Shown here: piece after piece, positions 1 to 64,000 of the stretch | Layout: each line of letters starts with the position of its first letter | How positions within the stretch are numbered: position 1 is the stretch's first letter | Assembly (NCBI GenBank): GCA_902826615.1 | Contig: CADEFN010000003.1 | Coordinates: 455,133-519,132 of the forward strand | Source of the DNA: an uncultured Gemmatimonadota bacterium | Lineage (GTDB): Bacteria > Gemmatimonadota > Gemmatimonadetes > Gemmatimonadales > Gemmatimonadaceae | Length of the DNA stretch: 64,000 nucleotides | Direction of reading: 5' to 3' | The notes under the pieces: model-generated | Seen by the model: only the letters and a program-made list of their open reading frames with translations | Databases searched by the model: none | What the model was told of the DNA's origin: nothing | Program-made: the position numbers and the translations under genes

Positions 1-2493
1 CACCACCTTGTTGCCGAAGATCATCGACACCGGCGCGCCTTCGGTAAAGCGCAGGCGGCCGTACGCACCACCAAAGCCACCACCAGTCGGTGCGAAGAAT
101 GGCAACACACCTTCAGGGAAGTCCACGATGTCCTGACGGTTCTGGTACCAGGTGGCACGCGAGGTCCAGGTGAGGTTCTGGGTCTGGACCGGCACCGCCG
201 TGAGCCCGAGCTCGTAGCCCTTCGACTGCATTTCCCCGCCATTCACGATCGTCGAGGCCACACCCGTGGAAGGTGCCGGCACCGGGCGAACGAGGAGGTC
301 GGTGATGCTGCGGTTGAAGTACGTCGCCTCGAGGCGGACGCGGTCTTTCCAGAACGCGGCGTCAAAGCCGACTTCGATTTCGTTGTTGATTTCGGGCTTG
401 GCGGTCGGGTTGTTCACCGCCGTGTTCTGCACCAGCGAGGTGGCGCCGCCAATCTGGCCGCTGCTCGCCAGCACGAGGAAACGCTCGCCGTACTGCGGCT
501 GGTTACCGGCCTGCCCATACGATGCGCGGATCTTGAACTCACCCACACCCCGCACCGGGTTGACGAAGCGATACGACGCCGCGCCACGGGGGAAGTAGAA
601 CAACTTCGTGGGATCGCCGTTGACCGACGATCGCTCGGCGCGAACTGCTGCCGACACGTAGAGGCGCTCGCCAAAGAGGATCATTTCCTCCTGCGCATAA
701 TACGCCTGGTTCTTGATGAGCTGCCGGGTGTTCTCGCCCGTGATGTTCTGGGCGTTGGCATTGGCGTTCACCTGCTGCGGAGCGAGACCACGGGCAATGA
801 TGTTGTAGTCATTCGCGCCGCGCTCTTCGTACTGGATACCCACCGACGTGGTGGCGTTCATCCACGAGAAGTACGTGTTGTTCCAGTTGGCCGACGCGGT
901 TCCGTTGAGGAACTTGTTGGTGCCGTTGCCCTGCACCGCGGTGCCTGGGAAGGCACCACCAGCCGGCGACCCACGACGCTGGAACTGCAGCTCAGCCGGG
1001 AAGAGGAGATACGACTCATTGCTGTAGCGGTCCACGCCACCCACGGCGGTCATCGTCACGTTGTTCTTGTCGGTGTTCCACGCGTTGTACGTCGCGCGTC
1101 CCGAGAAGACCGCACGCCAGACGTCCTCGTCGTTCTTGACCATGTCGTAGGTCTGGAACGGATTGGCGCTGTTGGTCACGCCGCCACCCGGGAAGGGGTT
1201 GTCGATGATCTGTCCGTTCGGCAGCCGGCTGGTGAAGTCCGCAATGGCCGGGGTGTACCCCCAGGCGTACAGCGGTGAGGCGAAGGTGTTGTCGTTGTTG
1301 GTGATGCCGCGAGCGCTCTTGGAACGCAGCGCATTGAGACCTAACGACAGGTTGAGCTTGCTGCCGATGCTCTGGTCAACGTTGGCGCGCATCGACTGAC
1401 GGCGGGCATACGTGCCGGTGGCGATGCCCTGTTCGTCGCGATGGTTGGCCGAGAGGAAGTAACGCGAGTTGGAGCCCGTGCCACCGGTGAAGGTGAGCGC
1501 CGTCTCGTGCGACAGGTCTTTGCGGCCAAACAGGGTCCCGACCATGTCATAGTAGGGGCACTGCGGCGTGCAGTTGGCGCGAGCCAGGGCAATCCCTTCC
1601 GGGTTGTTGCCGATGACACCCAGCACCTGGTTGAGATCGTTGAACTTGCGAGTGCCCATGTTGCGCAGCAGCGAGAACGTACCGGCGCGCTGCGTGAGGT
1701 TGAACGAGGGACGCCCCGCGGTGCCACGCTTGGTGGTGATCACGACCACCCCGTTGGTGGCCTGCGAGCCATAGATGGCCGCAGCAGCCGCCGACTTCAG
1801 GATCTCGACACTTTCGATGTCGTTGGGGTTGATGTCGGCCAAACGGTTGGTGCCGTTTTCTTCGCCGCTGTTGAGCTGGCGGGTCGCCACCGACTGACGA
1901 GTCGCGCGCACGGCGTTGGAGATGATGACGCCGTCAACAACGAAAAGCGGCTGGATGTTGCCGAGCAGCGACGAGGCGCCACGGATCTGCACCTGGGCAC
2001 CGCCGCCCGGGGCGCCGTTGTTCATGTTGAACTGCACGCCAACCGTCTTGCCCTGCAGTGCATTTTCGAGCGACGACGCCGGCACCTTCGCCAGCTGATC
2101 GGCGGTCACCGCCGAGATCGACGTTGCCGCATTCTTGCGGTCGATGGTCGTCGACGCGCCGGTCACCGTCACACCTTCGAGCTGCAGCACGTCCTTCTCC
2201 ATGGAGAAATTCGCGGTGCTGCCCGAAGCCGAAACGCGCTGTGTCTGACGTTTGTACCCAATGGCGCGCACCTGAATGGTGATATCACCTGCGGGCGCGC
2301 GAAGGCGAAACTCGCCTCGCTCATTGGTACGGGCGCCGCCGGCGCCTCCAACAAGACCGACGATCGCGTCGGACAGTGGAGTGCCTGCGCCCGACACCGT
2401 GACTGTACCGGTGACTTCGCGTTGCTGCGCACTCACCGGGCGATTGCCCAGCAATGCCAGCCCCGCGAGGGCAAGGACAAAGAACTTTCGCAC
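1..2493 (-). CDS. SusC/RagA-type TonB-linked outer membrane receptor, 3' end off window
   Basis: The visible 831 codons give the N-terminal part of a SusC-like receptor that imports oligomeric nutrients across the outer membrane using TonB energy. A signal peptide (start MRKFFVLALAG, cleavage near VSA-QQ) is followed by a carboxypeptidase-regulatory-like beta domain (about 25-105), then the plug domain (about 110-240) with the family sequences NDIESVEILK and AAAAAIYGSQATNGVVVITT, then barrel strands. I chose the GTG at 2493 because GGGAGG (2499-2504) sits 5 nt upstream; an in-frame ATG at 2517 has no such site. The C-terminus, and any SusD partner, would lie beyond the left edge. The family is clear; the substrate cannot be told. 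Confidence 0.93.
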   Translation of the reverse strand, partial: MRKFFVLALAGLALLGNRPVSAQQREVTGTVTVSGAGTPLSDAIVGLVGGAGGARTNERGEFRLRAPAGDITIQVRAIGYKRQTQRVSASGSTANFSMEKDVLQLEGVTVTGASTTIDRKNAATSISAVTADQLAKVPASSLENALQGKTVGVQFNMNNGAPGGGAQVQIRGASSLLGNIQPLFVVDGVIISNAVRATRQSVATRQLNSGEENGTNRLADINPNDIESVEILKSAAAAAIYGSQATNGVVVITTKRGTAGRPSFNLTQRAGTFSLLRNMGTRKFNDLNQVLGVIGNNPEGIALARANCTPQCPYYDMVGTLFGRKDLSHETALTFTGGTGSNSRYFLSANHRDEQGIATGTYARRQSMRANVDQSIGSKLNLSLGLNALRSKSARGITNNDNTFASPLYAWGYTPAIADFTSRLPNGQIIDNPFPGGGVTNSANPFQTYDMVKNDEDVWRAVFSGRATYNAWNTDKNNVTMTAVGGVDRYSNESYLLFPAELQFQRRGSPAGGAFPGTAVQGNGTNKFLNGTASANWNNTYFSWMNATTSVGIQYEERGANDYNIIARGLAPQQVNANANAQNITGENTRQLIKNQAYYAQEEMILFGERLYVSAAVRAERSSVNGDPTKLFYFPRGAASYRFVNPVRGVGEFKIRASYGQAGNQPQYGERFLVLASSGQIGGATSLVQNTAVNNPTAKPEINNEIEVGFDAAFWKDRVRLEATYFNRSITDLLVRPVPAPSTGVASTIVNGGEMQSKGYELGLTAVPVQTQNLTWTSRATWYQNRQDIVDFPEGVLPFFAPTGGGFGGAYGRLRFTEGAPVSMIFGNKVV

Positions 2494-2807
2494 GTGGACC
2501 TCCCTGGAAGGGGTCATGGGGGTGACTGGCGACGCCCCGGAAGGGGGACCGGAAATGCAGCGCCGCCGAAGCGAAAGAAAATCTTTCCGGTCCCAGCCAA
2601 TTTCTGACTTCAAGGGGGGCAGTGTCAAGAAAGAGTCACGTCGATTTTCTGACGTGGTGCGTGTCGTAGTTGGGGTCGAACAGCTCCTGCGGCGGGGCCA
2701 GTGGTCCAAGCGTCTGGTCACAGGGCCTGGCCCACGGGCTAGGCCCGCGGTTGCGTGCGACTCGCCCTAGCGGGAAGTTCCTTCCCCAACGGCACACAGG
2801 ATTCCCC
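2494..2807. other. Divergent intergenic region with two inverted repeats
   Basis: About 314 nt separate the minus-strand receptor from the plus-strand peptidase, so both promoters should lie here. It holds an 11-bp inverted repeat (2545-2555 with 2584-2594) in the receptor leader and a 6-bp one, CACGTC/GACGTG (2637-2642 with 2651-2656). I see no convincing sigma-70 hexamers and no RNA gene. Confidence 0.5.
2545..2594 (-). promoter_or_regulatory. Inverted repeat in the receptor leader
   Basis: GGGACCGGAAA at 2545-2555 is the exact reverse complement of 2584-2594, with a 28-nt loop. It lies about 50-100 nt upstream of the receptor start, so if transcribed it could fold as a 5' leader hairpin. 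It may also be an operator half-site pair. Role unknown. Confidence 0.4.
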
Positions 2808-5800
2808 ATGAGATCGCTCGGACTTGCCCTCGTCCTCGTTGCGCAGCCTGCGCTTGCGCAATCCGACACTCGTCAGGCGGCTTTTTCGCCGGTAGACGCG
2901 CTCGATGTGGCCTCGTGGACCGTAGGGGACCTCACCGACAACGGGCGTTTCATCGCCGCCCTGGCCTCCACCCGGCGCAGCACACTGGGGGTCGACTACC
3001 GCCGAGATGGCGACCCCTCCTACATCCGGCCGGGCGCCCAACGGCTGTATGTGATCGACACCCGTTCTGGAGACACCACCGCCGTGTTCCCGGGCGCCCG
3101 CAACATCCGGACGGTGTCGTGGTCTCCTGACGGCTCAAAGCTCGCCATCTTCGTTCTCCAGGATTCGGCCTGGGCGCCGGTGATCTGGGAGTCTGGCACC
3201 CGGCGCACCAGCACGGTGCGGATCCCCGAGGGGCACACCGTCGCCGAGAATTCGGAACTGCGCTGGACCAGCGACAGCAAGCAGATCATCCTCGCGCTGC
3301 GGACAAAGGGCTGGAAGACCGGCGTGGCCACCGAGTTTGCGCGCCTCACTGCTGGTCCGATCTTCGTCCAGGACAGCAAGGACCCATTCCTCGCATGGGA
3401 CGGATTGCGGCGACGGGGCAATGTGCGCTCAATCCATCGGATCGATGTGACGAGTGGGCTCTCGAAGGAATTGGTGCCGGAGTCGATGATCGGGGCGTGG
3501 AGCGTGTCGAGCGACGACTCCCTGGTCACCTGGCAGGACGACATCACGAAGAAGACCGACTACGACGTCATCTTCGGAACCGAAAACCGGCTGATGGCTC
3601 GTCGCCTTTCGGGTGGTGACGCCATGACACTTCAGCCCACGCTCAAGGGGTATGCCCTCAGCTGGGCCGACGATGGGCGTCGTTATGCATACACCCGCGA
3701 CGGTCGTGTGTATGTGACCGCGGTGGGCGAGACGACTCCGAGGCTGCTGGCGGGCGACACCACCCGCGCCGCGGACAGCGACACCAGCGCCGCCGCGCGC
3801 GAGGCTCGCGCCAATGCGCGGTTTGCCGTGAGCCGCTGGAGTCCCCGCGGCGATGCCCTCCTCCTCTCAAACCGGCAGGGCTTCTTTGTGGCCGACGCGG
3901 CGTCGGGGCAGCGTCAGCTCCTCCTCGCCACCGATACCCTCCCCTCCTCGCCTCGTTATGCACCCGTCGGGTGGTCCCCGGACGGCCGGCACCTCTACTT
4001 CAGCTACGCCTCACGCACACGCTGGGAGCGCGGGCTCGTCCGGATCGACCGTGGGAGCGGCCAGGTGCAGGAGCTGGTGAAAGACAGTCGCCTCTATCAG
4101 GGGTTCCGCCTCTCGAAGGATGGCAGCACCCTGGTCTACTCGTCAGGCGAAGGGAATCGCCCGCCCGATCTGTACGCGGCCGGCGCGTCGCTCGACAATC
4201 CGCGTCGCCTCTCGAACGGCAATCCCGCGTTGGCGTCGAAAGCACTCGCCCGTACCGAGCTCCTCACCTATCGCGACGTTGATGGGCTGACGCGATACGG
4301 GGTGATGTATCTCCCGGCGGGCTACCAGTCCGGAGTCAAATACCCGACGCTATTCAACATCTACGAGGACTTCTTTGACGACACCTTTGACGCCACCGTC
4401 AATGTGCTGACGAGTGCGGGTTACCTGGTGGTCAAGCCATCGGTGGCGTTCGAGACCGGGTACCCCGGCGAGGCCTGGCTCAAGGGAGTCACCTCGGCCG
4501 CCAATGCGCTCATCGAACGTGGCATGGCCGACTCGGCGCGCCTCGGGGTGTTCGGCACGAGTTATGGCGGGTACGCCACCAATCTGCTCATCACCCAGAC
4601 CGGGCGTTTCAAGGCCGCAGTGAATGTGAGCGGCAAGGTCGACTTCATTTCCTTCTATACCGACAGCCCGCGGTTAGGTGTGCGCAACATCCATGCGGCG
4701 GAAAAAAGTCAGGATCGCATTGGTGCCACCCTCTGGCAGCAGCCGCAGAAGTACGTCGCACACTCGGCCGTCATGTTCGCCGATCGCATCACCACCCCGC
4801 TGCTCCTCATGACCGGCGAGCAGGACTCCAACGTTCCCGCGGGGAACAGTCGTGAGATGTACTACGCCCTGCGTCGGCTGGGGAAAGAGGTGACCTGGGT
4901 GAACTACATGAACTCGGGTCATGGCACACCGGGTACCAACGCCGCCGAGTTCATTGATTATCACGAACGCCTGCTGTCGTTTTTTGGCAAACATCTGGCC
5001 CCTGCCCAGCCGCCACGTGTCGTAGAGGCGACTGCACTCACTGGTGAACCGCTCTATCGCAACAACCCGACCGGGGCGACCCGAGACCGGATGGAAGCGC
5101 AGCTCGCGGATGCACGACGCGCCTACCACATGGCGCCAGAGAATGCCGACTCGCTCATCTGGTACGGACGGCGCACCGCGTATCCCGGCCGGTTCAACGA
5201 TGCCATCGCCATTTTCTCGGAAGGGGTGGCCAAACACCCGAATGATGCGCGGATGTACCGGCATCGCGGACACCGCTATCTGAGTGTGCGCAAGCTCGAC
5301 CTCGCCATTCGCGACTTCGAGAAGGCGGCGACCCTGGTGCGTGGCAAGAAGGACGAGGTGGAGCCCGATGGACAGCCTAACGCGCGCGGCATTCCGACCA
5401 GCACGCTGCAGTCGAACATCTGGTACCATCTCGGCCTGGCCTACTACCTCTCGGGCGACTTTGCCAACGCGCTGCGTGCCTATCGCGAGGACATGAAGGT
5501 CTCAACAAACCCCGACATGCAGGTGGCCACCTCGCACTGGCTCTACATGACCCTGCGCCGCCTGGGGCGTGATGCCGAGGCCGCGCGTGTCCTCGAGCCG
5601 ATCACGAAGGACATGCCCATCATCGAGAACGGCAACTACCACCAGTTGCTGCTCCTGTACAAGGGAGAGCTGAAGGAAGGGGACGTGCTGCGGAACTTTG
5701 GCACCGACGGGGGCCTCGACGACGTGACCACCGCGTACGGCGTGGGCAACTGGCACCTCTACAACGGGCGTCGCGCCGAAGCCGAGGCCATCTTCTCGAA

Positions 5801-5891
5801 GATTGTTTCGGCGAAGGGTCAGTGGGCCTCGTTCGGCTATCTCTCGGCCGAGGCCGAAGTGGCGAGGGGGAGGCGGGCGAGTCGAGAGTAG
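2808..5891 (+). CDS. Secreted S9 (prolyl oligopeptidase) family peptidase with C-terminal TPR region
   Basis: This 1,027-residue protein begins with a signal peptide (MRSLGLALVLVAQPALAQ), so it is exported. Residues about 30-480 are beta-propeller-like repeats with SPDG/SWADDG turns. Residues about 490-720 form the alpha/beta-hydrolase: nucleophile Ser585 in GTSYGGY, Asp673 in GEQDSN, His705 in NSGHGT, the expected order for family S9. After residue 730 the family normally ends, but here about 290 residues of TPR-like helices follow (for example AIAIFSEGVAKHPNDARMYR). The open frame continues upstream to 2670, but the signal peptide fixes the start at 2808. It likely cleaves peptides in the periplasm; the TPR tail may dock a partner or substrate. 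Confidence 0.9.
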   Translation: MRSLGLALVLVAQPALAQSDTRQAAFSPVDALDVASWTVGDLTDNGRFIAALASTRRSTLGVDYRRDGDPSYIRPGAQRLYVIDTRSGDTTAVFPGARNIRTVSWSPDGSKLAIFVLQDSAWAPVIWESGTRRTSTVRIPEGHTVAENSELRWTSDSKQIILALRTKGWKTGVATEFARLTAGPIFVQDSKDPFLAWDGLRRRGNVRSIHRIDVTSGLSKELVPESMIGAWSVSSDDSLVTWQDDITKKTDYDVIFGTENRLMARRLSGGDAMTLQPTLKGYALSWADDGRRYAYTRDGRVYVTAVGETTPRLLAGDTTRAADSDTSAAAREARANARFAVSRWSPRGDALLLSNRQGFFVADAASGQRQLLLATDTLPSSPRYAPVGWSPDGRHLYFSYASRTRWERGLVRIDRGSGQVQELVKDSRLYQGFRLSKDGSTLVYSSGEGNRPPDLYAAGASLDNPRRLSNGNPALASKALARTELLTYRDVDGLTRYGVMYLPAGYQSGVKYPTLFNIYEDFFDDTFDATVNVLTSAGYLVVKPSVAFETGYPGEAWLKGVTSAANALIERGMADSARLGVFGTSYGGYATNLLITQTGRFKAAVNVSGKVDFISFYTDSPRLGVRNIHAAEKSQDRIGATLWQQPQKYVAHSAVMFADRITTPLLLMTGEQDSNVPAGNSREMYYALRRLGKEVTWVNYMNSGHGTPGTNAAEFIDYHERLLSFFGKHLAPAQPPRVVEATALTGEPLYRNNPTGATRDRMEAQLADARRAYHMAPENADSLIWYGRRTAYPGRFNDAIAIFSEGVAKHPNDARMYRHRGHRYLSVRKLDLAIRDFEKAATLVRGKKDEVEPDGQPNARGIPTSTLQSNIWYHLGLAYYLSGDFANALRAYREDMKVSTNPDMQVATSHWLYMTLRRLGRDAEAARVLEPITKDMPIIENGNYHQLLLLYKGELKEGDVLRNFGTDGGLDDVTTAYGVGNWHLYNGRRAEAEAIFSKIVSAKGQWASFGYLSAEAEVARGRRASRE

Positions 5892-5895
5892 GTCG

Positions 5896-7047
5896 TCAGT
5901 CCCTTGTCCTGACGTCGCCAGGGAGCCGGTCGAGCAGAGGGCGGAGATCGGTGGCCCGTTCAACCGTGGTCACGAACGTGATTCCGTTGAGCGAGACGAC
6001 CAGCAGGTTGTCCACGCCATAGAGCACCACATCGTCCCCTTCGGCATGGACGATGTTGCCTGAGGCGTCGACAAAGTGCACGTCACCGCGCGCACCATTT
6101 CCGTTGTCGTCGAGATCGCGCGCGCGTCGCAGGGAGGCCCAGGTGCCTACGTCATCCCAGCCAAAGTCGCCGGGCAACACCAGCATGTTGTCGGTGCGCT
6201 CAAAGAGACCCCGCTCGATCGAAATCGGGGCGACGGCGCCGAAGTACCCCTCGAGGTCCCCCTTCGCGAGCAACGGCAACGCGCCCGCCACTTCGGGTGT
6301 GCGAGCACCAAGCGCATCGAGCATCACGCGTGCGCGCCACACGCTGATGCCAGTGTGCCAGAGCGCGCGCTGCGAGATGAGTTGGGCCGCGAGATCGGCG
6401 GCAGGTTTTTCGACAAAACGCGACACCCATGCCGGCCCCCCCGACTCCAGGGGCTGATCCACAGAAAGAGCCGCGGCGGGCACCGCATATCCGAACGACG
6501 TCTCGGCGCGCACCGGAACACAGCCGATGGTCACCAGCACATCGTCGCGAGCGGCCAGCCCGCCCGCCAGTCGAACCGTGTGCCGGAACGCCTCACTGAA
6601 CGACGCCGCAATGTCGGCCGGGAGTCCGCAGATGAGGGTGTCGGGGCCGGCGCGCCGTTGGACTTCGGCCGCACCAAGGGCCATCGCCGCCGCCGTGCCT
6701 AACGGGCGTGGCTCCACCAGCACGTTGCGCTCAGGCACACCCACCAGCGCCGACCGGATGGCCGGGGCGATGTCGGCGCTCGTCACCACCAGCACCCGTT
6801 CGGCAGGAATGACGGGGTCGAGCCGACCGATGCAATCTTCGATGAGGGGCTGATCACCCAGCAGACGCAGAAGCTGCTTCGGTCGCTTGGGGCCTGAGAG
6901 GGGCCAGAACCGCGACCCAATGCCTCCCGCCAGCACAATGGCCCACATGGCGGCATCGGCGTCGAGCGCGGGCGCGGCATAGGGCTGTTCGCCGGGCATC
7001 ACGCCGAGGCCGCCCGACGGGGGCGTGAGTGGAGCTGACGGAGACAT
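5896..7047 (-). CDS. Mannose-1-phosphate guanylyltransferase
   Basis: The enzyme makes GDP-mannose from GTP and mannose 1-phosphate for surface polysaccharide. The nucleotidyltransferase signature GGIGSRFWPLSGPKRPKQ is at residues 41-58, and FVEKP and a GDFGWDDVGTW segment typical of the family follow. Length from the first ATG is 383 residues; homologues usually start right at MWAIVLAGG, which here is ATG 6948 (residue 34). Neither ATG has a clear ribosome site, so the first 33 residues are doubtful. The gene is divergent from the methyltransferase at 7134 and its stop lies 4 nt from the S9 peptidase stop. The GCCTAACG word at 6697-6704 encodes Leu-Gly here. Confidence 0.9.
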   Translation of the reverse strand: MSPSAPLTPPSGGLGVMPGEQPYAAPALDADAAMWAIVLAGGIGSRFWPLSGPKRPKQLLRLLGDQPLIEDCIGRLDPVIPAERVLVVTSADIAPAIRSALVGVPERNVLVEPRPLGTAAAMALGAAEVQRRAGPDTLICGLPADIAASFSEAFRHTVRLAGGLAARDDVLVTIGCVPVRAETSFGYAVPAAALSVDQPLESGGPAWVSRFVEKPAADLAAQLISQRALWHTGISVWRARVMLDALGARTPEVAGALPLLAKGDLEGYFGAVAPISIERGLFERTDNMLVLPGDFGWDDVGTWASLRRARDLDDNGNGARGDVHFVDASGNIVHAEGDDVVLYGVDNLLVVSLNGITFVTTVERATDLRPLLDRLPGDVRTRD

Positions 7048-7133
7048 GGCGCAAAGATATCAGCACAGGCCGCCCTTGGCGCACGTCACGCGCGATCCCC
7101 TCCCCGGCAGCCTCCCGGCCCCTTACCCTCCTC

Positions 7134-7931
7134 ATGAGAGAACGCCCTCCCATAAGCGTCGTCCTGGCACCCGTGCTTCCTTCGCCGAAAGAGCTGGAAC
7201 AAGCTGACCTCCCAGCACTGCTGCGCGATCCGGCGCGCAAGCAGGGCTTCGTCACCCCGATGTTCGAGCACATCGCGCCGCGGTACGACGCCTTCACGCG
7301 GCTCTTTTCATTTGGCATGGACGCCCGGTGGAAAGCGACGCTGATGCGGTGGCTCTCGGCGCAGTCGCCCGTCCCGGCGCAGGTACTCGATGTGGCCTGC
7401 GGAACGGGAGACCTGGCAGTTGCCGCTCACCGTCAGTTGCCGGGCGCGGGGGTTCTCGGGGTGGACGCCGCAACGGCGATGATCGAGAAGGCGAAGGCCC
7501 TCCACTCAGGTACCGGGGTGCAATTCCAGGTCGCGGACCTCACAGCCCTCCCCGTCCCCGATCAGTCGTACCAGGTGATTACTGCGGGCTATGCCTTTCG
7601 CAATGTCCCCGAACTCCGGCGAGCACTCGCCGAGATGAAACGGGTGATGCAGACTGACGGTTGTCTGTATGTACTCGACTTCTACCGGCCTTCGTCGGCG
7701 GTGTGGCGTTCGCTTTTCCTGGGGTACCTGCGGGCTGCCGGTAGCCTGGTCGGGTGGTGGTGGCACCGAGCGCCGGTCATGTACGCCTACATCGCCGACT
7801 CCATCGACGCCTGGGTGACCGTCGAGCAGTTCGAGGCAGCCCTGGCCGACGCCGGGTTCGAGGTGCTGGCACGCGAGGTCCACCTGCTTGGCGGCGTGGC
7901 CCTGCACACCGCCCGTCTCGCGCGGCGTTAG
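7134..7931 (+). CDS. menG/ubiE: Demethylmenaquinone / ubiquinone-type C-methyltransferase
   Basis: A class I SAM-dependent methyltransferase that performs the ring C-methylation of the respiratory quinone. SAM motif I is VLDVACGTGDLA (about 84-95), and the UbiE hallmarks AGYAFRNVPE and a DFYRP segment follow. Length is 265 residues from the ATG at 7134. The frame is open back to 7029, but that part overlaps the divergent guanylyltransferase and looks non-coding; a GTG 12 codons inside 7134 is another option, and none has a good Shine-Dalgarno. Its TAG stop (7929-7931) overlaps the TAA stop of the convergent response regulator, inside a CGTTAGGC word. In this diderm context menaquinone is the likelier product. 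Confidence 0.88.
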   Translation: MRERPPISVVLAPVLPSPKELEQADLPALLRDPARKQGFVTPMFEHIAPRYDAFTRLFSFGMDARWKATLMRWLSAQSPVPAQVLDVACGTGDLAVAAHRQLPGAGVLGVDAATAMIEKAKALHSGTGVQFQVADLTALPVPDQSYQVITAGYAFRNVPELRRALAEMKRVMQTDGCLYVLDFYRPSSAVWRSLFLGYLRAAGSLVGWWWHRAPVMYAYIADSIDAWVTVEQFEAALADAGFEVLAREVHLLGGVALHTARLARR

Positions 7932-8308
7932 GCGCGGGCACCCTTGCGTGCCAGCCCCAGCTCTACGGCCCCGATCAGGATCTCTTCGTCGAGAATCGGC
8001 TTGGTGACGTAGTCGTCGAACCCGGCGGCGAGAAAGCGCTCCCGGTCACCAGCCATCGCGTGCGCGGTCAGTGCGATGACGTGCAGGTGGGCGAGCGCGG
8101 GAGTGGCACGGATCCGTTTGAGGGTCTCCACACCATCGAGCCCCGGCAGGGAGATATCGAGGAGCACGACATCGGGGACCTCGCTGGCCAGCCCGGTGAG
8201 TGCCTCGATGCCCGTTTCGTATTCGTCGCACTGGTACAACCCTTCGAGGAGTGCGAGCGCCAGCAGACGGTTGTCGGGATTGTCTTCGACAATGGCAACG
8301 CGGTGCAT
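7928..8308 (-). CDS. Single-domain response regulator (receiver only)
   Basis: A 126-residue CheY-like receiver with no output domain. Conserved acidic residues are E8/D9, the phosphoacceptor is D51 (VVLLDISLPGLDG), the switch Thr is T81 (ALTAH) and the lysine is K103 (TKP). It is the last gene of a three-gene phosphorelay: the Hpt gene ends 2 nt upstream, and the histidine kinase precedes that. Most likely phosphate goes from kinase to this receiver and/or the Hpt, but a separate receiver and Hpt leave the order open. Output presumably is by protein-protein contact. Confidence 0.93.
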   Translation of the reverse strand: MHRVAIVEDNPDNRLLALALLEGLYQCDEYETGIEALTGLASEVPDVVLLDISLPGLDGVETLKRIRATPALAHLHVIALTAHAMAGDRERFLAAGFDDYVTKPILDEEILIGAVELGLARKGARA

Positions 8309-8310
8309 AC

Positions 8311-8682
8311 TCAGTCTTCCAGGGTTGTGAGGTAGAACGTGAGCTGCGCCAGGGCGCGCTCCGTTTCGGTGGTGAGTGTGCCGATGGCCTTGTCGACAGC
8401 GGCCGGGCCGAGGGACATCGCGTCGGCTTCGAGGGCCGCGGCGACCACGCGCAGGTCTTCGGTGCCCATCTGCGCGGCACTGCCCTTGATGGCGTGTGCC
8501 ACCCGCGAGAGCTGCTTGAGATCACCGGCGGCGCGTGCCTGGGCCAGCTTGCCCAGCCGTTCGCGGGCCGACGTCTCGAACATGCCGGCCATGCGCCGGA
8601 CCAGGTCACTTCCGCCGATGCGGTGGACCATGCCTAACGCTTCGTGCATCTCGGGCGGACAGGTGATGGTCGAGGGTGTCAT
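8311..8682 (-). CDS. Histidine phosphotransfer (Hpt) protein
   Basis: A 123-residue helical Hpt domain protein. The phosphorylatable histidine is H63 in VAHAIKGSAAQMG, the canonical Hpt signature. It passes phosphoryl groups between receiver domains. The ATG overlaps the stop of the upstream kinase by 4 nt and the downstream receiver begins 2 nt after its stop, so the three are translationally coupled. No other domain is present. Confidence 0.92.
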   Translation of the reverse strand: MTPSTITCPPEMHEALGMVHRIGGSDLVRRMAGMFETSARERLGKLAQARAAGDLKQLSRVAHAIKGSAAQMGTEDLRVVAAALEADAMSLGPAAVDKAIGTLTTETERALAQLTFYLTTLED

Positions 8683-10148
8683 GTGGCGGCGGGCATGAGG
8701 GAGGGGGTGGAAGTCCCCGTGGCGCGTGCCGCCGGGGCAAAGTGAACGGCGAAGGTCGAACCGACCCCAACGGAGCTCTGCAGGGTGAGGGTCATCCCCA
8801 TCAGCGTGCAGAGCTGGCGCGAAATGGCCAGGCCAAGTCCGCTCCCACCGTGCTGACGCGCGGTGGAGTTGTCGGCTTGCTCGAACGGTTCGAAGACGGC
8901 GCGCTGGCGGTCGGCGGGAATCCCCATACCCGTATCGCGCACCTCCACCCGGTCAGGCGCCCCGTGGCGGTTGAGGAAGAGCGAGACCACGATCTCCCCA
9001 CGTTTCGTGAACTTGAGGGCATTGCCCACCAGGTTGAGCACGACTTGCCGCAACCGGGCCGGATCGGCGTCCACGATGCACTCCTCGTCAGGCACCTCGA
9101 GGCGGAGAACGACACCATCCCGCGGTGGCGCGCCGGGAGGCTGCAGAAGGTCGACCGCCTCCCGCAGCAATGGTGCAATGGACACGGGGATGATATCCAC
9201 AGCCATTCGCCCTGCCTCGATCCGCGAGATGTCGAGAATGTCGCTGAGCAACTCCAGCAGGTGCGAACCATTGGCGTTGATGCGATCGAGATACTGCAGT
9301 TCCCTGGCCTGCAGCCGCGGCGCAGCATTCTTGCGCAGCAACGAGGAAAAGCCGATGACTGAATTGAGTGGGGTCCGGAGTTCATGGCTCATGCGAGCCA
9401 GAAACTCGCTCTTGGCCCGATTGGCCTCTTCGGCCTTCACCATCGCCACCGACAACTGGTCGGCCATCGCCTGCCGGCGTTTCACATCGTGTTCGAGCTG
9501 ATCCTGGGTGAGCCGCAGGTTGGTCGCCACTTCGACCAGCCGACGCTCCACGAGCCGCGCACGCTGAAGTTCTTCCGTCACCTCACGCTCACGGCGCACA
9601 CGGGTGTGGCGGCGCGTGACACACTGATGCACAAACCGGGTTCGTTCCCGCGACCAGAGGACGCTGATGCTCAGAGTGGCAACACCGGTTGCAACAAACC
9701 ACCAGAAGCTGCCGTCGGGTGGCCCTTCGGCCATGGCGATCGCGAGATGGAGCGTGAGCCCCAGAGCGCCCGCCAGCGCCGCGATACGCTGCAGGGGAAA
9801 CGCCGCGAGCACGGCAGCGGCCGGGACAAAGAACACCCCCGCGGGGGCCGACTCGCGCAGACACCAGGCGAGCGCCACCACCGCAAGCTGCATGGCGCAG
9901 GCTCGGGCCATCGGCCCTCCTGCGCGGTGCGCCCATACGTTGAGCGCACCAATCGCGAGCGCCGCGACAATGCCGCGGCGATCCGCCATCCCCGCGGCCA
10001 CCACAACCATGGTGACGCTGATCACCAATCCGGGAACCGACAACCATCGGGCCTCGCGTCGCGCGACCATGCGCGCGAGGCGATACCCGGCGATTAAGGT
10101 GTGATCGCCCTCCGGCAGGGAAGGACGGGAGTTTGATACCATGGGCAC
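8679..10148 (-). CDS. Membrane-bound sensor histidine kinase
   Basis: A 489-residue kinase. The N-terminal 165 residues hold about six hydrophobic segments with short loops, so the sensor is probably within the membrane or reads a membrane signal. A coiled-coil linker (about 175-245) leads to the HisKA domain with H255 in RMSHELRTPLN. The HATPase part has the N box (NLVGNALKFT), G1 (DTGMGIP) and G2 (GGSGLGLAI). There is no attached receiver; the receiver and Hpt are the next two genes. Start is GTG 10148 or ATG 10142; the sequence TAGGTG upstream of the latter is a weak ribosome site. Confidence 0.92.
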   Translation of the reverse strand: MPMVSNSRPSLPEGDHTLIAGYRLARMVARREARWLSVPGLVISVTMVVVAAGMADRRGIVAALAIGALNVWAHRAGGPMARACAMQLAVVALAWCLRESAPAGVFFVPAAAVLAAFPLQRIAALAGALGLTLHLAIAMAEGPPDGSFWWFVATGVATLSISVLWSRERTRFVHQCVTRRHTRVRREREVTEELQRARLVERRLVEVATNLRLTQDQLEHDVKRRQAMADQLSVAMVKAEEANRAKSEFLARMSHELRTPLNSVIGFSSLLRKNAAPRLQARELQYLDRINANGSHLLELLSDILDISRIEAGRMAVDIIPVSIAPLLREAVDLLQPPGAPPRDGVVLRLEVPDEECIVDADPARLRQVVLNLVGNALKFTKRGEIVVSLFLNRHGAPDRVEVRDTGMGIPADRQRAVFEPFEQADNSTARQHGGSGLGLAISRQLCTLMGMTLTLQSSVGVGSTFAVHFAPAARATGTSTPSLMPAAT

Positions 10149-10228
10149 CTAGCCACTGGAGCCCTTTCAGAAGGCTCACCAGGATGAGTATCGGCCAACC
10201 GCAAACGCGGCTGAACGCGCCCGCTCCC

Positions 10229-11641
10229 CTAGTTGGGGGTCAGTTTCGGCAGCCCGAGTGAGACCGCCAGTTCGGCGGCAGTGCTGACCAGCTTTGCCTC
10301 GAGGGCGATGCGCTTGAGTTCTTCATCTATCACCACTCGTTCGCGCGTGTTGACGAGGAAGAGCGTGCTTTCCCCCGCCTCGAACTTCCGCTGCTCACCA
10401 TCGCGGAGCAGACGAGCCTGCGTAACGGTCTGCTCCTGGAGCGCCGCCAACTCCCGCAACGTGCTCAGGTCGTTGGCCGAGGTCTGAATGGAAATCCCGA
10501 CACCCCGTTTGACGATGGAGCGATCGAGTGTCAGCTGATCGAGTTTGTCCGAAGTGGCCTGCAGCTTCCCGCGCTCTTTGCGAAAGAGGAGCGGAATCTT
10601 GACCGACGCCCCGAGTTTGCGATCACCGTCTGCATCAAAGGCGGCGCCTGGGTTCGGCGTTCCATCGGCGCGGGCGGCGAGCCCCGAGAGACTCACCTCG
10701 GCATCGGGCACAAAGACCCGCTGCTGCGCGAGACTGCGTTCGGCATCACCTTCCCGCACCTTGGCGATGGCCTTCAGCAGGTCGGGGTGCGCCCGCTCCG
10801 CCTGGGCAATCCACTGCGACAGGCGGGCCGCATCGACCACACCGGGATCGAGACCGGCAAACGACGGAATGCTCCCTGCCGCAAGCGCCGCAGGCTGGGC
10901 GCGATCATCCCACAACATCCCTTCCACCAGCATCGAGGTATTGCGGAACGCCAGCCGTGCCTCGGCCAGCTGCACGCGACGGCGTTGCACCTCGAGACCG
11001 GCTTCGAGAGTGTCGATCGCCGCGGCATCACCCTGCACCACCCGCGCGCGCAGCGCGTTCAGCCGGAAAGTCGCCAGCCCGAGCGCCTCTTCGCCAAAGC
11101 GTTCGCGACGGAAGCCCTCGTACCAGAGCCCGTACGCCTTGGCCGCGGTCAGGAGCAGTTTGTTGACCATCGCCGCGCGTTCGCCGGCAGCGTACGCACG
11201 CATCGCTCGCGCCTGGGCCACGGCGGTCCGTCGTTCGTCGGTCAGCAATCGCTGACCGATCGGAATACTCAGCCCCGCGGTGAGCAGTCCGGACCCAGGC
11301 GTTGTGCGGTCCTCGGACTGAAAGATCCCCGCCGCCCTCTCATATCCCAGCTTGATATCAAAGCCGAACCAGGTCGGAATCTTCACAGCGGCATCGATGT
11401 AGTCGTAGTACTCCTTCCCCTCGAACTGCTTGCGGTCCCAGCTCGCGGTGAGGGTCGGGTCGAATGCACCGCGCGCCCCGCGTTCATTGCCAGCCGCAAT
11501 GGACTCGAGGAGGAGCGCCTGGCGCACCACCGGGTGATTGGCCGCGACGACCCGGTAGAACTCCTCGAACGTCAGTGTCGAGACGGAGTCCTGCGCCCGG
11601 GCAACGCTGGCGGCGAACGTCAGCGCAGCAAGAAGCCTCAT
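10229..11641 (-). CDS. TolC-like outer membrane efflux/secretion channel
   Basis: A 470-residue outer-membrane factor with signal peptide (MRLLAALTFAASVARAQ). The two-fold repeat of long helices expected for TolC proteins is seen around residues 130-230 and 330-440, with barrel strands between. It is the last gene of the ABC/HlyD/TolC operon; its ATG overlaps the HlyD stop by 4 nt. It should form the exit duct for whatever that system exports. The 80 nt between its stop and the upstream end of the kinase at 10148 show no clear terminator. Confidence 0.88.
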   Translation of the reverse strand: MRLLAALTFAASVARAQDSVSTLTFEEFYRVVAANHPVVRQALLLESIAAGNERGARGAFDPTLTASWDRKQFEGKEYYDYIDAAVKIPTWFGFDIKLGYERAAGIFQSEDRTTPGSGLLTAGLSIPIGQRLLTDERRTAVAQARAMRAYAAGERAAMVNKLLLTAAKAYGLWYEGFRRERFGEEALGLATFRLNALRARVVQGDAAAIDTLEAGLEVQRRRVQLAEARLAFRNTSMLVEGMLWDDRAQPAALAAGSIPSFAGLDPGVVDAARLSQWIAQAERAHPDLLKAIAKVREGDAERSLAQQRVFVPDAEVSLSGLAARADGTPNPGAAFDADGDRKLGASVKIPLLFRKERGKLQATSDKLDQLTLDRSIVKRGVGISIQTSANDLSTLRELAALQEQTVTQARLLRDGEQRKFEAGESTLFLVNTRERVVIDEELKRIALEAKLVSTAAELAVSLGLPKLTPN

Positions 11642-12939
11642 GCCTTTTTGGTTGAAGCGGCCGCGTCGCCGTTCTTGAGAACGGTGGGGGGGAAGCCGTT
11701 GAGCTTCCGCCAGATTTCAAACCAGACACGCACCTCATCCAGCATCGCCCAGCCCAGCACGCCCGATCCCACGCGCAGCTCTTTGGGCCACGGCTCGTCC
11801 TCGGGATCGGCCGACACCAGAATGCGATACTTGCCGTCGGCAGAGTTTACGTAGTCGACCACGCGAATCACGCCGCCAAAGGTTCCCACGGCGACACTGG
11901 GCCACCCCGAAAACTGGAGGGCCGGCCAGCCGTCGAACTGGAGGCGAACCTTGCGACCGATGCTGAGGAGTGGCACGTCCATCGGCTTCACGTAGATCTC
12001 CACGGCCTGCTGCGGATTGGACGGCATCACCGTCACGACGGGATCGCCCTCCTTGAGCGTTTCGCCGATCCCCTGTTTCACGGCCCGCACCACGTACCCG
12101 TCCTGCGGTGCCACGATGCGGTACATGTCGTTGCGGATCTGCAGGGACGAGTAGGTCATGCGCAACTTGGCGACATCGGCCTGCCCCTCTCCGATTTCGG
12201 CCTGTGTGGCGCTGCGGTCCGACGACGCCTTGGCGATTTTCTCCGAGTACTCGGCCTCGATCGACGACAGTTCGATGCGGGCGTTTTCGGTCTCCTGACG
12301 CTTTTCCACCAGTTTGGCGGTGGCCGACTGCCCCTTGACCTGGTAGGCCTCGAGGTCGGCGCGCGACTTGAGCCCTTCATCGAACAACTGACGATTGCGT
12401 TCGAGCTGCCGGAAGGCCACCACTGAATCGATCTCCGCCGCCTGCACCGCCGCCTCGTACTGTTTGACCTTGTTGCGGCCCTTTTCAATGCTCAGCCGGC
12501 GGCCGTCCTCAAGCGCGGCGATCTGGCGCCCGAGTGCGTCTACTTTTGCGCGTTTGGCCACGATGGACTGTTCCTTCCCCGTCACCTGCTCGCCCGTACG
12601 CGAGACGGTCTTGGGGTCGAGGAACGACTCCTTGATTTCGGAGATCGTGACGAGGAGGGTCCCCTTCTTCACAAACTCCCCTTCGGCAACATGCCACTTG
12701 TCGATGCGGCCGGCGATGAGGGTGGGAACCGTCTGAGGGCGGTCTTCGGGCCGGAACGATGTCACCTGTCCCGTCCCCTGCACGTTCTGCTGCCAGGGGA
12801 GGAACATCACGCCTGCCGCGACGAGGATCAGCGCCACGAGGATACGCGAGACAAGCCGATGCACCCCGGTGGCGTTCAGCAACCGTGCGGTGCGCATGGA
12901 GGGCGTGAGATACCCGGGACTCCCGGTGGCCGTACTCAT
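11638..12939 (-). CDS. HlyD-family membrane fusion protein
   Basis: A 433-residue periplasmic adaptor. One transmembrane helix (about 29-47) is followed by a lipoyl-like half (TLIAGRIDKWHVAEGEFVKK), a long coiled-coil hairpin (about 130-270), the second lipoyl half (RIVAPQDGYVVRAVKQG) and a beta-barrel domain. It would bridge the ABC protein to the TolC-like channel. The start at 12939 is fixed by the ATGA overlap with the ABC gene; a longer open frame to 13089 runs inside that gene and is rejected. Confidence 0.92.
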   Translation of the reverse strand: MSTATGSPGYLTPSMRTARLLNATGVHRLVSRILVALILVAAGVMFLPWQQNVQGTGQVTSFRPEDRPQTVPTLIAGRIDKWHVAEGEFVKKGTLLVTISEIKESFLDPKTVSRTGEQVTGKEQSIVAKRAKVDALGRQIAALEDGRRLSIEKGRNKVKQYEAAVQAAEIDSVVAFRQLERNRQLFDEGLKSRADLEAYQVKGQSATAKLVEKRQETENARIELSSIEAEYSEKIAKASSDRSATQAEIGEGQADVAKLRMTYSSLQIRNDMYRIVAPQDGYVVRAVKQGIGETLKEGDPVVTVMPSNPQQAVEIYVKPMDVPLLSIGRKVRLQFDGWPALQFSGWPSVAVGTFGGVIRVVDYVNSADGKYRILVSADPEDEPWPKELRVGSGVLGWAMLDEVRVWFEIWRKLNGFPPTVLKNGDAAASTKKA

Positions 12940-15170
12940 CGGATGCTCAGCAGTTTCTGGATGTAGGGGTCCTGCGATTCCACTGCGGACCATGTGTCGG
13001 AGGCCGAGACTTCGCCGCGCCGGAGCACGAGCACATGATCGCAGCGCGACAACAGGGATGGGTCGTGTGTTACCACGACCAGCGTCCACGGCGCCTGTGG
13101 TGCAAACACGAGATCGCTCAACATGATCTTGTCGGCCGGGTCGATTTCGTCGTCAAGAAAGGAGTCCATGAGGAGGAGGCGCGGCTCGTCCACCAGGGCG
13201 CGTGCCAGCAGAATGCGCTTGGCCACACTGAGCGGCACCGACCGCCCCGCGGCCTCAATGGCGCTTTGCAGTCCGTCGGGTTGATCCTGCAGCCAGCGGT
13301 CGAGCCCCACCCGCGCCGCCACTTCGAGCACGCTCTCCGTGCGAACCCCGGGCCGCCCGAGCGCAATGTTTTCCTCGACCGTCCCGTCAAAGAGCGGCAG
13401 ATCCTGCCCGAGATAGGCGACCGACGCGCGCGCGCGCGCGAGGTCGAGATCACGCAACGAGATCCCGTCGTGGGTGATGCTCCCCTCGTAACCGGGAAAG
13501 AGTCCGGCGATCAGTGAGAGCAGCGTGCTCTCACCACTCCCCGGTGGTCCCGTGATCCCCAGGCGGCTGCCGCTTTCGGCCACCAGGGTCACACCCGACA
13601 ACGCCGGATGGGCACTGTGTTCGTAGGTAAACGACACACCGCGCAATTCCAGTCGCGTGCCGCGCCCGTCTGTCTTGAGTGGTGCAACACCCTGCAGCGA
13701 TTCACCCGGGATGTTGGCGGCATGCCCGGCTTTTTCCAGCGCCGTGAGGATGTCGTACACGTCTGCCAGACCGAGGATCAGTTTTTCCACCGCCAGCAAG
13801 ACGGTGACGATGACGATCTCGGACGCCACGAACTGCCCCAGGGTGATCTGCCGATTGACTACAAGAGTACTGCCGAGGATGAGCAGGCCGGCCGTGATGA
13901 CCGTCTTGAAAACGACGAAGGCCACCGACTGGGTGATGAGCACACGGAAGTGCGCCTGGCGGTTGTCCAGGTACCCACCCACATAGTGGTCCATCCGGTC
14001 GACCGGGAGCGTGGCCTTGCCCGCGAACTTGAACGAGCGTGTGGTTCGGGCGATCTCCTCGAGCCAGTGTGCCACACGATACTTGTACTTCGACTCACCC
14101 AGGCTGGTCTTCCAACCCTTGGGTGCGGTGACGTAGAAGATGAACCCGAGGGTGACGATCAACGCCATCCCGAAGAGTGAGAAGTACGGGTGATAGAAGG
14201 TCAGCAGGATGAGCCCGAAGAGCACCTGGAGACCGGCGGTCACCCAGTCGGTCAGCAGTTTGCCGAGACTTTTCTGGATGGTCTTGATCTCGAAGAAGCG
14301 GTTCATCAGCTCCGGGAGATCGACGTTGGTGACGCGATCCAGCCGCACCTGCTGCAGGCGACCGGTGAGTTCGAAGGCCAGACGCGCAAAGACACGCTGC
14401 TGCACCGATTCCACCACACTGAGCTGCAGCAGCTGCAACGCACCGTTGGCCATTGTCCCGACGATGACAAAGGCAATCAGGAGCACCACGGGCTGCAGAA
14501 TCAGGCCACCGGAGACCAGCCCGATGATGGCCTGCACGCCTAACGGCAAGGTCAGGCCGAAGAGCCCGGCGAGTGCGGCATAGAGATAGATATTGAGGAC
14601 CAGCTTGCGTTCCTGACCGAGGAGACGTGCGAGCCGCGCCAGGGGCGAGGCATCGGGATCCAGCGACTCCCACGCTCCGGCGCCAGAGGTGGTCACGGCC
14701 ACCGGAATCAGGAGGCTTCGACCCTCCTTATGCCACTGCTGCGTCACCGTGGCACGCTCCAGCACCACCGACCGCTCATCGAGATCGCGCCCGATCACTA
14801 CGCCGGCAACCTTTCCGTTGGACACGGAGCGGATCACCAGCGCTTCGTGGGTGCCATCCGGCAGTTCCCGCACCAGCACAATGGGAAGGCTTCCGCCCTG
14901 CAGGGCAGCGTCCAGCTCCCGCGCGGACATGGGGCGCCGGAGCACCGTCATTCTGAGCTGACCGGCGACGTCGGCGATTCCCTGTACGAACTCCTCGACG
15001 GTGGAATAACTCGCCGAGCGGACGCGCCGGAGCTGGCTCGTCATCCCGGTATCCACATCAATGCTCAGTTCGCGCGCGATGACGCTCGCAACCGCAAGGC
15101 AGTGTTGAGTTTGCAACTGGGCTTCAGCGTGACGTGAGGAAATGCGCCGGCCGCAGGCCGGTGGTCGCAA
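12936..15170 (-). CDS. Type-I-secretion-like ABC exporter with degenerate ATPase
   Basis: Up to 744 residues: an N-terminal region resembling a C39-like (peptidase-like) domain (about 20-140), a six-helix ABC membrane domain (about 190-475) and a nucleotide-binding domain (about 505-730). The fold is intact, with a Q-loop (Q589) and H-loop (H702), but Walker A reads GPPGSGEST with Glu547 for the essential Lys (codon 13530-13532), the LSGGQ signature is PLSVAK (646-651), and Walker B is LLLMDS with Ser670 for the catalytic Glu. It heads an operon with HlyD and TolC genes, so an exporter is expected, yet its own ATPase should be weak or dead. The start is uncertain: TTG 15170 keeps the N-domain, ATG 15044 would shorten it. 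Confidence 0.88.
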   Translation of the reverse strand: MRPPACGRRISSRHAEAQLQTQHCLAVASVIARELSIDVDTGMTSQLRRVRSASYSTVEEFVQGIADVAGQLRMTVLRRPMSARELDAALQGGSLPIVLVRELPDGTHEALVIRSVSNGKVAGVVIGRDLDERSVVLERATVTQQWHKEGRSLLIPVAVTTSGAGAWESLDPDASPLARLARLLGQERKLVLNIYLYAALAGLFGLTLPLGVQAIIGLVSGGLILQPVVLLIAFVIVGTMANGALQLLQLSVVESVQQRVFARLAFELTGRLQQVRLDRVTNVDLPELMNRFFEIKTIQKSLGKLLTDWVTAGLQVLFGLILLTFYHPYFSLFGMALIVTLGFIFYVTAPKGWKTSLGESKYKYRVAHWLEEIARTTRSFKFAGKATLPVDRMDHYVGGYLDNRQAHFRVLITQSVAFVVFKTVITAGLLILGSTLVVNRQITLGQFVASEIVIVTVLLAVEKLILGLADVYDILTALEKAGHAANIPGESLQGVAPLKTDGRGTRLELRGVSFTYEHSAHPALSGVTLVAESGSRLGITGPPGSGESTLLSLIAGLFPGYEGSITHDGISLRDLDLARARASVAYLGQDLPLFDGTVEENIALGRPGVRTESVLEVAARVGLDRWLQDQPDGLQSAIEAAGRSVPLSVAKRILLARALVDEPRLLLMDSFLDDEIDPADKIMLSDLVFAPQAPWTLVVVTHDPSLLSRCDHVLVLRRGEVSASDTWSAVESQDPYIQKLLSIR

Positions 15171-15203
15171 TGACGAACGCCGAGAACGCTAGTTGGGCTC
15201 CAG

Positions 15204-15233
15204 ATTATATGCAATATCGATGCTTTGCTACAA
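15204..15233 (-). promoter_or_regulatory. Candidate sigma-70-type promoter of the ABC/HlyD/TolC operon
   Basis: On the minus strand a perfect TATAAT (15209-15204) lies 18 nt after TTGTAG (15233-15228), in an AT-rich island rare in this window. Two ATCGAT palindromes (15216-15221 and 15233-15238) flank the spacer and could bind a regulator. Transcription would start near 15197. Confidence 0.55.
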
Positions 15234-15260
15234 TCGATAGATATTACTGATGTTTACCCT

Positions 15261-15683
15261 TCAGGTCGTCGTCAGGCCGCGGTAGTCGTCGACGTGAATC
15301 CTGAAGAGGACGAACCTGGTTTCGGCCATTCGCCCATTCTCTTCAGGGAATGCCGCCAGGAGTCGCTGCATGACGCGTTCGTGGATGGCGTCGCCGGCCG
15401 CTGTGGCCTCTTCGGCGACGAAATAGACCGTGCCTTTCACCACCACACTCGTCCAGTCCGTCTGGGAGCGCACCTCGTCGATCTCGAACGCTACCCAGGG
15501 ATTGCGCTGCAGCAGCGTCAGCTTTGTGCCGGGCGCGGTGCGGCCGTAGATCCAGCCATTGTCCCACACATAGTGGATGGGCTCGATGTCCACGCGGTCG
15601 CGAAATGAATAGGCGAGCCGTCCGTGCCAGTGCGCGGCCAGGAATGCCTCAATCTCTGCGCGCGTCAGCTCCCGCACGTTCAT
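15261..15683 (-). CDS. Pyridoxamine 5'-phosphate oxidase-related FMN-binding protein
   Basis: A 140-residue protein of the split-barrel flavin-binding type, with [21 protein letters not shown] at the start and the PIHYVW and [19 protein letters not shown]-like strands of that family. Members of this small class bind FMN, F420 or haem, and many are oxidative-stress or flavin reductase proteins. It is the last gene of the sensor operon (its ATG overlaps the stop of the PAS-GAF kinase by 4 nt), so its cofactor might be linked to redox sensing; that link is inference. Confidence 0.82.
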
Positions 15684-17560
15684 CGCGCCGCCGTTCCACC
15701 GACGGCGGGCCGCGCGTCGGCACTCACGATGGGTGACTCACCGATCGGGAGCACGAACGAGAAGGTACTCCCCTTCCCCATCTCACTCGACACCTCCAGG
15801 GCGCCACCATGTGCATCGACGATGCCCTTGGCGATTGCGAGCCCGAGCCCCGTGCCGGCGGTGCGCGAGGAGCGGCGCGCGTGCCAGAACCGGTCGAAGA
15901 TGTGCGGGAGTGCATCGGGGGGAATGCCGATTCCGGTGTCCGTCACCGCGATACGCACACCATCCGTTGTCTGTCGCACGTCGACGCGCACCTCACCGCC
16001 GCGCTCCGTGAACTTCACCGCGTTGCCGAGGAGGTTGGCCACCACCTGCTCGATTCGGAGGGCATCGATGCGGACCGGAGGCAACCCCGATGCAGCCGCG
16101 ACGACAAGACCAACGCCACGGTCGTCCGCGGCTTCAATCACCATGGAGGCGGCGCGCTTCACCACCGCCGCAGCATCGGCGAGGTCTGGCGTCAGGCGCA
16201 GGTGACCCGATTCGATGGTGGCGGCGTCAAGCAGATCCTGAATGAGTCGCTGCATGGCCGCCACCGAGTCGAGGATGGCATTCGCGACCTCGGAGCGTGC
16301 CCCGGCTTCGCTGGGTGGGTGGTCAGCGAGCACGCGCGCGCACATCGAGATGGCGCTGAGCGGATTGCGCAGATCGTGCGAGACCACGCCCAGGAGTTCG
16401 TCGCGGGCCTGCGACGCACGCCGGGACTCGCGATACAGCAGGGCGTTATCGACGGCCGCGGCGACGTGTGCCGCCAGTTCTTCCGCGGCATCACATTCTG
16501 TCTCGCCAAAGGTCCGCGAGGGGTCGGTGACAATCAGGGTCAGGGTGCCGAACACACGCCCGCGCGCGCTCAGCGGCATGGTGCAAAAGGCATGGACCGC
16601 GAGTGACTCCACGATGGTTATTTCGGCGTCATCGGGGCCTTCCTGGGCCCAGCCAGGTTGCAGACCTGAGGACAACTTCGCCGTGCCGGCCACCAGGACA
16701 GTCGCTACAGGAAAGGGCCAGTTCGACGGGAGCGGGGATCGCCCGGCTAAACGGCGCAGTGCCTGCGTGGCCCCGGGATCGTCGTGCACCGACACCACAC
16801 GACGCACGTCGGCTGCCCCCTCCACCACGTCCAGCACGGCGCAATCGGCGAGGTAGGGAATCGCGACATGGACTGCCGACATCAGGACATGTTCATACTC
16901 CAGGGATGCCGACAGATCGGTGGAGGCCTGCGCAATCACGTTCTGGCGTTCTTCGGCACGGAGTCGCTCGGAGATGTCGCGGAGCACAACGCTGAACAGG
17001 GGGGTCCCTTCCACTTCCAGGCGCGAAATCGAGGCTTCGGCCGGAAACTCGGTGCCGTCCTTCTTGAGACCGTAGATGGCGCGACGTTCGCCCATGCGAC
17101 GCGCCACGTCGGTGCCACCACCAAAGTCCTTCACATGGTGGGCATGGATGCGGCGGTACCGCTCAGGGAGGAGCACCGTCAGCGGCTGGCCGCGAATTTC
17201 GCTGGCCTGGTACCCGAATAACGTCTCCGCCCCATTGTTGAAATGCACAATGTGCTGGTCGCCGTCGATGGAGATGATGGCGTCGGCCGCAATCGTCAGG
17301 ATGCCCTGGAAGGTGCTCTGCGTGCGGCGCAGGTCGGCTTCGGCGAGTTGCTGACGACGCAACATGCGGAAGGCGAACACCGTGCTGCCTACCGCAATAA
17401 TGCCGGCGAGGGCCGCCAGCGAGATGGCGAACGTCTCGCCGGCACCCTTGTCGTGGAGTTCGAGGCGGACCACAACCAGCACCAGCACCACCAGGACAAT
17501 CAGCCACGATCCGGCAGCCAGCGAGAGCGCTACGCGCCACCGCGTCGACGTGTCATTCAT
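15680..17560 (-). CDS. PAS-GAF sensor histidine kinase
   Basis: A 626-residue kinase with two transmembrane helices (about 13-32 and 44-65), a PAS domain (about 81-195, with the PAC-type segment [20 protein letters not shown]), a GAF domain (about 215-375) and a classical HisKA/HATPase core. The phosphorylated His is H395 in [13 protein letters not shown]1 (DTGIGIP) and G2 (GTGLGLAI) boxes are all present, so it should be active. The start at 17560 lies 20 nt after the NarL-type regulator; a longer frame to 17719 would run into that gene. It is the only intact kinase of this operon and thus the likely partner of the regulator. Confidence 0.9.
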
Positions 17561-17579
17561 GCCGGCCGGATGCCTGCGG

Positions 17580-18248
17580 TCACGCCCGCTGCTCCTGCAG
17601 GAGCCCCAGACGCAAGGCAAACTGCACGTAGTGGGCGCGATGCGAGAGTCCGAGTTTTTCGTTGATACGCTGTTTGTAGGTGTCCACGGTTTTGGGGCTG
17701 ATGAACAACCGCTCGCCAATCTCAGGTGCCGAGTACCCTTGTGCCGTCAGGCGCAGCACATCGCGTTCGCGCTCCGTGAGACGACCAAAGCGGTCCCGAT
17801 CCTCCTCCTGAGGATCCTTGCGTGTCAGTCCTTTGGCAAGGACACGCGCGGCGGTCGGACGGACATACACGTCGCCCTTGGCCACGGCCCGCACGGCGTC
17901 GACGAGCTCGCGATCGGCCGCACTTTTCACGAGATATCCCGCCGCGCCCGCTTCAAGCAGGGGCACCAGGAATTCCTCCTCGGGATGCATGGTGAGCACG
18001 AGGACACGGCTGTCACCACCTTTGGCCACGATTTCCTTGGTGGCCGTTGCGCCGTCCATGCCAGTCATGGTGAGGTCCATGACCACCACGTCGGGATGGA
18101 AGCGGTCGACGAGCGCGATGGCCTCGCGACCATCCCGGGCCTCGCCCACCACATCGATGTCCTTGGCGGTACCGAGTACGGCCTTGAGCCCGGCACGTAC
18201 CACGGTGTGGTCGTCCACCAGCACGACGCGAATGAGGTCCGATTTCAT
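17580..18248 (-). CDS. NarL/LuxR-family response regulator
   Basis: A 222-residue two-domain regulator. The receiver has D12/D13, phosphoacceptor D58 ([13 protein letters not shown]) and a conserved lysine in LVKS. A linker leads to the LuxR-type helix-turn-helix (about 158-218, [20 protein letters not shown] then ISPKTVDTY). It binds DNA when phosphorylated. It lies between a degenerate sensor kinase (12 nt upstream) and the PAS-GAF kinase (20 nt downstream); regulators of this class usually pair with HisKA_3 kinases, making the lost catalytic sites of its upstream neighbour notable. Confidence 0.94.
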
Positions 18249-18260
18249 ACGATGTACTCC

Positions 18261-19349
18261 TTATGTATTCGTCACGGCACCGCCGGGTGCCGGACGGAGG
18301 GGGAGGCCGAGCAGAAGCGTGCGCCGGTGTCCTTGCACGGAGCGGACGAGGGAGCCACCGGTAAGCTCCGCGCGCCGCCGTAACGATGCGTACGACGCAT
18401 CGTTCTCCTGACCTTCCTGGTATGGAGGGCCGTCATCGATAACGGTTACCTGCACCACAGAGTTTGCATCCGCCTGCACGTGCACGGTGCGGGGCGCACG
18501 CCCCATTTCCGCGTGGCGCAACGCCGTCTGCACCACCCGGTACACCAGCGCCGCGGCTCCGGGGCGGAGTGTGTCGAGTGCGACATCACCGTCATACGAA
18601 GTCCTGAGCGACTCGCCGCGCGCTGCCGTGCGGATCATCTGCTCCAGCGTTGCGTTCAGGCCACGGGCGCTCAGAACCTTGGGATGCGCGGCCTCGGAGA
18701 GCTCGCGAATTTCGTTCAGCACACCAGACCCGATACGACGCATGCTCTCGAGCCGTTCCAGGGTGGCGTCATCGGGGACCAGCGCGCTGACCGCGCGCAG
18801 CTCCAGCAAGAGTGCCGTCATCGACTGCGCCGAGGAATCGTAGAGTTCGTCCGCCAGGCGGATCCGCTCTTCGTCCGATTCCAGGAGCACGTTCTCCGCC
18901 AGCTCGCGTGCCCGGTCCCGGTCACGTTGCAGGGCGTCGAACACGGCGTTCAGCGTGCGGCCTACGTTGCGCAGTTCTTCGTCGGCCCAGGCGGCGTCGG
19001 CCACACGCGCCGAGGCGTCGCCGGCTCCGAAGCGCTCGAGCGCCGTCTGCAGGTCGTGGAGCGGCCTCAGTGCAACCAGCACCAGCGCGGCCGATATGCC
19101 AATCGTGGCCGCCTCCGCGAGCGCGATCACGGTTACGGTGAGGGGCGAGACCGGGCCGTTGCGCGCCGCGAACAAACCAACCGCGAAGGTGACCAGCACC
19201 ACCGGTAAACCAGCGCCCAGGACTTTCCACGCCAGCGGCACCTCACGCAAGCGTTCACGCAGACCTGACGCGACGATTGCGTCAGCAGACGCGTTTTTGC
19301 GCGACGACCCTGCCCTCGGCACCATTCCGGGGTCGGCGAGGATCGTCAT
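18261..19349 (-). CDS. Degenerate NarX-type sensor kinase (pseudokinase)
   Basis: A 362-residue protein with two transmembrane helices (about 43-63 and 74-94), a HAMP-like stretch (about 95-145) and a HisKA_3-like dimerisation helix. Where active members have LHD, this one has L-Tyr170-D (codon TAC at 18842-18840), so the phosphorylated His is missing. The ATPase region also lacks the N-box Asn (VVQTALRHAEM) and the G1 glycines (IDDGPPYQ). It is probably a signal-sensing scaffold or inhibitor instead of a kinase. Start ATG 19349 is chosen because the upstream part of the frame (to 19469) looks non-coding. It heads the four-gene sensor operon. Confidence 0.85.
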   Translation of the reverse strand: MTILADPGMVPRAGSSRKNASADAIVASGLRERLREVPLAWKVLGAGLPVVLVTFAVGLFAARNGPVSPLTVTVIALAEAATIGISAALVLVALRPLHDLQTALERFGAGDASARVADAAWADEELRNVGRTLNAVFDALQRDRDRARELAENVLLESDEERIRLADELYDSSAQSMTALLLELRAVSALVPDDATLERLESMRRIGSGVLNEIRELSEAAHPKVLSARGLNATLEQMIRTAARGESLRTSYDGDVALDTLRPGAAALVYRVVQTALRHAEMGRAPRTVHVQADANSVVQVTVIDDGPPYQEGQENDASYASLRRRAELTGGSLVRSVQGHRRTLLLGLPLRPAPGGAVTNT

Positions 19350-19482
19350 GAGGGAAGTCGGAAACGGAGGACACACATAGCTCTGGCAGCCTACCGGTTT
19401 GAGCGGGATCGGGCAGTCGGGTGTAAGGGAAAGTGGCGTCGGGGTATCCCCTACGCCACGAGGTCGCACATTCTCCCTGTCA

Positions 19483-19515
19483 AACCGGTGGGTCGTGGCC
19501 TACGACCCACCGGTT
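19483..19515 (-). terminator. Strong stem-loop after the universal stress gene
   Basis: A perfect 14-bp inverted repeat (19483-19496 with 19502-19515, loop GGCCT) sits about 50 nt past the stop of the universal stress protein gene and upstream of the pseudokinase gene. No T-tract follows, so it would be a factor-assisted terminator or a regulatory hairpin. Confidence 0.5.
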
Positions 19516-19564
19516 GCGCACGCCGCCAATGGGGTTGCCCCCATCGAACGGACTCGCCGCCCCC

Positions 19565-20833
19565 TCAGCGAACGAGCGTCAGAATCGTTTGTCCTGAACC
19601 GTGCGCGATCCGAAGTACCGTATCACGTCCCTGCGAATCCTGGAGGATGTCTACCGAGCGAACATCCGAGAGTCCCCGCGTGAAGTGCCGAGTCGACTCG
19701 TGCTCTCCCATCATGATTTCGACCCGTCGATCGTGGTGATCCCACGCCGCACCCTGAAACGGATATCCCGCATGCTGCGACTGCGAGCCGTATTCCGGGT
19801 CATCCACCTCCAACCGCGCTCTGCGTCCGGCGTTGCGGCGGGTGAAGTCGTTGAGTCGTTGCGCCCACTCCGTCTCCGGCACCCGGCTTGGCGACTCTGA
19901 CGCCGAGCTGACCACGGGATGCGGCACTCCGAGCACGGTGCAGTGTGCGCCACGAACGATGGCCGTCGCCGTGCTTCCCACGAGCAACCGGTCGATGAAA
20001 CCTGCCCCGCGGCTCCCCGTGACAATCGCGTCGAGATGTGCCGCCTTGGCAAAGTCGAGGATGGCCCGTGAGGGTTTGCCGGTGAGCGTCACCGTTTCGA
20101 CGGTCACACCCGCTGGCACATCGAGTTCCGCCTTGAAGCGAGCGAAGGCGGGCTCCACTCCGGCGCCGTATTGCGTCATCCAGGCTGCGTAGGCCTCAGG
20201 CTGCAACTCGAGACGTGGAGCAGCATGGGCGATGTAGACCACCGTCAGCCACGGCGCGAAGAGGGCAAGCGCCACACGCGCCGCCGCGAGACTGGCCTCG
20301 CTGAAGTCGGTGGCGATCGCGAGTCGTGTGGGGAGATGGCTGAAATTCTGCGCCACACAAACCACCGGAACCGTGGCAATCCGGAGGGCGTGGAGCGCTG
20401 TTTCACCCCCAAAGAGGCGGTCCAGGAGATCGTGGTGCCCGAGCCCGAGCACGATCACCTGCGCATGGTATTCCTGCGCCGCAGAGACAATCCGGGTCGC
20501 CGGGTCGCCGGCTCTCACGTCGAGCGTCCAGTTGTTGCCAGACCCAACGATTTCGCGCAGTTGCGCGCGCACCCGTTGTTCCAGTGCTTCGCGGCGCGCC
20601 ACCTCGGTTTCGATCGGGGGGAGCAGAATGCCATAGTCGGCCGCCACGATGGGCGCGGGCGGGAGCACAGCGAGCACAACCACGGGTTGTCCCGTGCGCG
20701 CCACCATCTGCTCCGCGGCGCGAATGCCGGCGTCAGCCGACGTGGTACCGTCGGTCGCGACGAGCACCGGTCCTGTGCTCAGAGTCCGGTAGTCCTGTCG
20801 ATTGGTGCTTGCAGCGGTTGCCGTGGCTGACAT
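19565..20833 (-). CDS. Tandem UspA protein fused to a DUF5335-like domain
   Basis: A 422-residue cytoplasmic protein. Two UspA domains (about 20-163 and 168-300) are followed by a domain resembling DUF5335 (about 315-422; LNDFTRRNAGRRARLEVDD, then HHDRRVEIMMGEHESTRHFT). The second UspA domain keeps the ATP-binding pattern G-x2-G-x9-GS (GSRGAGFIDRLLVGST); the first has a looser version. A strong ribosome site AAAGGAGG stands upstream of the ATG. UspA proteins act in stress survival; the third domain is of unknown function. The DUF5335 assignment is from memory of the family pattern. Confidence 0.85.
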   Translation of the reverse strand: MSATATAASTNRQDYRTLSTGPVLVATDGTTSADAGIRAAEQMVARTGQPVVVLAVLPPAPIVAADYGILLPPIETEVARREALEQRVRAQLREIVGSGNNWTLDVRAGDPATRIVSAAQEYHAQVIVLGLGHHDLLDRLFGGETALHALRIATVPVVCVAQNFSHLPTRLAIATDFSEASLAAARVALALFAPWLTVVYIAHAAPRLELQPEAYAAWMTQYGAGVEPAFARFKAELDVPAGVTVETVTLTGKPSRAILDFAKAAHLDAIVTGSRGAGFIDRLLVGSTATAIVRGAHCTVLGVPHPVVSSASESPSRVPETEWAQRLNDFTRRNAGRRARLEVDDPEYGSQSQHAGYPFQGAAWDHHDRRVEIMMGEHESTRHFTRGLSDVRSVDILQDSQGRDTVLRIAHGSGQTILTLVR

Positions 20834-20856
20834 GAGTCCCTCCTTTGCGACCGAAG

Positions 20857-20877
20857 GGCTTCAGTGTCTCTGAAGCC
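20857..20877 (-). promoter_or_regulatory. Hairpin in the leader of the universal stress gene
   Basis: GGCTTCAG (20857-20864) pairs with CTGAAGCC (20870-20877) over a 5-nt loop. It lies just upstream of the ribosome site of the Usp gene, so it may be a leader hairpin or the end of the preceding transcript. Confidence 0.4.
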
Positions 20878-20944
20878 TGATGGAGAGTCGCACACTGGAG
20901 GTGCTGCGTCTGTCCGCAGCTACGCCACACTCACGTCAGGCATT

Positions 20945-20961
20945 GTCCGGCGTGACCGGAC
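20945..20961 (-). terminator. Small hairpin after the TonB receptor gene
   Basis: GTCCGG (20945-20950) pairs with CCGGAC (20956-20961), loop CGTGA, beginning 3 nt after the receptor stop. The stem is short and no T-run follows, so terminator function is only possible. Confidence 0.35.
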
Positions 20962-20964
20962 GAA

Positions 20965-23244
20965 TCAGAAGACGAGGCGGTAGAGGAGATTCACATTGCG
21001 TCCCGGCTCTGGCATGATCTCCTTGATGCGCGAGAGGTGGTCGCGGTACGCGCGGTTGAGGAGGTTATCCGCACGCAATGTGATGGTGTGCAGACGGCTC
21101 CCGGAGAGGATGCGCCACCCGATGTTGGCGCCCAGCAGTGCATAACCTGCCGTCTCCGATTCGAAGTCGCTCACGCGATCCTGGCGGTCAGCCCAGCGGA
21201 TGGTGATTCCCCCAAAGGAGTGTGGCCGGTCGTAGCGCACACCGATGTTGCCGTTGAGGGGTGGGATGAAGGGCGGAAACTCCGACGCCGCCACGAAAGT
21301 GGTGTCGGTGCCGGTGAACACCGGAATGGCCGCACGATCGGACCGGAAGTGTGCGTTGACCAGTGACGTCGTGGCGTCGACAACCAGTCGGCTGGTGAGC
21401 GCGAGTTCGAGCTGGGCCTCGGCACCGGAGAAGACGGCGTCCTCGTTGGTGTACTGAAAGCGGGGTCGTGTCCCCTGCGACCCCAGCTCCGCCCGTCCGC
21501 GGCTCGAGGGGAAGATGTAATTGTCGAGCTGGTTGCGAAACACGCTCAGTTCCGCCCGCAGGTGCTGTCGATCCACCCGCACAAAGGCGTCCACTCCCAG
21601 TCCTGTTTCCTGGTCGAGTCGCGGGTCCCCGACGTCAAAGGAGTTGGCGGCCAGATGCGGACCGTTGGAGTAGAGTTCGTTGAAGTCGGGGGTGCGATAC
21701 GCGCGATTCACGCTGGCGCCGAAGTGCACAATTTCCTTCAGGTCATACAGCACACCAAACGATCCGGAGACGGCGCCAAACGACCGCGGTTCCACCGGGA
21801 TACGCTCCCCTCCCACAAAAATCGAGGTCCGGCGTCGCGGCTCGTAGCTCGCGTAGTCGTAACGCACCCCTCCCTGCGCACGCAGGGCCCCGCTCCCGAG
21901 TTCTTCGACGATAAAGCCGGCCAGGGTCTGATCACCCGTGGAGGGCGTCCGCAGGGTGCCACCGGTGACGATGTCCCGATACTGGGCGCGGACACCCGCC
22001 GCGCCTAACGCGAATGGCCCGATCGCCCCATGTCGCGCCACCACCTCGCCAACCGACTGGAACTGCCCGAACTTCGTGCCGATGGCCCCCGATTGCTCCA
22101 GCTCCTCGTGGTCATACTGGGTGATGGTGCCGGTCGCCCGGACCGATGTAAGCGGGCCGATGGCGCGATTGGTCTGCGCCTCACCACGCACCGTGTGACG
22201 GCGCATGCGGATATCAACTCCATTTTCATGCCCCCCGATGAAGCCACCGGGGATGCCGTAGTCGGAGTCATAAAATCGGTACGACGCACCGGCGTACCCC
22301 GCCGTCCCCGCCCACGAAAGGGCACCAGCGGCGTTCAACGTTCGCGACTGGGTGTTCAGCAATCGACCCACCGGTGTCTGCACGTCGGCCGACCGGCGGT
22401 ACGACCCTTCCCCGCGCACAGCCAGAGGACCCACGCGAGTCGAAGAATATCCGCCAACCGTGGTGCCACGTGAAACGGAGGCCCCTTCCAGGGTCACGGC
22501 ACCGTGCGCCTGATCGGGACGCGACGCGGGAATTTCCTCGCGCACCACGTTCACCACACCACCTAACGCACTGCTCCCGTACAACAGAGACATCGGGCCG
22601 CGAACCACCTCGATCTGACGTGCCGTCACGGGCTCGATAGCCACGGCATGATCGCCCGACAACGCCGAGAGATCACCCGAACGCTGCCCATCCTCGAGCA
22701 TGAGGATGCGGTCACCTCCCAGTCCACGAATGACAGGTCTCGCCGTGACCGGACCTAACGAGGTGACTGAAACGCCGGGCTGGTTCTGCAGAATGGCGGC
22801 GACCGTCCCCGCGCTTTGCCGATCGAGTGCGGCACCAGACACCACCGAGGTTGCGCTGAGCACTTCGCGGCCGCTCCGCTCATCCACCGACGCGGTGACG
22901 AGTGTGGGCGCGAGCTGAAGCGCCGCCGCCTCCAGTGCCACCCGCATCGTGGTCACTTTCCCGCCCGTCACCTCAACCATCATCGTCCGGGGGCGATAAC
23001 CGACGCGCTGGACAATGAGGGTGTACTTGCCCGCTGGGATCCCCTCGAACTCGAAGGCGCCGTCTTCGTGCGAGAGATCGGTGCGCCGCCCCTCGACCAG
23101 GCGCACATGTGCTGCTGGAATCGGCACCCCACCCGCGCTGTCGACCACCACACCACGCACCCCTGACACCCCTTGTGCACGGGAGGCAAGAGGGCACGCG
23201 ATAGCGCAAAGCAGCAAAGCTGCGCGAAGAAGAGAAGCCGGCAT
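20965..23244 (-). CDS. TonB-dependent outer membrane receptor
   Basis: A 759-residue receptor: signal peptide (MPASLLRAALLLCAIACPLASRAQ), a carboxypeptidase-regulatory-like domain (about 27-110), a plug (about 120-240, with VIRGLGGDRILMLEDGQR and GPMSLLYGSSALGGVVNVV) and a 22-strand-type barrel. The segment FNELYSNGPHLAANSFDVGD is of the sort found in metal-type (ZnuD-like) receptors, which suggests metal uptake but does not prove it. The frame extends to 23325, but the signal peptide sets the start at 23244. Three CCTAACG words lie in this gene (22004, 22562, 22754). Confidence 0.92.
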   Translation of the reverse strand: MPASLLRAALLLCAIACPLASRAQGVSGVRGVVVDSAGGVPIPAAHVRLVEGRRTDLSHEDGAFEFEGIPAGKYTLIVQRVGYRPRTMMVEVTGGKVTTMRVALEAAALQLAPTLVTASVDERSGREVLSATSVVSGAALDRQSAGTVAAILQNQPGVSVTSLGPVTARPVIRGLGGDRILMLEDGQRSGDLSALSGDHAVAIEPVTARQIEVVRGPMSLLYGSSALGGVVNVVREEIPASRPDQAHGAVTLEGASVSRGTTVGGYSSTRVGPLAVRGEGSYRRSADVQTPVGRLLNTQSRTLNAAGALSWAGTAGYAGASYRFYDSDYGIPGGFIGGHENGVDIRMRRHTVRGEAQTNRAIGPLTSVRATGTITQYDHEELEQSGAIGTKFGQFQSVGEVVARHGAIGPFALGAAGVRAQYRDIVTGGTLRTPSTGDQTLAGFIVEELGSGALRAQGGVRYDYASYEPRRRTSIFVGGERIPVEPRSFGAVSGSFGVLYDLKEIVHFGASVNRAYRTPDFNELYSNGPHLAANSFDVGDPRLDQETGLGVDAFVRVDRQHLRAELSVFRNQLDNYIFPSSRGRAELGSQGTRPRFQYTNEDAVFSGAEAQLELALTSRLVVDATTSLVNAHFRSDRAAIPVFTGTDTTFVAASEFPPFIPPLNGNIGVRYDRPHSFGGITIRWADRQDRVSDFESETAGYALLGANIGWRILSGSRLHTITLRADNLLNRAYRDHLSRIKEIMPEPGRNVNLLYRLVF

Positions 23245-23410
23245 GTGGGGAAGTGAGGTGACGACTCCCGGGGGTCCTCTCAGCAGTCCAGAGGACACCG
23301 CGGGCGACGCCGAAAAAGAACACACGACCCGGCACAGGCAAGCCCGGAGCGCATGAATGGTCGTCCTGACCTCATCATACGCCGCCGGGCGCCCAGTGTT
23401 CGCCCCACCT

Positions 23411-23983
23411 TTATTTCTCGAACACCATCTGCCGAACGGTCAGACGATGTTCGGCGACGGCTCGGATGATGTCCGTGGTGGACAGGATACCTGCCAGCGC
23501 ACCCTCGTCCATCACCAGTGCCCGCTGGACTCCTGCCGCAAGAAGTCGCTGCGCGGCGGCGGTGACTTCAAGACCGGCGGGGAGGGTAAGCACTGCCCGC
23601 GACATCGCCTCAGACACCTGGTGCTCCGAAAGCATGTCCCACGCCTTGCCTGTTGTCGCCATACGCTCGGCGACGTCGGGTCCGCGCGAGGTCCACAAGT
23701 CTGTGTAGTACGACGACTGCCAGTCCTCGCCGTCGGTCCACTCCTCATCCGATTCGGCCGCCTCCTCTTTGTCCTCCTCGTCTTCCTCCTCTTCCTCGAC
23801 CGGTGTCACGGATTCGAATTCGAGGATGTCGATGGCCGAGAGAACTCCGACCACTGTATTGCCATCCACAACCGGTGCTCCCTGGATGTGGCACGACACC
23901 AGAGTATCGATGGCTTCACGCAGGGACTGATCCGGAGCAAGTGAGACGACATTGGGCGTCATGATTTCGCGTACGCGCAGCAT
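23411..23983 (-). CDS. CBS-domain pair protein with acidic insertion
   Basis: A 190-residue cytoplasmic protein made of two CBS motifs (about 4-55 and 125-185), a module that binds adenosine nucleotides. Between them is a very acidic stretch (about 62-85, runs of Glu/Asp) and a Trp-rich segment (SDEEWTDGEDWQSSYYTDLW). A ribosome site GGAG lies 8 nt upstream of the ATG. It stands alone between the TonB receptor and the multiheme cytochromes, and its target is unknown. The inserted acidic/aromatic loop is larger than in plain CBS pairs. Confidence 0.88.
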   Translation of the reverse strand: MLRVREIMTPNVVSLAPDQSLREAIDTLVSCHIQGAPVVDGNTVVGVLSAIDILEFESVTPVEEEEEDEEDKEEAAESDEEWTDGEDWQSSYYTDLWTSRGPDVAERMATTGKAWDMLSEHQVSEAMSRAVLTLPAGLEVTAAAQRLLAAGVQRALVMDEGALAGILSTTDIIRAVAEHRLTVRQMVFEK

Positions 23984-24155
23984 TGAGATTCTCCACGGTC
24001 AGGGCGGCTGCAGGAGAGTGGCGCAACGGCGCACGCTGCGTGTCAGCGTTCTCTTACGAAGTGTGTCGGGGTATCTCCGCGTGACGCGAGCGATCAGCCC
24101 GTTCTGCTCCGCCGCGAAAGCGGGATCGCTGGGAATGCCCCGACAAGGACGCGGG

Positions 24156-25811
24156 TCAGCGACGCCTGGGATCGCTGATGTGACAACGGGCGCACATGGC
24201 CATCGCCTTCTTGCCGAGTCTGCTGGCATCGAAGTCCTGACCATGCGGATTCACACCCCAACCCGTTGTTGCATGACAGCGCATGCACGAGTTCTGGGTG
24301 TGGCAGGTGGTGCAGGTCTGCAGTTCCTGACGCGCCGCACGACCATGCTGCAGCAGCCACTGCGGTTGCGCGTTGTGATACACGGCCGCGTTTCTTCCCT
24401 GCGCGGCGATACCCACGGCCTTGTGGCAATCGCGGCAGAACACTTCGGTGTTGTGGCACGACGCGCACTCGCGGTCGCGCGAATAGGTGTCCGCACCATG
24501 CGCGCTCACGAAGTTGAGCGGATGAAACGCCCGGCGATTGTCTCCCGCATGACAGTCGCTGCAAAAGCGCTGGGCATGGCATCCCTGACAGGTTTGGCGC
24601 GACGACGCGGCGCTGAAGCGATGGTTCTCCACGAAATCGGCGGGATGCGGGCGGACGAGAAACCTCCCGGTGTCTGCGCGTGACGCGACTGGCGCAAGCC
24701 GCATGCGCACAAGGCCCTCTCGCCGTCCGGTGAGGCGCACGAGCTGGACTCCAGGCGTGGAGGCGCTACCCGACGCCAGTCTTGCAATGGTCTTTGCACC
24801 AGCGCGCCCGATATGACAGGTGGCGCAGCTGCTTCGCGCATGACAAGTGGCACAGGTCGCGGCGCCGGCATTGGCCTGCGGACCGTGTGTTTCCACAAAG
24901 TCTGCTTTGCGATGCGAGTCGGGCACCGGGTACTCGGCCACCTTGCCACGCACGAGCTGTGCGATGCGGCTGTCGCTGGCCAGCTGGCCGATCAGGGGCT
25001 GCGTGCGTGCGTCCACATGACAACGAGCGCAGCTCTCTCGCGCGTGGCAGGTGGCACACTGAGCAATGGCGATGCCGGCACTTCCATGCTGAGAAGCGAA
25101 GTTGGCCTGATGGTGTGTCGCCGGTTTGGGCAGCCGAGAGAGGTCGGCGACGGTCATGCCACTTGCGGCGGTGAGGGGCACGTGGCAGGTACTGCACTTG
25201 TTGTCAGGCGCGTAGTGCCCGGTGGCGCGGTGTGTATGGCAGGTCTGGCACGACTCTACCCGAGCCGGCCGGATGTTCATGTACGTCGTGCTGTTGTTGC
25301 CCGCGTGGCACGCTGTGCAGGCCCGACCGGCAGCGTCTGTTTTGGCGAAGTGCGGTCCGTGCGTGAAGGCGAGAAGTCGTTGCGGCGCGGGCCGACGCGG
25401 GCGCTGCCATACCACCGGCTTGACGTCGGTGCCGTTGTGGCACTCGGCGCACGCGGTGGCTGGAGGGAAGAGATCGTCAAGGGAACCGGAGGCCACGTTG
25501 GCATGACATCCGGTGCAGGTGGGAAAGAGTTTGGCGTGTTTGCCGTGCGGAAAGGCGAGGGTGTCGAGCCGGGCGATAACGCTGCTGACGCCGTCGGTCG
25601 ACGAGGCCCGTGACGGCGCCCCCGCGCTGCTGTGCGGTTGCGCTGTGAGGGCGGGCGCGACGAGGAGCAGAACGAGCGATGTGACGAATGCGGTCAGTCG
25701 GGGAAGGAGGCGTGACGGCTGCGTGATGGGGGCAGCGTAACGTCTTTTTCGGGGGGGGCCCCCCGCGTCGGAAACCGCAACCCTCCCCTCCCCTCTCAGA
25801 ACTCGCCTCAT
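24156..25811 (-). CDS. 16-haem periplasmic/outer-membrane cytochrome c
   Basis: A 551-residue secreted protein with 16 CXXCH haem-binding motifs, spread from about residue 100 to the C-terminus (CTGCH first, CARCH last). A hydrophobic signal segment (VTSLVLLLVAPALTA) is preceded by an arginine-rich start, longer than usual. The start at 25811 is set by the ATGA overlap with the upstream porin gene; the longer frame (to 25961) is rejected. It is the last gene of the conduit operon. Alternating His-rich repeats resemble chain-like cytochromes that wire haems over long distances. Direct partner is probably the beta-barrel encoded just before. Family beyond 'multihaem cytochrome c' is not recognised. 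Confidence 0.88.
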   Translation of the reverse strand: MRRVLRGEGRVAVSDAGGPPRKRRYAAPITQPSRLLPRLTAFVTSLVLLLVAPALTAQPHSSAGAPSRASSTDGVSSVIARLDTLAFPHGKHAKLFPTCTGCHANVASGSLDDLFPPATACAECHNGTDVKPVVWQRPRRPAPQRLLAFTHGPHFAKTDAAGRACTACHAGNNSTTYMNIRPARVESCQTCHTHRATGHYAPDNKCSTCHVPLTAASGMTVADLSRLPKPATHHQANFASQHGSAGIAIAQCATCHARESCARCHVDARTQPLIGQLASDSRIAQLVRGKVAEYPVPDSHRKADFVETHGPQANAGAATCATCHARSSCATCHIGRAGAKTIARLASGSASTPGVQLVRLTGRREGLVRMRLAPVASRADTGRFLVRPHPADFVENHRFSAASSRQTCQGCHAQRFCSDCHAGDNRRAFHPLNFVSAHGADTYSRDRECASCHNTEVFCRDCHKAVGIAAQGRNAAVYHNAQPQWLLQHGRAARQELQTCTTCHTQNSCMRCHATTGWGVNPHGQDFDASRLGKKAMAMCARCHISDPRRR

Positions 25812-27253
25812 CGCACAGCCCCCGGATCGGCGCCTAACGCCCACTCCACCCGCACCGACGCGCGGCGCTGACTCCAGTCCTGCCCGAGAGCATCGTTGGT
25901 GAGGCGATGCCGATACGCACCAGCATCCGCCCGCAGACGAATCTCGTCCGTGACGCGCCAATTCCCCTGCATCGCCAGACCAAGAACGCGTCCCGTACCC
26001 ACGCGAAACTCGTAGATGGTTTGCACCGCGCTCCCCGACACACCCAACTCCGCTCGCTCCGTCATCCGCCAGGTGAGACCGGCATTGCCGTCACTCTGCG
26101 ATGTGCCAAAGCCGATGTCCGCCCCGTACGAGGCGTTCGCCAGCCAATGCTCGCCAGGAGTCCAGCTCGCGTCCGCGGCCACCCGCCAGCCGTTGTTGCG
26201 CAACGGAATTGACTGGAGACCAGTGCCGGTCTCGTCGTACTGGCGTCGCCCACCAGAAGCACTCAGCAGCACTGCGCCATCTGGCGACGACCAGGCCGTG
26301 GTCCCGCGAAGTTCATCGAATCCGATTGGCGCAAAGGCGCCCCATACCGTCCAGAGCTCAAAGAAAGGTCGGTGACGGCGCACGTCGAGGGTGACATCCA
26401 CACCATGCCCTACCGATCGTGTGCCGCGCACCCGGGCTTCGTTGAGGATACCCGACGCCAGGTCGAAGGCGCTGTTGACCGTGACCCGCACCCCGAGTGC
26501 CCGCGTCGACGCGTCGAGGGCGGCACGTTCGGCGTACAACCCCGACCGGTCGTCCTGAATCACCCTGAGATAGGTTGCCGAAAGCGCCGTTCGCATGCCG
26601 GGGCGCGCACGCAGCTGCCCGCCAAACATCCACGCCGCGCTTTCTGGCGGCAGATCGTCGACCGGCCCGATCTCGTCTGAGGTGTACGGCTCGTTGAGCC
26701 CCTGCACCAGCGCGCGCCCGCCAACCACTTCGGCGTCCAGCCAGCCGCGCTTGAGTGCCAGCGATCCGCCGTCGTAGTTGTAGGCCCCGAGTGCTCCCAG
26801 CGACCACTGACGCCCGAGTCGCAGCCGGCCCGCATTGCGATCGACCTCGAGGTAGGCGTCGATCAGGTCGAAGCGGTCGTTGAGCCGCGGCCACGACACC
26901 TCCGACTTCCCACCTAACGACTCGCGCAACCGGCCATGGGCGTGGAACGAGATCCCCTCACCGATCCCCCACGCGGCCACACTCAGGTCGTGCATCAGCG
27001 GACGCGTGGTCTCACGCTCCCCGCTCCGCAGGAAGGTGCAATACACGCCCCCGTCCAGGCACGACACGTACTGACCATCTGCCGCGCGCCGGGCAGTTCC
27101 GTCCGCCACCGTGGCGCTGCGCAGCACTGAATCACGGCGCAGTGGTCGCAGGTCGATCGACTGGATCCATGACGCGCCAGTGATTCTGATGTCCTGCGCG
27201 ACGGCGGTGACGCCCGGAACGAGCAAGCTCACCAGGAGAAGAGCGTGCCTCAT
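25808..27253 (-). CDS. Outer membrane beta-barrel (porin-like) of the cytochrome operon
   Basis: A 481-residue protein with signal peptide (MRHALLLVSLLVPGVTAVA) and alternating amphipathic strands to the C-terminus (many short turns with GT/GD and aromatic girdles, ending in VRVEWALG). Two Cys in CLDGGVYC near residue 60 could form a small loop. It contains no haem motif. It overlaps a multihaem cytochrome gene on each side by 4 nt, so it is co-translated with them; this arrangement is that of known porin-cytochrome conduits (MtrAB-type and Geobacter PCC), though I see no direct sequence match and the length is shorter than MtrB. Its barrel role is inferred from pattern. Confidence 0.75.
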   Translation of the reverse strand: MRHALLLVSLLVPGVTAVAQDIRITGASWIQSIDLRPLRRDSVLRSATVADGTARRAADGQYVSCLDGGVYCTFLRSGERETTRPLMHDLSVAAWGIGEGISFHAHGRLRESLGGKSEVSWPRLNDRFDLIDAYLEVDRNAGRLRLGRQWSLGALGAYNYDGGSLALKRGWLDAEVVGGRALVQGLNEPYTSDEIGPVDDLPPESAAWMFGGQLRARPGMRTALSATYLRVIQDDRSGLYAERAALDASTRALGVRVTVNSAFDLASGILNEARVRGTRSVGHGVDVTLDVRRHRPFFELWTVWGAFAPIGFDELRGTTAWSSPDGAVLLSASGGRRQYDETGTGLQSIPLRNNGWRVAADASWTPGEHWLANASYGADIGFGTSQSDGNAGLTWRMTERAELGVSGSAVQTIYEFRVGTGRVLGLAMQGNWRVTDEIRLRADAGAYRHRLTNDALGQDWSQRRASVRVEWALGADPGAVR

Positions 27254-29247
27254 GTGTTGCCCCCGGCGGGCACACTCCACGACGCCCGGTGGCACACATC
27301 ACAGCGTTGCGACGGCTTGTGGGCGCGTTGCTCGCTGTGACAGGAAAGGCAGACTTCGCGCGAGGGAGCCAGTGTGGTGGTGCCTGCTTCCTTGTGGCAC
27401 GACGCACATCCGAGATGCGACTCGCGATTGTGCGTTGCCTTCGCGTCAATGTGACACGACGCGCAGGTGGCGTCGGCGCGATGGTGGTTCTGATGGCAGT
27501 CAGCGCATGTCTTCAGTATACGCTCCGGCGCACCCGCGACATGGCACGATGCACACTCCAGTTTGTCATGGCGCTCGTGCGACAACTCGAGCGCTCGCTC
27601 GATGGGGGCGGCCCGGCCCGTGATGCGAAGCGTGGTGGGGACTCGGCGCGGCGCGGGGAGCTCACTCGCCCGGTGACAGGTCGTACATGTCCCCGCCCGT
27701 GCGTCCTGGGCGTGGTGACAGGCCTGACAATCGGCAGGGCCCTTGATCGTGAGGGCGCCATGGGACGCATTGGCGCTGTGACAGCTGGTACACCCCACCT
27801 TGCGATGTCGCGAATGCAGAAAGGTGGTATCGCGCGCTTGGCCAGCGACCGGTGGCCCACGCGCCGTACTGACATCAAGGGGTGCCTCATCAGGTTCTTC
27901 TGCGTGCGGCCCGCCCGCAAGCCGCCGCGTGCGTGGCGCTGGCGCCAGTGCCGTGGGCGCCTCCGGCGGCGAGGCCGCGTCCGCCGAACGCGCACGCGCG
28001 CGAGCCGGCTTGTCCCGATAGATGTCCTGGTGGCAGTCTACACACTGTGTGCTTTTGACCTTCCAGCTGTGCGGCTTGTGACAGGCGCCGCACTGGTCGA
28101 GCGTGTGGTTGCCAAGGCCGCGATGAAACGCGGTGAGTGTGTCGGCCGAGGCGTGGCACCCCGCGGTGGCACAGGACTCGAAGGCCTTCCCTGCCTTATC
28201 CTGATCGTGCGGATTGTGGCATGTGCCGCAATTGGCCTTGTGCGGGTCCTTGTCGAGATCGTGTTTGGCCAGCTTCTCCCGCATCTCGTGGCACGTGAAA
28301 CATTCCTGCCGGGCCGGCACCAGTGCCTGACGAGTCGAGTCGATGGGCACCACTTCCGAGACACTCCGTCCAAAGTCGTGACAAGTGATGCAGTGCAGCC
28401 CACTCTGATTGGCCATTGCCCCGAGCCGCACCTTGGTTTGCTCGTGACACCCAGCAGTGGTACACGACATGTCCACGGCCTTGAAGGCATGCACCTCCTT
28501 GGCGTGACAATCCACACACATGAGGTTCTTGAGCTGGCTCGAATCGGACTGAAAGTGGACACGGTGCCCCGCGGTGGCGATCACCCGTTTCCACGCCGAA
28601 TCGGCCTGCTGCTGCTCATGGCACTCGCCGCAGATGCGATTGGGCACCGGGGCGTGTGCGGGAATCTTCTCCGGGCGGTCCAGTACCCAGTAGTACAGCT
28701 CCTTCGTCGACGCGAAGATCGACTGCTGATGGCAGGCGTGGCACTCGAGCTTGTCGTGCTCCGACACCCGGAAGCGTGTGAACGCGCCTTTCATCACGTG
28801 ACAACTGGAACAGAAGTCGTTGTCGTGCATCATGAAGTCCCAGCTCCACGCCCCCACGCCGCCCGCCACACCAAGTGCGAGGACGGTACTGGCGCCTAAC
28901 GCGATTTTTGCTCCACGGGAGCGCGTCGTGAGCCAGGTCAGGATGGCCTGACGGTGTTTCCATGCCATCCACGCACCCCACATACCCACCACCGCGCCAA
29001 CTATCACGCCGCCGATCTGGATCCACTGCGGCACACTGCTGAAGAGAAACCGGAAGACGGACGCGGCACCGCCAGGCAGGGGGGCCTGATCGAAGCGAAT
29101 CGAGTCGGCTGAGGTGGGATCGTGGATACGCGCCACGTCCTGCGCGAAGAGCGGTAGACTCGTCAGGCAGGCAGCCACTGACGCCAAGGCGGCGGGCCAC
29201 CGGAATCCGGTTGCCCGCCGCCCTCCAATGCCAGCCACCCTCGGCAC
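27250..29247 (-). CDS. NapC-like inner-membrane cytochrome fused to a long multihaem domain (about 20 haems)
   Basis: A 665-residue protein starting at GTG 29247. A signal-like segment (FRWPAALASVAACLTSLPLFA) and two hydrophobic helices (about 75-95 and 112-135) are followed by a NapC/NirT-like start (DNDFCSSCHVMKGAFTRF). I count 18 CXXCH motifs plus two CX4CH motifs (CTTAGCH, CATAGCH), so about 20 haems. NapC/NirT proteins take electrons from menaquinol; they normally have four haems, so the long extension is unusual, and includes a Pro/Ala/Arg linker (about 425-475) before a second haem cluster. It sits 1 nt after the lipoprotein cytochrome gene and overlaps the porin gene. Confidence 0.88.
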   Translation of the reverse strand: MPRVAGIGGRRATGFRWPAALASVAACLTSLPLFAQDVARIHDPTSADSIRFDQAPLPGGAASVFRFLFSSVPQWIQIGGVIVGAVVGMWGAWMAWKHRQAILTWLTTRSRGAKIALGASTVLALGVAGGVGAWSWDFMMHDNDFCSSCHVMKGAFTRFRVSEHDKLECHACHQQSIFASTKELYYWVLDRPEKIPAHAPVPNRICGECHEQQQADSAWKRVIATAGHRVHFQSDSSQLKNLMCVDCHAKEVHAFKAVDMSCTTAGCHEQTKVRLGAMANQSGLHCITCHDFGRSVSEVVPIDSTRQALVPARQECFTCHEMREKLAKHDLDKDPHKANCGTCHNPHDQDKAGKAFESCATAGCHASADTLTAFHRGLGNHTLDQCGACHKPHSWKVKSTQCVDCHQDIYRDKPARARARSADAASPPEAPTALAPAPRTRRLAGGPHAEEPDEAPLDVSTARGPPVAGQARDTTFLHSRHRKVGCTSCHSANASHGALTIKGPADCQACHHAQDARAGTCTTCHRASELPAPRRVPTTLRITGRAAPIERALELSHERHDKLECASCHVAGAPERILKTCADCHQNHHRADATCASCHIDAKATHNRESHLGCASCHKEAGTTTLAPSREVCLSCHSEQRAHKPSQRCDVCHRASWSVPAGGNT

Positions 29248-29248
29248 G

Positions 29249-30760
29249 TTAGTCGTTGCCGAGTCGGCCGGGGACCTTCAGCACCAGCGAATCGTACGGC
29301 GCCAGTCGCGCGACCGGGATCGGTGACGGGACGCCATAGTCCTTCTGCACCTGCGCCAAGCTCGCGCGCAGGAGCGCCTTGATGAGGAAGGGATTGTGCA
29401 CCTCTGTCCCTGGCATCTTCGCCAGGTTGGAGTTGAAGCTCGCACCTCGCGCGGTGGTCACCTTTCCAGCGGCGAATTCCGTGGCCGCGATCTTTCCACT
29501 GGAACGCCCGGTCGCAATCTGCTGATCGAGGGCAGTGTACAAGACGCGGATGTCCTGCTCCGCCGAGACGAAGACCGAACGTGCGCTCGCCTCCGTGTGG
29601 CATCCCGACGCCGCACAACTCTTGAACGAACGGGCGGTGATGACGCAGGTCTGACTCGCGGTGGGGGCGCCATTCGCGTCGACGCAGGGGACCGCGGTAA
29701 AGCGATGGCCCGTCACGGTCACCTTGAACTGGTTGGTGGCCTTGTCGGTCACGTCGTATTTCCCGAGGTGACAGCCTGCGCAGAGTTTGGGATTCTTGTC
29801 GGAGCTGTGCGAACCCTGGGTCTCGTCAAACTGCAAACCAGGGGGCCACCACCCGGCTGAGCCGAGGATGAGCGGACCGTGGGGAGCATGCGGCGTGTCA
29901 CGCGAACCGGTGAAGTCGGGATTGCCACGCCGGTTGTGACACTTCACGCAGAGGTTGTTCTCCGGGTCACGCGAATCGACCGGATAGCGGAGCTGCTTGG
30001 GGTTACCCGAACCGTGTGGGTCGTGGCACACCACACAGGTCACACCCTGGCCTGCCGCCTGCGTGGCAAAGGCCTTGTCGGTGTAGTTCGTGTTCACACC
30101 CCAGTTGGCCAGCACGGCCTGCCCGATGTGACACCCCTGGCACGCGGCACGTGGACCACCCGGCACTTCAGGCGCCGTGGCTGTTGTGCCATTGTAGGCT
30201 CGTGTGTACGACGTGGCGTGGCGCGACTGCCGCCACTCTTCCACGAAGGGATGATGTGACCCGGTGTGGCACTCGGAGCAGCCATTGGTGACGGCGCGGC
30301 CTGTATCAGCCTTGATGGCGGGGAGCATCTGCCCCCGCGTTGGCACTCCGATATGCTGAAGCCCGGCACCGTGACACGACTCGCACTGGACATCCTGGTA
30401 TCGGACGTCCTTGGTGCTGCGCCAGCCTACCGCGGTATCGGTGGCGACGTTGCCAAGGTTGCTGACCGTATGGCACGCCTGGCAGAGACCCTGCTTGCCG
30501 GCATTGGCGTCGAGTGTAGCCCATGCCTTGGCGTGTTTGGTGTCCTTCCAGCGCGCCTGCTGCCCGACATGGCAATTGCCGCAGACGGTGAGTTTCGTGG
30601 CCTGATCATCATAGCCTACGAAATTCGCCGCGGACGCCGGTGGCGCCGCGAAATTGGGCCCGTCGCGATAGACGATTTTCTCGTCCACACAACCGGCCAC
30701 CAGCCATGCCCCGGCAAGCAACGCGGGGACACGCCACGAACTCGAACGAAAGACACGCAT
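29249..30760 (-). CDS. Nine-haem cytochrome c lipoprotein
   Basis: A 503-residue protein with a lipoprotein signal (lipobox VAG-Cys24), so it is anchored by lipid and could reach the outer membrane. It has eight CXXCH motifs (CGNCH, CQACH, CESCH, CSECH, CQGCH, CVVCH, CVKCH, CAGCH) and one CX4CH (CAASGCH), in an arrangement like cytochrome c554/OmcA-type redox proteins. The ATG at 30760 has a good ribosome site (GAGG) and the frame upstream to 31048 is non-coding. It is first in a four-gene operon with a NapC-like cytochrome, a barrel and a 16-haem cytochrome. It may be a surface terminal reductase or a periplasmic shuttle. Confidence 0.88.
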   Translation of the reverse strand: MRVFRSSSWRVPALLAGAWLVAGCVDEKIVYRDGPNFAAPPASAANFVGYDDQATKLTVCGNCHVGQQARWKDTKHAKAWATLDANAGKQGLCQACHTVSNLGNVATDTAVGWRSTKDVRYQDVQCESCHGAGLQHIGVPTRGQMLPAIKADTGRAVTNGCSECHTGSHHPFVEEWRQSRHATSYTRAYNGTTATAPEVPGGPRAACQGCHIGQAVLANWGVNTNYTDKAFATQAAGQGVTCVVCHDPHGSGNPKQLRYPVDSRDPENNLCVKCHNRRGNPDFTGSRDTPHAPHGPLILGSAGWWPPGLQFDETQGSHSSDKNPKLCAGCHLGKYDVTDKATNQFKVTVTGHRFTAVPCVDANGAPTASQTCVITARSFKSCAASGCHTEASARSVFVSAEQDIRVLYTALDQQIATGRSSGKIAATEFAAGKVTTARGASFNSNLAKMPGTEVHNPFLIKALLRASLAQVQKDYGVPSPIPVARLAPYDSLVLKVPGRLGND

Positions 30761-30838
30761 CGAACACACCTCTGTGAGAGAACAGGTGCCTGCGATACGT
30801 GCAAGGAACTGACGGAGGGGGCCCACCACCTGGTGGCA

Positions 30839-30853
30839 TCGTGCCTGGCACGA
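30839..30853. promoter_or_regulatory. Palindrome between ccmH and the cytochrome operon
   Basis: TCGTGCC and GGCACGA flank one central T, a 7-bp-arm palindrome in the 149 nt before the lipoprotein cytochrome gene. A second 5-bp symmetry (CCACC-T-GGTGG, 30825-30835) is adjacent. This is operator-like, with no known regulator. Confidence 0.4.
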
Positions 30854-30909
30854 CGGACTACATTCGCGAAGATAGGTGACGCGCGCGAAAAGGAAACTCG
30901 GGGGTTCCC

Positions 30910-31326
30910 TTACACTTGCTCGGCTGGTGTATCCGTGTGGCGACGCACGTAGCGCCACACGAACCATCCACCGCCCATAACGAGGGCCGCAGGCAGCAGG
31001 TACACCAGCAGGTTGAACCCTTCGGGCTTGGGCGCCAGCAGCACCCATTCGCCGTACTTGTCGATGAAATAGGCACGCACCTGCTCGGGACTCTTTCCCG
31101 ACGCAAGCTGTTCGCGCACGAGCCCTTTCATCTCCTGGGCAAGTTCGGATGGCGAGTCGGCAATGGACAAACCCTGACAGACTGGACAGCGCAACTCCGA
31201 CGCCACCTCGCGCGTGCGGCGGTCGAGCACGGTGTCAACAGCCACCGTTGCACCGGTGACCGATTGTCCCATTGCACTGGTCGTCACCATGACCGCAGTC
31301 ATGACCACAAGTACAAATCGCCTCAC
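30910..31326 (-). CDS. ccmH: Cytochrome c maturation thioredoxin-like protein CcmH
   Basis: A 138-residue membrane-anchored protein with signal segment, the CcmH motif LRCPVCQ (about 46-52) and one C-terminal helix (LLVYLLPAALVMGGGWFVW). CcmH helps reduce the apocytochrome CXXCH thiols before haem attachment. The TPR domain (CcmI part) that is fused in E. coli CcmH is absent here. The GTG start overlaps the ccmG stop (GTGA). It is the last gene of the ccm operon. Confidence 0.92.
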   Translation of the reverse strand: MRRFVLVVMTAVMVTTSAMGQSVTGATVAVDTVLDRRTREVASELRCPVCQGLSIADSPSELAQEMKGLVREQLASGKSPEQVRAYFIDKYGEWVLLAPKPEGFNLLVYLLPAALVMGGGWFVWRYVRRHTDTPAEQV

Positions 31327-31913
31327 GAGGACGGCGCCGCGATCAGCGAGTCGAGCTTCTGGATCATGATGGCCTCCGTCAGCGCGCCGATGTGCTTGTA
31401 GGCCACCACACCATTCTTCGCAATAAAGAAGGTCTCGGGCGCACCATAAATGCCGTAGTCGATAGAGGTGCGTGTGCGGGGATCGTTGACAGATGGGTAC
31501 GACTGGCCACCCATCTCCTGAATCCAGCGCAGGGCCGTCGACGGCTGATCGTTGTACAGCACACCGAAGAACTTCACGCCCTTGGTGGCATACTCCGACG
31601 CGACATTGGTGAGTGCCTGGTGTTCACGACGGCACTCGAGACACCAGGAGCCCCAGAAGTTGAGCACCACCACCTGCCCGCGCATTTCGGAGAGACGCAC
31701 CGTATCTCCGACCATACGTTCCTGTCCCGGCTCTCCCTGAGCAAAGACCTCGAGCGCAAAGTCGGGCGCCATCTTGCCGGGGAGCGGAGAGGTGATCTCT
31801 CCGGGATCCCGTGTCATGCCGAATGCGAGCAGGGCGATGATGGGAAGGGCCACCGCGCCCGCAATACTCGCGCGTCGCCAGTTGAGTCCGGTCGCTGGAA
31901 TCGCGTCGTCCAT
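31323..31913 (-). CDS. ccmG: Thiol:disulfide oxidoreductase CcmG/DsbE
   Basis: A 196-residue protein with an N-terminal membrane anchor (about 14-32) and a periplasmic thioredoxin fold; the redox motif is WCLEC. It keeps the thiols of apocytochromes reduced for the haem lyase. The start at 31913 (ATG) shares one base with the TGA of ccmF, so the long upstream frame is ruled out. WCLEC differs from the commoner WCxxC variants only in its middle residues. Confidence 0.9.
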   Translation of the reverse strand: MDDAIPATGLNWRRASIAGAVALPIIALLAFGMTRDPGEITSPLPGKMAPDFALEVFAQGEPGQERMVGDTVRLSEMRGQVVVLNFWGSWCLECRREHQALTNVASEYATKGVKFFGVLYNDQPSTALRWIQEMGGQSYPSVNDPRTRTSIDYGIYGAPETFFIAKNGVVAYKHIGALTEAIMIQKLDSLIAAPSS

Positions 31914-33940
31914 CAGCTTGCCGTCACTGGAGTAGTAGCCCCGGGAGCCCGCTCCGCACTCTCGGCGCGCGCTGCCGCACGCACGCGCGCCGCACCCGGC
32001 ACGGGCAACATGGAGATGAGCGCGCCACAACAGATGATCATCCCTCCCAGCCAGATCCACGGCACCAGAGGTTCGACAATCACACGCAGCGTGGCATTGG
32101 ATCCATCCTGCTGGAAGGCCTGCAGATTCACATAGATGTCACCGGTGGGGCGGCTGCGGACGGCTGGTGTCGGCACCGGCTGCTGCGACGTCGGATAGAA
32201 GTTCATCCGCGGGTCGAGGGTCGCAATCTCACGACCGTTCTTGAGCAGGGTGAGGGTGGTGCCGATCACCGCGCGCTGCGGCTCCTCGCGGCCCCACACC
32301 TCATCGAGGCGGACCGCCATGTTCTCCCCGATCTTGAGAGACTCCCCTTTCTTGATCGTGCCTTCGTATTCGGTCTTGAAGGTTGACGCCGCCGTGATCG
32401 CCGCGGCTACCGCCACCACGCCGAGGTGCGCGACATAACCGCCGTAGCGACGCCGGTTGGCATTCACCAGCTCCGAGAGGGCCAGCGGCGCTGACTCACC
32501 ACGTTGCTGCATACGCAACCGGGCCCCTTCGACAAACTCGCCGACGTTTGCCACCAGGGCAAAGGCGGCAAACATGAAGGCCAGCAGGGCGAACACGTCG
32601 CGGGTGCCCGCGAACAACGCCACAAGCAGCGCCACACCGGAGCCAATGGCGGGTGGCAGCAATTTGCGCCGGATCGTGGCTCGGTCGGCTGCCTTCCACG
32701 GGAGCGCCGGCCCGACACCCATCAAAAAGAGCAGTGCCACACAAATGGGCACTGTCATCCGGTTGAAGAAGGGCTCACCCACACTCACCTTCACCCCGCG
32801 CACTGCCTCGGCCACCAGGGGAAAGAGTGTCCCGACCAGCACGGTAAACGTGAATGCCGTGAGGAAGAGATTGTTGAGCAGGAAGACACTGCCGCGAGAC
32901 GCGGTCCCTTCCAGCTGTCCGTCGCTGGTGAGCTTCTCGCTGTTGCCTGCGACCAGCACAAAGGAGAGCAGCAGCACAATCGCGATCGCCACCAGGAAGT
33001 AGTACCCGATGTTGCCCTCGGTGAAGGCATGTACCGAGGTAAGCACACCTGACCGCGTGAGGAAGGTGCCGAGGATGGTCAGCACGAAGGTCGCGACAAT
33101 CAGATTGAGGTTCCACAACTTGAGCAGCCCGCGTCGTTCCTGGACCATGACGGAGTGCAGGAAGGCCGTCGCGGTGAGCCATGGCATGAAGGACGCATTT
33201 TCTACCGGGTCCCACGCCCAGTAGCCGCCCCAGCCCAGCACCTCATACGACCACCACATGCCGGCAATGATCGCCGCCGTGAGAAAGGCCCAGGCACCTA
33301 ACAGCCAGCGGCGAGACAACCGGATCCACCCGGTGTCGCCCACTTCTCCGGCCGCCATGGCGCCCATGGCAAAGGCGAAGGGCACCGTCATGCCGACGTA
33401 GCCGAGATAGAGCAGCGGCGGATGGATCCCCATCAGCCAGTGGTTCTGCAGCAGCGGGTTGGGGCCCGGGCCATCCAGCGGCACGGGCGACACGAGGCCA
33501 AAGGGATGCGCCGGCCCCACCAGGAGGATCTGGAAGAAGATGCCAACACCGAGGAGTGTTGCCGTGGTGTACGGGATGAGCTTCCCTCCGCGATCCCGGT
33601 TCCAGAAGACCACCAACGCCGTGAGAAGCGAGAGCACCCATCCCCAGAACAGGATCGAACCTTCGAGTGCGCCCCACAACGAGATCACCGTGTAGTACAG
33701 CGGTGTCGCGCGGCTGCCGACCTGGGCCACGTAATCGATACTGAAGTCGTGCGACACCAGCCCGAAGATCATGGCAAAGGTGGCGGCCGTCACGAGCGCA
33801 AACTGCAGGTAGGTCGCGCTGTAACCTGCCTCCACCCACTCGGCACGCTGGCGCCTGGCCCCGAAGGTGACAAGCAGCAGTCCCACTACGGTGACGCCTA
33901 ACGCCACAATCAGGGCGTTGGCGCCGATCAGCCTGGTCAC
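31913..33940 (-). CDS. ccmF: Haem lyase subunit CcmF
   Basis: A 675-residue polytopic membrane protein with about 15 helices and the tryptophan-rich WWD haem-binding domain (WWSYEVLGWGGYWAWDPVEN, about 230-249). CcmF takes haem from CcmE and joins it to apocytochromes together with CcmH. The GTG start overlaps the ccmE stop. It may also be relevant to the CX4CH sites in the nearby cytochromes. Confidence 0.95.
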   Translation of the reverse strand: MTRLIGANALIVALGVTVVGLLLVTFGARRQRAEWVEAGYSATYLQFALVTAATFAMIFGLVSHDFSIDYVAQVGSRATPLYYTVISLWGALEGSILFWGWVLSLLTALVVFWNRDRGGKLIPYTTATLLGVGIFFQILLVGPAHPFGLVSPVPLDGPGPNPLLQNHWLMGIHPPLLYLGYVGMTVPFAFAMGAMAAGEVGDTGWIRLSRRWLLGAWAFLTAAIIAGMWWSYEVLGWGGYWAWDPVENASFMPWLTATAFLHSVMVQERRGLLKLWNLNLIVATFVLTILGTFLTRSGVLTSVHAFTEGNIGYYFLVAIAIVLLLSFVLVAGNSEKLTSDGQLEGTASRGSVFLLNNLFLTAFTFTVLVGTLFPLVAEAVRGVKVSVGEPFFNRMTVPICVALLFLMGVGPALPWKAADRATIRRKLLPPAIGSGVALLVALFAGTRDVFALLAFMFAAFALVANVGEFVEGARLRMQQRGESAPLALSELVNANRRRYGGYVAHLGVVAVAAAITAASTFKTEYEGTIKKGESLKIGENMAVRLDEVWGREEPQRAVIGTTLTLLKNGREIATLDPRMNFYPTSQQPVPTPAVRSRPTGDIYVNLQAFQQDGSNATLRVIVEPLVPWIWLGGMIICCGALISMLPVPGAARVRAAARAESAERAPGATTPVTAS

Positions 33941-34404
33941 GAGCTTACACCCTTGATGAGTGACTTGTACATCTCCTGCGGCATCTGCCCGTCCTTGGGT
34001 GCCCGGTACTCTTCGGAGTGTTTGATCATCAGGTTCTTCGACTCGAAGACCGATTGCCCGTTGGCGGCGCGGACATACTTCCCTTCCACGACGACACCCA
34101 TCCCGTCGCGGAACATCTGCGGCGGCGCGCCCTTGGAGTGCACCACCACTTCGTGGGTCCCCTCACGGACGCGGAATTTGAGGTCGAGCGCATTGGCATC
34201 CCACTGCACCGAACCCGGCGCCACCTGGCCGCCAAGCCGTACCGCGCGGTCATACACCCCCTCCCCGCGCGCCACCAGCTCGGCCGGCGTGAGAAAGTAG
34301 ACCACGTTGCTCTCCAGACCACCAAACATCATGTAGCCAAAGGCGGCGGCCACAATGACCCCCGCAATGGTCAGGGTGGCTGCCTTGCGGCTGGTGCTGC
34401 TCAT
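33937..34404 (-). CDS. ccmE: Haem chaperone CcmE
   Basis: A 155-residue protein with an N-terminal membrane anchor and an OB-fold. The covalent haem-binding His lies in IKHSEEY, matching the canonical HxxxY motif. CcmE receives haem from CcmC/CcmD and carries it to CcmF. It overlaps ccmD at the ATG by 4 nt. Confidence 0.94.
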   Translation of the reverse strand: MSSTSRKAATLTIAGVIVAAAFGYMMFGGLESNVVYFLTPAELVARGEGVYDRAVRLGGQVAPGSVQWDANALDLKFRVREGTHEVVVHSKGAPPQMFRDGMGVVVEGKYVRAANGQSVFESKNLMIKHSEEYRAPKDGQMPQEMYKSLIKGVSS

Positions 34405-34550
34405 GTGCGGCCTCCAAAGGTCTGCTGCGCTTCACGGAGTCGCGCGTCGGCAACCCGGCGCGCTCGATACAGGTGCACGGCGTACCCGATCACACACACC
34501 CAAGTGACCGCGAACGCGGCAATGATGAACGTATTGTTCTGCTCAGACAC
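34401..34550 (-). CDS. ccmD: Small membrane protein CcmD
   Basis: A 49-residue protein with one transmembrane helix (about 8-26) and a basic C-terminal tail (YRARRVADARLREAQQ), the usual CcmD plan. The GTG at 34550 overlaps the end of ccmC by 8 nt and has a ribosome site GGGGAGGGG inside ccmC. CcmD aids release of holo-CcmE from CcmC. Identified by position and topology. Confidence 0.85.
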   Translation of the reverse strand: MSEQNNTFIIAAFAVTWVCVIGYAVHLYRARRVADARLREAQQTFGGRT

Positions 34551-35274
34551 GATTCCCCTCCCCGCGCAAGGCTGCGTGATCGGCCAGTTCATCGGCCGTG
34601 TATTCCGTCACCGCCGTGCGGTACCGGTGGACGATGGCAAAGGCCATCAGGAGCATCACCGCCACCGCGTTCACACGCAGGGGCCAGGTGTAACTCGAAT
34701 CGAGGGTCATCGGGCTCGACTGCAGCTGGTGCAAGGTCCGCCACCAGCGCACCGACATGTAGACGATCGGCACATTGAGCGCCCCCAGCAGCCCGACCAC
34801 GGCACTCCACTGCGCGCGGCGCTCGAAGTCGTCGACAAACGAACGGAGGATGAGATACGCGACGAACATGAAAAACAGCACGGCCGTCGACGTGAGTCGT
34901 GGCTCCCAGGTCCACCACACCCCCCACGTCGGCTTGCCCCAGATCATGCCTAACGCCAGTGTCAGTCCGGTGAGCAGTGCTCCCACCTCGGCCGCCGATG
35001 CTGCCAGCAGATCATCCGCGGGACGCCCCTTCCAGAGGTACCGCAGACTGGCCAGCGCCACCACCAGAAAGGCGAGCATGGCGTTCCAGGCAGCGGGCAC
35101 GTGCACGTACATGATCTTCTGCAGGTGGCCCATGTCCCGGTCCGGCGGACTGCTGATCACGCCATACACCTGTGCCGCCACCAGCACCACGATGCCCAGC
35201 ACACCGATCCAGGGTGTGGGGTCTCTCGGTGCCGTGACGCGGGCTGCCACCAAACGATCGACAGATACTCCCAT
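34543..35274 (-). CDS. ccmC: Haem handling protein CcmC
   Basis: A 243-residue six-helix membrane protein with the tryptophan-rich WWD-type segment WGVWWTWEPRLTS (usual form WG-x2-W-x-WD-xRLTS, here with Glu for the Asp). It joins haem to CcmE in the periplasm. The start at 35274 lies 2 nt after the ccmB stop; the longer frame to 35358 is inside ccmB. A GCCTAACG word (34948-34955) encodes Leu-Gly. Confidence 0.92.
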   Translation of the reverse strand: MGVSVDRLVAARVTAPRDPTPWIGVLGIVVLVAAQVYGVISSPPDRDMGHLQKIMYVHVPAAWNAMLAFLVVALASLRYLWKGRPADDLLAASAAEVGALLTGLTLALGMIWGKPTWGVWWTWEPRLTSTAVLFFMFVAYLILRSFVDDFERRAQWSAVVGLLGALNVPIVYMSVRWWRTLHQLQSSPMTLDSSYTWPLRVNAVAVMLLMAFAIVHRYRTAVTEYTADELADHAALRGEGNRV

Positions 35275-35276
35275 GC

Positions 35277-35963
35277 TCACACCTCGATGACGTATTCGAA
35301 AGCCGCAACGGCGGCCGCGAGGAACGTGATGTCGAATGCGATCAGCATCCGGATCCACGCCCCTGCCTCCTGCATCACATCACCAGCCAGCAGCGAACTC
35401 GACGCCTCCACCGCCCCCAGCAGCACCGGGATCATCATGGGAAACAGAAGCAGCGGAAGCAACACCTCCCGCGAACGGCTCCGGCTCGACATGGCCGCAT
35501 AAAACGTCCCCAGTGTCACAAACCCCACCGTCCCGAGAACGGTAACGCTGATCTGGGCCATCCATCCATCAGCAATGGATACATGAAACAGCACCAGCGC
35601 GACCGGAATGACGATGAGTTCTACCAGGAATACAAAGGCGAGGTTCGCCAGCAACTTTCCCGCAAACACCGCCCAACGCGCACCAGGATAGAGGAGCAGC
35701 GGTTCAAGCGCCCCCCCATCCAGTTCCAGCTGATACGACCGATTGAAAGCCAGGACGCCGCTGAAGAGAATCGCCAGCCAGATGGCTCCGGCCGCAGCTT
35801 CGCGCAGCGCCTCGGCGTCGGGGCCGAGCGCGAAGCCGAACAGCATCAATACCAGAACGCCCAGGAAGGTCACCGCGTTCAGCCCGGCACGAGAGCGCCG
35901 TTCGGACGTCAGGTCCTTGAGCGCCACCGCTCGCACACGGCGCCACTCCTCCTTCCAGCTCAT
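35277..35963 (-). CDS. ccmB: ABC permease CcmB
   Basis: A 228-residue protein with six membrane helices, the permease of the CcmABCDE haem-release complex. With CcmA it uses ATP to free holo-CcmE from CcmC. Its ATG overlaps the ccmA stop. No unusual residues seen. Confidence 0.92.
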   Translation of the reverse strand: MSWKEEWRRVRAVALKDLTSERRSRAGLNAVTFLGVLVLMLFGFALGPDAEALREAAAGAIWLAILFSGVLAFNRSYQLELDGGALEPLLLYPGARWAVFAGKLLANLAFVFLVELIVIPVALVLFHVSIADGWMAQISVTVLGTVGFVTLGTFYAAMSSRSRSREVLLPLLLFPMMIPVLLGAVEASSSLLAGDVMQEAGAWIRMLIAFDITFLAAAVAAFEYVIEV

Positions 35964-36691
35964 GCGCGTGTGAACTCCGGTTCGGGATCGGGCTCGGCGG
36001 GGAGGATATCGGCGTCGGCGCCGGTAAAACGTCCCGAATGCATGGTCAGTACGCGATCGAGGAGGCCTTCGGCACTGTGGCGGTCATGCAGAACCACCAG
36101 GGCCGCCCCTCCCTCGGCGTGGACCACCTCACGCACCACCTCGTTGACCAGTGCGACCCCTGCCCGGTCGAAAGAATTGTAGGGCTCGTCCAGCAGCAGA
36201 AGGCGCGGCCGCTGGAGCAGCAACCTGCCTAACGCCAGTCGCCGCTGCATGCCGGAGGAAAAGGTGCGCACCCGCTCGCTCGCCTCGCGGCGTAGCCCCA
36301 CACGTTCCAGAATCTCGTCAATGCGCGCGGTCTCGCGTCCCAGCATGCTGGCAGCGAATTCGAGGTTCTCGCGCGCCGTCAGGTCGTCATACAAGCCGGG
36401 CTGCACGCCTAGCAGCGCCAGATGCGCGCGGGCCCAGTCGGGATCGGTCCTGATGTCCCGGCCATACACGGCGACTTCTCCGCCCGTCGGCTTGAGCATC
36501 GTGGCCACCACCCGCAGCAGTGTGCTTTTCCCCGACCCATTGTGCCCCTCGATCCCCACAACCTCCCCAGCACCAAGGCGCAGGCTCACGCCTCGAAGGG
36601 CCCAACGCCGGGCGAATCGCCGCGTCACTCCCCGGACTTCGAGGGCGGACACGGCGCCAGAAGGAGGGGGAGTTTCCTGACCCATCGGCAC
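35960..36691 (-). CDS. ccmA: ABC ATPase CcmA
   Basis: A 243-residue nucleotide-binding protein with Walker A GHNGSGKS, signature FSSGMQRR, Walker B LLLLDEP and an H-loop (LVVLHDRH). It is the first gene of the ccm operon, whose order A-B-C-D-E-F-G-H is the same as in E. coli. Start is GTG 36691 or ATG 36685. The promoter should lie in the 86-nt gap shared with corA. Confidence 0.93.
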   Translation of the reverse strand: MPMGQETPPPSGAVSALEVRGVTRRFARRWALRGVSLRLGAGEVVGIEGHNGSGKSTLLRVVATMLKPTGGEVAVYGRDIRTDPDWARAHLALLGVQPGLYDDLTARENLEFAASMLGRETARIDEILERVGLRREASERVRTFSSGMQRRLALGRLLLQRPRLLLLDEPYNSFDRAGVALVNEVVREVVHAEGGAALVVLHDRHSAEGLLDRVLTMHSGRFTGADADILPAEPDPEPEFTRA

Positions 36692-36777
36692 GAGGCCAAT
36701 TTAACCCACGGCGGGGCCCGTGGCGGGCGGGGGCGATACCTTACACCCGCGTCCGAACCCCCCTGAAAGGAGGGACC

Positions 36778-37818
36778 GTGGGAGACTCCACCAGCAATAA
36801 CGTCGGCCTGGCCCCCTCAGCCGCACCTCCGGTTGATGGAAAACTGCCGCGTTCGTTCCTCGCCCGTGATGGCACCGTGGTGCGGGACCTCGGTCTCAAG
36901 GAGCTCACCACCCACTGCCGCGAAGGGGGTGGACATCTCTGGGTCCACGTAGACAGCACGAGCCGGCAGCAGCTGGCCATTCTCGAGAAGCTCTTTGGGT
37001 TCCACCCCCTGGCCATTGAGGACGTGCTGAATCCATCCAGCCGACCCAAGGTGGATCAGTATGACAACTATCTCTTCGTCACCCTGCGTGCGGTACGCTT
37101 CGTCGCCGAGACGGACGATCCCTACGACCTCGAGACCGGCAACCTCTACTTCTTTCTCGGCTCGAATTTTCTGGTGACATGCCACCCCGGCCCTTCCCAG
37201 AGTGTCGATCAGGTCTCCGAGATCTGTCTGCGTACCCCTGACCTGGTGTTACGCGGGCCTGCCCGGCTGATGCACCAGATCATGGATGTGGCAATCGACG
37301 CCTACTTCCCCATTCTCGAAAAGGTCGACGACTTCCTCGACTCCCTCGAAGAGCGTGTTTTTGCGTCGTTCGACGAAAGTGCGTTGCGCGACATCTTTGC
37401 GGTCAAGCGGATGATTCTCTCCCTTCGGCGATACCTCTCGCCACAGCGCGAAATCTTCAACGTCTTGTCCAACCGGCCGTCGCCGCTCCTCACGCCCGAC
37501 TCGCAGATCTACTTCCGCGACATCTATGATCACATGCTCCGGATCAACGACTCGCTGGAGACCTATCGCGATCTGCTGGGCAGCACGATGGAAAGTTACC
37601 TGTCGCAGGTGTCCAACCGCCTCAACCTGGTCACCAAGGGCCTGAGTGTGGTGGCCACGCTGAGTGTGCCGTTCGTGGTCGTGAGCGGGATGTGGGGGAT
37701 GAACTTCACCACGGTGCCCCTGGCCACGTATCGCTGGGGCTTCGAGGTGATGCTCGTGTTGCAGCTCGCGTTAGGCTTCGGCCTTATCGGGCTGCTGCGC
37801 TGGAAGAAGTGGCTCTGA
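36778..37818 (+). CDS. corA: CorA-family magnesium/divalent cation channel
   Basis: A 346-residue protein: a large cytoplasmic N-domain and two C-terminal helices, with the selectivity motif GMN at 307-309 in the sequence SGMWGMNF. It imports Mg2+ or similar ions. The GTG start has an excellent ribosome site (AAAGGAGGG); the frame is open back to 36520 but overlaps the divergent ccmA. The C-terminus ends in a basic tail (RWKKWL) as in other CorA proteins. Confidence 0.93.
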   Translation: MGDSTSNNVGLAPSAAPPVDGKLPRSFLARDGTVVRDLGLKELTTHCREGGGHLWVHVDSTSRQQLAILEKLFGFHPLAIEDVLNPSSRPKVDQYDNYLFVTLRAVRFVAETDDPYDLETGNLYFFLGSNFLVTCHPGPSQSVDQVSEICLRTPDLVLRGPARLMHQIMDVAIDAYFPILEKVDDFLDSLEERVFASFDESALRDIFAVKRMILSLRRYLSPQREIFNVLSNRPSPLLTPDSQIYFRDIYDHMLRINDSLETYRDLLGSTMESYLSQVSNRLNLVTKGLSVVATLSVPFVVVSGMWGMNFTTVPLATYRWGFEVMLVLQLALGFGLIGLLRWKKWL

Positions 37819-37846
37819 CGCTGAGGGCGCACCCCGAGCGCGTCAG
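37815..37846. terminator. Possible shared hairpin between convergent corA and VWA genes
   Basis: CTGACGC (37815-37821, containing the corA stop) pairs with GCGTCAG (37840-37846, containing the VWA stop) over an 18-nt loop. It could end both converging transcripts, but the stem is short. Confidence 0.35.
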
Positions 37847-38841
37847 GGCACCGGGCCGCGCCATGCCATGAGGGCGAGTTCGGCGAGCAGCAGTGTGAGC
37901 GCCAGTCCCAGCGGCCAGCGATACAACTCCCCATATCGCGTGTAAACGCGGGTGCGCACTGGCGTACGCTCGAGCTGGTCGATTTCCCCCGTGATACGAT
38001 CGAGCGCCGCAGCATCACGAGCGCGGAAGTAGCGCCCCCCCGTTTTTTCGGCCACTTCCGTGAGCAGTGCGTCGTCGATTTCCACGGGACGGTTTTCGTA
38101 GCGAAGTCCGAAGACTCCCCGCCCAACGGGAACTGGCGCCATCCCCTCGGTGCCGACTCCGATCGTATAGATCTTCACACCGAAGGCGGCCGCAGCCTGT
38201 GCGGCGGTGCGCGGATCGATAGTGCCCCGGTTGTTCACCCCATCCGTGAGCAGGACAATCACCCGGGACCGCCCCGCCGCACTGCGGAGACGGTTTGCGG
38301 CAGTGGCGATCGCCGTCCCGATGGCGGTGCCGTCCTCAAGCTGGCCGGGCTGAAGGTTGTCCAGCGCCGCGAGCACAACGGGGTAGTCCGTGGTCAGCGG
38401 CACCTGCGTGAGCGCTTCACCCGAAAAAGCCACGATGCCAATGCGGTCGCTCGTGCGAAGGCTCACGAATTGCTTGACCTTCTCGCGAGCGACTTCGAGC
38501 CGGTTCTGCGGCTGGAAATCTTCGGCCAGCATTGAACTCGAAATGTCGAAGGCCACCACGATGTTGATGCCTTCGGAGTTCGACTGTTCGGTCCGACCTG
38601 CAAGCCGCGGTCTGGCGAGTGTTACGATCAGCCCGACGAGCACCGCACTCCGTAACCAGACGATTGCCCGACCGAACCACTTTCCGGCGCGCGGACCTCG
38701 AGCCAGCACGCGGGTGCCGGGAAAGGTGATGGCCGGAACTCCTCCACGACGCACCCGCCACCACCACCAGACCGGGAGCAGCAGCAAGGCCGCCAGCACC
38801 CAGGGACTCTCGAACTGGAAGCGGCTGAGCCAGTTGCTCAC
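37843..38841 (-). CDS. Membrane-anchored von Willebrand factor A protein (BatA-like)
   Basis: A 332-residue protein with two N-terminal helices (about 15-30 and 57-76), a VWA domain (about 92-270) and a C-terminal helix. The metal (MIDAS) motif is D99-I-S101-S-S103, and later Thr/Asp positions (LTTD, LLTDG) are kept. BatA-type proteins are found in aerotolerance operons next to MoxR ATPases, but no such genes flank it here. Start GTG 38841 has no clear ribosome site. Confidence 0.86.
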   Translation of the reverse strand: MSNWLSRFQFESPWVLAALLLLPVWWWWRVRRGGVPAITFPGTRVLARGPRAGKWFGRAIVWLRSAVLVGLIVTLARPRLAGRTEQSNSEGINIVVAFDISSSMLAEDFQPQNRLEVAREKVKQFVSLRTSDRIGIVAFSGEALTQVPLTTDYPVVLAALDNLQPGQLEDGTAIGTAIATAANRLRSAAGRSRVIVLLTDGVNNRGTIDPRTAAQAAAAFGVKIYTIGVGTEGMAPVPVGRGVFGLRYENRPVEIDDALLTEVAEKTGGRYFRARDAAALDRITGEIDQLERTPVRTRVYTRYGELYRWPLGLALTLLLAELALMAWRGPVP

Positions 38842-39156
38842 GAAGTGGCAGGGTAGATCGTCATGGGCATGATGTACACGGGTTGGCTGGCAAGGATCGA
38901 TTCAACGGTGCAACCTGAGGCGGGACGCGGCGGGTGACCAGTGTTAGAAGGACCGAATCGCGAGACGCCACACAGTGTCGCCATTTCCCTCCATACCACA
39001 CTCGGACAATATGACAAGGCGCATTCACCGACGCGCCTATGTTGTTCCACGGCAACGGTTAAGCCGATACTACCGAAAGCGAATTCTCTCCGGAACGTTG
39101 CGTGCACAGTACTGTGAGACAACGCACAAGTCCTGACCTCCCCTACTCGCTCCCTG
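38842..39156. other. Divergent intergenic region (315 nt) with a palindrome
   Basis: Lies between the VWA gene (-) and the GGDEF/EAL gene (+). A perfect 12-bp palindrome CACAGTACTGTG is at 39105-39116, about 40 nt before the GGDEF/EAL start, a good operator position. A minus-strand open frame across this gap (38838-39317) ends inside the VWA start and has no family features. No RNA gene seen. Confidence 0.45.
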
Positions 39157-40803
39157 ATGTCTGACGAAGCCTCACTGTCAAAACTTTCCGATGCGGTCCT
39201 TATTCTGGGGCGCGACGGGGTGATCGCCAAGGCCAGCAAAGGGATCGAGCGAATTCTGGGATTCCCTGCCGCCGATCTCAAGGGACGCCGGATCGGCAGC
39301 CTCGTGCATGAAGACAACCTGGCCGAGGCCGCTCAAGCACTCCGCCGGGTTGGTGAAGGTTCGGAGTTGCACACGCCCCAGCGCTGGCGGGTGAGAGCCG
39401 CCGACGGTGCTTTCATCGAAACCGACTGCACGGCAACACGCCTGGCCGACGCACCAGCGGAGCGGAGCGTGGTCGTGTCGTTTCGTCTCGCAACTGACCC
39501 TGATCCGAATCCGGCTGGCATCCTCCGCGACGCCCTGACCGGACTCGCAACCCGGGCACTCTTTCGCGACCGTACCGAACACGCGCTGGCTCGCGCACAT
39601 CGGCAGCAGCTTCCGCTGGCCGTCCTCCTGCTGGAGGTCGAGGACTTCCGTTCGGGTGCACATCGCGCTCAGCTGCAGGAGCTGGAGCAGATCATCGTCG
39701 CGGCCGCAAACCGCCTCAACACCGTGTTGCGGACCACCGATTCGGCGGGCCGTCTCGAGGGATCACGCTTTGCGATCCTGCTCGAGGACATGACCGACGA
39801 AAGCAACTTTGTGCAGGTGGCCGAACGCATCGGACAGGCCTTCGCCGCCCCCCTCATGGTCGGCACGAAGGGATTTGTCGGCAATGCCAACCTTGGTATC
39901 GCCAGCGCCACGCCCGAAGACACTGCCGACGACGTGATCCGGCACTCCGACGTGGCCCTGCGCGCGGCTCGCCGCCGCGGCAAGGGAGCCTGCGAGTTGT
40001 TCGACCCGAGGGTGCACGAACCGGCCCTCTCGCACACCAAGCTCGAAGACGACCTCCAGCGTGCCATCGAGGCGGGGGAGTTCTCCCTTGTCTACCAGCC
40101 CATCGTAATCCTGCGGAGTCGCCGGATTGCAGGGGTGGAGGCGCTCGTGCGCTGGAATCACCGCACCCGCGGCATGGTGCCGGCGGCCGCCTTTATTCCC
40201 GTGGCAGAAGAAAGTGGGGCCATCGTGGAGCTGGGGCGCTGGGTCATCCGGGAAGCCTGTCGTCAGGCGCGGGTGTGGCAGGATTCGATCGGCCCCGATC
40301 GCGCCCTCACCGTGACGGTGAACATCACGCCCAAGCAGCTGCTCCACGCCCGCTTCATCGACGATGTCGCGGTGGCCATCTCCGAAAGCGGGATCGAGCC
40401 ACATCGCCTGGTGCTGGAGATCTCTGAGGCCGGGCTGGCCAAACACCAGAAGGACGCCCTCAGGCAGCTGCGCGCGGTGCGCACCCTCGGTGTCCGCATC
40501 GCCATCGACGACTACGGCTCGCGGGGTTCGGTGCTGGGCGACCCGGCCGATATCCCGGTCGACATCCTCAAGATCGACCGCAGCTACGTGTCGCAGATGA
40601 ACCGCCGCCCCGAAGAAAACGCCGCCACACGAGCCATCGTCGCGTTAGGCAAGCTCAAGCGGCTGCGGACGGTGGCCGAGGGCATTGAACGGGAGGAACA
40701 ACTCGCTGAACTCCTCCGCTTCAAATGCGAGTACGGTCAGGGGGCGCTCTTCTCCGAACCGGTGAGCGCCGACGGATTCCTCGAGCTGCTTCGGCGGGAC
40801 TAA
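39157..40803 (+). CDS. PAS-GGDEF-EAL protein, GGDEF degenerate, probable c-di-GMP phosphodiesterase
   Basis: A 548-residue cytoplasmic protein: PAS domain (about 8-115), GGDEF-like domain (about 125-285) and EAL domain (about 300-545). The cyclase motif is EGSRF (residues 201-205) in place of GGDEF, so it cannot make c-di-GMP. The EAL domain keeps E328-A-L, Asn in VNIT, EIS, a DD pair (IAIDDYG), LKID and AEGIE, the set needed for hydrolysis; loop 6 reads DDYGSRGS instead of DDFGTGYS, so activity may be altered. Its stop overlaps the stop of the convergent YeiH gene. It probably lowers c-di-GMP in response to a PAS signal. Confidence 0.9.
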   Translation: MSDEASLSKLSDAVLILGRDGVIAKASKGIERILGFPAADLKGRRIGSLVHEDNLAEAAQALRRVGEGSELHTPQRWRVRAADGAFIETDCTATRLADAPAERSVVVSFRLATDPDPNPAGILRDALTGLATRALFRDRTEHALARAHRQQLPLAVLLLEVEDFRSGAHRAQLQELEQIIVAAANRLNTVLRTTDSAGRLEGSRFAILLEDMTDESNFVQVAERIGQAFAAPLMVGTKGFVGNANLGIASATPEDTADDVIRHSDVALRAARRRGKGACELFDPRVHEPALSHTKLEDDLQRAIEAGEFSLVYQPIVILRSRRIAGVEALVRWNHRTRGMVPAAAFIPVAEESGAIVELGRWVIREACRQARVWQDSIGPDRALTVTVNITPKQLLHARFIDDVAVAISESGIEPHRLVLEISEAGLAKHQKDALRQLRAVRTLGVRIAIDDYGSRGSVLGDPADIPVDILKIDRSYVSQMNRRPEENAATRAIVALGKLKRLRTVAEGIEREEQLAELLRFKCEYGQGALFSEPVSADGFLELLRRD

Positions 40804-41801
40804 CGCGAGAGCGTGACCGCGGTTGCGAGAGCAAGCGCGGTCAGCACGATCATCGACAGCACCGTCGCCACCGCGGTGCGTGCGCCGACGGCGCGCAGGC
40901 TCGACCAGCGCACGTTCAGACCGATCGCCGTCATCGCCAGCACCGTCAGCAGGTGTGACGCACTGCGGAGTGTGGGCACCGCGGCCGACGGAACCAGGCC
41001 GACACCATTGGCCGCCGCTCCAACCAGAAAGAGCGCCAGGTACGGTGGGAGCAAAGTGCGCCACTTCAAAGCGGGCGACTCCGCCGACGCCGTGAGCCGC
41101 GCGACCACGATCAGGAGCGGCGCCAGCAGGAGCACACGCGCGAGTTTCACCAGGGTGCCGATTTCTCCCGACGTCTCGCTGACCGGAAAGGTGGCGGCGA
41201 GCACCTGCGGCACGGCGTACACGGTGAGGCCGGCCCACACCCCGTATTGCACGTCGCTGAGCCCCAGCCAGAGACTGCCTAACGGCAGTGTGAGCACCAG
41301 CACGATGCTCAGGACGGCCGTGAGGGCAATGGACGACGCCGACTCCGCTGCCGGCGCGCGAATCACTCGCGCTACCGCGGCGATGGCCGAGTTGCCGCAG
41401 ATGGCGTTACCCGATGCCACCAGCAGTGCGTGCGTAGGTGTGAGCCCGCTCCGTCGCCCGATAAAGACACCGGCAGCCAGCGCCACGGCCACGGTGCCGA
41501 TGACCCCGAGCGCAAGCGCCAGCCCGAGTGGGGCAAAGGCCGAGGGATTGGTGGTGATCCCGAGCAGCACAATCGCCAGCTCCAGCGGATAGCGCCCAAT
41601 TGCCTTGAACGCGTCGTCGAACCCCTCGAGGGCGGGAAAGAGTGCCCGGATCTGCAACCCGAGCAGAAGACCCAGGACCACGGCGTCGGGAAACCAGGGA
41701 TATCGTGCGCGAAGGAGGCCGCTGGCGCTCACCGAAGCCCCCGCGACCGCAAGCGACAGCAGCAGTGGAGGCAGCTGGCGGGTCAGCGAGCCCTTCGTCA
41801 T
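40800..41801 (-). CDS. YeiH/UPF0324-family membrane protein
   Basis: A 333-residue polytopic protein of the YeiH family (putative sulfate or sulfonate exporter in some annotations). Family marks are the ICGNSAIAA segment after helix 4 and the repeated long helices to the end. No substrate is certain. Its ATG overlaps the stop of the AI-2E permease gene by 4 nt, and its stop overlaps the convergent GGDEF/EAL stop. Confidence 0.88.
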   Translation of the reverse strand: MTKGSLTRQLPPLLLSLAVAGASVSASGLLRARYPWFPDAVVLGLLLGLQIRALFPALEGFDDAFKAIGRYPLELAIVLLGITTNPSAFAPLGLALALGVIGTVAVALAAGVFIGRRSGLTPTHALLVASGNAICGNSAIAAVARVIRAPAAESASSIALTAVLSIVLVLTLPLGSLWLGLSDVQYGVWAGLTVYAVPQVLAATFPVSETSGEIGTLVKLARVLLLAPLLIVVARLTASAESPALKWRTLLPPYLALFLVGAAANGVGLVPSAAVPTLRSASHLLTVLAMTAIGLNVRWSSLRAVGARTAVATVLSMIVLTALALATAVTLSR

Positions 41802-42832
41802 GCCGCCGCCGGTGCCGGGTCGCTGCTCCCCTGCACCGGAGGCACGATATACTCCTTGCGATAAAGCCGGACGAACTCGAAGAAATACTGGATGGCCAGC
41901 GGCCCAAGGAGCACGCCTAACAACCCGAAGTATTTCACGCCCGCAAAGGCGCCGACGAGGGTGACCATGGGGTGCAGATTGGACACCCGCTTGTAGATCA
42001 CCGGACGAATGATGTTATCGACGTTGCTGGCCAGCACCGCCCCGGCCACAAGCACGATGATGGCCGGACCATACCGCTGCTGCAGCAGGAGCACGATCAA
42101 CCCGGGCAGCCACACCAGGGCACTGCCGAGCACGGGCAGGATCGACGCAAACCCGGTGACCACGCCCCAGAACAAGGCGTTAGGCAGCCCGGCGAGTGAA
42201 AAGCCCACGCCAATCAGCGATCCCTGCAGCACGCTGGTGAAGACGGTCCCCAGCACGGTGGCATAGGTCACCGAGTAGAACCGCTCCTTGAGCTCGTCTG
42301 CCGACGCTTCCGAAAAGGGGAGATACTCACGGAACAATCCCCACGAGTGCTCAGCGGAGATGAGCATGTAGTACAGCGCGAAAAACGAGATCAGCAGGTT
42401 GAGCGTCGCGCGGGCGGCGCCGCCCACAAAGTCGAAGGCCTGCTGGGAGAGCCACTGAAAGAAGGTGCCGCTGGCCTTGGCCAGTTCAGTGCCAACATCG
42501 ATGCTCCCGATCCTTGGCAGCTCCCTGAGCCGCCCCAGCACATTGCTCGCCTGGAGGCTTCGCAGCATCTCCGGCGCCTGGTCAGCGATGAGGGCCACAA
42601 TCCACATCACCGGCACCGCGATACACAGGATGGCGAACAGAAGAGTCAGGGTCGCCGAAGTGTGAAGGGACAGCCGCGTACGCAACCGCCGATGGACGGG
42701 CACACAGATCACATACAACACGGCGGCACCCAGGAGGCCGACCGCAAACGAGGAGACGGCAATGACAATGGCAATGCCGAGCCCGATGATCAGGAGCCCG
42801 GCCCGTTCGCGTTTGGTATGGAGGATCTGCAT
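41798..42832 (-). CDS. AI-2E/PerM-family transporter
   Basis: A 344-residue protein with about eight helices and the family features of this class (for example GVGFSLAGLPNALFWGVVTG and PVIYKRVSNLHPMV). Members are exporters of small molecules, and some are Na+/H+ exchangers; substrate unknown. It lies between an ArsR regulator and the YeiH protein with 4-nt or 11-nt spacings, so all may be regulated together. Confidence 0.9.
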   Translation of the reverse strand: MQILHTKRERAGLLIIGLGIAIVIAVSSFAVGLLGAAVLYVICVPVHRRLRTRLSLHTSATLTLLFAILCIAVPVMWIVALIADQAPEMLRSLQASNVLGRLRELPRIGSIDVGTELAKASGTFFQWLSQQAFDFVGGAARATLNLLISFFALYYMLISAEHSWGLFREYLPFSEASADELKERFYSVTYATVLGTVFTSVLQGSLIGVGFSLAGLPNALFWGVVTGFASILPVLGSALVWLPGLIVLLLQQRYGPAIIVLVAGAVLASNVDNIIRPVIYKRVSNLHPMVTLVGAFAGVKYFGLLGVLLGPLAIQYFFEFVRLYRKEYIVPPVQGSSDPAPAAA

Positions 42833-42843
42833 GGAGCGATAAT

Positions 42844-43158
42844 CTATCGCTCCAGCACCGCGACGCGCCGGTTCGCCTCCTTTTCAATGCGCCCGCACAT
42901 CAGTTCGCAGAGGCGGAAGATCTCCCGGTCAGCCAGGGCGTAGTAGACAAACAACCCGTCTTTCCGCCGCCTAACGAACCCCAGGGCATGCAGCTGGGCC
43001 AGGTGCTTCGATGTATTTGCCTGCGAGAGGCCTGTGCCCTCCACCAGCTCTGTCACCGTGCGTTCCCCGGGCCGGAGCTCGTTGAGGATTCGCAGACGTG
43101 CCGGATCGGCCAGGACCTTGAACCGCTCGGCCACCAGGTCGAGAAGGGCGGGTGTCAT
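42844..43158 (-). CDS. ArsR-family transcriptional regulator
   Basis: A 104-residue winged-helix protein (DNA-binding part LSQANTSKHLAQLHALGFV). The start at 43158 trims a non-coding extension. Two cysteines (RLCELMCGR) near the C-terminus could bind metal, but the classic CVC box of ArsR sensors is absent; the signal is not clear. It is in line with a DUF2892 membrane gene upstream and AI-2E/YeiH genes downstream. DUF2892 genes often stand near sulfur or metal-stress genes. Confidence 0.88.
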   Translation of the reverse strand: MTPALLDLVAERFKVLADPARLRILNELRPGERTVTELVEGTGLSQANTSKHLAQLHALGFVRRRKDGLFVYYALADREIFRLCELMCGRIEKEANRRVAVLER

Positions 43159-43271
43159 TTCACGAGGCACGGCGCACCACGGTTTTTGGGGAACGGCCAG
43201 CGGGAAACCGGTGGGACAATATAGCCCCCGGGTTCTCTCGAAACACACGTCGGGTCGGCACCACTGGGCAC

Positions 43272-43484
43272 TCAGGGTGCGGCGGTGCGCGGTCGGCACC
43301 CGAACCAGCCCAACGAGGCAAGGACCCGCTCCAGCGGACAGAATCCACTGAAGCTCATCTGGAACATGTTGAATCCAACAAACGCGGTAAAGCCAAACCA
43401 CCCGACGTGGACCCAGGTACCAAGGGCGACCGAGGCCATGACGAAGAGACCGGCAATTCTGAAGATGATTCGAGCGTCACACAT
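43272..43484 (-). CDS. Small inner membrane protein, DUF2892 family
   Basis: A 70-residue protein with two helices (about 7-24 and 28-46), matching the DUF2892 pattern: IIFRIAGLFVMASVAL, FTAFVGFNMFQMSFSGFCPLE. Function unknown; relatives are often next to rhodanese or ArsR genes. ArsR follows 113 nt downstream. The start ATG at 43484 has no clear ribosome site. Confidence 0.82.
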   Translation of the reverse strand: MCDARIIFRIAGLFVMASVALGTWVHVGWFGFTAFVGFNMFQMSFSGFCPLERVLASLGWFGCRPRTAAP

Positions 43485-43505
43485 GGGAGTAGGGCGTGGG
43501 GGGGG

Positions 43506-46500
43506 TCAGACCGTGCCGTGTGGCACGACAGGTACGGCAGAAAAGGCTGCTGCTGAGGCCGGCTGGGCTGCCAGGTTCGACGACTCCGAGCGGTGTCGCA
43601 GCTCCCAGTAGAGCAGTGGGACCACCACCATCGTGAGCAGGGTCGCCGCCACGGCGCCGAACATCAGCGCGACGGCGAGCCCCTGGAAAATGGGGTCAAG
43701 CACCATCACAAGACCCCCGATCACCACCGCCGCCGCCGTCAGCGCGATGGGGCGGAACCGGACCGCTCCCGCTTCGATCACCGCTTCGCGCAGCGAGCGG
43801 CCCCGCGATTCGGCGAGCTCGATGAAGTCGACCAGCAGGATCGAGTTACGCACAATGATGCCCGCCAGCGCGATCATCCCGATCATCGACGTCGCGGTAA
43901 AAAACGCCCCGGTCAGAGCATGTCCGGGCAAGATGCCGATCAATGTGAGCGGGATGGGCGCCATGATGACCAGGGGCGTCGTGAAGGACTGGAACCACCC
44001 GACTACCAGGACATAGATCAGGAGCAGGACCGCCGCGAAGGCGAGCCCCAGGTCACGGAAGACTTCGATGGTGACCTGCCACTCACCATCCCACTTGATG
44101 GCGACCTCGTTCAGCTGTGCAGGAGCAACAGAGTTGTAGCGGGCAATCGCCGCACCCTGCACGCGCACCGAATCGAGACGCTTGTTCATCTCGAGAATGG
44201 CATACACAGGCGATTCCACCGAACCGGCCACATCACCAGTGATGTAGATCGCCGGGCGCAGGTCCTTCCGGACCCTCAGTGTGGAGCGTGACGTCTCCAC
44301 CGGCTGCACAAACCTGCCTAACGGTTGCGGGCCATACAGCGTCGCTACCGGGATGGCGAGCAATGCCTCGAGGGATGAGCGATCGGAGATGTCGAGCCGC
44401 GGGACAATCGCCGTCGCCTCCCGCGCCGTCGGCGTGGCAGCGTAGCCGGCCGGTGCACCGGACATCGCCAGGTACACGGTCCGCGTGATCTGCTCGGCAC
44501 TCGCGCCAGCGCGAGCCGCGACCACCCGATCCACGCGGAGCGTTTGCCAGATGTGTGGCGCCTCGATGGTCCAGTCCACATCCACGACGCCGGGCGTTGT
44601 CTCGAATATCGCCTTCACCTGCTGCGCGGCGTCCAGACGCGACGCGTCGTCTGGGCCATACACTTCGGCCACCAGCGTCGAGAGCACCGGCGGGCCCGGC
44701 GGAATTTCTGCGACCTTGACCGAGGCACCCCAGCTGCGGCCGATCGAGTCGATCGCCGGCCGAACCGCAACGGCAATCGCGTGCGACTGACGCTTCCGCT
44801 CGGCGCGCGGCAGAAGGTTGACCTGCACGTCCACCTGGTTGGGGGCGCGGCGGAGGAAGTAGTGCCTGACAAGGCCGTTGAAATTGAATGGTGATGCCGT
44901 GCCCGCATACACCTGCGTGCTCAGCACCTCGGGCACCCCACGCAGGTACGACGCCACCGCCTCGCCTAACGCCTGACTCGACTCCAGGGTGGTCCCCTCA
45001 GGCAGATCGGCGATGATCTGGAATTCCGACTTGTTGTCGAAGGGGAGCATCTTCACCTGCACCAGGCGCACACCCAGCAGACCAACGGAGGCCAGCAGGA
45101 GGGCGATGGTCACGCCGTAAAACGCATACCGACGCCCGGGCCGGTCGATCAGCGGCGCCATGAAGCCGGCATACCAGCGCCCGAAGCGCCCCTGCTCTTC
45201 CGGTTCGTGCAACGTGTCCGCCGCGGTCATGCGGGCGACGTGCCCGCGCAGAAGACGGAGCGCGAGGTAGGGCGTGACGATGAAGGCCACGGCGAGCGAC
45301 GCCAGCATTGCCACCGACGCCCCTACCGGAATCGGGCGCATGTACGGTCCCATCATGCCGGAAACCACCGCCATCGGCAGGATCGCGGCAATCACGGTGA
45401 GTGTGGCCAGGATGGTGGGATTTCCCACCTCATCCACGGCCGCCACCGCTGCCTCGTCAGGCGAGCGGCCGCCGGCCTGCATGTGCCGATAGATATTCTC
45501 CACCACCACGATGGCGTCGTCGACCAGGATCCCGATGGAGAAGATCAGGGCAAACAACGTGATGCGGTTGAGGGTGTAGCCGAGGGCGTAGTACGCGAAC
45601 AATGTGAGGGCCAGCGTGACGGGAACCGCCACCAGCACCACCACCGCCTCGCGCCAACCCAGAAAGAGCCCGACCAGGAGTGTCACGGAGAGCGTCGCCA
45701 GCAGGAGATGCAGAATCAGCTCGCTGGCCTTCTCCGCCGCTGTTTCGCCGTAGTCGCGCGTGACGTCGACCGCCACATTGGCTGGTACGAGGCGTCCGCG
45801 CGCGTTGTCCACACGCTCCCGGATCGCGTGCGTGACGGCGGTGGCATTCGCACCTTTTCGTTTGGCAATCATCAGCGTGACGGCCGGCACGGCCTGCGCA
45901 CCACCAGCTGCATGGCTCACATAGTCAGTGCGCTCGCCAAACTCCTCCGTCACCGTGGCGACATCACGCACCATGACCGGAGAGCCCCCCCGCACCGAGA
46001 CCACAACCAATTCCGCCTCGGCGGCCGTGGCCAGCGGAGCACCGGCCTCCACTCGATAGACCACGTCGGCCGCAGCGAACTCTCCCGTCTGCAGACGAGC
46101 GGTTGCGCCTTCCAACGCCAGTGAGACTTCGCCAGGCGTGACACCACGTGACGCCAGTCGCGCCGGGTCGAGGGTCACCCGTACCTGGCGTGGCTTGCCC
46201 CCGGCGATCGACGTTTCCGACACATCACTCACGGTGCGGATCTCGTCCTCCAGATGCACGGCAATGGCGCGGAGTTCATCCGATGAGTAGTCGGGTGATG
46301 ACAGCGTCAGCGTCATGACGGGCACATCATCGATGGCGTGCGGCTTCACCACGGGAGGCAACGCACCGGGCGGCATGGCATCCGCAGATGCCTGCAGTTT
46401 GGCATGGACCCGGGTCACGCTGCGTTCCTGGTCCTCACCGACCTTGAAGCGCACCGTGACCATGGCATAGCCGCTACCCGACATCGTATACACGTGTTCG

Positions 46501-46745
46501 ACACCCGGAAGCTCCCACATCCGCCGCTCGAGGGGTCGTGCCAGCAGATTCTCCGCTTCCTCGCTGCTCGCGCCCGGCAAAGCGGCGAACACATCAATCA
46601 TGGGAACCGAGATCTGCGGCTCCTCCTCACGCGGGGTAGCCAGCAGCCCCAGCAACCCAAGCGCCAAAGAGGCGACGGTCAGGAGCGGTGTGAGCCTCGA
46701 GTTCAGAAACGCTTTCGCGATACGACCGGAAATGCCCATGATCAT
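43506..46745 (-). CDS. RND efflux pump inner-membrane transporter
   Basis: A 1,079-residue AcrB/CzcA-type protein with 12 helices in two halves and large periplasmic loops. Helix 4 has the proton-relay segment GILVDDAIVVVENI, with two adjacent Asp as in multidrug (HAE-type) members rather than heavy-metal pumps. It moves drugs or hydrophobic compounds out using the proton gradient. The ATG overlaps the adaptor gene stop by 4 nt, and the operon order (TolC, adaptor, pump) points to one tripartite machine. Confidence 0.92.
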   Translation of the reverse strand: MIMGISGRIAKAFLNSRLTPLLTVASLALGLLGLLATPREEEPQISVPMIDVFAALPGASSEEAENLLARPLERRMWELPGVEHVYTMSGSGYAMVTVRFKVGEDQERSVTRVHAKLQASADAMPPGALPPVVKPHAIDDVPVMTLTLSSPDYSSDELRAIAVHLEDEIRTVSDVSETSIAGGKPRQVRVTLDPARLASRGVTPGEVSLALEGATARLQTGEFAAADVVYRVEAGAPLATAAEAELVVVSVRGGSPVMVRDVATVTEEFGERTDYVSHAAGGAQAVPAVTLMIAKRKGANATAVTHAIRERVDNARGRLVPANVAVDVTRDYGETAAEKASELILHLLLATLSVTLLVGLFLGWREAVVVLVAVPVTLALTLFAYYALGYTLNRITLFALIFSIGILVDDAIVVVENIYRHMQAGGRSPDEAAVAAVDEVGNPTILATLTVIAAILPMAVVSGMMGPYMRPIPVGASVAMLASLAVAFIVTPYLALRLLRGHVARMTAADTLHEPEEQGRFGRWYAGFMAPLIDRPGRRYAFYGVTIALLLASVGLLGVRLVQVKMLPFDNKSEFQIIADLPEGTTLESSQALGEAVASYLRGVPEVLSTQVYAGTASPFNFNGLVRHYFLRRAPNQVDVQVNLLPRAERKRQSHAIAVAVRPAIDSIGRSWGASVKVAEIPPGPPVLSTLVAEVYGPDDASRLDAAQQVKAIFETTPGVVDVDWTIEAPHIWQTLRVDRVVAARAGASAEQITRTVYLAMSGAPAGYAATPTAREATAIVPRLDISDRSSLEALLAIPVATLYGPQPLGRFVQPVETSRSTLRVRKDLRPAIYITGDVAGSVESPVYAILEMNKRLDSVRVQGAAIARYNSVAPAQLNEVAIKWDGEWQVTIEVFRDLGLAFAAVLLLIYVLVVGWFQSFTTPLVIMAPIPLTLIGILPGHALTGAFFTATSMIGMIALAGIIVRNSILLVDFIELAESRGRSLREAVIEAGAVRFRPIALTAAAVVIGGLVMVLDPIFQGLAVALMFGAVAATLLTMVVVPLLYWELRHRSESSNLAAQPASAAAFSAVPVVPHGTV

Positions 46746-47791
46746 GCTCCCGCGGCTGCGACTGGCAGGAGGATGGTTTCTCCACCCTTGAGTCCTGAGA
46801 GCACCTCAACCCGGTCTCCCATGGTGCGACCAAGCCGAATCCAGCGGATCCTGGCTCCACTCTCCTCGCGCAACATCACGCCGGTCAGGTCACCCTGATG
46901 ACGGACAGCATCTTGCGGAATGAGGACCACACGCCGCGCCCCTTGCGGCACACGCACCGTGGCCGTGCCCCCGGCGGCAAAGCGCAATTCGCGATTCTCG
47001 ACGAGCACGTTCACTGCGTAAAGCCCCGATTGCTGCGCAGGCAGTACCGCTTCGACGACGCCGGTGCCGGAAACACCCTCAACCTGCACCTCCACCACCG
47101 CGCCCTTCCGAAGCAGGCGCGCGTCATTCGGTGCCAGGGTAACCTTCACGCGGAGCCGGCGATGATCCTGCACGGTGATCAGTGGTGCCCCCGGAGCCGC
47201 AAAGGCACCTGGGTCCACCAGCCGCTGCGTCACCGTTCCCGGGAAAGGCGCGCGAATCGACGAGTAATCCGCCGTCGCGACCAGCTCTGCGGCTCCCGCT
47301 TTCGCCGATCGAACACCCGCCTCCGCCCGCGCCAGGCCCGATTCAGCTGCATCGAGTTGGGCTCTGGGAACGGCGCTGTCCGCGTACAATGCCCGCAATC
47401 GCGTGGCGTGCAGCTCGGCTTCCCTGAGCGCGGCAGTCGCCCCGGCAATGCCGGCGTCCACCTGCTGGCGACGAGCATCGAGGTCGCGTGCATCGATCCG
47501 CGCCAGGGACTGGCCAGCACTCACGCGATCCCCTTCGTTGACCAGCACGGCAGTGACGGTACCCATCAGCTTTGAGCTGACCGTGGCCTGCAGCACGGGC
47601 TCGGCAATACCGGCAGCCTCGACAAAGGCTGTGACCGAGGAATCGTGCACGACCAGGGTTCGCCCCGTCGCCGCAGGCGCATCGGCAGGCCGTGGTGGGG
47701 CGCCTTCGCTTGCGCAGGCCATCAATCCCCACACTGCGAGCGGGAGAACGGCGCGAGGGTTGGCAAGGATGGAAAAACGAGAGTGAGTCAT
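46742..47791 (-). CDS. Periplasmic adaptor (membrane fusion) lipoprotein of the RND pump
   Basis: A 349-residue lipoprotein (lipobox LMA-Cys26). Lipoyl half (TVTAVLVNEGDRVSAGQSLA), helical hairpin (about 105-170), second lipoyl half (IRAPFPGTVTQRL) and beta-barrel and membrane-proximal domains follow in the standard order. It joins the pump to the TolC-like channel. It overlaps the TolC gene stop (ATGA). Confidence 0.92.
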   Translation of the reverse strand: MTHSRFSILANPRAVLPLAVWGLMACASEGAPPRPADAPAATGRTLVVHDSSVTAFVEAAGIAEPVLQATVSSKLMGTVTAVLVNEGDRVSAGQSLARIDARDLDARRQQVDAGIAGATAALREAELHATRLRALYADSAVPRAQLDAAESGLARAEAGVRSAKAGAAELVATADYSSIRAPFPGTVTQRLVDPGAFAAPGAPLITVQDHRRLRVKVTLAPNDARLLRKGAVVEVQVEGVSGTGVVEAVLPAQQSGLYAVNVLVENRELRFAAGGTATVRVPQGARRVVLIPQDAVRHQGDLTGVMLREESGARIRWIRLGRTMGDRVEVLSGLKGGETILLPVAAAGA

Positions 47792-49176
47792 GGGAGAGGA
47801 GCTGCCGTGCGCAGCGTTGAAGTGTCGAGCGACGCCAGGGAGGCCGGATCATGTCCAAGCAGGCGGTGACGCTCGGCCGAAGCGACCAGCAGGGCAAACC
47901 GGGCTCCAGCGAGAGAAAGCGTGGAGCGTGTTTCGGACGCGGCCGCATCGAGCAACTCGGTCACTGCGGCCACGCCCCCTTCATACTTTCTTGCCACGAT
48001 GCGATGGGCATCCGCACTCTGTTTCACCATCCGTTCGCCAATATCGAGTCGCGCGAGCGCCACCTCGAGTGCGCGTGCATTCTGCACCACTTCCAGCTGC
48101 GCGCGTGCCATCGCGCCGTCGCGCATCGCACCTGCCGCCGACGCCCGCGCGGCCGTGGCCCGCATATCCGCAATCTCCGACGCCCCGGCGAATGGTGACC
48201 AGGAGGCCATGACACCCACCGTCCAGTTCTCGTCACCTCCAAATGGACGCAGCCGGGAGTTCCAGTCGTATCGCGCGAAGCTGTTGACGCGAGGCAGGTA
48301 CGCGCTCCGGGCACGCCGGGCGTCAGCCGCCGCCACGTCCCCGGTGAGCTGGGCAGCGCGCACGTCGTCACGTTCCCGGAGGCCGAGTGCGAGAGCCGCG
48401 CGCGCCGACTGGCGCACGAGGTCACTCGGTGGCAGCTCGTCAGGCAGCGCGAAGGCGGTGTCGTCCGGCGTACCCATCGCCGTGGCGAGAGCAAAACGTG
48501 CGGTGGCAGCCTCTCCCTCGGCCTCCACCAGCATGACCTCCACCTCGCCTGCTTTCACGGACGCCAGCATTGCATCCGCCGGAGTGACGAGTCCGTTGCG
48601 TGCCATCGACTCCGCCTGGCGCACATGCTCACGCGCGGCACGAAGCGCACTCTGCAACATGCTGGCCTTTTCCCGGGCGACCACCGAGCCGAACCAGGCT
48701 TTCAGCACGTCCAGCGTGGTACCGCTTTCGGTCCATCGGGAGGTGGCATCGGCGGCATCAGCCGCGCGTCCCGCGACCGTGCGCCCCGCCCATGCGTCGG
48801 CGTTGAAAAGAGGCTGCTCCAGCACCAGGCCGGCGGTGTAGTTCGGACGGGGCGATGGATAGTTCAGCCGTGCCGGGTCGAAATCCTGCTGGGCAATTGT
48901 GCGCTGCCGCAGTGTGGTGCCGAACGCCCCGATCGGATCGGTTGTCCGCACATACCCGGCGTCCACACGCACGCTCGGCAGGATACCGCGCATCGCGGCA
49001 AGCCCGGCGGCGTGCTGGGCCGTGGCCATGTCGCGGCTCCCGCGGTTGGCATAGGCGCGGGCGCGGGCCCGCTGGATGGCGTCATCGAGCCGGAGCAGGG
49101 GGTGCGTCACCTGCCCTTCGGCCCGCGAGTGTGGCAGCAGGACCAGCACCAGCAGCACAGCGATGAAACGTGACAT
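47788..49176 (-). CDS. TolC-like outer membrane channel of the RND pump
   Basis: A 462-residue outer membrane factor with signal peptide (MSRFIAVLLVLVLLPHSRAEG) and the repeated long helices and strands of the TolC family. The start at 49176 is set by the signal peptide; the frame upstream to 49293 crosses an AT-rich promoter and is rejected. It is the first gene of the three-gene efflux operon, an unusual order since the TolC gene is often last or absent. Confidence 0.88.
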   Translation of the reverse strand: MSRFIAVLLVLVLLPHSRAEGQVTHPLLRLDDAIQRARARAYANRGSRDMATAQHAAGLAAMRGILPSVRVDAGYVRTTDPIGAFGTTLRQRTIAQQDFDPARLNYPSPRPNYTAGLVLEQPLFNADAWAGRTVAGRAADAADATSRWTESGTTLDVLKAWFGSVVAREKASMLQSALRAAREHVRQAESMARNGLVTPADAMLASVKAGEVEVMLVEAEGEAATARFALATAMGTPDDTAFALPDELPPSDLVRQSARAALALGLRERDDVRAAQLTGDVAAADARRARSAYLPRVNSFARYDWNSRLRPFGGDENWTVGVMASWSPFAGASEIADMRATAARASAAGAMRDGAMARAQLEVVQNARALEVALARLDIGERMVKQSADAHRIVARKYEGGVAAVTELLDAAASETRSTLSLAGARFALLVASAERHRLLGHDPASLASLDTSTLRTAAPLP

Positions 49177-49206
49177 GGCGTCCGCGACGGGGCGAGAGAT
49201 TACCAG

Positions 49207-49243
49207 ACTATATAACCATATAGCTATATACTGGCATATGCAA
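49207..49243 (-). promoter_or_regulatory. AT-rich promoter/operator of the RND operon
   Basis: Minus-strand TTGCAT (49243-49238) and TATGGT (49220-49215) are 17 nt apart; a second -10, TATAGT (49212-49207), is near consensus. A perfect 12-bp palindrome ATATAGCTATAT (49218-49229) lies over the spacer, an ideal place for a repressor of the efflux operon. No regulator gene is adjacent. Confidence 0.55.
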
Positions 49244-49290
49244 GTGCCCCTCCGTCCCGCCGGGGCGCTTCCCGCGTCGGCCCGAAACGT

Positions 49291-49320
49291 CAAGGGGCCC
49301 GGCTTGCGCCGGACCCCTTG
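49291..49320 (-). terminator. Terminator after the SusD gene
   Basis: A 13-bp stem with one mismatch (49291-49303 with 49308-49320, loop TTGC) lies 35 nt past the SusD stop in the minus direction, followed by ACGTTTC. It separates the SusC/SusD unit from the RND operon promoter. Confidence 0.6.
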
Positions 49321-49354
49321 TACCTTTTGATACTTCTGCGTTCCGTGAGGTCCG

Positions 49355-50734
49355 CTAGAAACCGCTGACCTGCACGCACCCCTTCGGCTGTGGGCTGCGC
49401 TGGTTGCACTCGTCAGCAGGCAGGGGCTGGATGGGATAGATCAGATGACTCGGCAGGGCCTTCGGGAGCTGTGCCAGCCGTCCGTAGCGCCGCATGTCGT
49501 GCCACCGATGACCGTACTCGAAGAGCAGCGAGTACCGCCGATTGTACAGGATCTCACTCACCAGATCGCCAGTAAAGCCGTTAGGCAACGGCGCCAGCCC
49601 GCCGGAGTTCACCCGGACAAAGTTGAGGTCGTCAATGGCCGCCTGACGATTCCCCGCCCCGAGATTGGCTTCGGCACGGAGGAGGATCAGCTCCTCGTTC
49701 TTGATCACCGGGATACTCGACACGTTGGTCGGGTAAATGGTGAAGCGCAGGCTCGACGTGACGCCCTGGTTGGAGATGGTCGCTCCAGTTGTCACCTTGC
49801 TCGTCCGCAGATCAGGCTGACCGTTGGCGCGTTGCTGTGCGTCCGTGAGAATCGACGGATGCGCCGCCAGTGCGCGCGGGGCTGGATCGAAGAGCGGGTT
49901 GGTGGCATCACCCGCCGCCGCCGAGTACACGTGATACACCCCCGTCGCCAACGATGCCGGCGTGGTCGCCGCCGTGGAGAGGAAACTCTCCCCCAGCGCG
50001 GTCAGTGCCGCCGCCCAGCCTTGCCGATAGACCTCGGCTCGCGCCTTGATCGCCCGGTTGAAGCGCAGGAACGTCGCGGGTGTGGTGAAGCCAGTGAACC
50101 CGGAGTGGATCGTGAATGGGAAGGCGGTGCCCCCGGCATTCAGATGGGTGCGCGCCTCATCGAGCAAGGTCACCACCCGGTTGAAGCCCTCGTCCCGGCT
50201 GACAAAGGGACCGAGCTGTTTAGCCGTCGGATCCACCTCCAGCACGATTCCGAACGTGTCGCGCACTCGCAACTGATCGAGGAACGACATGGCCATGAAC
50301 GTCTTGGTGAATCCCTTGACCGCTTCCTTTTGTGCCGTGGTGTAGTCCGGCACATTGTCCACGATGTCCAGGATCGTTTGTGCGGTCAGGACCTGCCGAT
50401 AGGTGGCTGACCAGCCGAGGTCGGTGCCAAAGCCACCAGGCGTGAGTGGCTGCGCAAGCCAGGAGAGCACAAAACGCGCGTCCGCCACATCGAGGTTATA
50501 CGACTCCCGGCCGTATACCCCGAGCTGCGAAGCATATCCGCCGATCACCCCTCGCGCTCCAACCAGCAGCCCGAGCGCCGTGGTGTTGACCACGGCGGCC
50601 TTGGGGGCCGTCAGCAGCTGATCAACGTTAGGCGAGTTGTAGTTCGGTACGACCACTTCTTTGCACGCCATCAGCGTGGTGACCGTTGCGGCCACGGCCA
50701 GCCGCCGGATGGCGGTGTGGATATGTGAGCGCAT
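49355..50734 (-). CDS. SusD/RagB-type nutrient-binding lipoprotein
   Basis: A 459-residue lipoprotein (lipobox LMA-Cys24). It has the SusD plan: N-terminal TPR-like helices and the C-terminal ILYNRRYSLLFEYGHRWHDM segment near residue 410. It covers the SusC barrel as a ligand-binding lid. Its ATG is 3 nt after the SusC stop, so the pair is co-translated. Substrate unknown, though the next genes are esterase and peptidases. Confidence 0.9.
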   Translation of the reverse strand: MRSHIHTAIRRLAVAATVTTLMACKEVVVPNYNSPNVDQLLTAPKAAVVNTTALGLLVGARGVIGGYASQLGVYGRESYNLDVADARFVLSWLAQPLTPGGFGTDLGWSATYRQVLTAQTILDIVDNVPDYTTAQKEAVKGFTKTFMAMSFLDQLRVRDTFGIVLEVDPTAKQLGPFVSRDEGFNRVVTLLDEARTHLNAGGTAFPFTIHSGFTGFTTPATFLRFNRAIKARAEVYRQGWAAALTALGESFLSTAATTPASLATGVYHVYSAAAGDATNPLFDPAPRALAAHPSILTDAQQRANGQPDLRTSKVTTGATISNQGVTSSLRFTIYPTNVSSIPVIKNEELILLRAEANLGAGNRQAAIDDLNFVRVNSGGLAPLPNGFTGDLVSEILYNRRYSLLFEYGHRWHDMRRYGRLAQLPKALPSHLIYPIQPLPADECNQRSPQPKGCVQVSGF

Positions 50735-50737
50735 GGA

Positions 50738-53692
50738 TCAGAACTCCAGGGAGAGGTTGAGCCAGAAGTTGCGGCTGGCGGGATAGGCGGCGAGCTCGCG
50801 GTTACGCTGCACCGCACCCGGCACGTTGCCGGCGCCAAAGTTTTCGGCCTCCGGGTCCCCACCGCGGAACTTCGTCCACCAGTAGAGATTGCGCCCACTC
50901 GCCTGCAGTCGTGCATTGGATACCCGCGACGAGATGCTCTGCACCAGCGAGTTCGGGATGTCATAACTCAGTGTGACTTCCCGCAACTTGGTGTACGAGG
51001 CATCCTGGTAGAAAATGCGGGTCACGGAGAGATACGTCGTGCGCCGGAACTCGCCGAGCTTCACACCGTTGGGCCCCGGCGCGTCATAGTCACGCGAATT
51101 GAAGCCAAGGTCGTAGTGCCGCCAGGTACCATTGGCGAGCATGCCGCCCTGCTGACGGTCGAGGAGCGCAAAGGCCGAGAGCCGCTTGAAGCGCAGTTCG
51201 TTGGACCAGCCGGCATTCCAGTCCGGGTTGCCATCACCCATCAAGACGCCGTTAGGCGCCAGGACACGCCCAGGCTGTGGCAAGGTGTCGTTGCCAAAGA
51301 GCTGGGTGGCCGACTTGCCCTGCTCGATCTTGGTGGCACCAACCTGGAACGTGCCAAGCAGGAACGCCGGCACGGGGAGGTTGGTGATCTTGCTCCGGTT
51401 CATGCCGAAGTTCACCCGCGACGTCCAGGAGAACTTCGGCCCCTGAATCGGGAAGATCGACGCGGAGGCCTCGATGCCGCGCACCTGCATTTCTGCCCCG
51501 TTGGAAATCTCCGACGAGTAGCCGCTGGTTGGCGGCAGCGTACGCGTGATGAGCAGGTCCGAGATGTCGCGCTGGAAGGCCGTGAAATCGATCGTGCCCT
51601 TGTTGCCTAACACCGTGGCGTCGAAGCCGACCTCGAACTCCCGCTGACGCTCGGGCCGCAGGTCGCTCGAGGCCAGATTGGTCCCGATGCGGAACGCCCC
51701 CTGCCCCGAGATGTTCGAGAGATCCAGTGCCGTGAACTTCTGTCCATACAACGGCTGATTACCCGTTTCGCCGTACGCTGCGCGCAACTTGAGTTCGTCA
51801 ATTTTCCCTGGCATCAGCGCCGGCATACGCCACGACATCGACCCCTTCGGGAACAGATAGTACTTGCCCGGATCGCCATTGTTCGACGAGCGATCGGCAC
51901 GCGCCCCCAGCGTGAGCAGGATGCGGTCGTTGTACAACCACTCGGTCTGACCAAAGAGACCGAAGTCGTCGGTCAGCAGCCGGTTCTCGTCCACCTCGCG
52001 TTGCGTACCGGCGGTGACCACTTCGAGGCCACCCAGAAGACCTAACGCTGCACTGCGAACGACGCCCAGCTTGCGACGCTCCCACTGCGTGCCGAGCTGG
52101 CTCGTCGCCGTCCATTTGGAGAAGGGACGCCACTCGTGCACCACGTTCAGGTTCATGTTGCCCTGCGTGTTGTTGCCGTCCGACACCGTGGTGGTGCCCG
52201 GCAACCCATCGAGCGGCTCGTACTGCAGCTCGGGTGGCGAATACACCTCGTTGTGCTGCTGCAGCACGTCGGCGCCACCGTACCCCACAAAACGCACCGA
52301 CTGCCGCGGGTTGGCCCACACATCCCACGTCAGGCGCGCCGTCGTGATGTTGCGCCACACGCCTTCCTCGTTCTTGATCAGATCGATCGTGTGCAGCGGA
52401 TTGGAGTTGTAGAACGGGTTCACCGGCCAGCTGCCGTCAGCACGCTGCCTCAGGTCGAGGAAACTCGGGATCTTGGTCAGCGTGTAGGCGATCGAGTTAC
52501 CGGCGTTGTCGTTGCCGAAGAGACCGCGATCGTTGAGGGTGCGAAGCACCTCGGTGCCAACCTGCAGCTCCATCTTCTCCGACAGGCGCTGGTCCAGGTT
52601 CACTCGCAGCCCGAACTTGGAGGCGAAGGTGTTGCGCACGATGCCGCCTTCATACCGGCCAGTGCCGGACACGAAGTAGCGCGTGTCCTGGGAGCCACCG
52701 CTCACCGACAACGTGCCTTCGCGATTGAACGGCGTCTCTCCGTACGTCAGGTCCTCATAGTCAATGAACGTGTCCGGATTCCAGAGATTCCGAAGCACCG
52801 GATTGATACGTGCGGCATCGTCAGCCGAGAGGAAGCGACGCTGCCCGTTGCGATACGCCAGTTCCGACGTGCCAGCGCCCGTGCGCAGCGCGAATTGAGG
52901 ACGTCCTGCTTGCCCTCGCTTGGTCGTAATGAGAATCACGCCGCCTGACGCCTTGGACCCGTAGATCGCCGCGGCCGCCGAACCCTTGAGCACCTCGACG
53001 CTTTCGATGTCATTCGGGTTGAGGTCCGAAATGCGGTTCACAGGCGCTTCCTGCGTCACCGCCGAGATGGCGTTGCCGGCGGCACGCGTCACCCGGTTGG
53101 TGCCGTTTCCGATCGAAACGTCGCTGGTGATGACACCGTCAACGACGTACAGCGGCTGTGCGCTGCCAAGGATTGATGAGATACCGCGGATGCGCACGCG
53201 GTTGCCGCCACCTGGAGCACCGGTGCTGGTCGAGATCTGCGCGCCGGCAATCTTGCCCTGCAACGCCTGATCGACCGCCACCGCCGAGACCTTCGCCACC
53301 TGCTCGGCGCTCACGCTGGCAATGGAGGTCGGGAGGTTGCGGCGCGAAATGCCCGTCGCCTGCCCGGTGATAACCACCTGATCGAGCTTCAGTGCGTCCT
53401 TGCGCATGGTGATCGCCACGTCCGAGGCCCCGGCGGCCACACGCGCTTCCACTGGCGGATATCCCAGCCGCTTCACGACCAGGGTCACATCACCGTTAGG
53501 CACGCGCAAGGCGAACGTGCCGTCTTCGCGCGACAGGCCACCCGTGGTGGTGCCGCGTACCTGGATCTGTGCCGACGCGATGGGCGCGCCGCTCCCTTCT
53601 TCCGTCACCTTGCCTGTCACCTGCCGTGTTTGTGCCGCAGCGCTCGTCGCGAACACAAAGCACGACAGTATCCCCAACCATGCTCGTCTCAT
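50738..53692 (-). CDS. SusC/RagA-type TonB-linked outer membrane receptor
   Basis: A 984-residue receptor: signal peptide (MRRAWLGILSCFVFATSAAAQ), carboxypeptidase-regulatory-like domain (about 23-100), plug (about 110-260, with NDIESVEVLKGSAAAAIYGS and ASGGVILITTKRG) and barrel. The strong ribosome site GGAGGAG upstream of 53692 fixes the start. It is partnered with the SusD gene downstream. It is of the same type as the receptor at 1-2493 but not a close copy. Four CCTAACG-type words fall inside it (51250, 51606, 52041, 53494). Confidence 0.94.
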   Translation of the reverse strand: MRRAWLGILSCFVFATSAAAQTRQVTGKVTEEGSGAPIASAQIQVRGTTTGGLSREDGTFALRVPNGDVTLVVKRLGYPPVEARVAAGASDVAITMRKDALKLDQVVITGQATGISRRNLPTSIASVSAEQVAKVSAVAVDQALQGKIAGAQISTSTGAPGGGNRVRIRGISSILGSAQPLYVVDGVITSDVSIGNGTNRVTRAAGNAISAVTQEAPVNRISDLNPNDIESVEVLKGSAAAAIYGSKASGGVILITTKRGQAGRPQFALRTGAGTSELAYRNGQRRFLSADDAARINPVLRNLWNPDTFIDYEDLTYGETPFNREGTLSVSGGSQDTRYFVSGTGRYEGGIVRNTFASKFGLRVNLDQRLSEKMELQVGTEVLRTLNDRGLFGNDNAGNSIAYTLTKIPSFLDLRQRADGSWPVNPFYNSNPLHTIDLIKNEEGVWRNITTARLTWDVWANPRQSVRFVGYGGADVLQQHNEVYSPPELQYEPLDGLPGTTTVSDGNNTQGNMNLNVVHEWRPFSKWTATSQLGTQWERRKLGVVRSAALGLLGGLEVVTAGTQREVDENRLLTDDFGLFGQTEWLYNDRILLTLGARADRSSNNGDPGKYYLFPKGSMSWRMPALMPGKIDELKLRAAYGETGNQPLYGQKFTALDLSNISGQGAFRIGTNLASSDLRPERQREFEVGFDATVLGNKGTIDFTAFQRDISDLLITRTLPPTSGYSSEISNGAEMQVRGIEASASIFPIQGPKFSWTSRVNFGMNRSKITNLPVPAFLLGTFQVGATKIEQGKSATQLFGNDTLPQPGRVLAPNGVLMGDGNPDWNAGWSNELRFKRLSAFALLDRQQGGMLANGTWRHYDLGFNSRDYDAPGPNGVKLGEFRRTTYLSVTRIFYQDASYTKLREVTLSYDIPNSLVQSISSRVSNARLQASGRNLYWWTKFRGGDPEAENFGAGNVPGAVQRNRELAAYPASRNFWLNLSLEF

Positions 53693-53738
53693 GCAACTCC
53701 TCCTGATGTCGTGTGACTCCACTTCCGTCGTCTCTCTG

Positions 53739-53761
53739 CCATCTACCATCTACCATCTACC
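53739..53761. repeat. Small 7-bp tandem repeat
   Basis: Three copies of CCATCTA plus CC stand in the short gap between the esterase stop and the SusC start, about 47 nt upstream of that start. It could vary in copy number between strains by slippage and touch the SusC leader. Confidence 0.6.
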
Positions 53762-53765
53762 TGCT

Positions 53766-55409
53766 TCAGTACCTCCACCACGGCGTCGTCGTCCCCGAAG
53801 GCATGGTACGCAACCCATGTTGCGCCATTTCCTTCAGCCGCTCCGACGTCGTCACCGGACCGGACCAGCAATGTGGCTTCTGGTCCCCGTACATGAAGAA
53901 TCCTTCGTAGTGCGGATTCTGCGTCGTTTTCATCCAGGCATCGAGCTCCCGCGTTGCCCGGTCCAGAAAATAGGTGTCGGCGTCACCCATATAGATGTAG
54001 AGCTTGCCCACCAGCTTCGGGCCGAGGGTCGACCAGTTCTTTTTGAGGATGTGCAGGAGGTCGTAGTGCTCGCGCCAGTACTCGGCGACGGCCTTATCCA
54101 CCTTGCCCGTCTTCTTGTCGAACACCGGCTTGAAGTAGCCATCATCGCCTAACGGGCCGTAGACCGCAGACCAGATGTCGAGCTGATGGCCCGAGCGCCC
54201 CTTTGTCCCATTCACCAGCTCCATCCAGTTGCGCTGCTGCGACGTCTGTCGCACCTCCCCGTTGATCTCGCGCGAGTTGATCGTCGGCGTGCGATGCCAC
54301 TCGTTCACCTGCTTGTAGTACGCGTTGTCGTCCTGGTAGATGTTGATGCCCTCGACATCCGTAAAGGTGACGGGGTCCGGGCAGTACGCCCACGTGCCGC
54401 CAAAGAAGTCGGGCTGGAAAATCTGCAAGGCCAGCGCTTCCCAACCACCCGTTGATCCACCGGCCAGCCATCGAGCCCATGGTTCCTGAATCGTCCGATA
54501 TCGCTTCTCGATCTCGGGGATGAGCTCCTTCATGATCGCATCGCCATACGGCCCGACATTCACCGAGTTCACAGCATACGAATCATCGAAATACGGCGTC
54601 GGGTGCTGGAAGGTGACAGCAATTACGCGCGGAAAATTGTCCTTCACCCAGTCGCGATGCAGCTCCCCTCCAACCTCAAAGCGCAGCGGGCTCCCGGTCG
54701 AGAAGTGCCCCTGCTCGTACAGCACAGGGTAGCGCGTGGTCGACGTCCGATAGTCCTTCGGAAGAAGCACGGTCGCGCCGAGGTAAATGGGCCGCCCCCA
54801 GAACTTCGAGAGACTCGGCGACTCAAACCGGAAGCGCTCCACCCACTCGGTGTTCGCCGGCATCTCGATAGGTGGGATCTTCTGATCGGCGACCAGGCGA
54901 ATCACACTCTTCTGGGCCGGGTCGATCCGGACCTGCCGCGGGGTTGAGTAGAGATTGCCCGGCGACCGGTTCCACTGCTGCCCTTCCCACTGGTCGTCGT
55001 GCAGCCAGACCACTTTGCCATCGGCCCGGCGGAACTCCGAGTACACACTCACCATCCCCTGCACCCAGTAGTCACCCGGCGGAATCTCGGACATGTCCCA
55101 TACCGGATGGCCGAGGTCGGTGCCGTCGACGACCGCCACTCCACCGGGGGCCAGCTTCTCGAAATCGCGACCGAAGAAGGGCGTTCCGATGCGCCCGATC
55201 TGCAGGCGTGGCTCGGTCTGGTTTGTGCGCGAGAGGATGACGAAGGCGCGGCCGGTGGTAGGCTCGTTCCGTGCCGACGCCGGCACCTGAATTTCGAAAC
55301 GGACCTTGGCGTTGCCGGAGGGCCAACCATGAGGCTGCTGGCCGGACAGCAGACCGGGGAGCGCAGCGCAAAGCGCTGACGCGAGGGCGGAGCGCAAAAA
55401 TGGGAGCAT
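53766..55409 (-). CDS. Secreted alpha/beta-hydrolase (enterochelin-esterase-like)
   Basis: A 547-residue exported protein (signal peptide MLPFLRSALASALCAALPG). Residues about 200-520 form an esterase-D/enterochelin-esterase-like hydrolase fold; the nucleophile is Ser319 in AGGSTGGW, and acid and base candidates are the Asp in YMGDADTYF and the His in QKPHCW near the end. The N-terminal half (about 30-200) looks like an added beta domain. It sits behind the SusC/SusD pair, so it may act on the imported ligand. Substrate unknown. Confidence 0.8.
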   Translation of the reverse strand: MLPFLRSALASALCAALPGLLSGQQPHGWPSGNAKVRFEIQVPASARNEPTTGRAFVILSRTNQTEPRLQIGRIGTPFFGRDFEKLAPGGVAVVDGTDLGHPVWDMSEIPPGDYWVQGMVSVYSEFRRADGKVVWLHDDQWEGQQWNRSPGNLYSTPRQVRIDPAQKSVIRLVADQKIPPIEMPANTEWVERFRFESPSLSKFWGRPIYLGATVLLPKDYRTSTTRYPVLYEQGHFSTGSPLRFEVGGELHRDWVKDNFPRVIAVTFQHPTPYFDDSYAVNSVNVGPYGDAIMKELIPEIEKRYRTIQEPWARWLAGGSTGGWEALALQIFQPDFFGGTWAYCPDPVTFTDVEGINIYQDDNAYYKQVNEWHRTPTINSREINGEVRQTSQQRNWMELVNGTKGRSGHQLDIWSAVYGPLGDDGYFKPVFDKKTGKVDKAVAEYWREHYDLLHILKKNWSTLGPKLVGKLYIYMGDADTYFLDRATRELDAWMKTTQNPHYEGFFMYGDQKPHCWSGPVTTSERLKEMAQHGLRTMPSGTTTPWWRY

Positions 55410-55606
55410 GAAGCGTCGGGGGAAACGCGTTGTTTTCTCAACGTCCGAGTGGCGTCGAGTGCTGGACAACATGCTGCGCGCATTCCACTTCGCTAGGGGG
55501 TCTGCCCGCCACCGGCGTCGGGTGACCACCGTGAGCATTTGCTCAGACCTCCGCGGCGACGCATACTCGCCACACGCACATCCCCTCGCCCAACCAGGAG
55601 CTCCCT

Positions 55607-56272
55607 GTGAGTCACTCCCGACGCGAATTCATGCACCATGTCGCCATCGGCTCGGTCGGTCTCTCGAGCCTGCCGTCGTTCTTCCCTGCGGACCTCGCGG
55701 TCCTAGCCGAGGCCATGCAGGACTGGGACGTCTCGTGGCCCACGCGACTCAAGGGCAAACACAAAGCCTGCTTTGATTGTACCGAACCCGAAAGCGGCTA
55801 CGGTGTTTGGCGTGCCAATGCGTGGGCCGGTCAGTACCGCGACGTCATGAAGGTTGCGGCCTCCGATCTCTCACCGGTGATCATCCTTCGGCACAACGCG
55901 ATTGTCCTCGCGCTGCAGCACGCCTTCATCGCGAAGTACGCGCTGGGCAAGAAGTTTGGTGTCACGCATCCGCTCACCAGCGCGCCCATCGAGAAGAACC
56001 CGGCGCTGCTCGACGAAAAAGATGGGATACCGGCGCCCTTCAACAACTCGTCGCTCGCCAAACAACTCGCGCGCGGCGTGGTGGCGCTGGCGTGCAACCT
56101 CGCGCTGCAGGATGTCGTTGACGTCGTGAAGGCCACCGATAAGGTGAGCGACGACGAAGCGCGCAAACGCTCACTCGCCGCCATGGTCCCCGGCGTGATA
56201 CTGCAGCCGTCCGGAGTCTTCGCCGCCGTCCGCGCGCAGGAAGCCGGCTGCGCCTATGTGAAGGCAAGTTAG
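55607..56272 (+). CDS. Tat-exported protein of unknown function
   Basis: A 221-residue protein whose N-terminus is a twin-arginine signal (SRREFMHHVAIGSVGLSSL). Mature sequence has a CFDC pair (residues about 50-53) and helical segments with a VIILRHNAIVLALQHAFIAK stretch, which recalls the DsrE-like fold. The GTG start has a ribosome site GGAG 7 nt upstream. Tat export implies folding before transport, often with a cofactor. It stands alone, divergent from the esterase. No family assigned with certainty. Confidence 0.7.
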   Translation: MSHSRREFMHHVAIGSVGLSSLPSFFPADLAVLAEAMQDWDVSWPTRLKGKHKACFDCTEPESGYGVWRANAWAGQYRDVMKVAASDLSPVIILRHNAIVLALQHAFIAKYALGKKFGVTHPLTSAPIEKNPALLDEKDGIPAPFNNSSLAKQLARGVVALACNLALQDVVDVVKATDKVSDDEARKRSLAAMVPGVILQPSGVFAAVRAQEAGCAYVKAS

Positions 56273-56280
56273 GAACGGAA

Positions 56281-56356
56281 GCACGGGAGGCACGGGAAGC
56301 ACGGGAAGCACGGCAAAGCGCTCTCGTGCTTCTCGTGCTTCTCGTGCCTCCCGTGC
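56281..56356. repeat. 9-bp repeats forming a 32-bp stem between convergent genes
   Basis: The left arm (56281-56312) is about four copies of GCACGGGAA-type 9-mers; the right arm (56325-56356) is their inverted complement, with only two differences that become G-U pairs in RNA. The loop is 12 nt. It lies between the convergent Tat gene and the M14 peptidase gene, so it may terminate both, but no T-tract follows. Confidence 0.7.
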
Positions 56357-56364
56357 CTCTGCCC

Positions 56365-59274
56365 CTAACGCCCCGGCGCTGCCTCGCGCCCGGCGCCGAG
56401 GTCGTTCCAGTTGAGAATGGTGTTGAAGCCGAGGAAGTAGGTGCCGTGGGTCTGCCAGCGCCAGAAAGGACGAATACCAAACATCACCACGTGGCCCTGG
56501 CCCACCGGCGCATCAACAACCTGCGCCTTGCCCGCAAGCCCCTGCCCGTTGGCCAGCGTGCCGGAGAGCAACATGTCGTTGGTGTTCTGGGGAAACGACA
56601 TGATCACACGAGGACGTCCGCCACCTTCGTTGAGCATGCCGAACTGGCGAGCCATGGCCATCATCGCCTCCGTGTCCGACGCCGCTGGCGGACCGGCCGG
56701 GCGTGCCCCTGGTGCTGCACTGTCCCACGGCGAGAGCCGCAGTCGGTTGGCCATGGGTGTGATGTTCTGGCTGGGACCACCACCACCTCCTCCGAACGCG
56801 GCGAACTCGGGCGGCAAACCGCCACCGCCGGCATTCAGCACCGGTGCCGTGTTGAAGTACACCGGCAGTTGTCCCCCATCATGACCATACATGATCGGGC
56901 TCTTCCGGTCGTTCACGATGCCGCGCATCACGGAGCCGCGCACAAAGAGGCCAGCGGGCTCTTCAACCGTAACACCGTTGGTGATGCCATACTCGGGGAA
57001 AATGGTGCTCGTCGACCCTTCCACGAGTAAGGTCCCGCCTGCCTGAACGAACTTCGCCAGTTCGGTCAGTCCTTCGATGCCCATGCCACCGCGAATGTCG
57101 TCGGCCTGGTCAATCGCGCCGAGGTTCGGTGTGGCATCTGTCTTTTTGTAGGGCAACGCGAGCGCACCGGTCTTCGGGATTCCGTTGACCTGCGCAATGG
57201 CCGAGCCCCCGACGTGCGGAAAGACAATCACGTCAAACTTCTGACGCAGGTTCCCATCACGCAGCTTGATGTCGGCAAAATAGGTGAAGGGCACGCCGAA
57301 CCGCTCGAGGGCCGCTCGCACCCATCCTTCATCCTGCGTGCGCTGCCAGCTGTGTACGTAGCCAATCCGCGGTACGTCGAGGTCGTGTGTCTTGACCGTG
57401 GGTGCCGTGTTCGTCGCCCAGGCGGAGAGTCCGAGTTCGGTGAGGGAAGCGCCTAACGCCGCACGGTCACCTGCAGGAATGATGACGGCACCAGCGCGGA
57501 ATCGCTTGCCGTTCATCTCGAAGTCGTCTTCCGCCGCCTGCATGGCCACATTAGCGTGCTTGAAGCGGAAGGTGATGAGGTTGTTGTCGGTGGTGTTCTC
57601 CACCACGATCACATTCCCTGCCCCTTCGATCCCACCTTTGGCTTTCACATCCGCGGTCACCGGCGTCATGGCAGCAGTGAGGATGCCTTTGTCGCCGATT
57701 GTGTGCACGGTAAAGTTGCGCATCAGCTGGTAGGTCCAGCCGGTGTCATCGTACGGGCGCGGATTACTCGGCGAGAAGTTCTGCAGCGAGAAGTACATCT
57801 CGGGAATGCTGCGATACGGCTGATCGCCGCGGATGATGTAGTCCCCCGCCTGCAACGCGGTGCCCCCAAAGGTCCCGGCGGCATTCGCCGTGTGGAACTC
57901 GAGACCCTGGAACTTGAGATCGTTCACCACGCTGGCCACTTCGGCCTTGCGACGCTGATTGGCGGGAATCACCCAGGCATAGGTCGGCCCCGTCTTCGCC
58001 TTGTCCATCTGGCGCTTCCCCTTGATCCAGAAGTTCTCCAGGTATGTGGACTTGTTCTTCGCCACATGATTCAGGGTGATGAGCAGCGCGGATTGCTGAA
58101 TATTCGTGTTGTTGCGCGGCCCCCAGCTGATGGAGGGAAGCGGCGGGTTGGGCCGGAACCACTCGCGGCTGGTCTGCGTGGCGCCAAGCCGCACCGTGCC
58201 GGTGTCGGGCCCGTACGACTGCACTTCATAAAAGCGGCCCGTGGCATTGTGCGCATGCGCCGCAAAGAACATGTAGTTCGGCACCCAGCCATCATAAAAG
58301 CCATACGTCCACACGCCCGGCACGCCACGTTTGGTCATTTCCATGACCTCGTTCTTGGCCAGGATCCACCATTCGTCCACCGTGATGGCATCGATGGCTT
58401 CGTTGTACGGGCCCGTCCCGGTCGAGGCATAGAGGTAGTTCGAGGCCTCATGCAGATCATGCATGATGGGCGGGTGCCATTCGAGGAAAAACTTGTTGAC
58501 GTCGCGCGAGAGGTTCAGCAGCTGCCCGATGTTGTCGCGGTTGTTGTCGTGCGCGACATACTTGCCCCAGTACATCAGAGGCAGGCGCGTGGAACCCGCG
58601 GGAAGCTTCTTGTTGTAGTAGTAGGTGTCCACCTGCTTCTCGCGCCCATCCACCTCGATGACGGGCGTGATGAAGGTGATGACGTTGTTGCGGATGGTGC
58701 GGATGTACTCACTCTCCCCAACCGCCAGCCGATACGCCAGCTCCTGCAGCGCCTCGGGGCCGCCGTTCTCAGGGGAGTGCATCCCCGAGGTGAGCCAGTA
58801 GATCATCTTGCCGTTCCCGATGATTTGTCTGGCCTGGGCTTCGGTGGTCTTGCGCGGATCGGCGAGGGAGGCGAGGTCCGCCTTGTGTTTATCGAGGTTG
58901 CGGATCGTGGCCTCATCAGCCACCGCCAGCACAATCATGTCGCGCCCCTCTTCGGACTTGCCGATCACCCACGTCTTCACCCGATCGCTCGCCTTGTCGA
59001 GCGCTTCGTAGTAGCGCTGGATGTCCCTGGCGTACGTCAGTTCTCCCGGCTGACCGATGATCCGGCCATGAAACTTGAGGGGGGTAGGCACCGTGGCCGA
59101 ATACGGCAGGTGATCAACAAGCTCTGTGGTAATGCGGGGGTCGCGAGTGTTGGCCTTGATCAGGCGCGTGTATTCCTCATCGATGCGCTCGGTGCTTTGG
59201 GCATTCAATGCGAGCGATGGGGTGAGGCAGGCTGCGGCGAGGAGAGCGCGCAGAACGTGGGTCCGTGCAACCAT
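56365..59274 (-). CDS. Secreted M14 zinc carboxypeptidase
   Basis: A 969-residue secreted peptidase (signal peptide MVARTHVLRALLAAACLTPSLA). The zinc-binding HxxE is H166-S-P-E169, and a third ligand is in HDLHE (272-276). It removes C-terminal residues from peptides; the C-terminal half (about 600-969) has a glutamine-amidotransferase-like fold and Gly-rich segment of uncertain role. The final codon and stop (CGT TAG) are part of a CCTAACG word. It likely works with the downstream M20 peptidase and symporter. Confidence 0.9.
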   Translation of the reverse strand: MVARTHVLRALLAAACLTPSLALNAQSTERIDEEYTRLIKANTRDPRITTELVDHLPYSATVPTPLKFHGRIIGQPGELTYARDIQRYYEALDKASDRVKTWVIGKSEEGRDMIVLAVADEATIRNLDKHKADLASLADPRKTTEAQARQIIGNGKMIYWLTSGMHSPENGGPEALQELAYRLAVGESEYIRTIRNNVITFITPVIEVDGREKQVDTYYYNKKLPAGSTRLPLMYWGKYVAHDNNRDNIGQLLNLSRDVNKFFLEWHPPIMHDLHEASNYLYASTGTGPYNEAIDAITVDEWWILAKNEVMEMTKRGVPGVWTYGFYDGWVPNYMFFAAHAHNATGRFYEVQSYGPDTGTVRLGATQTSREWFRPNPPLPSISWGPRNNTNIQQSALLITLNHVAKNKSTYLENFWIKGKRQMDKAKTGPTYAWVIPANQRRKAEVASVVNDLKFQGLEFHTANAAGTFGGTALQAGDYIIRGDQPYRSIPEMYFSLQNFSPSNPRPYDDTGWTYQLMRNFTVHTIGDKGILTAAMTPVTADVKAKGGIEGAGNVIVVENTTDNNLITFRFKHANVAMQAAEDDFEMNGKRFRAGAVIIPAGDRAALGASLTELGLSAWATNTAPTVKTHDLDVPRIGYVHSWQRTQDEGWVRAALERFGVPFTYFADIKLRDGNLRQKFDVIVFPHVGGSAIAQVNGIPKTGALALPYKKTDATPNLGAIDQADDIRGGMGIEGLTELAKFVQAGGTLLVEGSTSTIFPEYGITNGVTVEEPAGLFVRGSVMRGIVNDRKSPIMYGHDGGQLPVYFNTAPVLNAGGGGLPPEFAAFGGGGGGPSQNITPMANRLRLSPWDSAAPGARPAGPPAASDTEAMMAMARQFGMLNEGGGRPRVIMSFPQNTNDMLLSGTLANGQGLAGKAQVVDAPVGQGHVVMFGIRPFWRWQTHGTYFLGFNTILNWNDLGAGREAAPGR

Positions 59275-59343
59275 GGGATTGGATCCTGGGAAACGGGACG
59301 GGAGAGCAGCTGCGTGAAGCTGCGTCACCTCACCCTTACGCGC

Positions 59344-59375
59344 GAGGGCGCCAGAGCGCTCGCTCTGACGCCCTC
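59344..59375 (-). terminator. Hairpin after the M20 peptidase gene
   Basis: A 13-bp stem with one mismatch (59344-59356 with 59363-59375, 6-nt loop) lies 28 nt past the M20 stop, upstream of the M14 gene. No clear T-tract. Confidence 0.45.
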
Positions 59376-59402
59376 CCTCGGACCCGCCTTGCGAGCCGGC
59401 GC

Positions 59403-60857
59403 TTACGACGCCGTCTTGCTCGTGGTCGCGAGGGCCTTGGTCAGCCGATACAGAAACTCTTGACCTTCATAGTAGGACTTGAGTGACATGCGCTCATCGC
59501 GCCCGTGCGCGCGGGCGTCAACCGTTGGATCGCTGAACAGCCCTGATACCCCATATGCAGGCACCCCGAGCGTCCGGAAGAAGCGTGAGTCAGTCGCCCC
59601 GGTGGACATCACCGGAATCACCGGGATGTCGCCCCACATTTCCTTCGTAATCCGCTTCACCGGATCCATCACGACCGGGAGCAGCGCCGTCGAAGGCGAA
59701 GGCGGTCGCTGCGAACGAATCAGCACCTTCACCCCGGTATCGCCGATCACCCGCGTCAGTGAATCCCGCACGGCCTCGGTGGTCACTCCCGGGTAGATCC
59801 GGCAATTAATGTTCGCTTCCGCCAGCTGGGGGAGTGCGTTCGTCGCATGCCCACCTTTCAGCTCCGTGGCCACACAGGACGTCCGCAACATCGAGTTGTA
59901 GCGCGGGTCAGCCGCCAACACCCGGAGTGCAGCGGGGTCCCGCGGATTCGCCACGATCGCCTTCATCGCCCTGCCCACGTTCGGCTCCTCGAGATCGGCC
60001 GTCCTCGCGAAGAACTCGCGTGTCACCTCGTTCAGCTGCACTGGAAAGGCGTAGCGTCCCACTTTCGACAACGCGTCCGCCAGCTGGGTAATCGCGTTGT
60101 CGTCACGGGGCACCGAGGAATGGCCGCCGCGGTTGGTGGCTTGCAGTGTAAAGTTTGTCGTGACCTTCTCCGTGGCCTGCACGGAGTTGAAGAGCGGTTT
60201 GCCGTTTCGCAGCGTGCCGCCCCCACCTTCATTGATCACCCACTCGGCGTCGACCTTGTCCTTGTGGTTCTTGAGGAGCCAGTCGACTCCATTGAAGGGG
60301 CCACTCTCCTCGTCGGCCGTGAGCGCAATGATGATGTCCCGATCGGGAACCCATCCTTCCCGCTTCATCCGGAACACGTTGGCCACAAAGATCGAGGCCA
60401 TCGCCTTGTCGTCGGCCGTGCCGCGGCCGTAGTAGTAGCCATCCTTCTCGGTGAAGACAAACGGATCGAACTCCGGCGACCAGTCCGACTTGAGCGCCTC
60501 GACCACATCGATATGCGCGAGCAGCAACAAGGGCTTGCCGGCGGTAGCACCTCCCTTGCCTCGAATCCGGGCGACCACGTTGTGCTTTTCGGGACGGGGG
60601 CCGCCGACAAAGATGTCGGCCTCCGGGATCCCAGCTGCACGAAACCTTTTGGCCATCGCGACGGCGGCCGTGGTGATGTTGCCGGTGGTGACTCCGGTGT
60701 TGATCTCGATCAGTTCCTTGTAGATCTCGCGCGCCACCTGCTGGTCGCCGTTGAGCTTGCCCGGTGTGTAAACCGAGGTCGCTCCCTGGGCATCCAGGCT
60801 GCCAGCGGCTACCGCAACGAGGAAGAGGGCCTTTCGAACACACATTGGTGTTGTCAT
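59403..60857 (-). CDS. Exported M20-family metallopeptidase
   Basis: A 484-residue protein with signal-like start (CVRKALFLVAVAAGSLDAQ). Zinc motifs of M20 are H115-x-D117 (AHIDVV), GRGTADDK with D149/D150 and EE in DEESGP (183-184), so it should be an active dinuclear enzyme cleaving small peptides or N-acyl amino acids. Starts possible at ATG 60857 or ATG 60845; the frame further up is rejected because it enters the symporter gene. It lies just after the sodium symporter. Confidence 0.9.
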   Translation of the reverse strand: MTTPMCVRKALFLVAVAAGSLDAQGATSVYTPGKLNGDQQVAREIYKELIEINTGVTTGNITTAAVAMAKRFRAAGIPEADIFVGGPRPEKHNVVARIRGKGGATAGKPLLLLAHIDVVEALKSDWSPEFDPFVFTEKDGYYYGRGTADDKAMASIFVANVFRMKREGWVPDRDIIIALTADEESGPFNGVDWLLKNHKDKVDAEWVINEGGGGTLRNGKPLFNSVQATEKVTTNFTLQATNRGGHSSVPRDDNAITQLADALSKVGRYAFPVQLNEVTREFFARTADLEEPNVGRAMKAIVANPRDPAALRVLAADPRYNSMLRTSCVATELKGGHATNALPQLAEANINCRIYPGVTTEAVRDSLTRVIGDTGVKVLIRSQRPPSPSTALLPVVMDPVKRITKEMWGDIPVIPVMSTGATDSRFFRTLGVPAYGVSGLFSDPTVDARAHGRDERMSLKSYYEGQEFLYRLTKALATTSKTAS

Positions 60858-60882
60858 CACATCGAGGGTCAGGGAAACGTCG

Positions 60883-62277
60883 TCAATCGGCCTTGGCCGA
60901 CTGCCGCACGGGTAACGCCGCCTCGGCGAAGGTACCAACCACATACGTGCCGAGCGACAGCAGCAGTGAAAGTACGAATGGAGCGCGAACTCCGCTGTAG
61001 GTGGCCACCAGATAGGAGACCAAACCCATCAGCAGCGTCGCCATGGCCGTAGGGGCTCCACCCCATCGCGTGAACAGCGCAAAACAGATCACCACTAGCG
61101 CACCCGAACTCCCAAACGCCGACGCCTCCTCGACCAGGGCAAACACCCCCTCTGCCCGCACCGCTAGCAGCCACGCCAGGAGCCCGAAGGCAGCGACCCC
61201 CAGTCGGGCCAGCAGCACCTTGCGCCGCTCGTCCTGAATTGCGAACACCGGGACCAGCAGGTTGTGTGACAAGAGACCCGACGCCACCAGCAGCGTGCTA
61301 TCCACGGTCGAGAGAATCGCCGACAGCAAGCCGCCGGCGAACACGACAAACAGGACTGGCGGCAGGAGTTGCTGTGCAACGGCCGGCACCACCTGCTCGG
61401 CGTCGGCCAGCGATGGCACCACTTCACGCCCCACCAGCCCGATGAGCAGCGGAATACAGCCGATCGCGAGGTACATGCCCCCGGCGCCTAACGCGGAGTG
61501 CCGGGCCACTCCTTCGGACCGGGTGGCGATGACGCGGCTCACCAGCTCGGTCGCGAGTATCGAACCACAGACCGGAATGGACCACTCTTCGATGATGTCG
61601 AGCCACGACATCTCCGGGGCCGCCGCGAGGCGCAGCGCCCCCGGTTGGGCGAGGATCGAGCCCACGCTCGTCCCTTCGGGCAACGCCACGATAACGGCCA
61701 CGAGCACGGCAATCAGCCCGAGCCCCACGGTGATCCCCTGCACCAGATCGGTCACCGCGTCGGCGAGCAGGCCCCCGAAGGCGGTGTACAAGACCGTGAA
61801 CAACGTGGCGAGGCCGATCGCCGTCTCCAGCTCAATGCCTCCCGTGAGGTTCAGCACCTGGCCGAAGGCGCGCACCTGTGCCGCCGCCCACAAGATGGAG
61901 CTCGGGATCAGGATGACAGCGGCCACTCGCTCAACGCGAACGGAATAGCGCTCGCGAAACAGGTCAGCGAGTGTGGTGAGTTTTCGTCGCCAGAGCGGGC
62001 CGGCGAAGATGAGGCCCATGCCGACCAGGCAGAGGCCATACCCGAACGGCTCGGCGTTGGCGAATGACGCTCCCTCTCGGTACGCGGTGCCCGCCGACCC
62101 CATGATGGTCTCGGCGCCAAACCACGTGGCGAAGATGGAGAACGTGGCCAGCCACGGACCCAGCGAGCGACCGGCGAGGAGGTAGTCCGACTCGTTGCGA
62201 ATCCGCTTGCTGGCCCAGACACCAATGCCAAACTGAATGACGAGATAACCCAGAATGGCGCCGAGGAGTGGTGTCAT
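60883..62277 (-). CDS. Sodium:solute symporter (SSS) family
   Basis: A 464-residue polytopic membrane protein with about 13 helices. Family marks are the early NESDYLLAGRSLGPW segment and the conserved GGLLADAVTDLVQG helix. It couples Na+ to uptake of an amino acid, sugar or similar solute. Start ATG 62277. Being next to M20 and M14 peptidases, uptake of amino acids or peptides is plausible. Confidence 0.88.
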   Translation of the reverse strand: MTPLLGAILGYLVIQFGIGVWASKRIRNESDYLLAGRSLGPWLATFSIFATWFGAETIMGSAGTAYREGASFANAEPFGYGLCLVGMGLIFAGPLWRRKLTTLADLFRERYSVRVERVAAVILIPSSILWAAAQVRAFGQVLNLTGGIELETAIGLATLFTVLYTAFGGLLADAVTDLVQGITVGLGLIAVLVAVIVALPEGTSVGSILAQPGALRLAAAPEMSWLDIIEEWSIPVCGSILATELVSRVIATRSEGVARHSALGAGGMYLAIGCIPLLIGLVGREVVPSLADAEQVVPAVAQQLLPPVLFVVFAGGLLSAILSTVDSTLLVASGLLSHNLLVPVFAIQDERRKVLLARLGVAAFGLLAWLLAVRAEGVFALVEEASAFGSSGALVVICFALFTRWGGAPTAMATLLMGLVSYLVATYSGVRAPFVLSLLLSLGTYVVGTFAEAALPVRQSAKAD

Positions 62278-62451
62278 GCCTGATGCGTGAGAAGCCTCGC
62301 GTTCTGCCGGGTGGCGCCCGAACGACGGCGGCCTGGCGCGGGAAACGCGCCAAGTTACCGTCTCGTGTTCGTCGGACAAGGCATGCCGCGGCCACGCGCA
62401 CAACGAGGGCTTCGCGCAGTGACCGGGCAATGCACCTGGCCGCTGAGAGGC

Positions 62452-63714
62452 CTACCTCTCCCCGCCAGCCAATTCAATCGCGGCGATCGCTGCCTTGTTC
62501 ACAAAACGCTGATCGTGGAATTGGCGCCCCCACTCCACCGGCGACACATCCCGGTATTCGTGAAGTGTGTCGGGATAGTAGCCCGGATGGAGCTGCTTTC
62601 TGAGCGAGGCGCGCGCGTGAATGTCAGCCCCATGGCGTAACAACAGATTCGTGAACCGTGCATCGCCGGTCCCGTGCATGTTCATCCAGAACGCCGGCTG
62701 CGACACAACTGTCGAAAACAGTGCGGTGTGCCCGCCAAAGCCGTCTGCGTCAACATCCGCTCGCCGATCCACCGCGCAGCCGCGCTCCAGCAACCAGTTG
62801 GCGATCTCCCATTCATCGTAGTCAACTGCCATATGCAACAGCGTGGCACCCGCGAGTGGTGTGCCGTGGGTCGCGAGCACCTCGTCGTGGCACCCTAACT
62901 CTGGCGGGAAGATCTCTTCGAATCGGTACGTTCGATGCAGGCCGTTGGCGTCGCGGCCCTCCAGCTGCTCGAGCAGGTCAATCCGTCCCCGGTGGATGGC
63001 CATGGGGGCCGTGTCGGGCAACACCAGTCCGTGCTGAACGTACATCGCCAGGATCGCGTGTTTCTCCGCCGGCTTGCGACTATCGGTCTCCAGCACCGTA
63101 TCCGTTGGTGCCACACTACGCCCGCTGGCATCGACCACACGCGCACCCAGGTCAAACAGGAGGGCCGTTCCCGAGGCGCTCAGCGTGTACGCCGCACCGC
63201 CTAACAACTCATCGGGCGGTACCGGGCGCCCCTGCATGTCGTGCAACATCCGCGCGGTGCCGATCTGGCCCTGCAACACCGCACGATCCAGCGCGTGGGC
63301 ATGATCGCGAGCGCCCAGGTCATGCAACATGCGGATGATGCGGTCCCGACCCACGTTGGCCGCATACGACATCGGGGGCCCCCAATCGCTCTTGCGTATC
63401 AGCGTGGGCTCCTGCAGCAACGCCGGGTTGCGAGTCACCAGGGCGCGAACGGTGTCGAGGTCGTCCCCCCAGATGGCTTCCACCAGTTGGCAGGCCTGCA
63501 CCAGCCGCGGCCAGCTGGGGGCCTCATAGGCGCGCGCCAGCACGAGTTGCGCATCTGCGAGTTTGGCTTCCGCTGGCGAGGGCGCCCGGGGATGGAACTG
63601 CTGGAACTCGGTGAGTGCCACGGGCTCCTCGGCCCGGACAGCACGCAAGAGATCCCTGGCCTGGTGCCGCAACTGGTCCAGATCAGGACGAACGGGGAGC
63701 CGACGTTTGGGCAT
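62452..63714 (-). CDS. Ankyrin-repeat protein
   Basis: A 420-residue cytoplasmic protein (no signal peptide) with several ankyrin repeats, clearest at GATLLHMAVDYDEWEIANWL and FTNLLLRHGADIHARA. The start at ATG 63714 has a strong ribosome site (AAGGAGG). Ankyrin proteins bind partners; none is known here. The CCTAAC-type variants at 62894 and 63200 are in this gene. Confidence 0.88.
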   Translation of the reverse strand: MPKRRLPVRPDLDQLRHQARDLLRAVRAEEPVALTEFQQFHPRAPSPAEAKLADAQLVLARAYEAPSWPRLVQACQLVEAIWGDDLDTVRALVTRNPALLQEPTLIRKSDWGPPMSYAANVGRDRIIRMLHDLGARDHAHALDRAVLQGQIGTARMLHDMQGRPVPPDELLGGAAYTLSASGTALLFDLGARVVDASGRSVAPTDTVLETDSRKPAEKHAILAMYVQHGLVLPDTAPMAIHRGRIDLLEQLEGRDANGLHRTYRFEEIFPPELGCHDEVLATHGTPLAGATLLHMAVDYDEWEIANWLLERGCAVDRRADVDADGFGGHTALFSTVVSQPAFWMNMHGTGDARFTNLLLRHGADIHARASLRKQLHPGYYPDTLHEYRDVSPVEWGRQFHDQRFVNKAAIAAIELAGGER

Positions 63715-63875
63715 GACGAGCCTCCTTGAAGGGCCCGGGTCCGCACGCGCGGGCAAAGGAGGTTCGCAAGAACCGGATCAAACGACGAGCAGCAAGTCGG
63801 GTGGACTCGGTCCTCTCCGCGGACAGGTGGCGCCCCGCGCGCCATGCCGGAACATGACCGAGGGACGCGAAACTT

Positions 63876-64000
63876 TCAAGGCAACTCGCGACGCATCTCC
63901 AGCAGGGTCTGCCGATAGCCGAGTGACGAAAAGAATCGCTGGGCCCTGATGTTGGAGGACGAGACGCTCAGGAGAAGATGGTCCGACCCGAGCGCCCGCG
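63876..64000 (-). CDS. GNAT-family acetyltransferase, C-terminal fragment
   Basis: The last 41 codons of a gene that continues past the right edge. The C-terminal GNAT pattern is seen (SSSNIRAQRFFSSLGYRQTL, then a short tail ending LP and TGA at 63878-63876). Such enzymes transfer acetyl groups to amines. Only the last part of the acetyl-CoA-binding fold is visible. Confidence 0.75.
   Translation of the reverse strand, partial: RALGSDHLLLSVSSSNIRAQRFFSSLGYRQTLLEMRRELP

Follow-up and report, generated by a model that had tools for sequence, protein, structure and literature searches.

The four-gene operon on the minus strand at positions 24156–30760 of the window (the whole 64,000-nucleotide stretch of DNA analysed here) very probably encodes a porin–cytochrome conduit for extracellular electron transfer, translationally coupled and placed beside its haem-attachment genes. 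In the order of transcription, it comprises cytA, a NapC-like gene, a barrel gene, and cyt16. The initial annotation had proposed a porin–cytochrome architecture, and this is supported by the pairing of barrel and cytochrome genes across loci (55 of 59 within the phylum and 8 of 8 beyond it), by a predicted unplugged 22-strand pore, and by the grouping of cytA with surface cytochromes of Fe(III) reducers.

According to the proposed mechanism, the NapC/ImcH-like protein would draw electrons from the inner-membrane quinol pool, and its 20-haem arm would conduct them through part or all of the periplasm. The cyt16 protein, threaded in the 22-strand barrel, would take the electrons across the outer membrane, and outside, the 9-haem lipoprotein cytA would hand them to an external acceptor, which might be an Fe(III) or Mn(IV) mineral, a humic substance, or another cell. 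What has been observed or computed comprises the genes with their haem motifs, the lipobox and signal peptides, the conserved gene order, a barrel predicted to be unplugged, and the homology of the lipoprotein to surface reductases; from these we infer that cyt16 sits inside the barrel, that the proteins form a complex with cytA facing outward, and that electrons flow outward to such a substrate.

ORF and motif counts bear out the earlier statement that four minus-strand genes with 45 haems are present. cytA (29249–30760, with its ATG at 30760) encodes a 9-haem lipoprotein of 503 aa with eight CXXCH motifs, one CX4CH motif, and a lipobox cysteine at position 24. It is followed by the gene for the NapC/ImcH-like inner-membrane cytochrome with 20 haems (27250–29247; 18 CXXCH and two CX4CH), the gene for the outer-membrane β-barrel (25808–27253), and cyt16 (24156–25811), whose product is a 16-haem cytochrome with a signal peptide. 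The motif numbers of 9, 20, 0, and 16 stand beside means of 0.09, 0.51, 0, and 0.31 per protein in shuffled sequences. CXXCH-bearing ORFs in the window are confined to the operon, barring an out-of-frame chance ORF that has just one motif. The NapC-like/barrel and barrel/cyt16 junctions are 4-base ATGA overlaps, and the cytA/NapC-like junction is a one-base gap; thus, translation of the four genes is probably coupled. These are the true junctions; the longer overlaps that follow from the coordinates of the initial annotation are due to upstream in-frame starts.

Immediately upstream of the operon, on the same strand, is a complete cluster of ccm genes for haem attachment (30910–36691). Counted from the operon side, it includes ccmH for cytochrome c maturation (30910–31326; PF03918, E 7e-33), a gene for a CcmG/DsbE-type thiol-disulfide redoxin (31323–32000; PF00578, E 7e-23), ccmF (31913–33940; PF16327, E 1.5e-63, and PF01578, E 1e-33), ccmE (33937–34404; PF03100, E 3.5e-26), ccmC (34543–35358; PF01578, E 3e-29), ccmB (35277–35963; PF03379, E 6e-38), and ccmA, which encodes an ABC ATPase (35960–36691; PF00005, E 4e-32). 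The role of the redoxin is suggested by its position, and its start codon is not settled, the listed ORF extending to 32060; ccmA is likewise assigned from its position beside ccmB. Four relatives (L025, L026, L028, and L038) have this ccm arrangement ahead of their operon as well.

The lipobox of cytA reads LVAGC, and its cysteine is retained without exception in the relatives (60 of 60). Among solved structures, the cytA profile best matches OmhA (6qvm, E 1.7e-21) and OcwA (6i5b, E 6e-16), and then MtrA and cytochrome c554; we take 6qvm to be OmhA, 6i5b to be OcwA, and chain A of 6r2q to be MtrA. When cytA was tested as an MtrC-type protein, PF22113 gave 36.8 bits at a cut-off of 30 with no domain I or domain III match, and the best PDB relatives were OmhA and OcwA. 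With OcwA (Thermincola) and OmhA (Carboxydothermus), cytA shares sequence homology over several haem segments and a c554-like N-terminal part, and OcwA has nine haems, as cytA does. However, OcwA and OmhA are cell-surface proteins of Gram-positive bacteria that function without a porin, whereas cytA is a lipoprotein encoded together with a barrel. Conserved distal histidines (those outside the motifs) number nine for the nine haems of cytA, 16 for the 16 of cyt16, and at least 20 for the 20 of the NapC-like protein. The conclusion that all cytA haems are therefore closed was dropped since OcwA has sufficient histidines and yet bears two open haems (PMC6703420); its open-site haems are 2 and 5.

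In the NapC-like protein, of which the genome has one full gene along with one cytA, a NapC-type transmembrane (TM) helix and a CXXCHxM first haem (CSSCHVM) are accompanied by an 11-haem block, and a linker of about 80 aa then leads to a 9-haem block resembling class III cytochrome c3; both blocks are of class III type. Its profile matches NrfH (E 1.9e-8). PF03264 (NapC/NirT) gives 17.7 bits with the window protein, below the cut-off of 24.1, and matches 11 of 21 relatives at E<1e-3. The TM helix followed by the NapC-type first haem is shared with the ImcH, NapC/NirT, and NrfH quinol dehydrogenases, but these carry 4–7 haems, while here there are 20 and a long periplasmic extension. ImcH in particular has three TM helices and seven haems, whereas the window protein and nearly all its relatives have 20 haems, and hydropathy indicates one strong TM helix (one family also has a single TM).

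The cyt16 protein consists of an N-terminal 5-haem part similar to c7/ActA, five two-haem modules (CXXCH-x4/5-CXXCH), and one last haem. A sixth repeat brings one relative to 18 haems, and distant relatives have fewer pairs; because of this varying repeat number, the wire looks modular. The AlphaFold model of cyt16 is poor (pLDDT 60.5).

The AlphaFold2 model of the barrel (pLDDT 85, pTM 0.80) has 22 long strands starting directly after the signal peptide and no plug domain. Structurally, it matches 22-strand TonB receptors (Z 17–19) and the large FimD/PapC ushers, and the MtrB chain in the crystal structure of MtrCAB appears at Foldseek rank 25 (E 1e-8). As a large unplugged pore of this kind would leak unless filled, the model is consistent with an inserted cytochrome. 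The window barrel belongs to no Pfam or NCBIfam family, and across 37 barrels, any such family matches a few at most, and these weakly; a PDB sequence search with the barrel returned nothing above noise. The comparison with the MtrB family, proposed in the initial annotation, was carried out over this genome and the barrel relatives, and PF11854 (MtrB_PioB) found no match among the 37 barrels or in the whole genome. Judged by this family test, the operon is therefore not MtrCAB, and with its 20-haem NapC-like protein, its composition is indeed unlike that of familiar systems, as had been remarked at the outset. Two barrel cysteines near the N-terminus, C65 and C72 (window 27039–27061), seven residues apart, are nearly invariant and are missing in one family; they possibly form a disulfide or a docking point.

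The operon is widespread within its phylum. A barrel match is found in 23 of 41 genomes of the same order or closer, and across the phylum, the barrel profile matches 118 of 395 genomes, 116 of which belong to the same class, the barrel being absent from about 70% of the sampled phylum genomes. A single-protein barrel query against genome contigs gave no match, and the relatives were reached by the cytA profile. Among the 59 barrel loci of Gemmatimonadota with a readable neighbourhood, a cyt16-family gene lies directly downstream of the barrel in 55, and in the remaining four the contig breaks off there. Upstream, the most frequent order (30 of the 59) is a 9-haem cytA followed by a 20-haem NapC-like gene, and the numbers 9, 20, and 16 are nearly unchanged among relatives. 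Variants have a NapC-like protein with 9–11 haems, a second copy of cytA, or no NapC gene alongside, so that the constant core of the operon is cytA, the barrel, and cyt16. The named relatives are metagenome-assembled genomes (MAGs) of Gemmatimonadota, just as had been guessed from the DNA alone; their labels include groundwater, sediment, and soil, with one Mn-Gemmatimonadetes among them, and one further relative is labelled Krumholzibacteriota.

Outside the phylum, barrel relatives are found at only 27–53 bits in two phyla, those to which L061 (Krumholzibacteriota) and L120 (Ignavibacteria) belong, while matches of about 20 bits in Verrucomicrobiota and Planctomycetota were treated as noise. 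At all eight distant loci, the next gene after the barrel encodes a cytochrome of 5–14 haems that matches the cyt16 profile at 39–124 bits, the smallest haem counts coming from genes cut by a contig end or a frame break. This independent pairing in other phyla is the strongest evidence that the barrel and the cytochrome work together.

Soils, sediments, and wastewater commonly harbour Gemmatimonadota, and with a conduit conserved in about 30% of the sampled genomes, the phylum would have to be considered seriously for a part in iron, manganese, or humic redox cycling; many of its members may pass electrons to or from minerals or other partners outside the cell. The operon also offers a testable barrel–wire pair unrelated to MtrAB by sequence family, and it places on an outer membrane an OcwA-type cytochrome known from Gram-positives. 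Earlier reports on the phylum describe ImcH/CbcL homologues (PMC6295460) and one MtrCAB in one genome (PMC8805035), the latter being the only conduit found reported for Gemmatimonadota. No earlier description of this operon was found in the open literature searched. It may be suggested, tentatively and with somewhat less than even confidence, that the operon represents a conserved conduit lineage typical of Gemmatimonadota, which combines a barrel family of its own with an OcwA-type surface cytochrome and a wire of two-haem modules, and in which the 20-haem NapC arm alone would span the periplasm so that one continuous 45-haem wire would run from the quinone pool to the surface with no soluble shuttle.

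As defined by Shi et al. 2014, a porin–cytochrome (Pcc) cluster has a porin-like gene adjoining a gene for a periplasmic multihaem cytochrome, usually together with an outer-membrane cytochrome (PMC4245776). At the level of genes, the adjoining pair of porin and cytochrome is found in the window, in 55 of the 59 barrel loci, and in the eight distant loci, and the putative conduit would function in the manner of MtrCAB or Pcc. The known Pcc clusters (OmbB-OmaB-OmcB of Geobacter, those with 12–14 haems in Anaeromyxobacter and Kuenenia, and the OmbB-like ones of Ignavibacteria) share the porin gene beside a multihaem cytochrome gene, but differ from the window operon with its 16 haems, different outer cytochrome, and 20-haem NapC-like gene within the operon. 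Ignavibacteria carry OmbB-like conduits (PMC7399161), and the barrel may be a distant branch of the OmbB-like Pcc, a suggestion prompted by the weak paired relatives in the phylum of Ignavibacteria.

The MtrCAB, MtoAB, and PioAB systems (Shewanella, Sideroxydans, and Rhodopseudomonas) likewise have an outer-membrane barrel, an adjacent multihaem cytochrome with a signal peptide, and an outer lipoprotein cytochrome, and the NapC-family quinol partner of the MtrCAB pathway, CymA, is comparable with the NapC-like protein here. In contrast to them, the window operon has a barrel of 22 predicted strands without an MtrB_PioB match, 16 wire haems with two-haem modules instead of the 10 of MtrA, an outer cytochrome of the OcwA/OmhA kind, and a quinol protein with 20 haems instead of four. 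PCC3 and PCC4 (He et al. 2017, PMC5566968) resemble it as putative whole-envelope conduits built of large multihaem cytochromes, an inner-membrane protein, and a porin. However, their inner-membrane protein has five TM helices and is thought to bind b haems (PMC5566968), whereas here it is NapC-like, and no 5-TM protein with WX3HX13H motifs was found in the operon. Cyc2, a fused cytochrome–porin, has a haem motif within the barrel protein, whereas the barrel protein here contains no CXXCH.

The direction of the flow deserves separate consideration. The same conduit could run inward: the lipoprotein would then take electrons from Fe(II), Mn(II), or a donor cell on the outside, and the NapC-like protein would reduce quinone or feed aerobic oxidases. 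Conduits of the MtrAB type are known to run in both directions (Mto/Pio, PMC5566968), one relative (L109) comes from the MAG labelled Mn-Gemmatimonadetes, and the genome carries two haem-copper oxidases, so the conduit is not its only means of respiration. Nevertheless, the outer cytochrome is of the OcwA/OmhA-like, Fe(III)-reducer type, and it is especially the Fe(II)-oxidation clusters among the mtr-type ones that have no outer cytochrome (PMC4245776). Outward flow is preferred in view of both the reducer type of the outer cytochrome and its very presence, and the inward direction is regarded as rather unlikely.

It is considerably less probable that the operon serves respiration of a soluble acceptor (nitrite, sulfite, tetrathionate, or hydroxylamine) by a chain within the periplasm, with the 9-haem protein as the reductase and the barrel merely admitting the substrate. 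cytA is indeed related to the NrfA/HAO/c554 superfamily, and OcwA itself reduces nitrite and hydroxylamine (PMC6703420), but the pairing of the barrel with the 16-haem cytochrome is constant, also at loci where cytA and the NapC-like gene are missing or lie far away, an unplugged 22-strand pore far exceeds what a small-anion porin needs, and no catalytic CXXCK haem motif was found. That the barrel is an unrelated transporter of a siderophore, polysaccharide, or haem, standing among cytochrome genes by chance, is very improbable: although its best fold matches are TonB-dependent receptors and porins, it has neither a plug nor a Pfam TonB domain, it is coupled through ATGA at both of its junctions, and its pairing with multihaem genes recurs across phyla (55/59 plus 8/8 loci).

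Several related loci deviate from the operon described here. A larger variant (L062:9995-21401, and also L077, L093, and L097) has extra genes for 9- to 19-haem proteins near or between cytA and the barrel/cyt16 pair, and its NapC-like protein has 21–22 haems. In an Armatimonadetes MAG, a separate conduit-like cluster (L114:1211-10789) encodes a 9-haem cytochrome, a 545-aa barrel-like protein, a lipoprotein related to cytA that combines an Ig-like part with nine haems, and a 32-haem NapC-fused protein with 13 two-haem modules resembling those of cyt16. Three tandem 9-haem genes of the cytA type occur in a MAG labelled Omnitrophota (L091:1-5337), whose 1.4-Mb genome gives no barrel profile match. 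cytA-like 9-haem proteins without this barrel family (L113–L122) are also found in an archaeal MAG and in Verrucomicrobia, Planctomycetes, Neomarinimicrobia, and Ignavibacteria. Finally, downstream of the operon in the window (20965–23983), there are a CBS-domain gene and a gene for a TonB-dependent receptor with a carboxypeptidase-regulatory domain, and in L023, a relative from the same genus, this gene pair likewise comes after cyt16.
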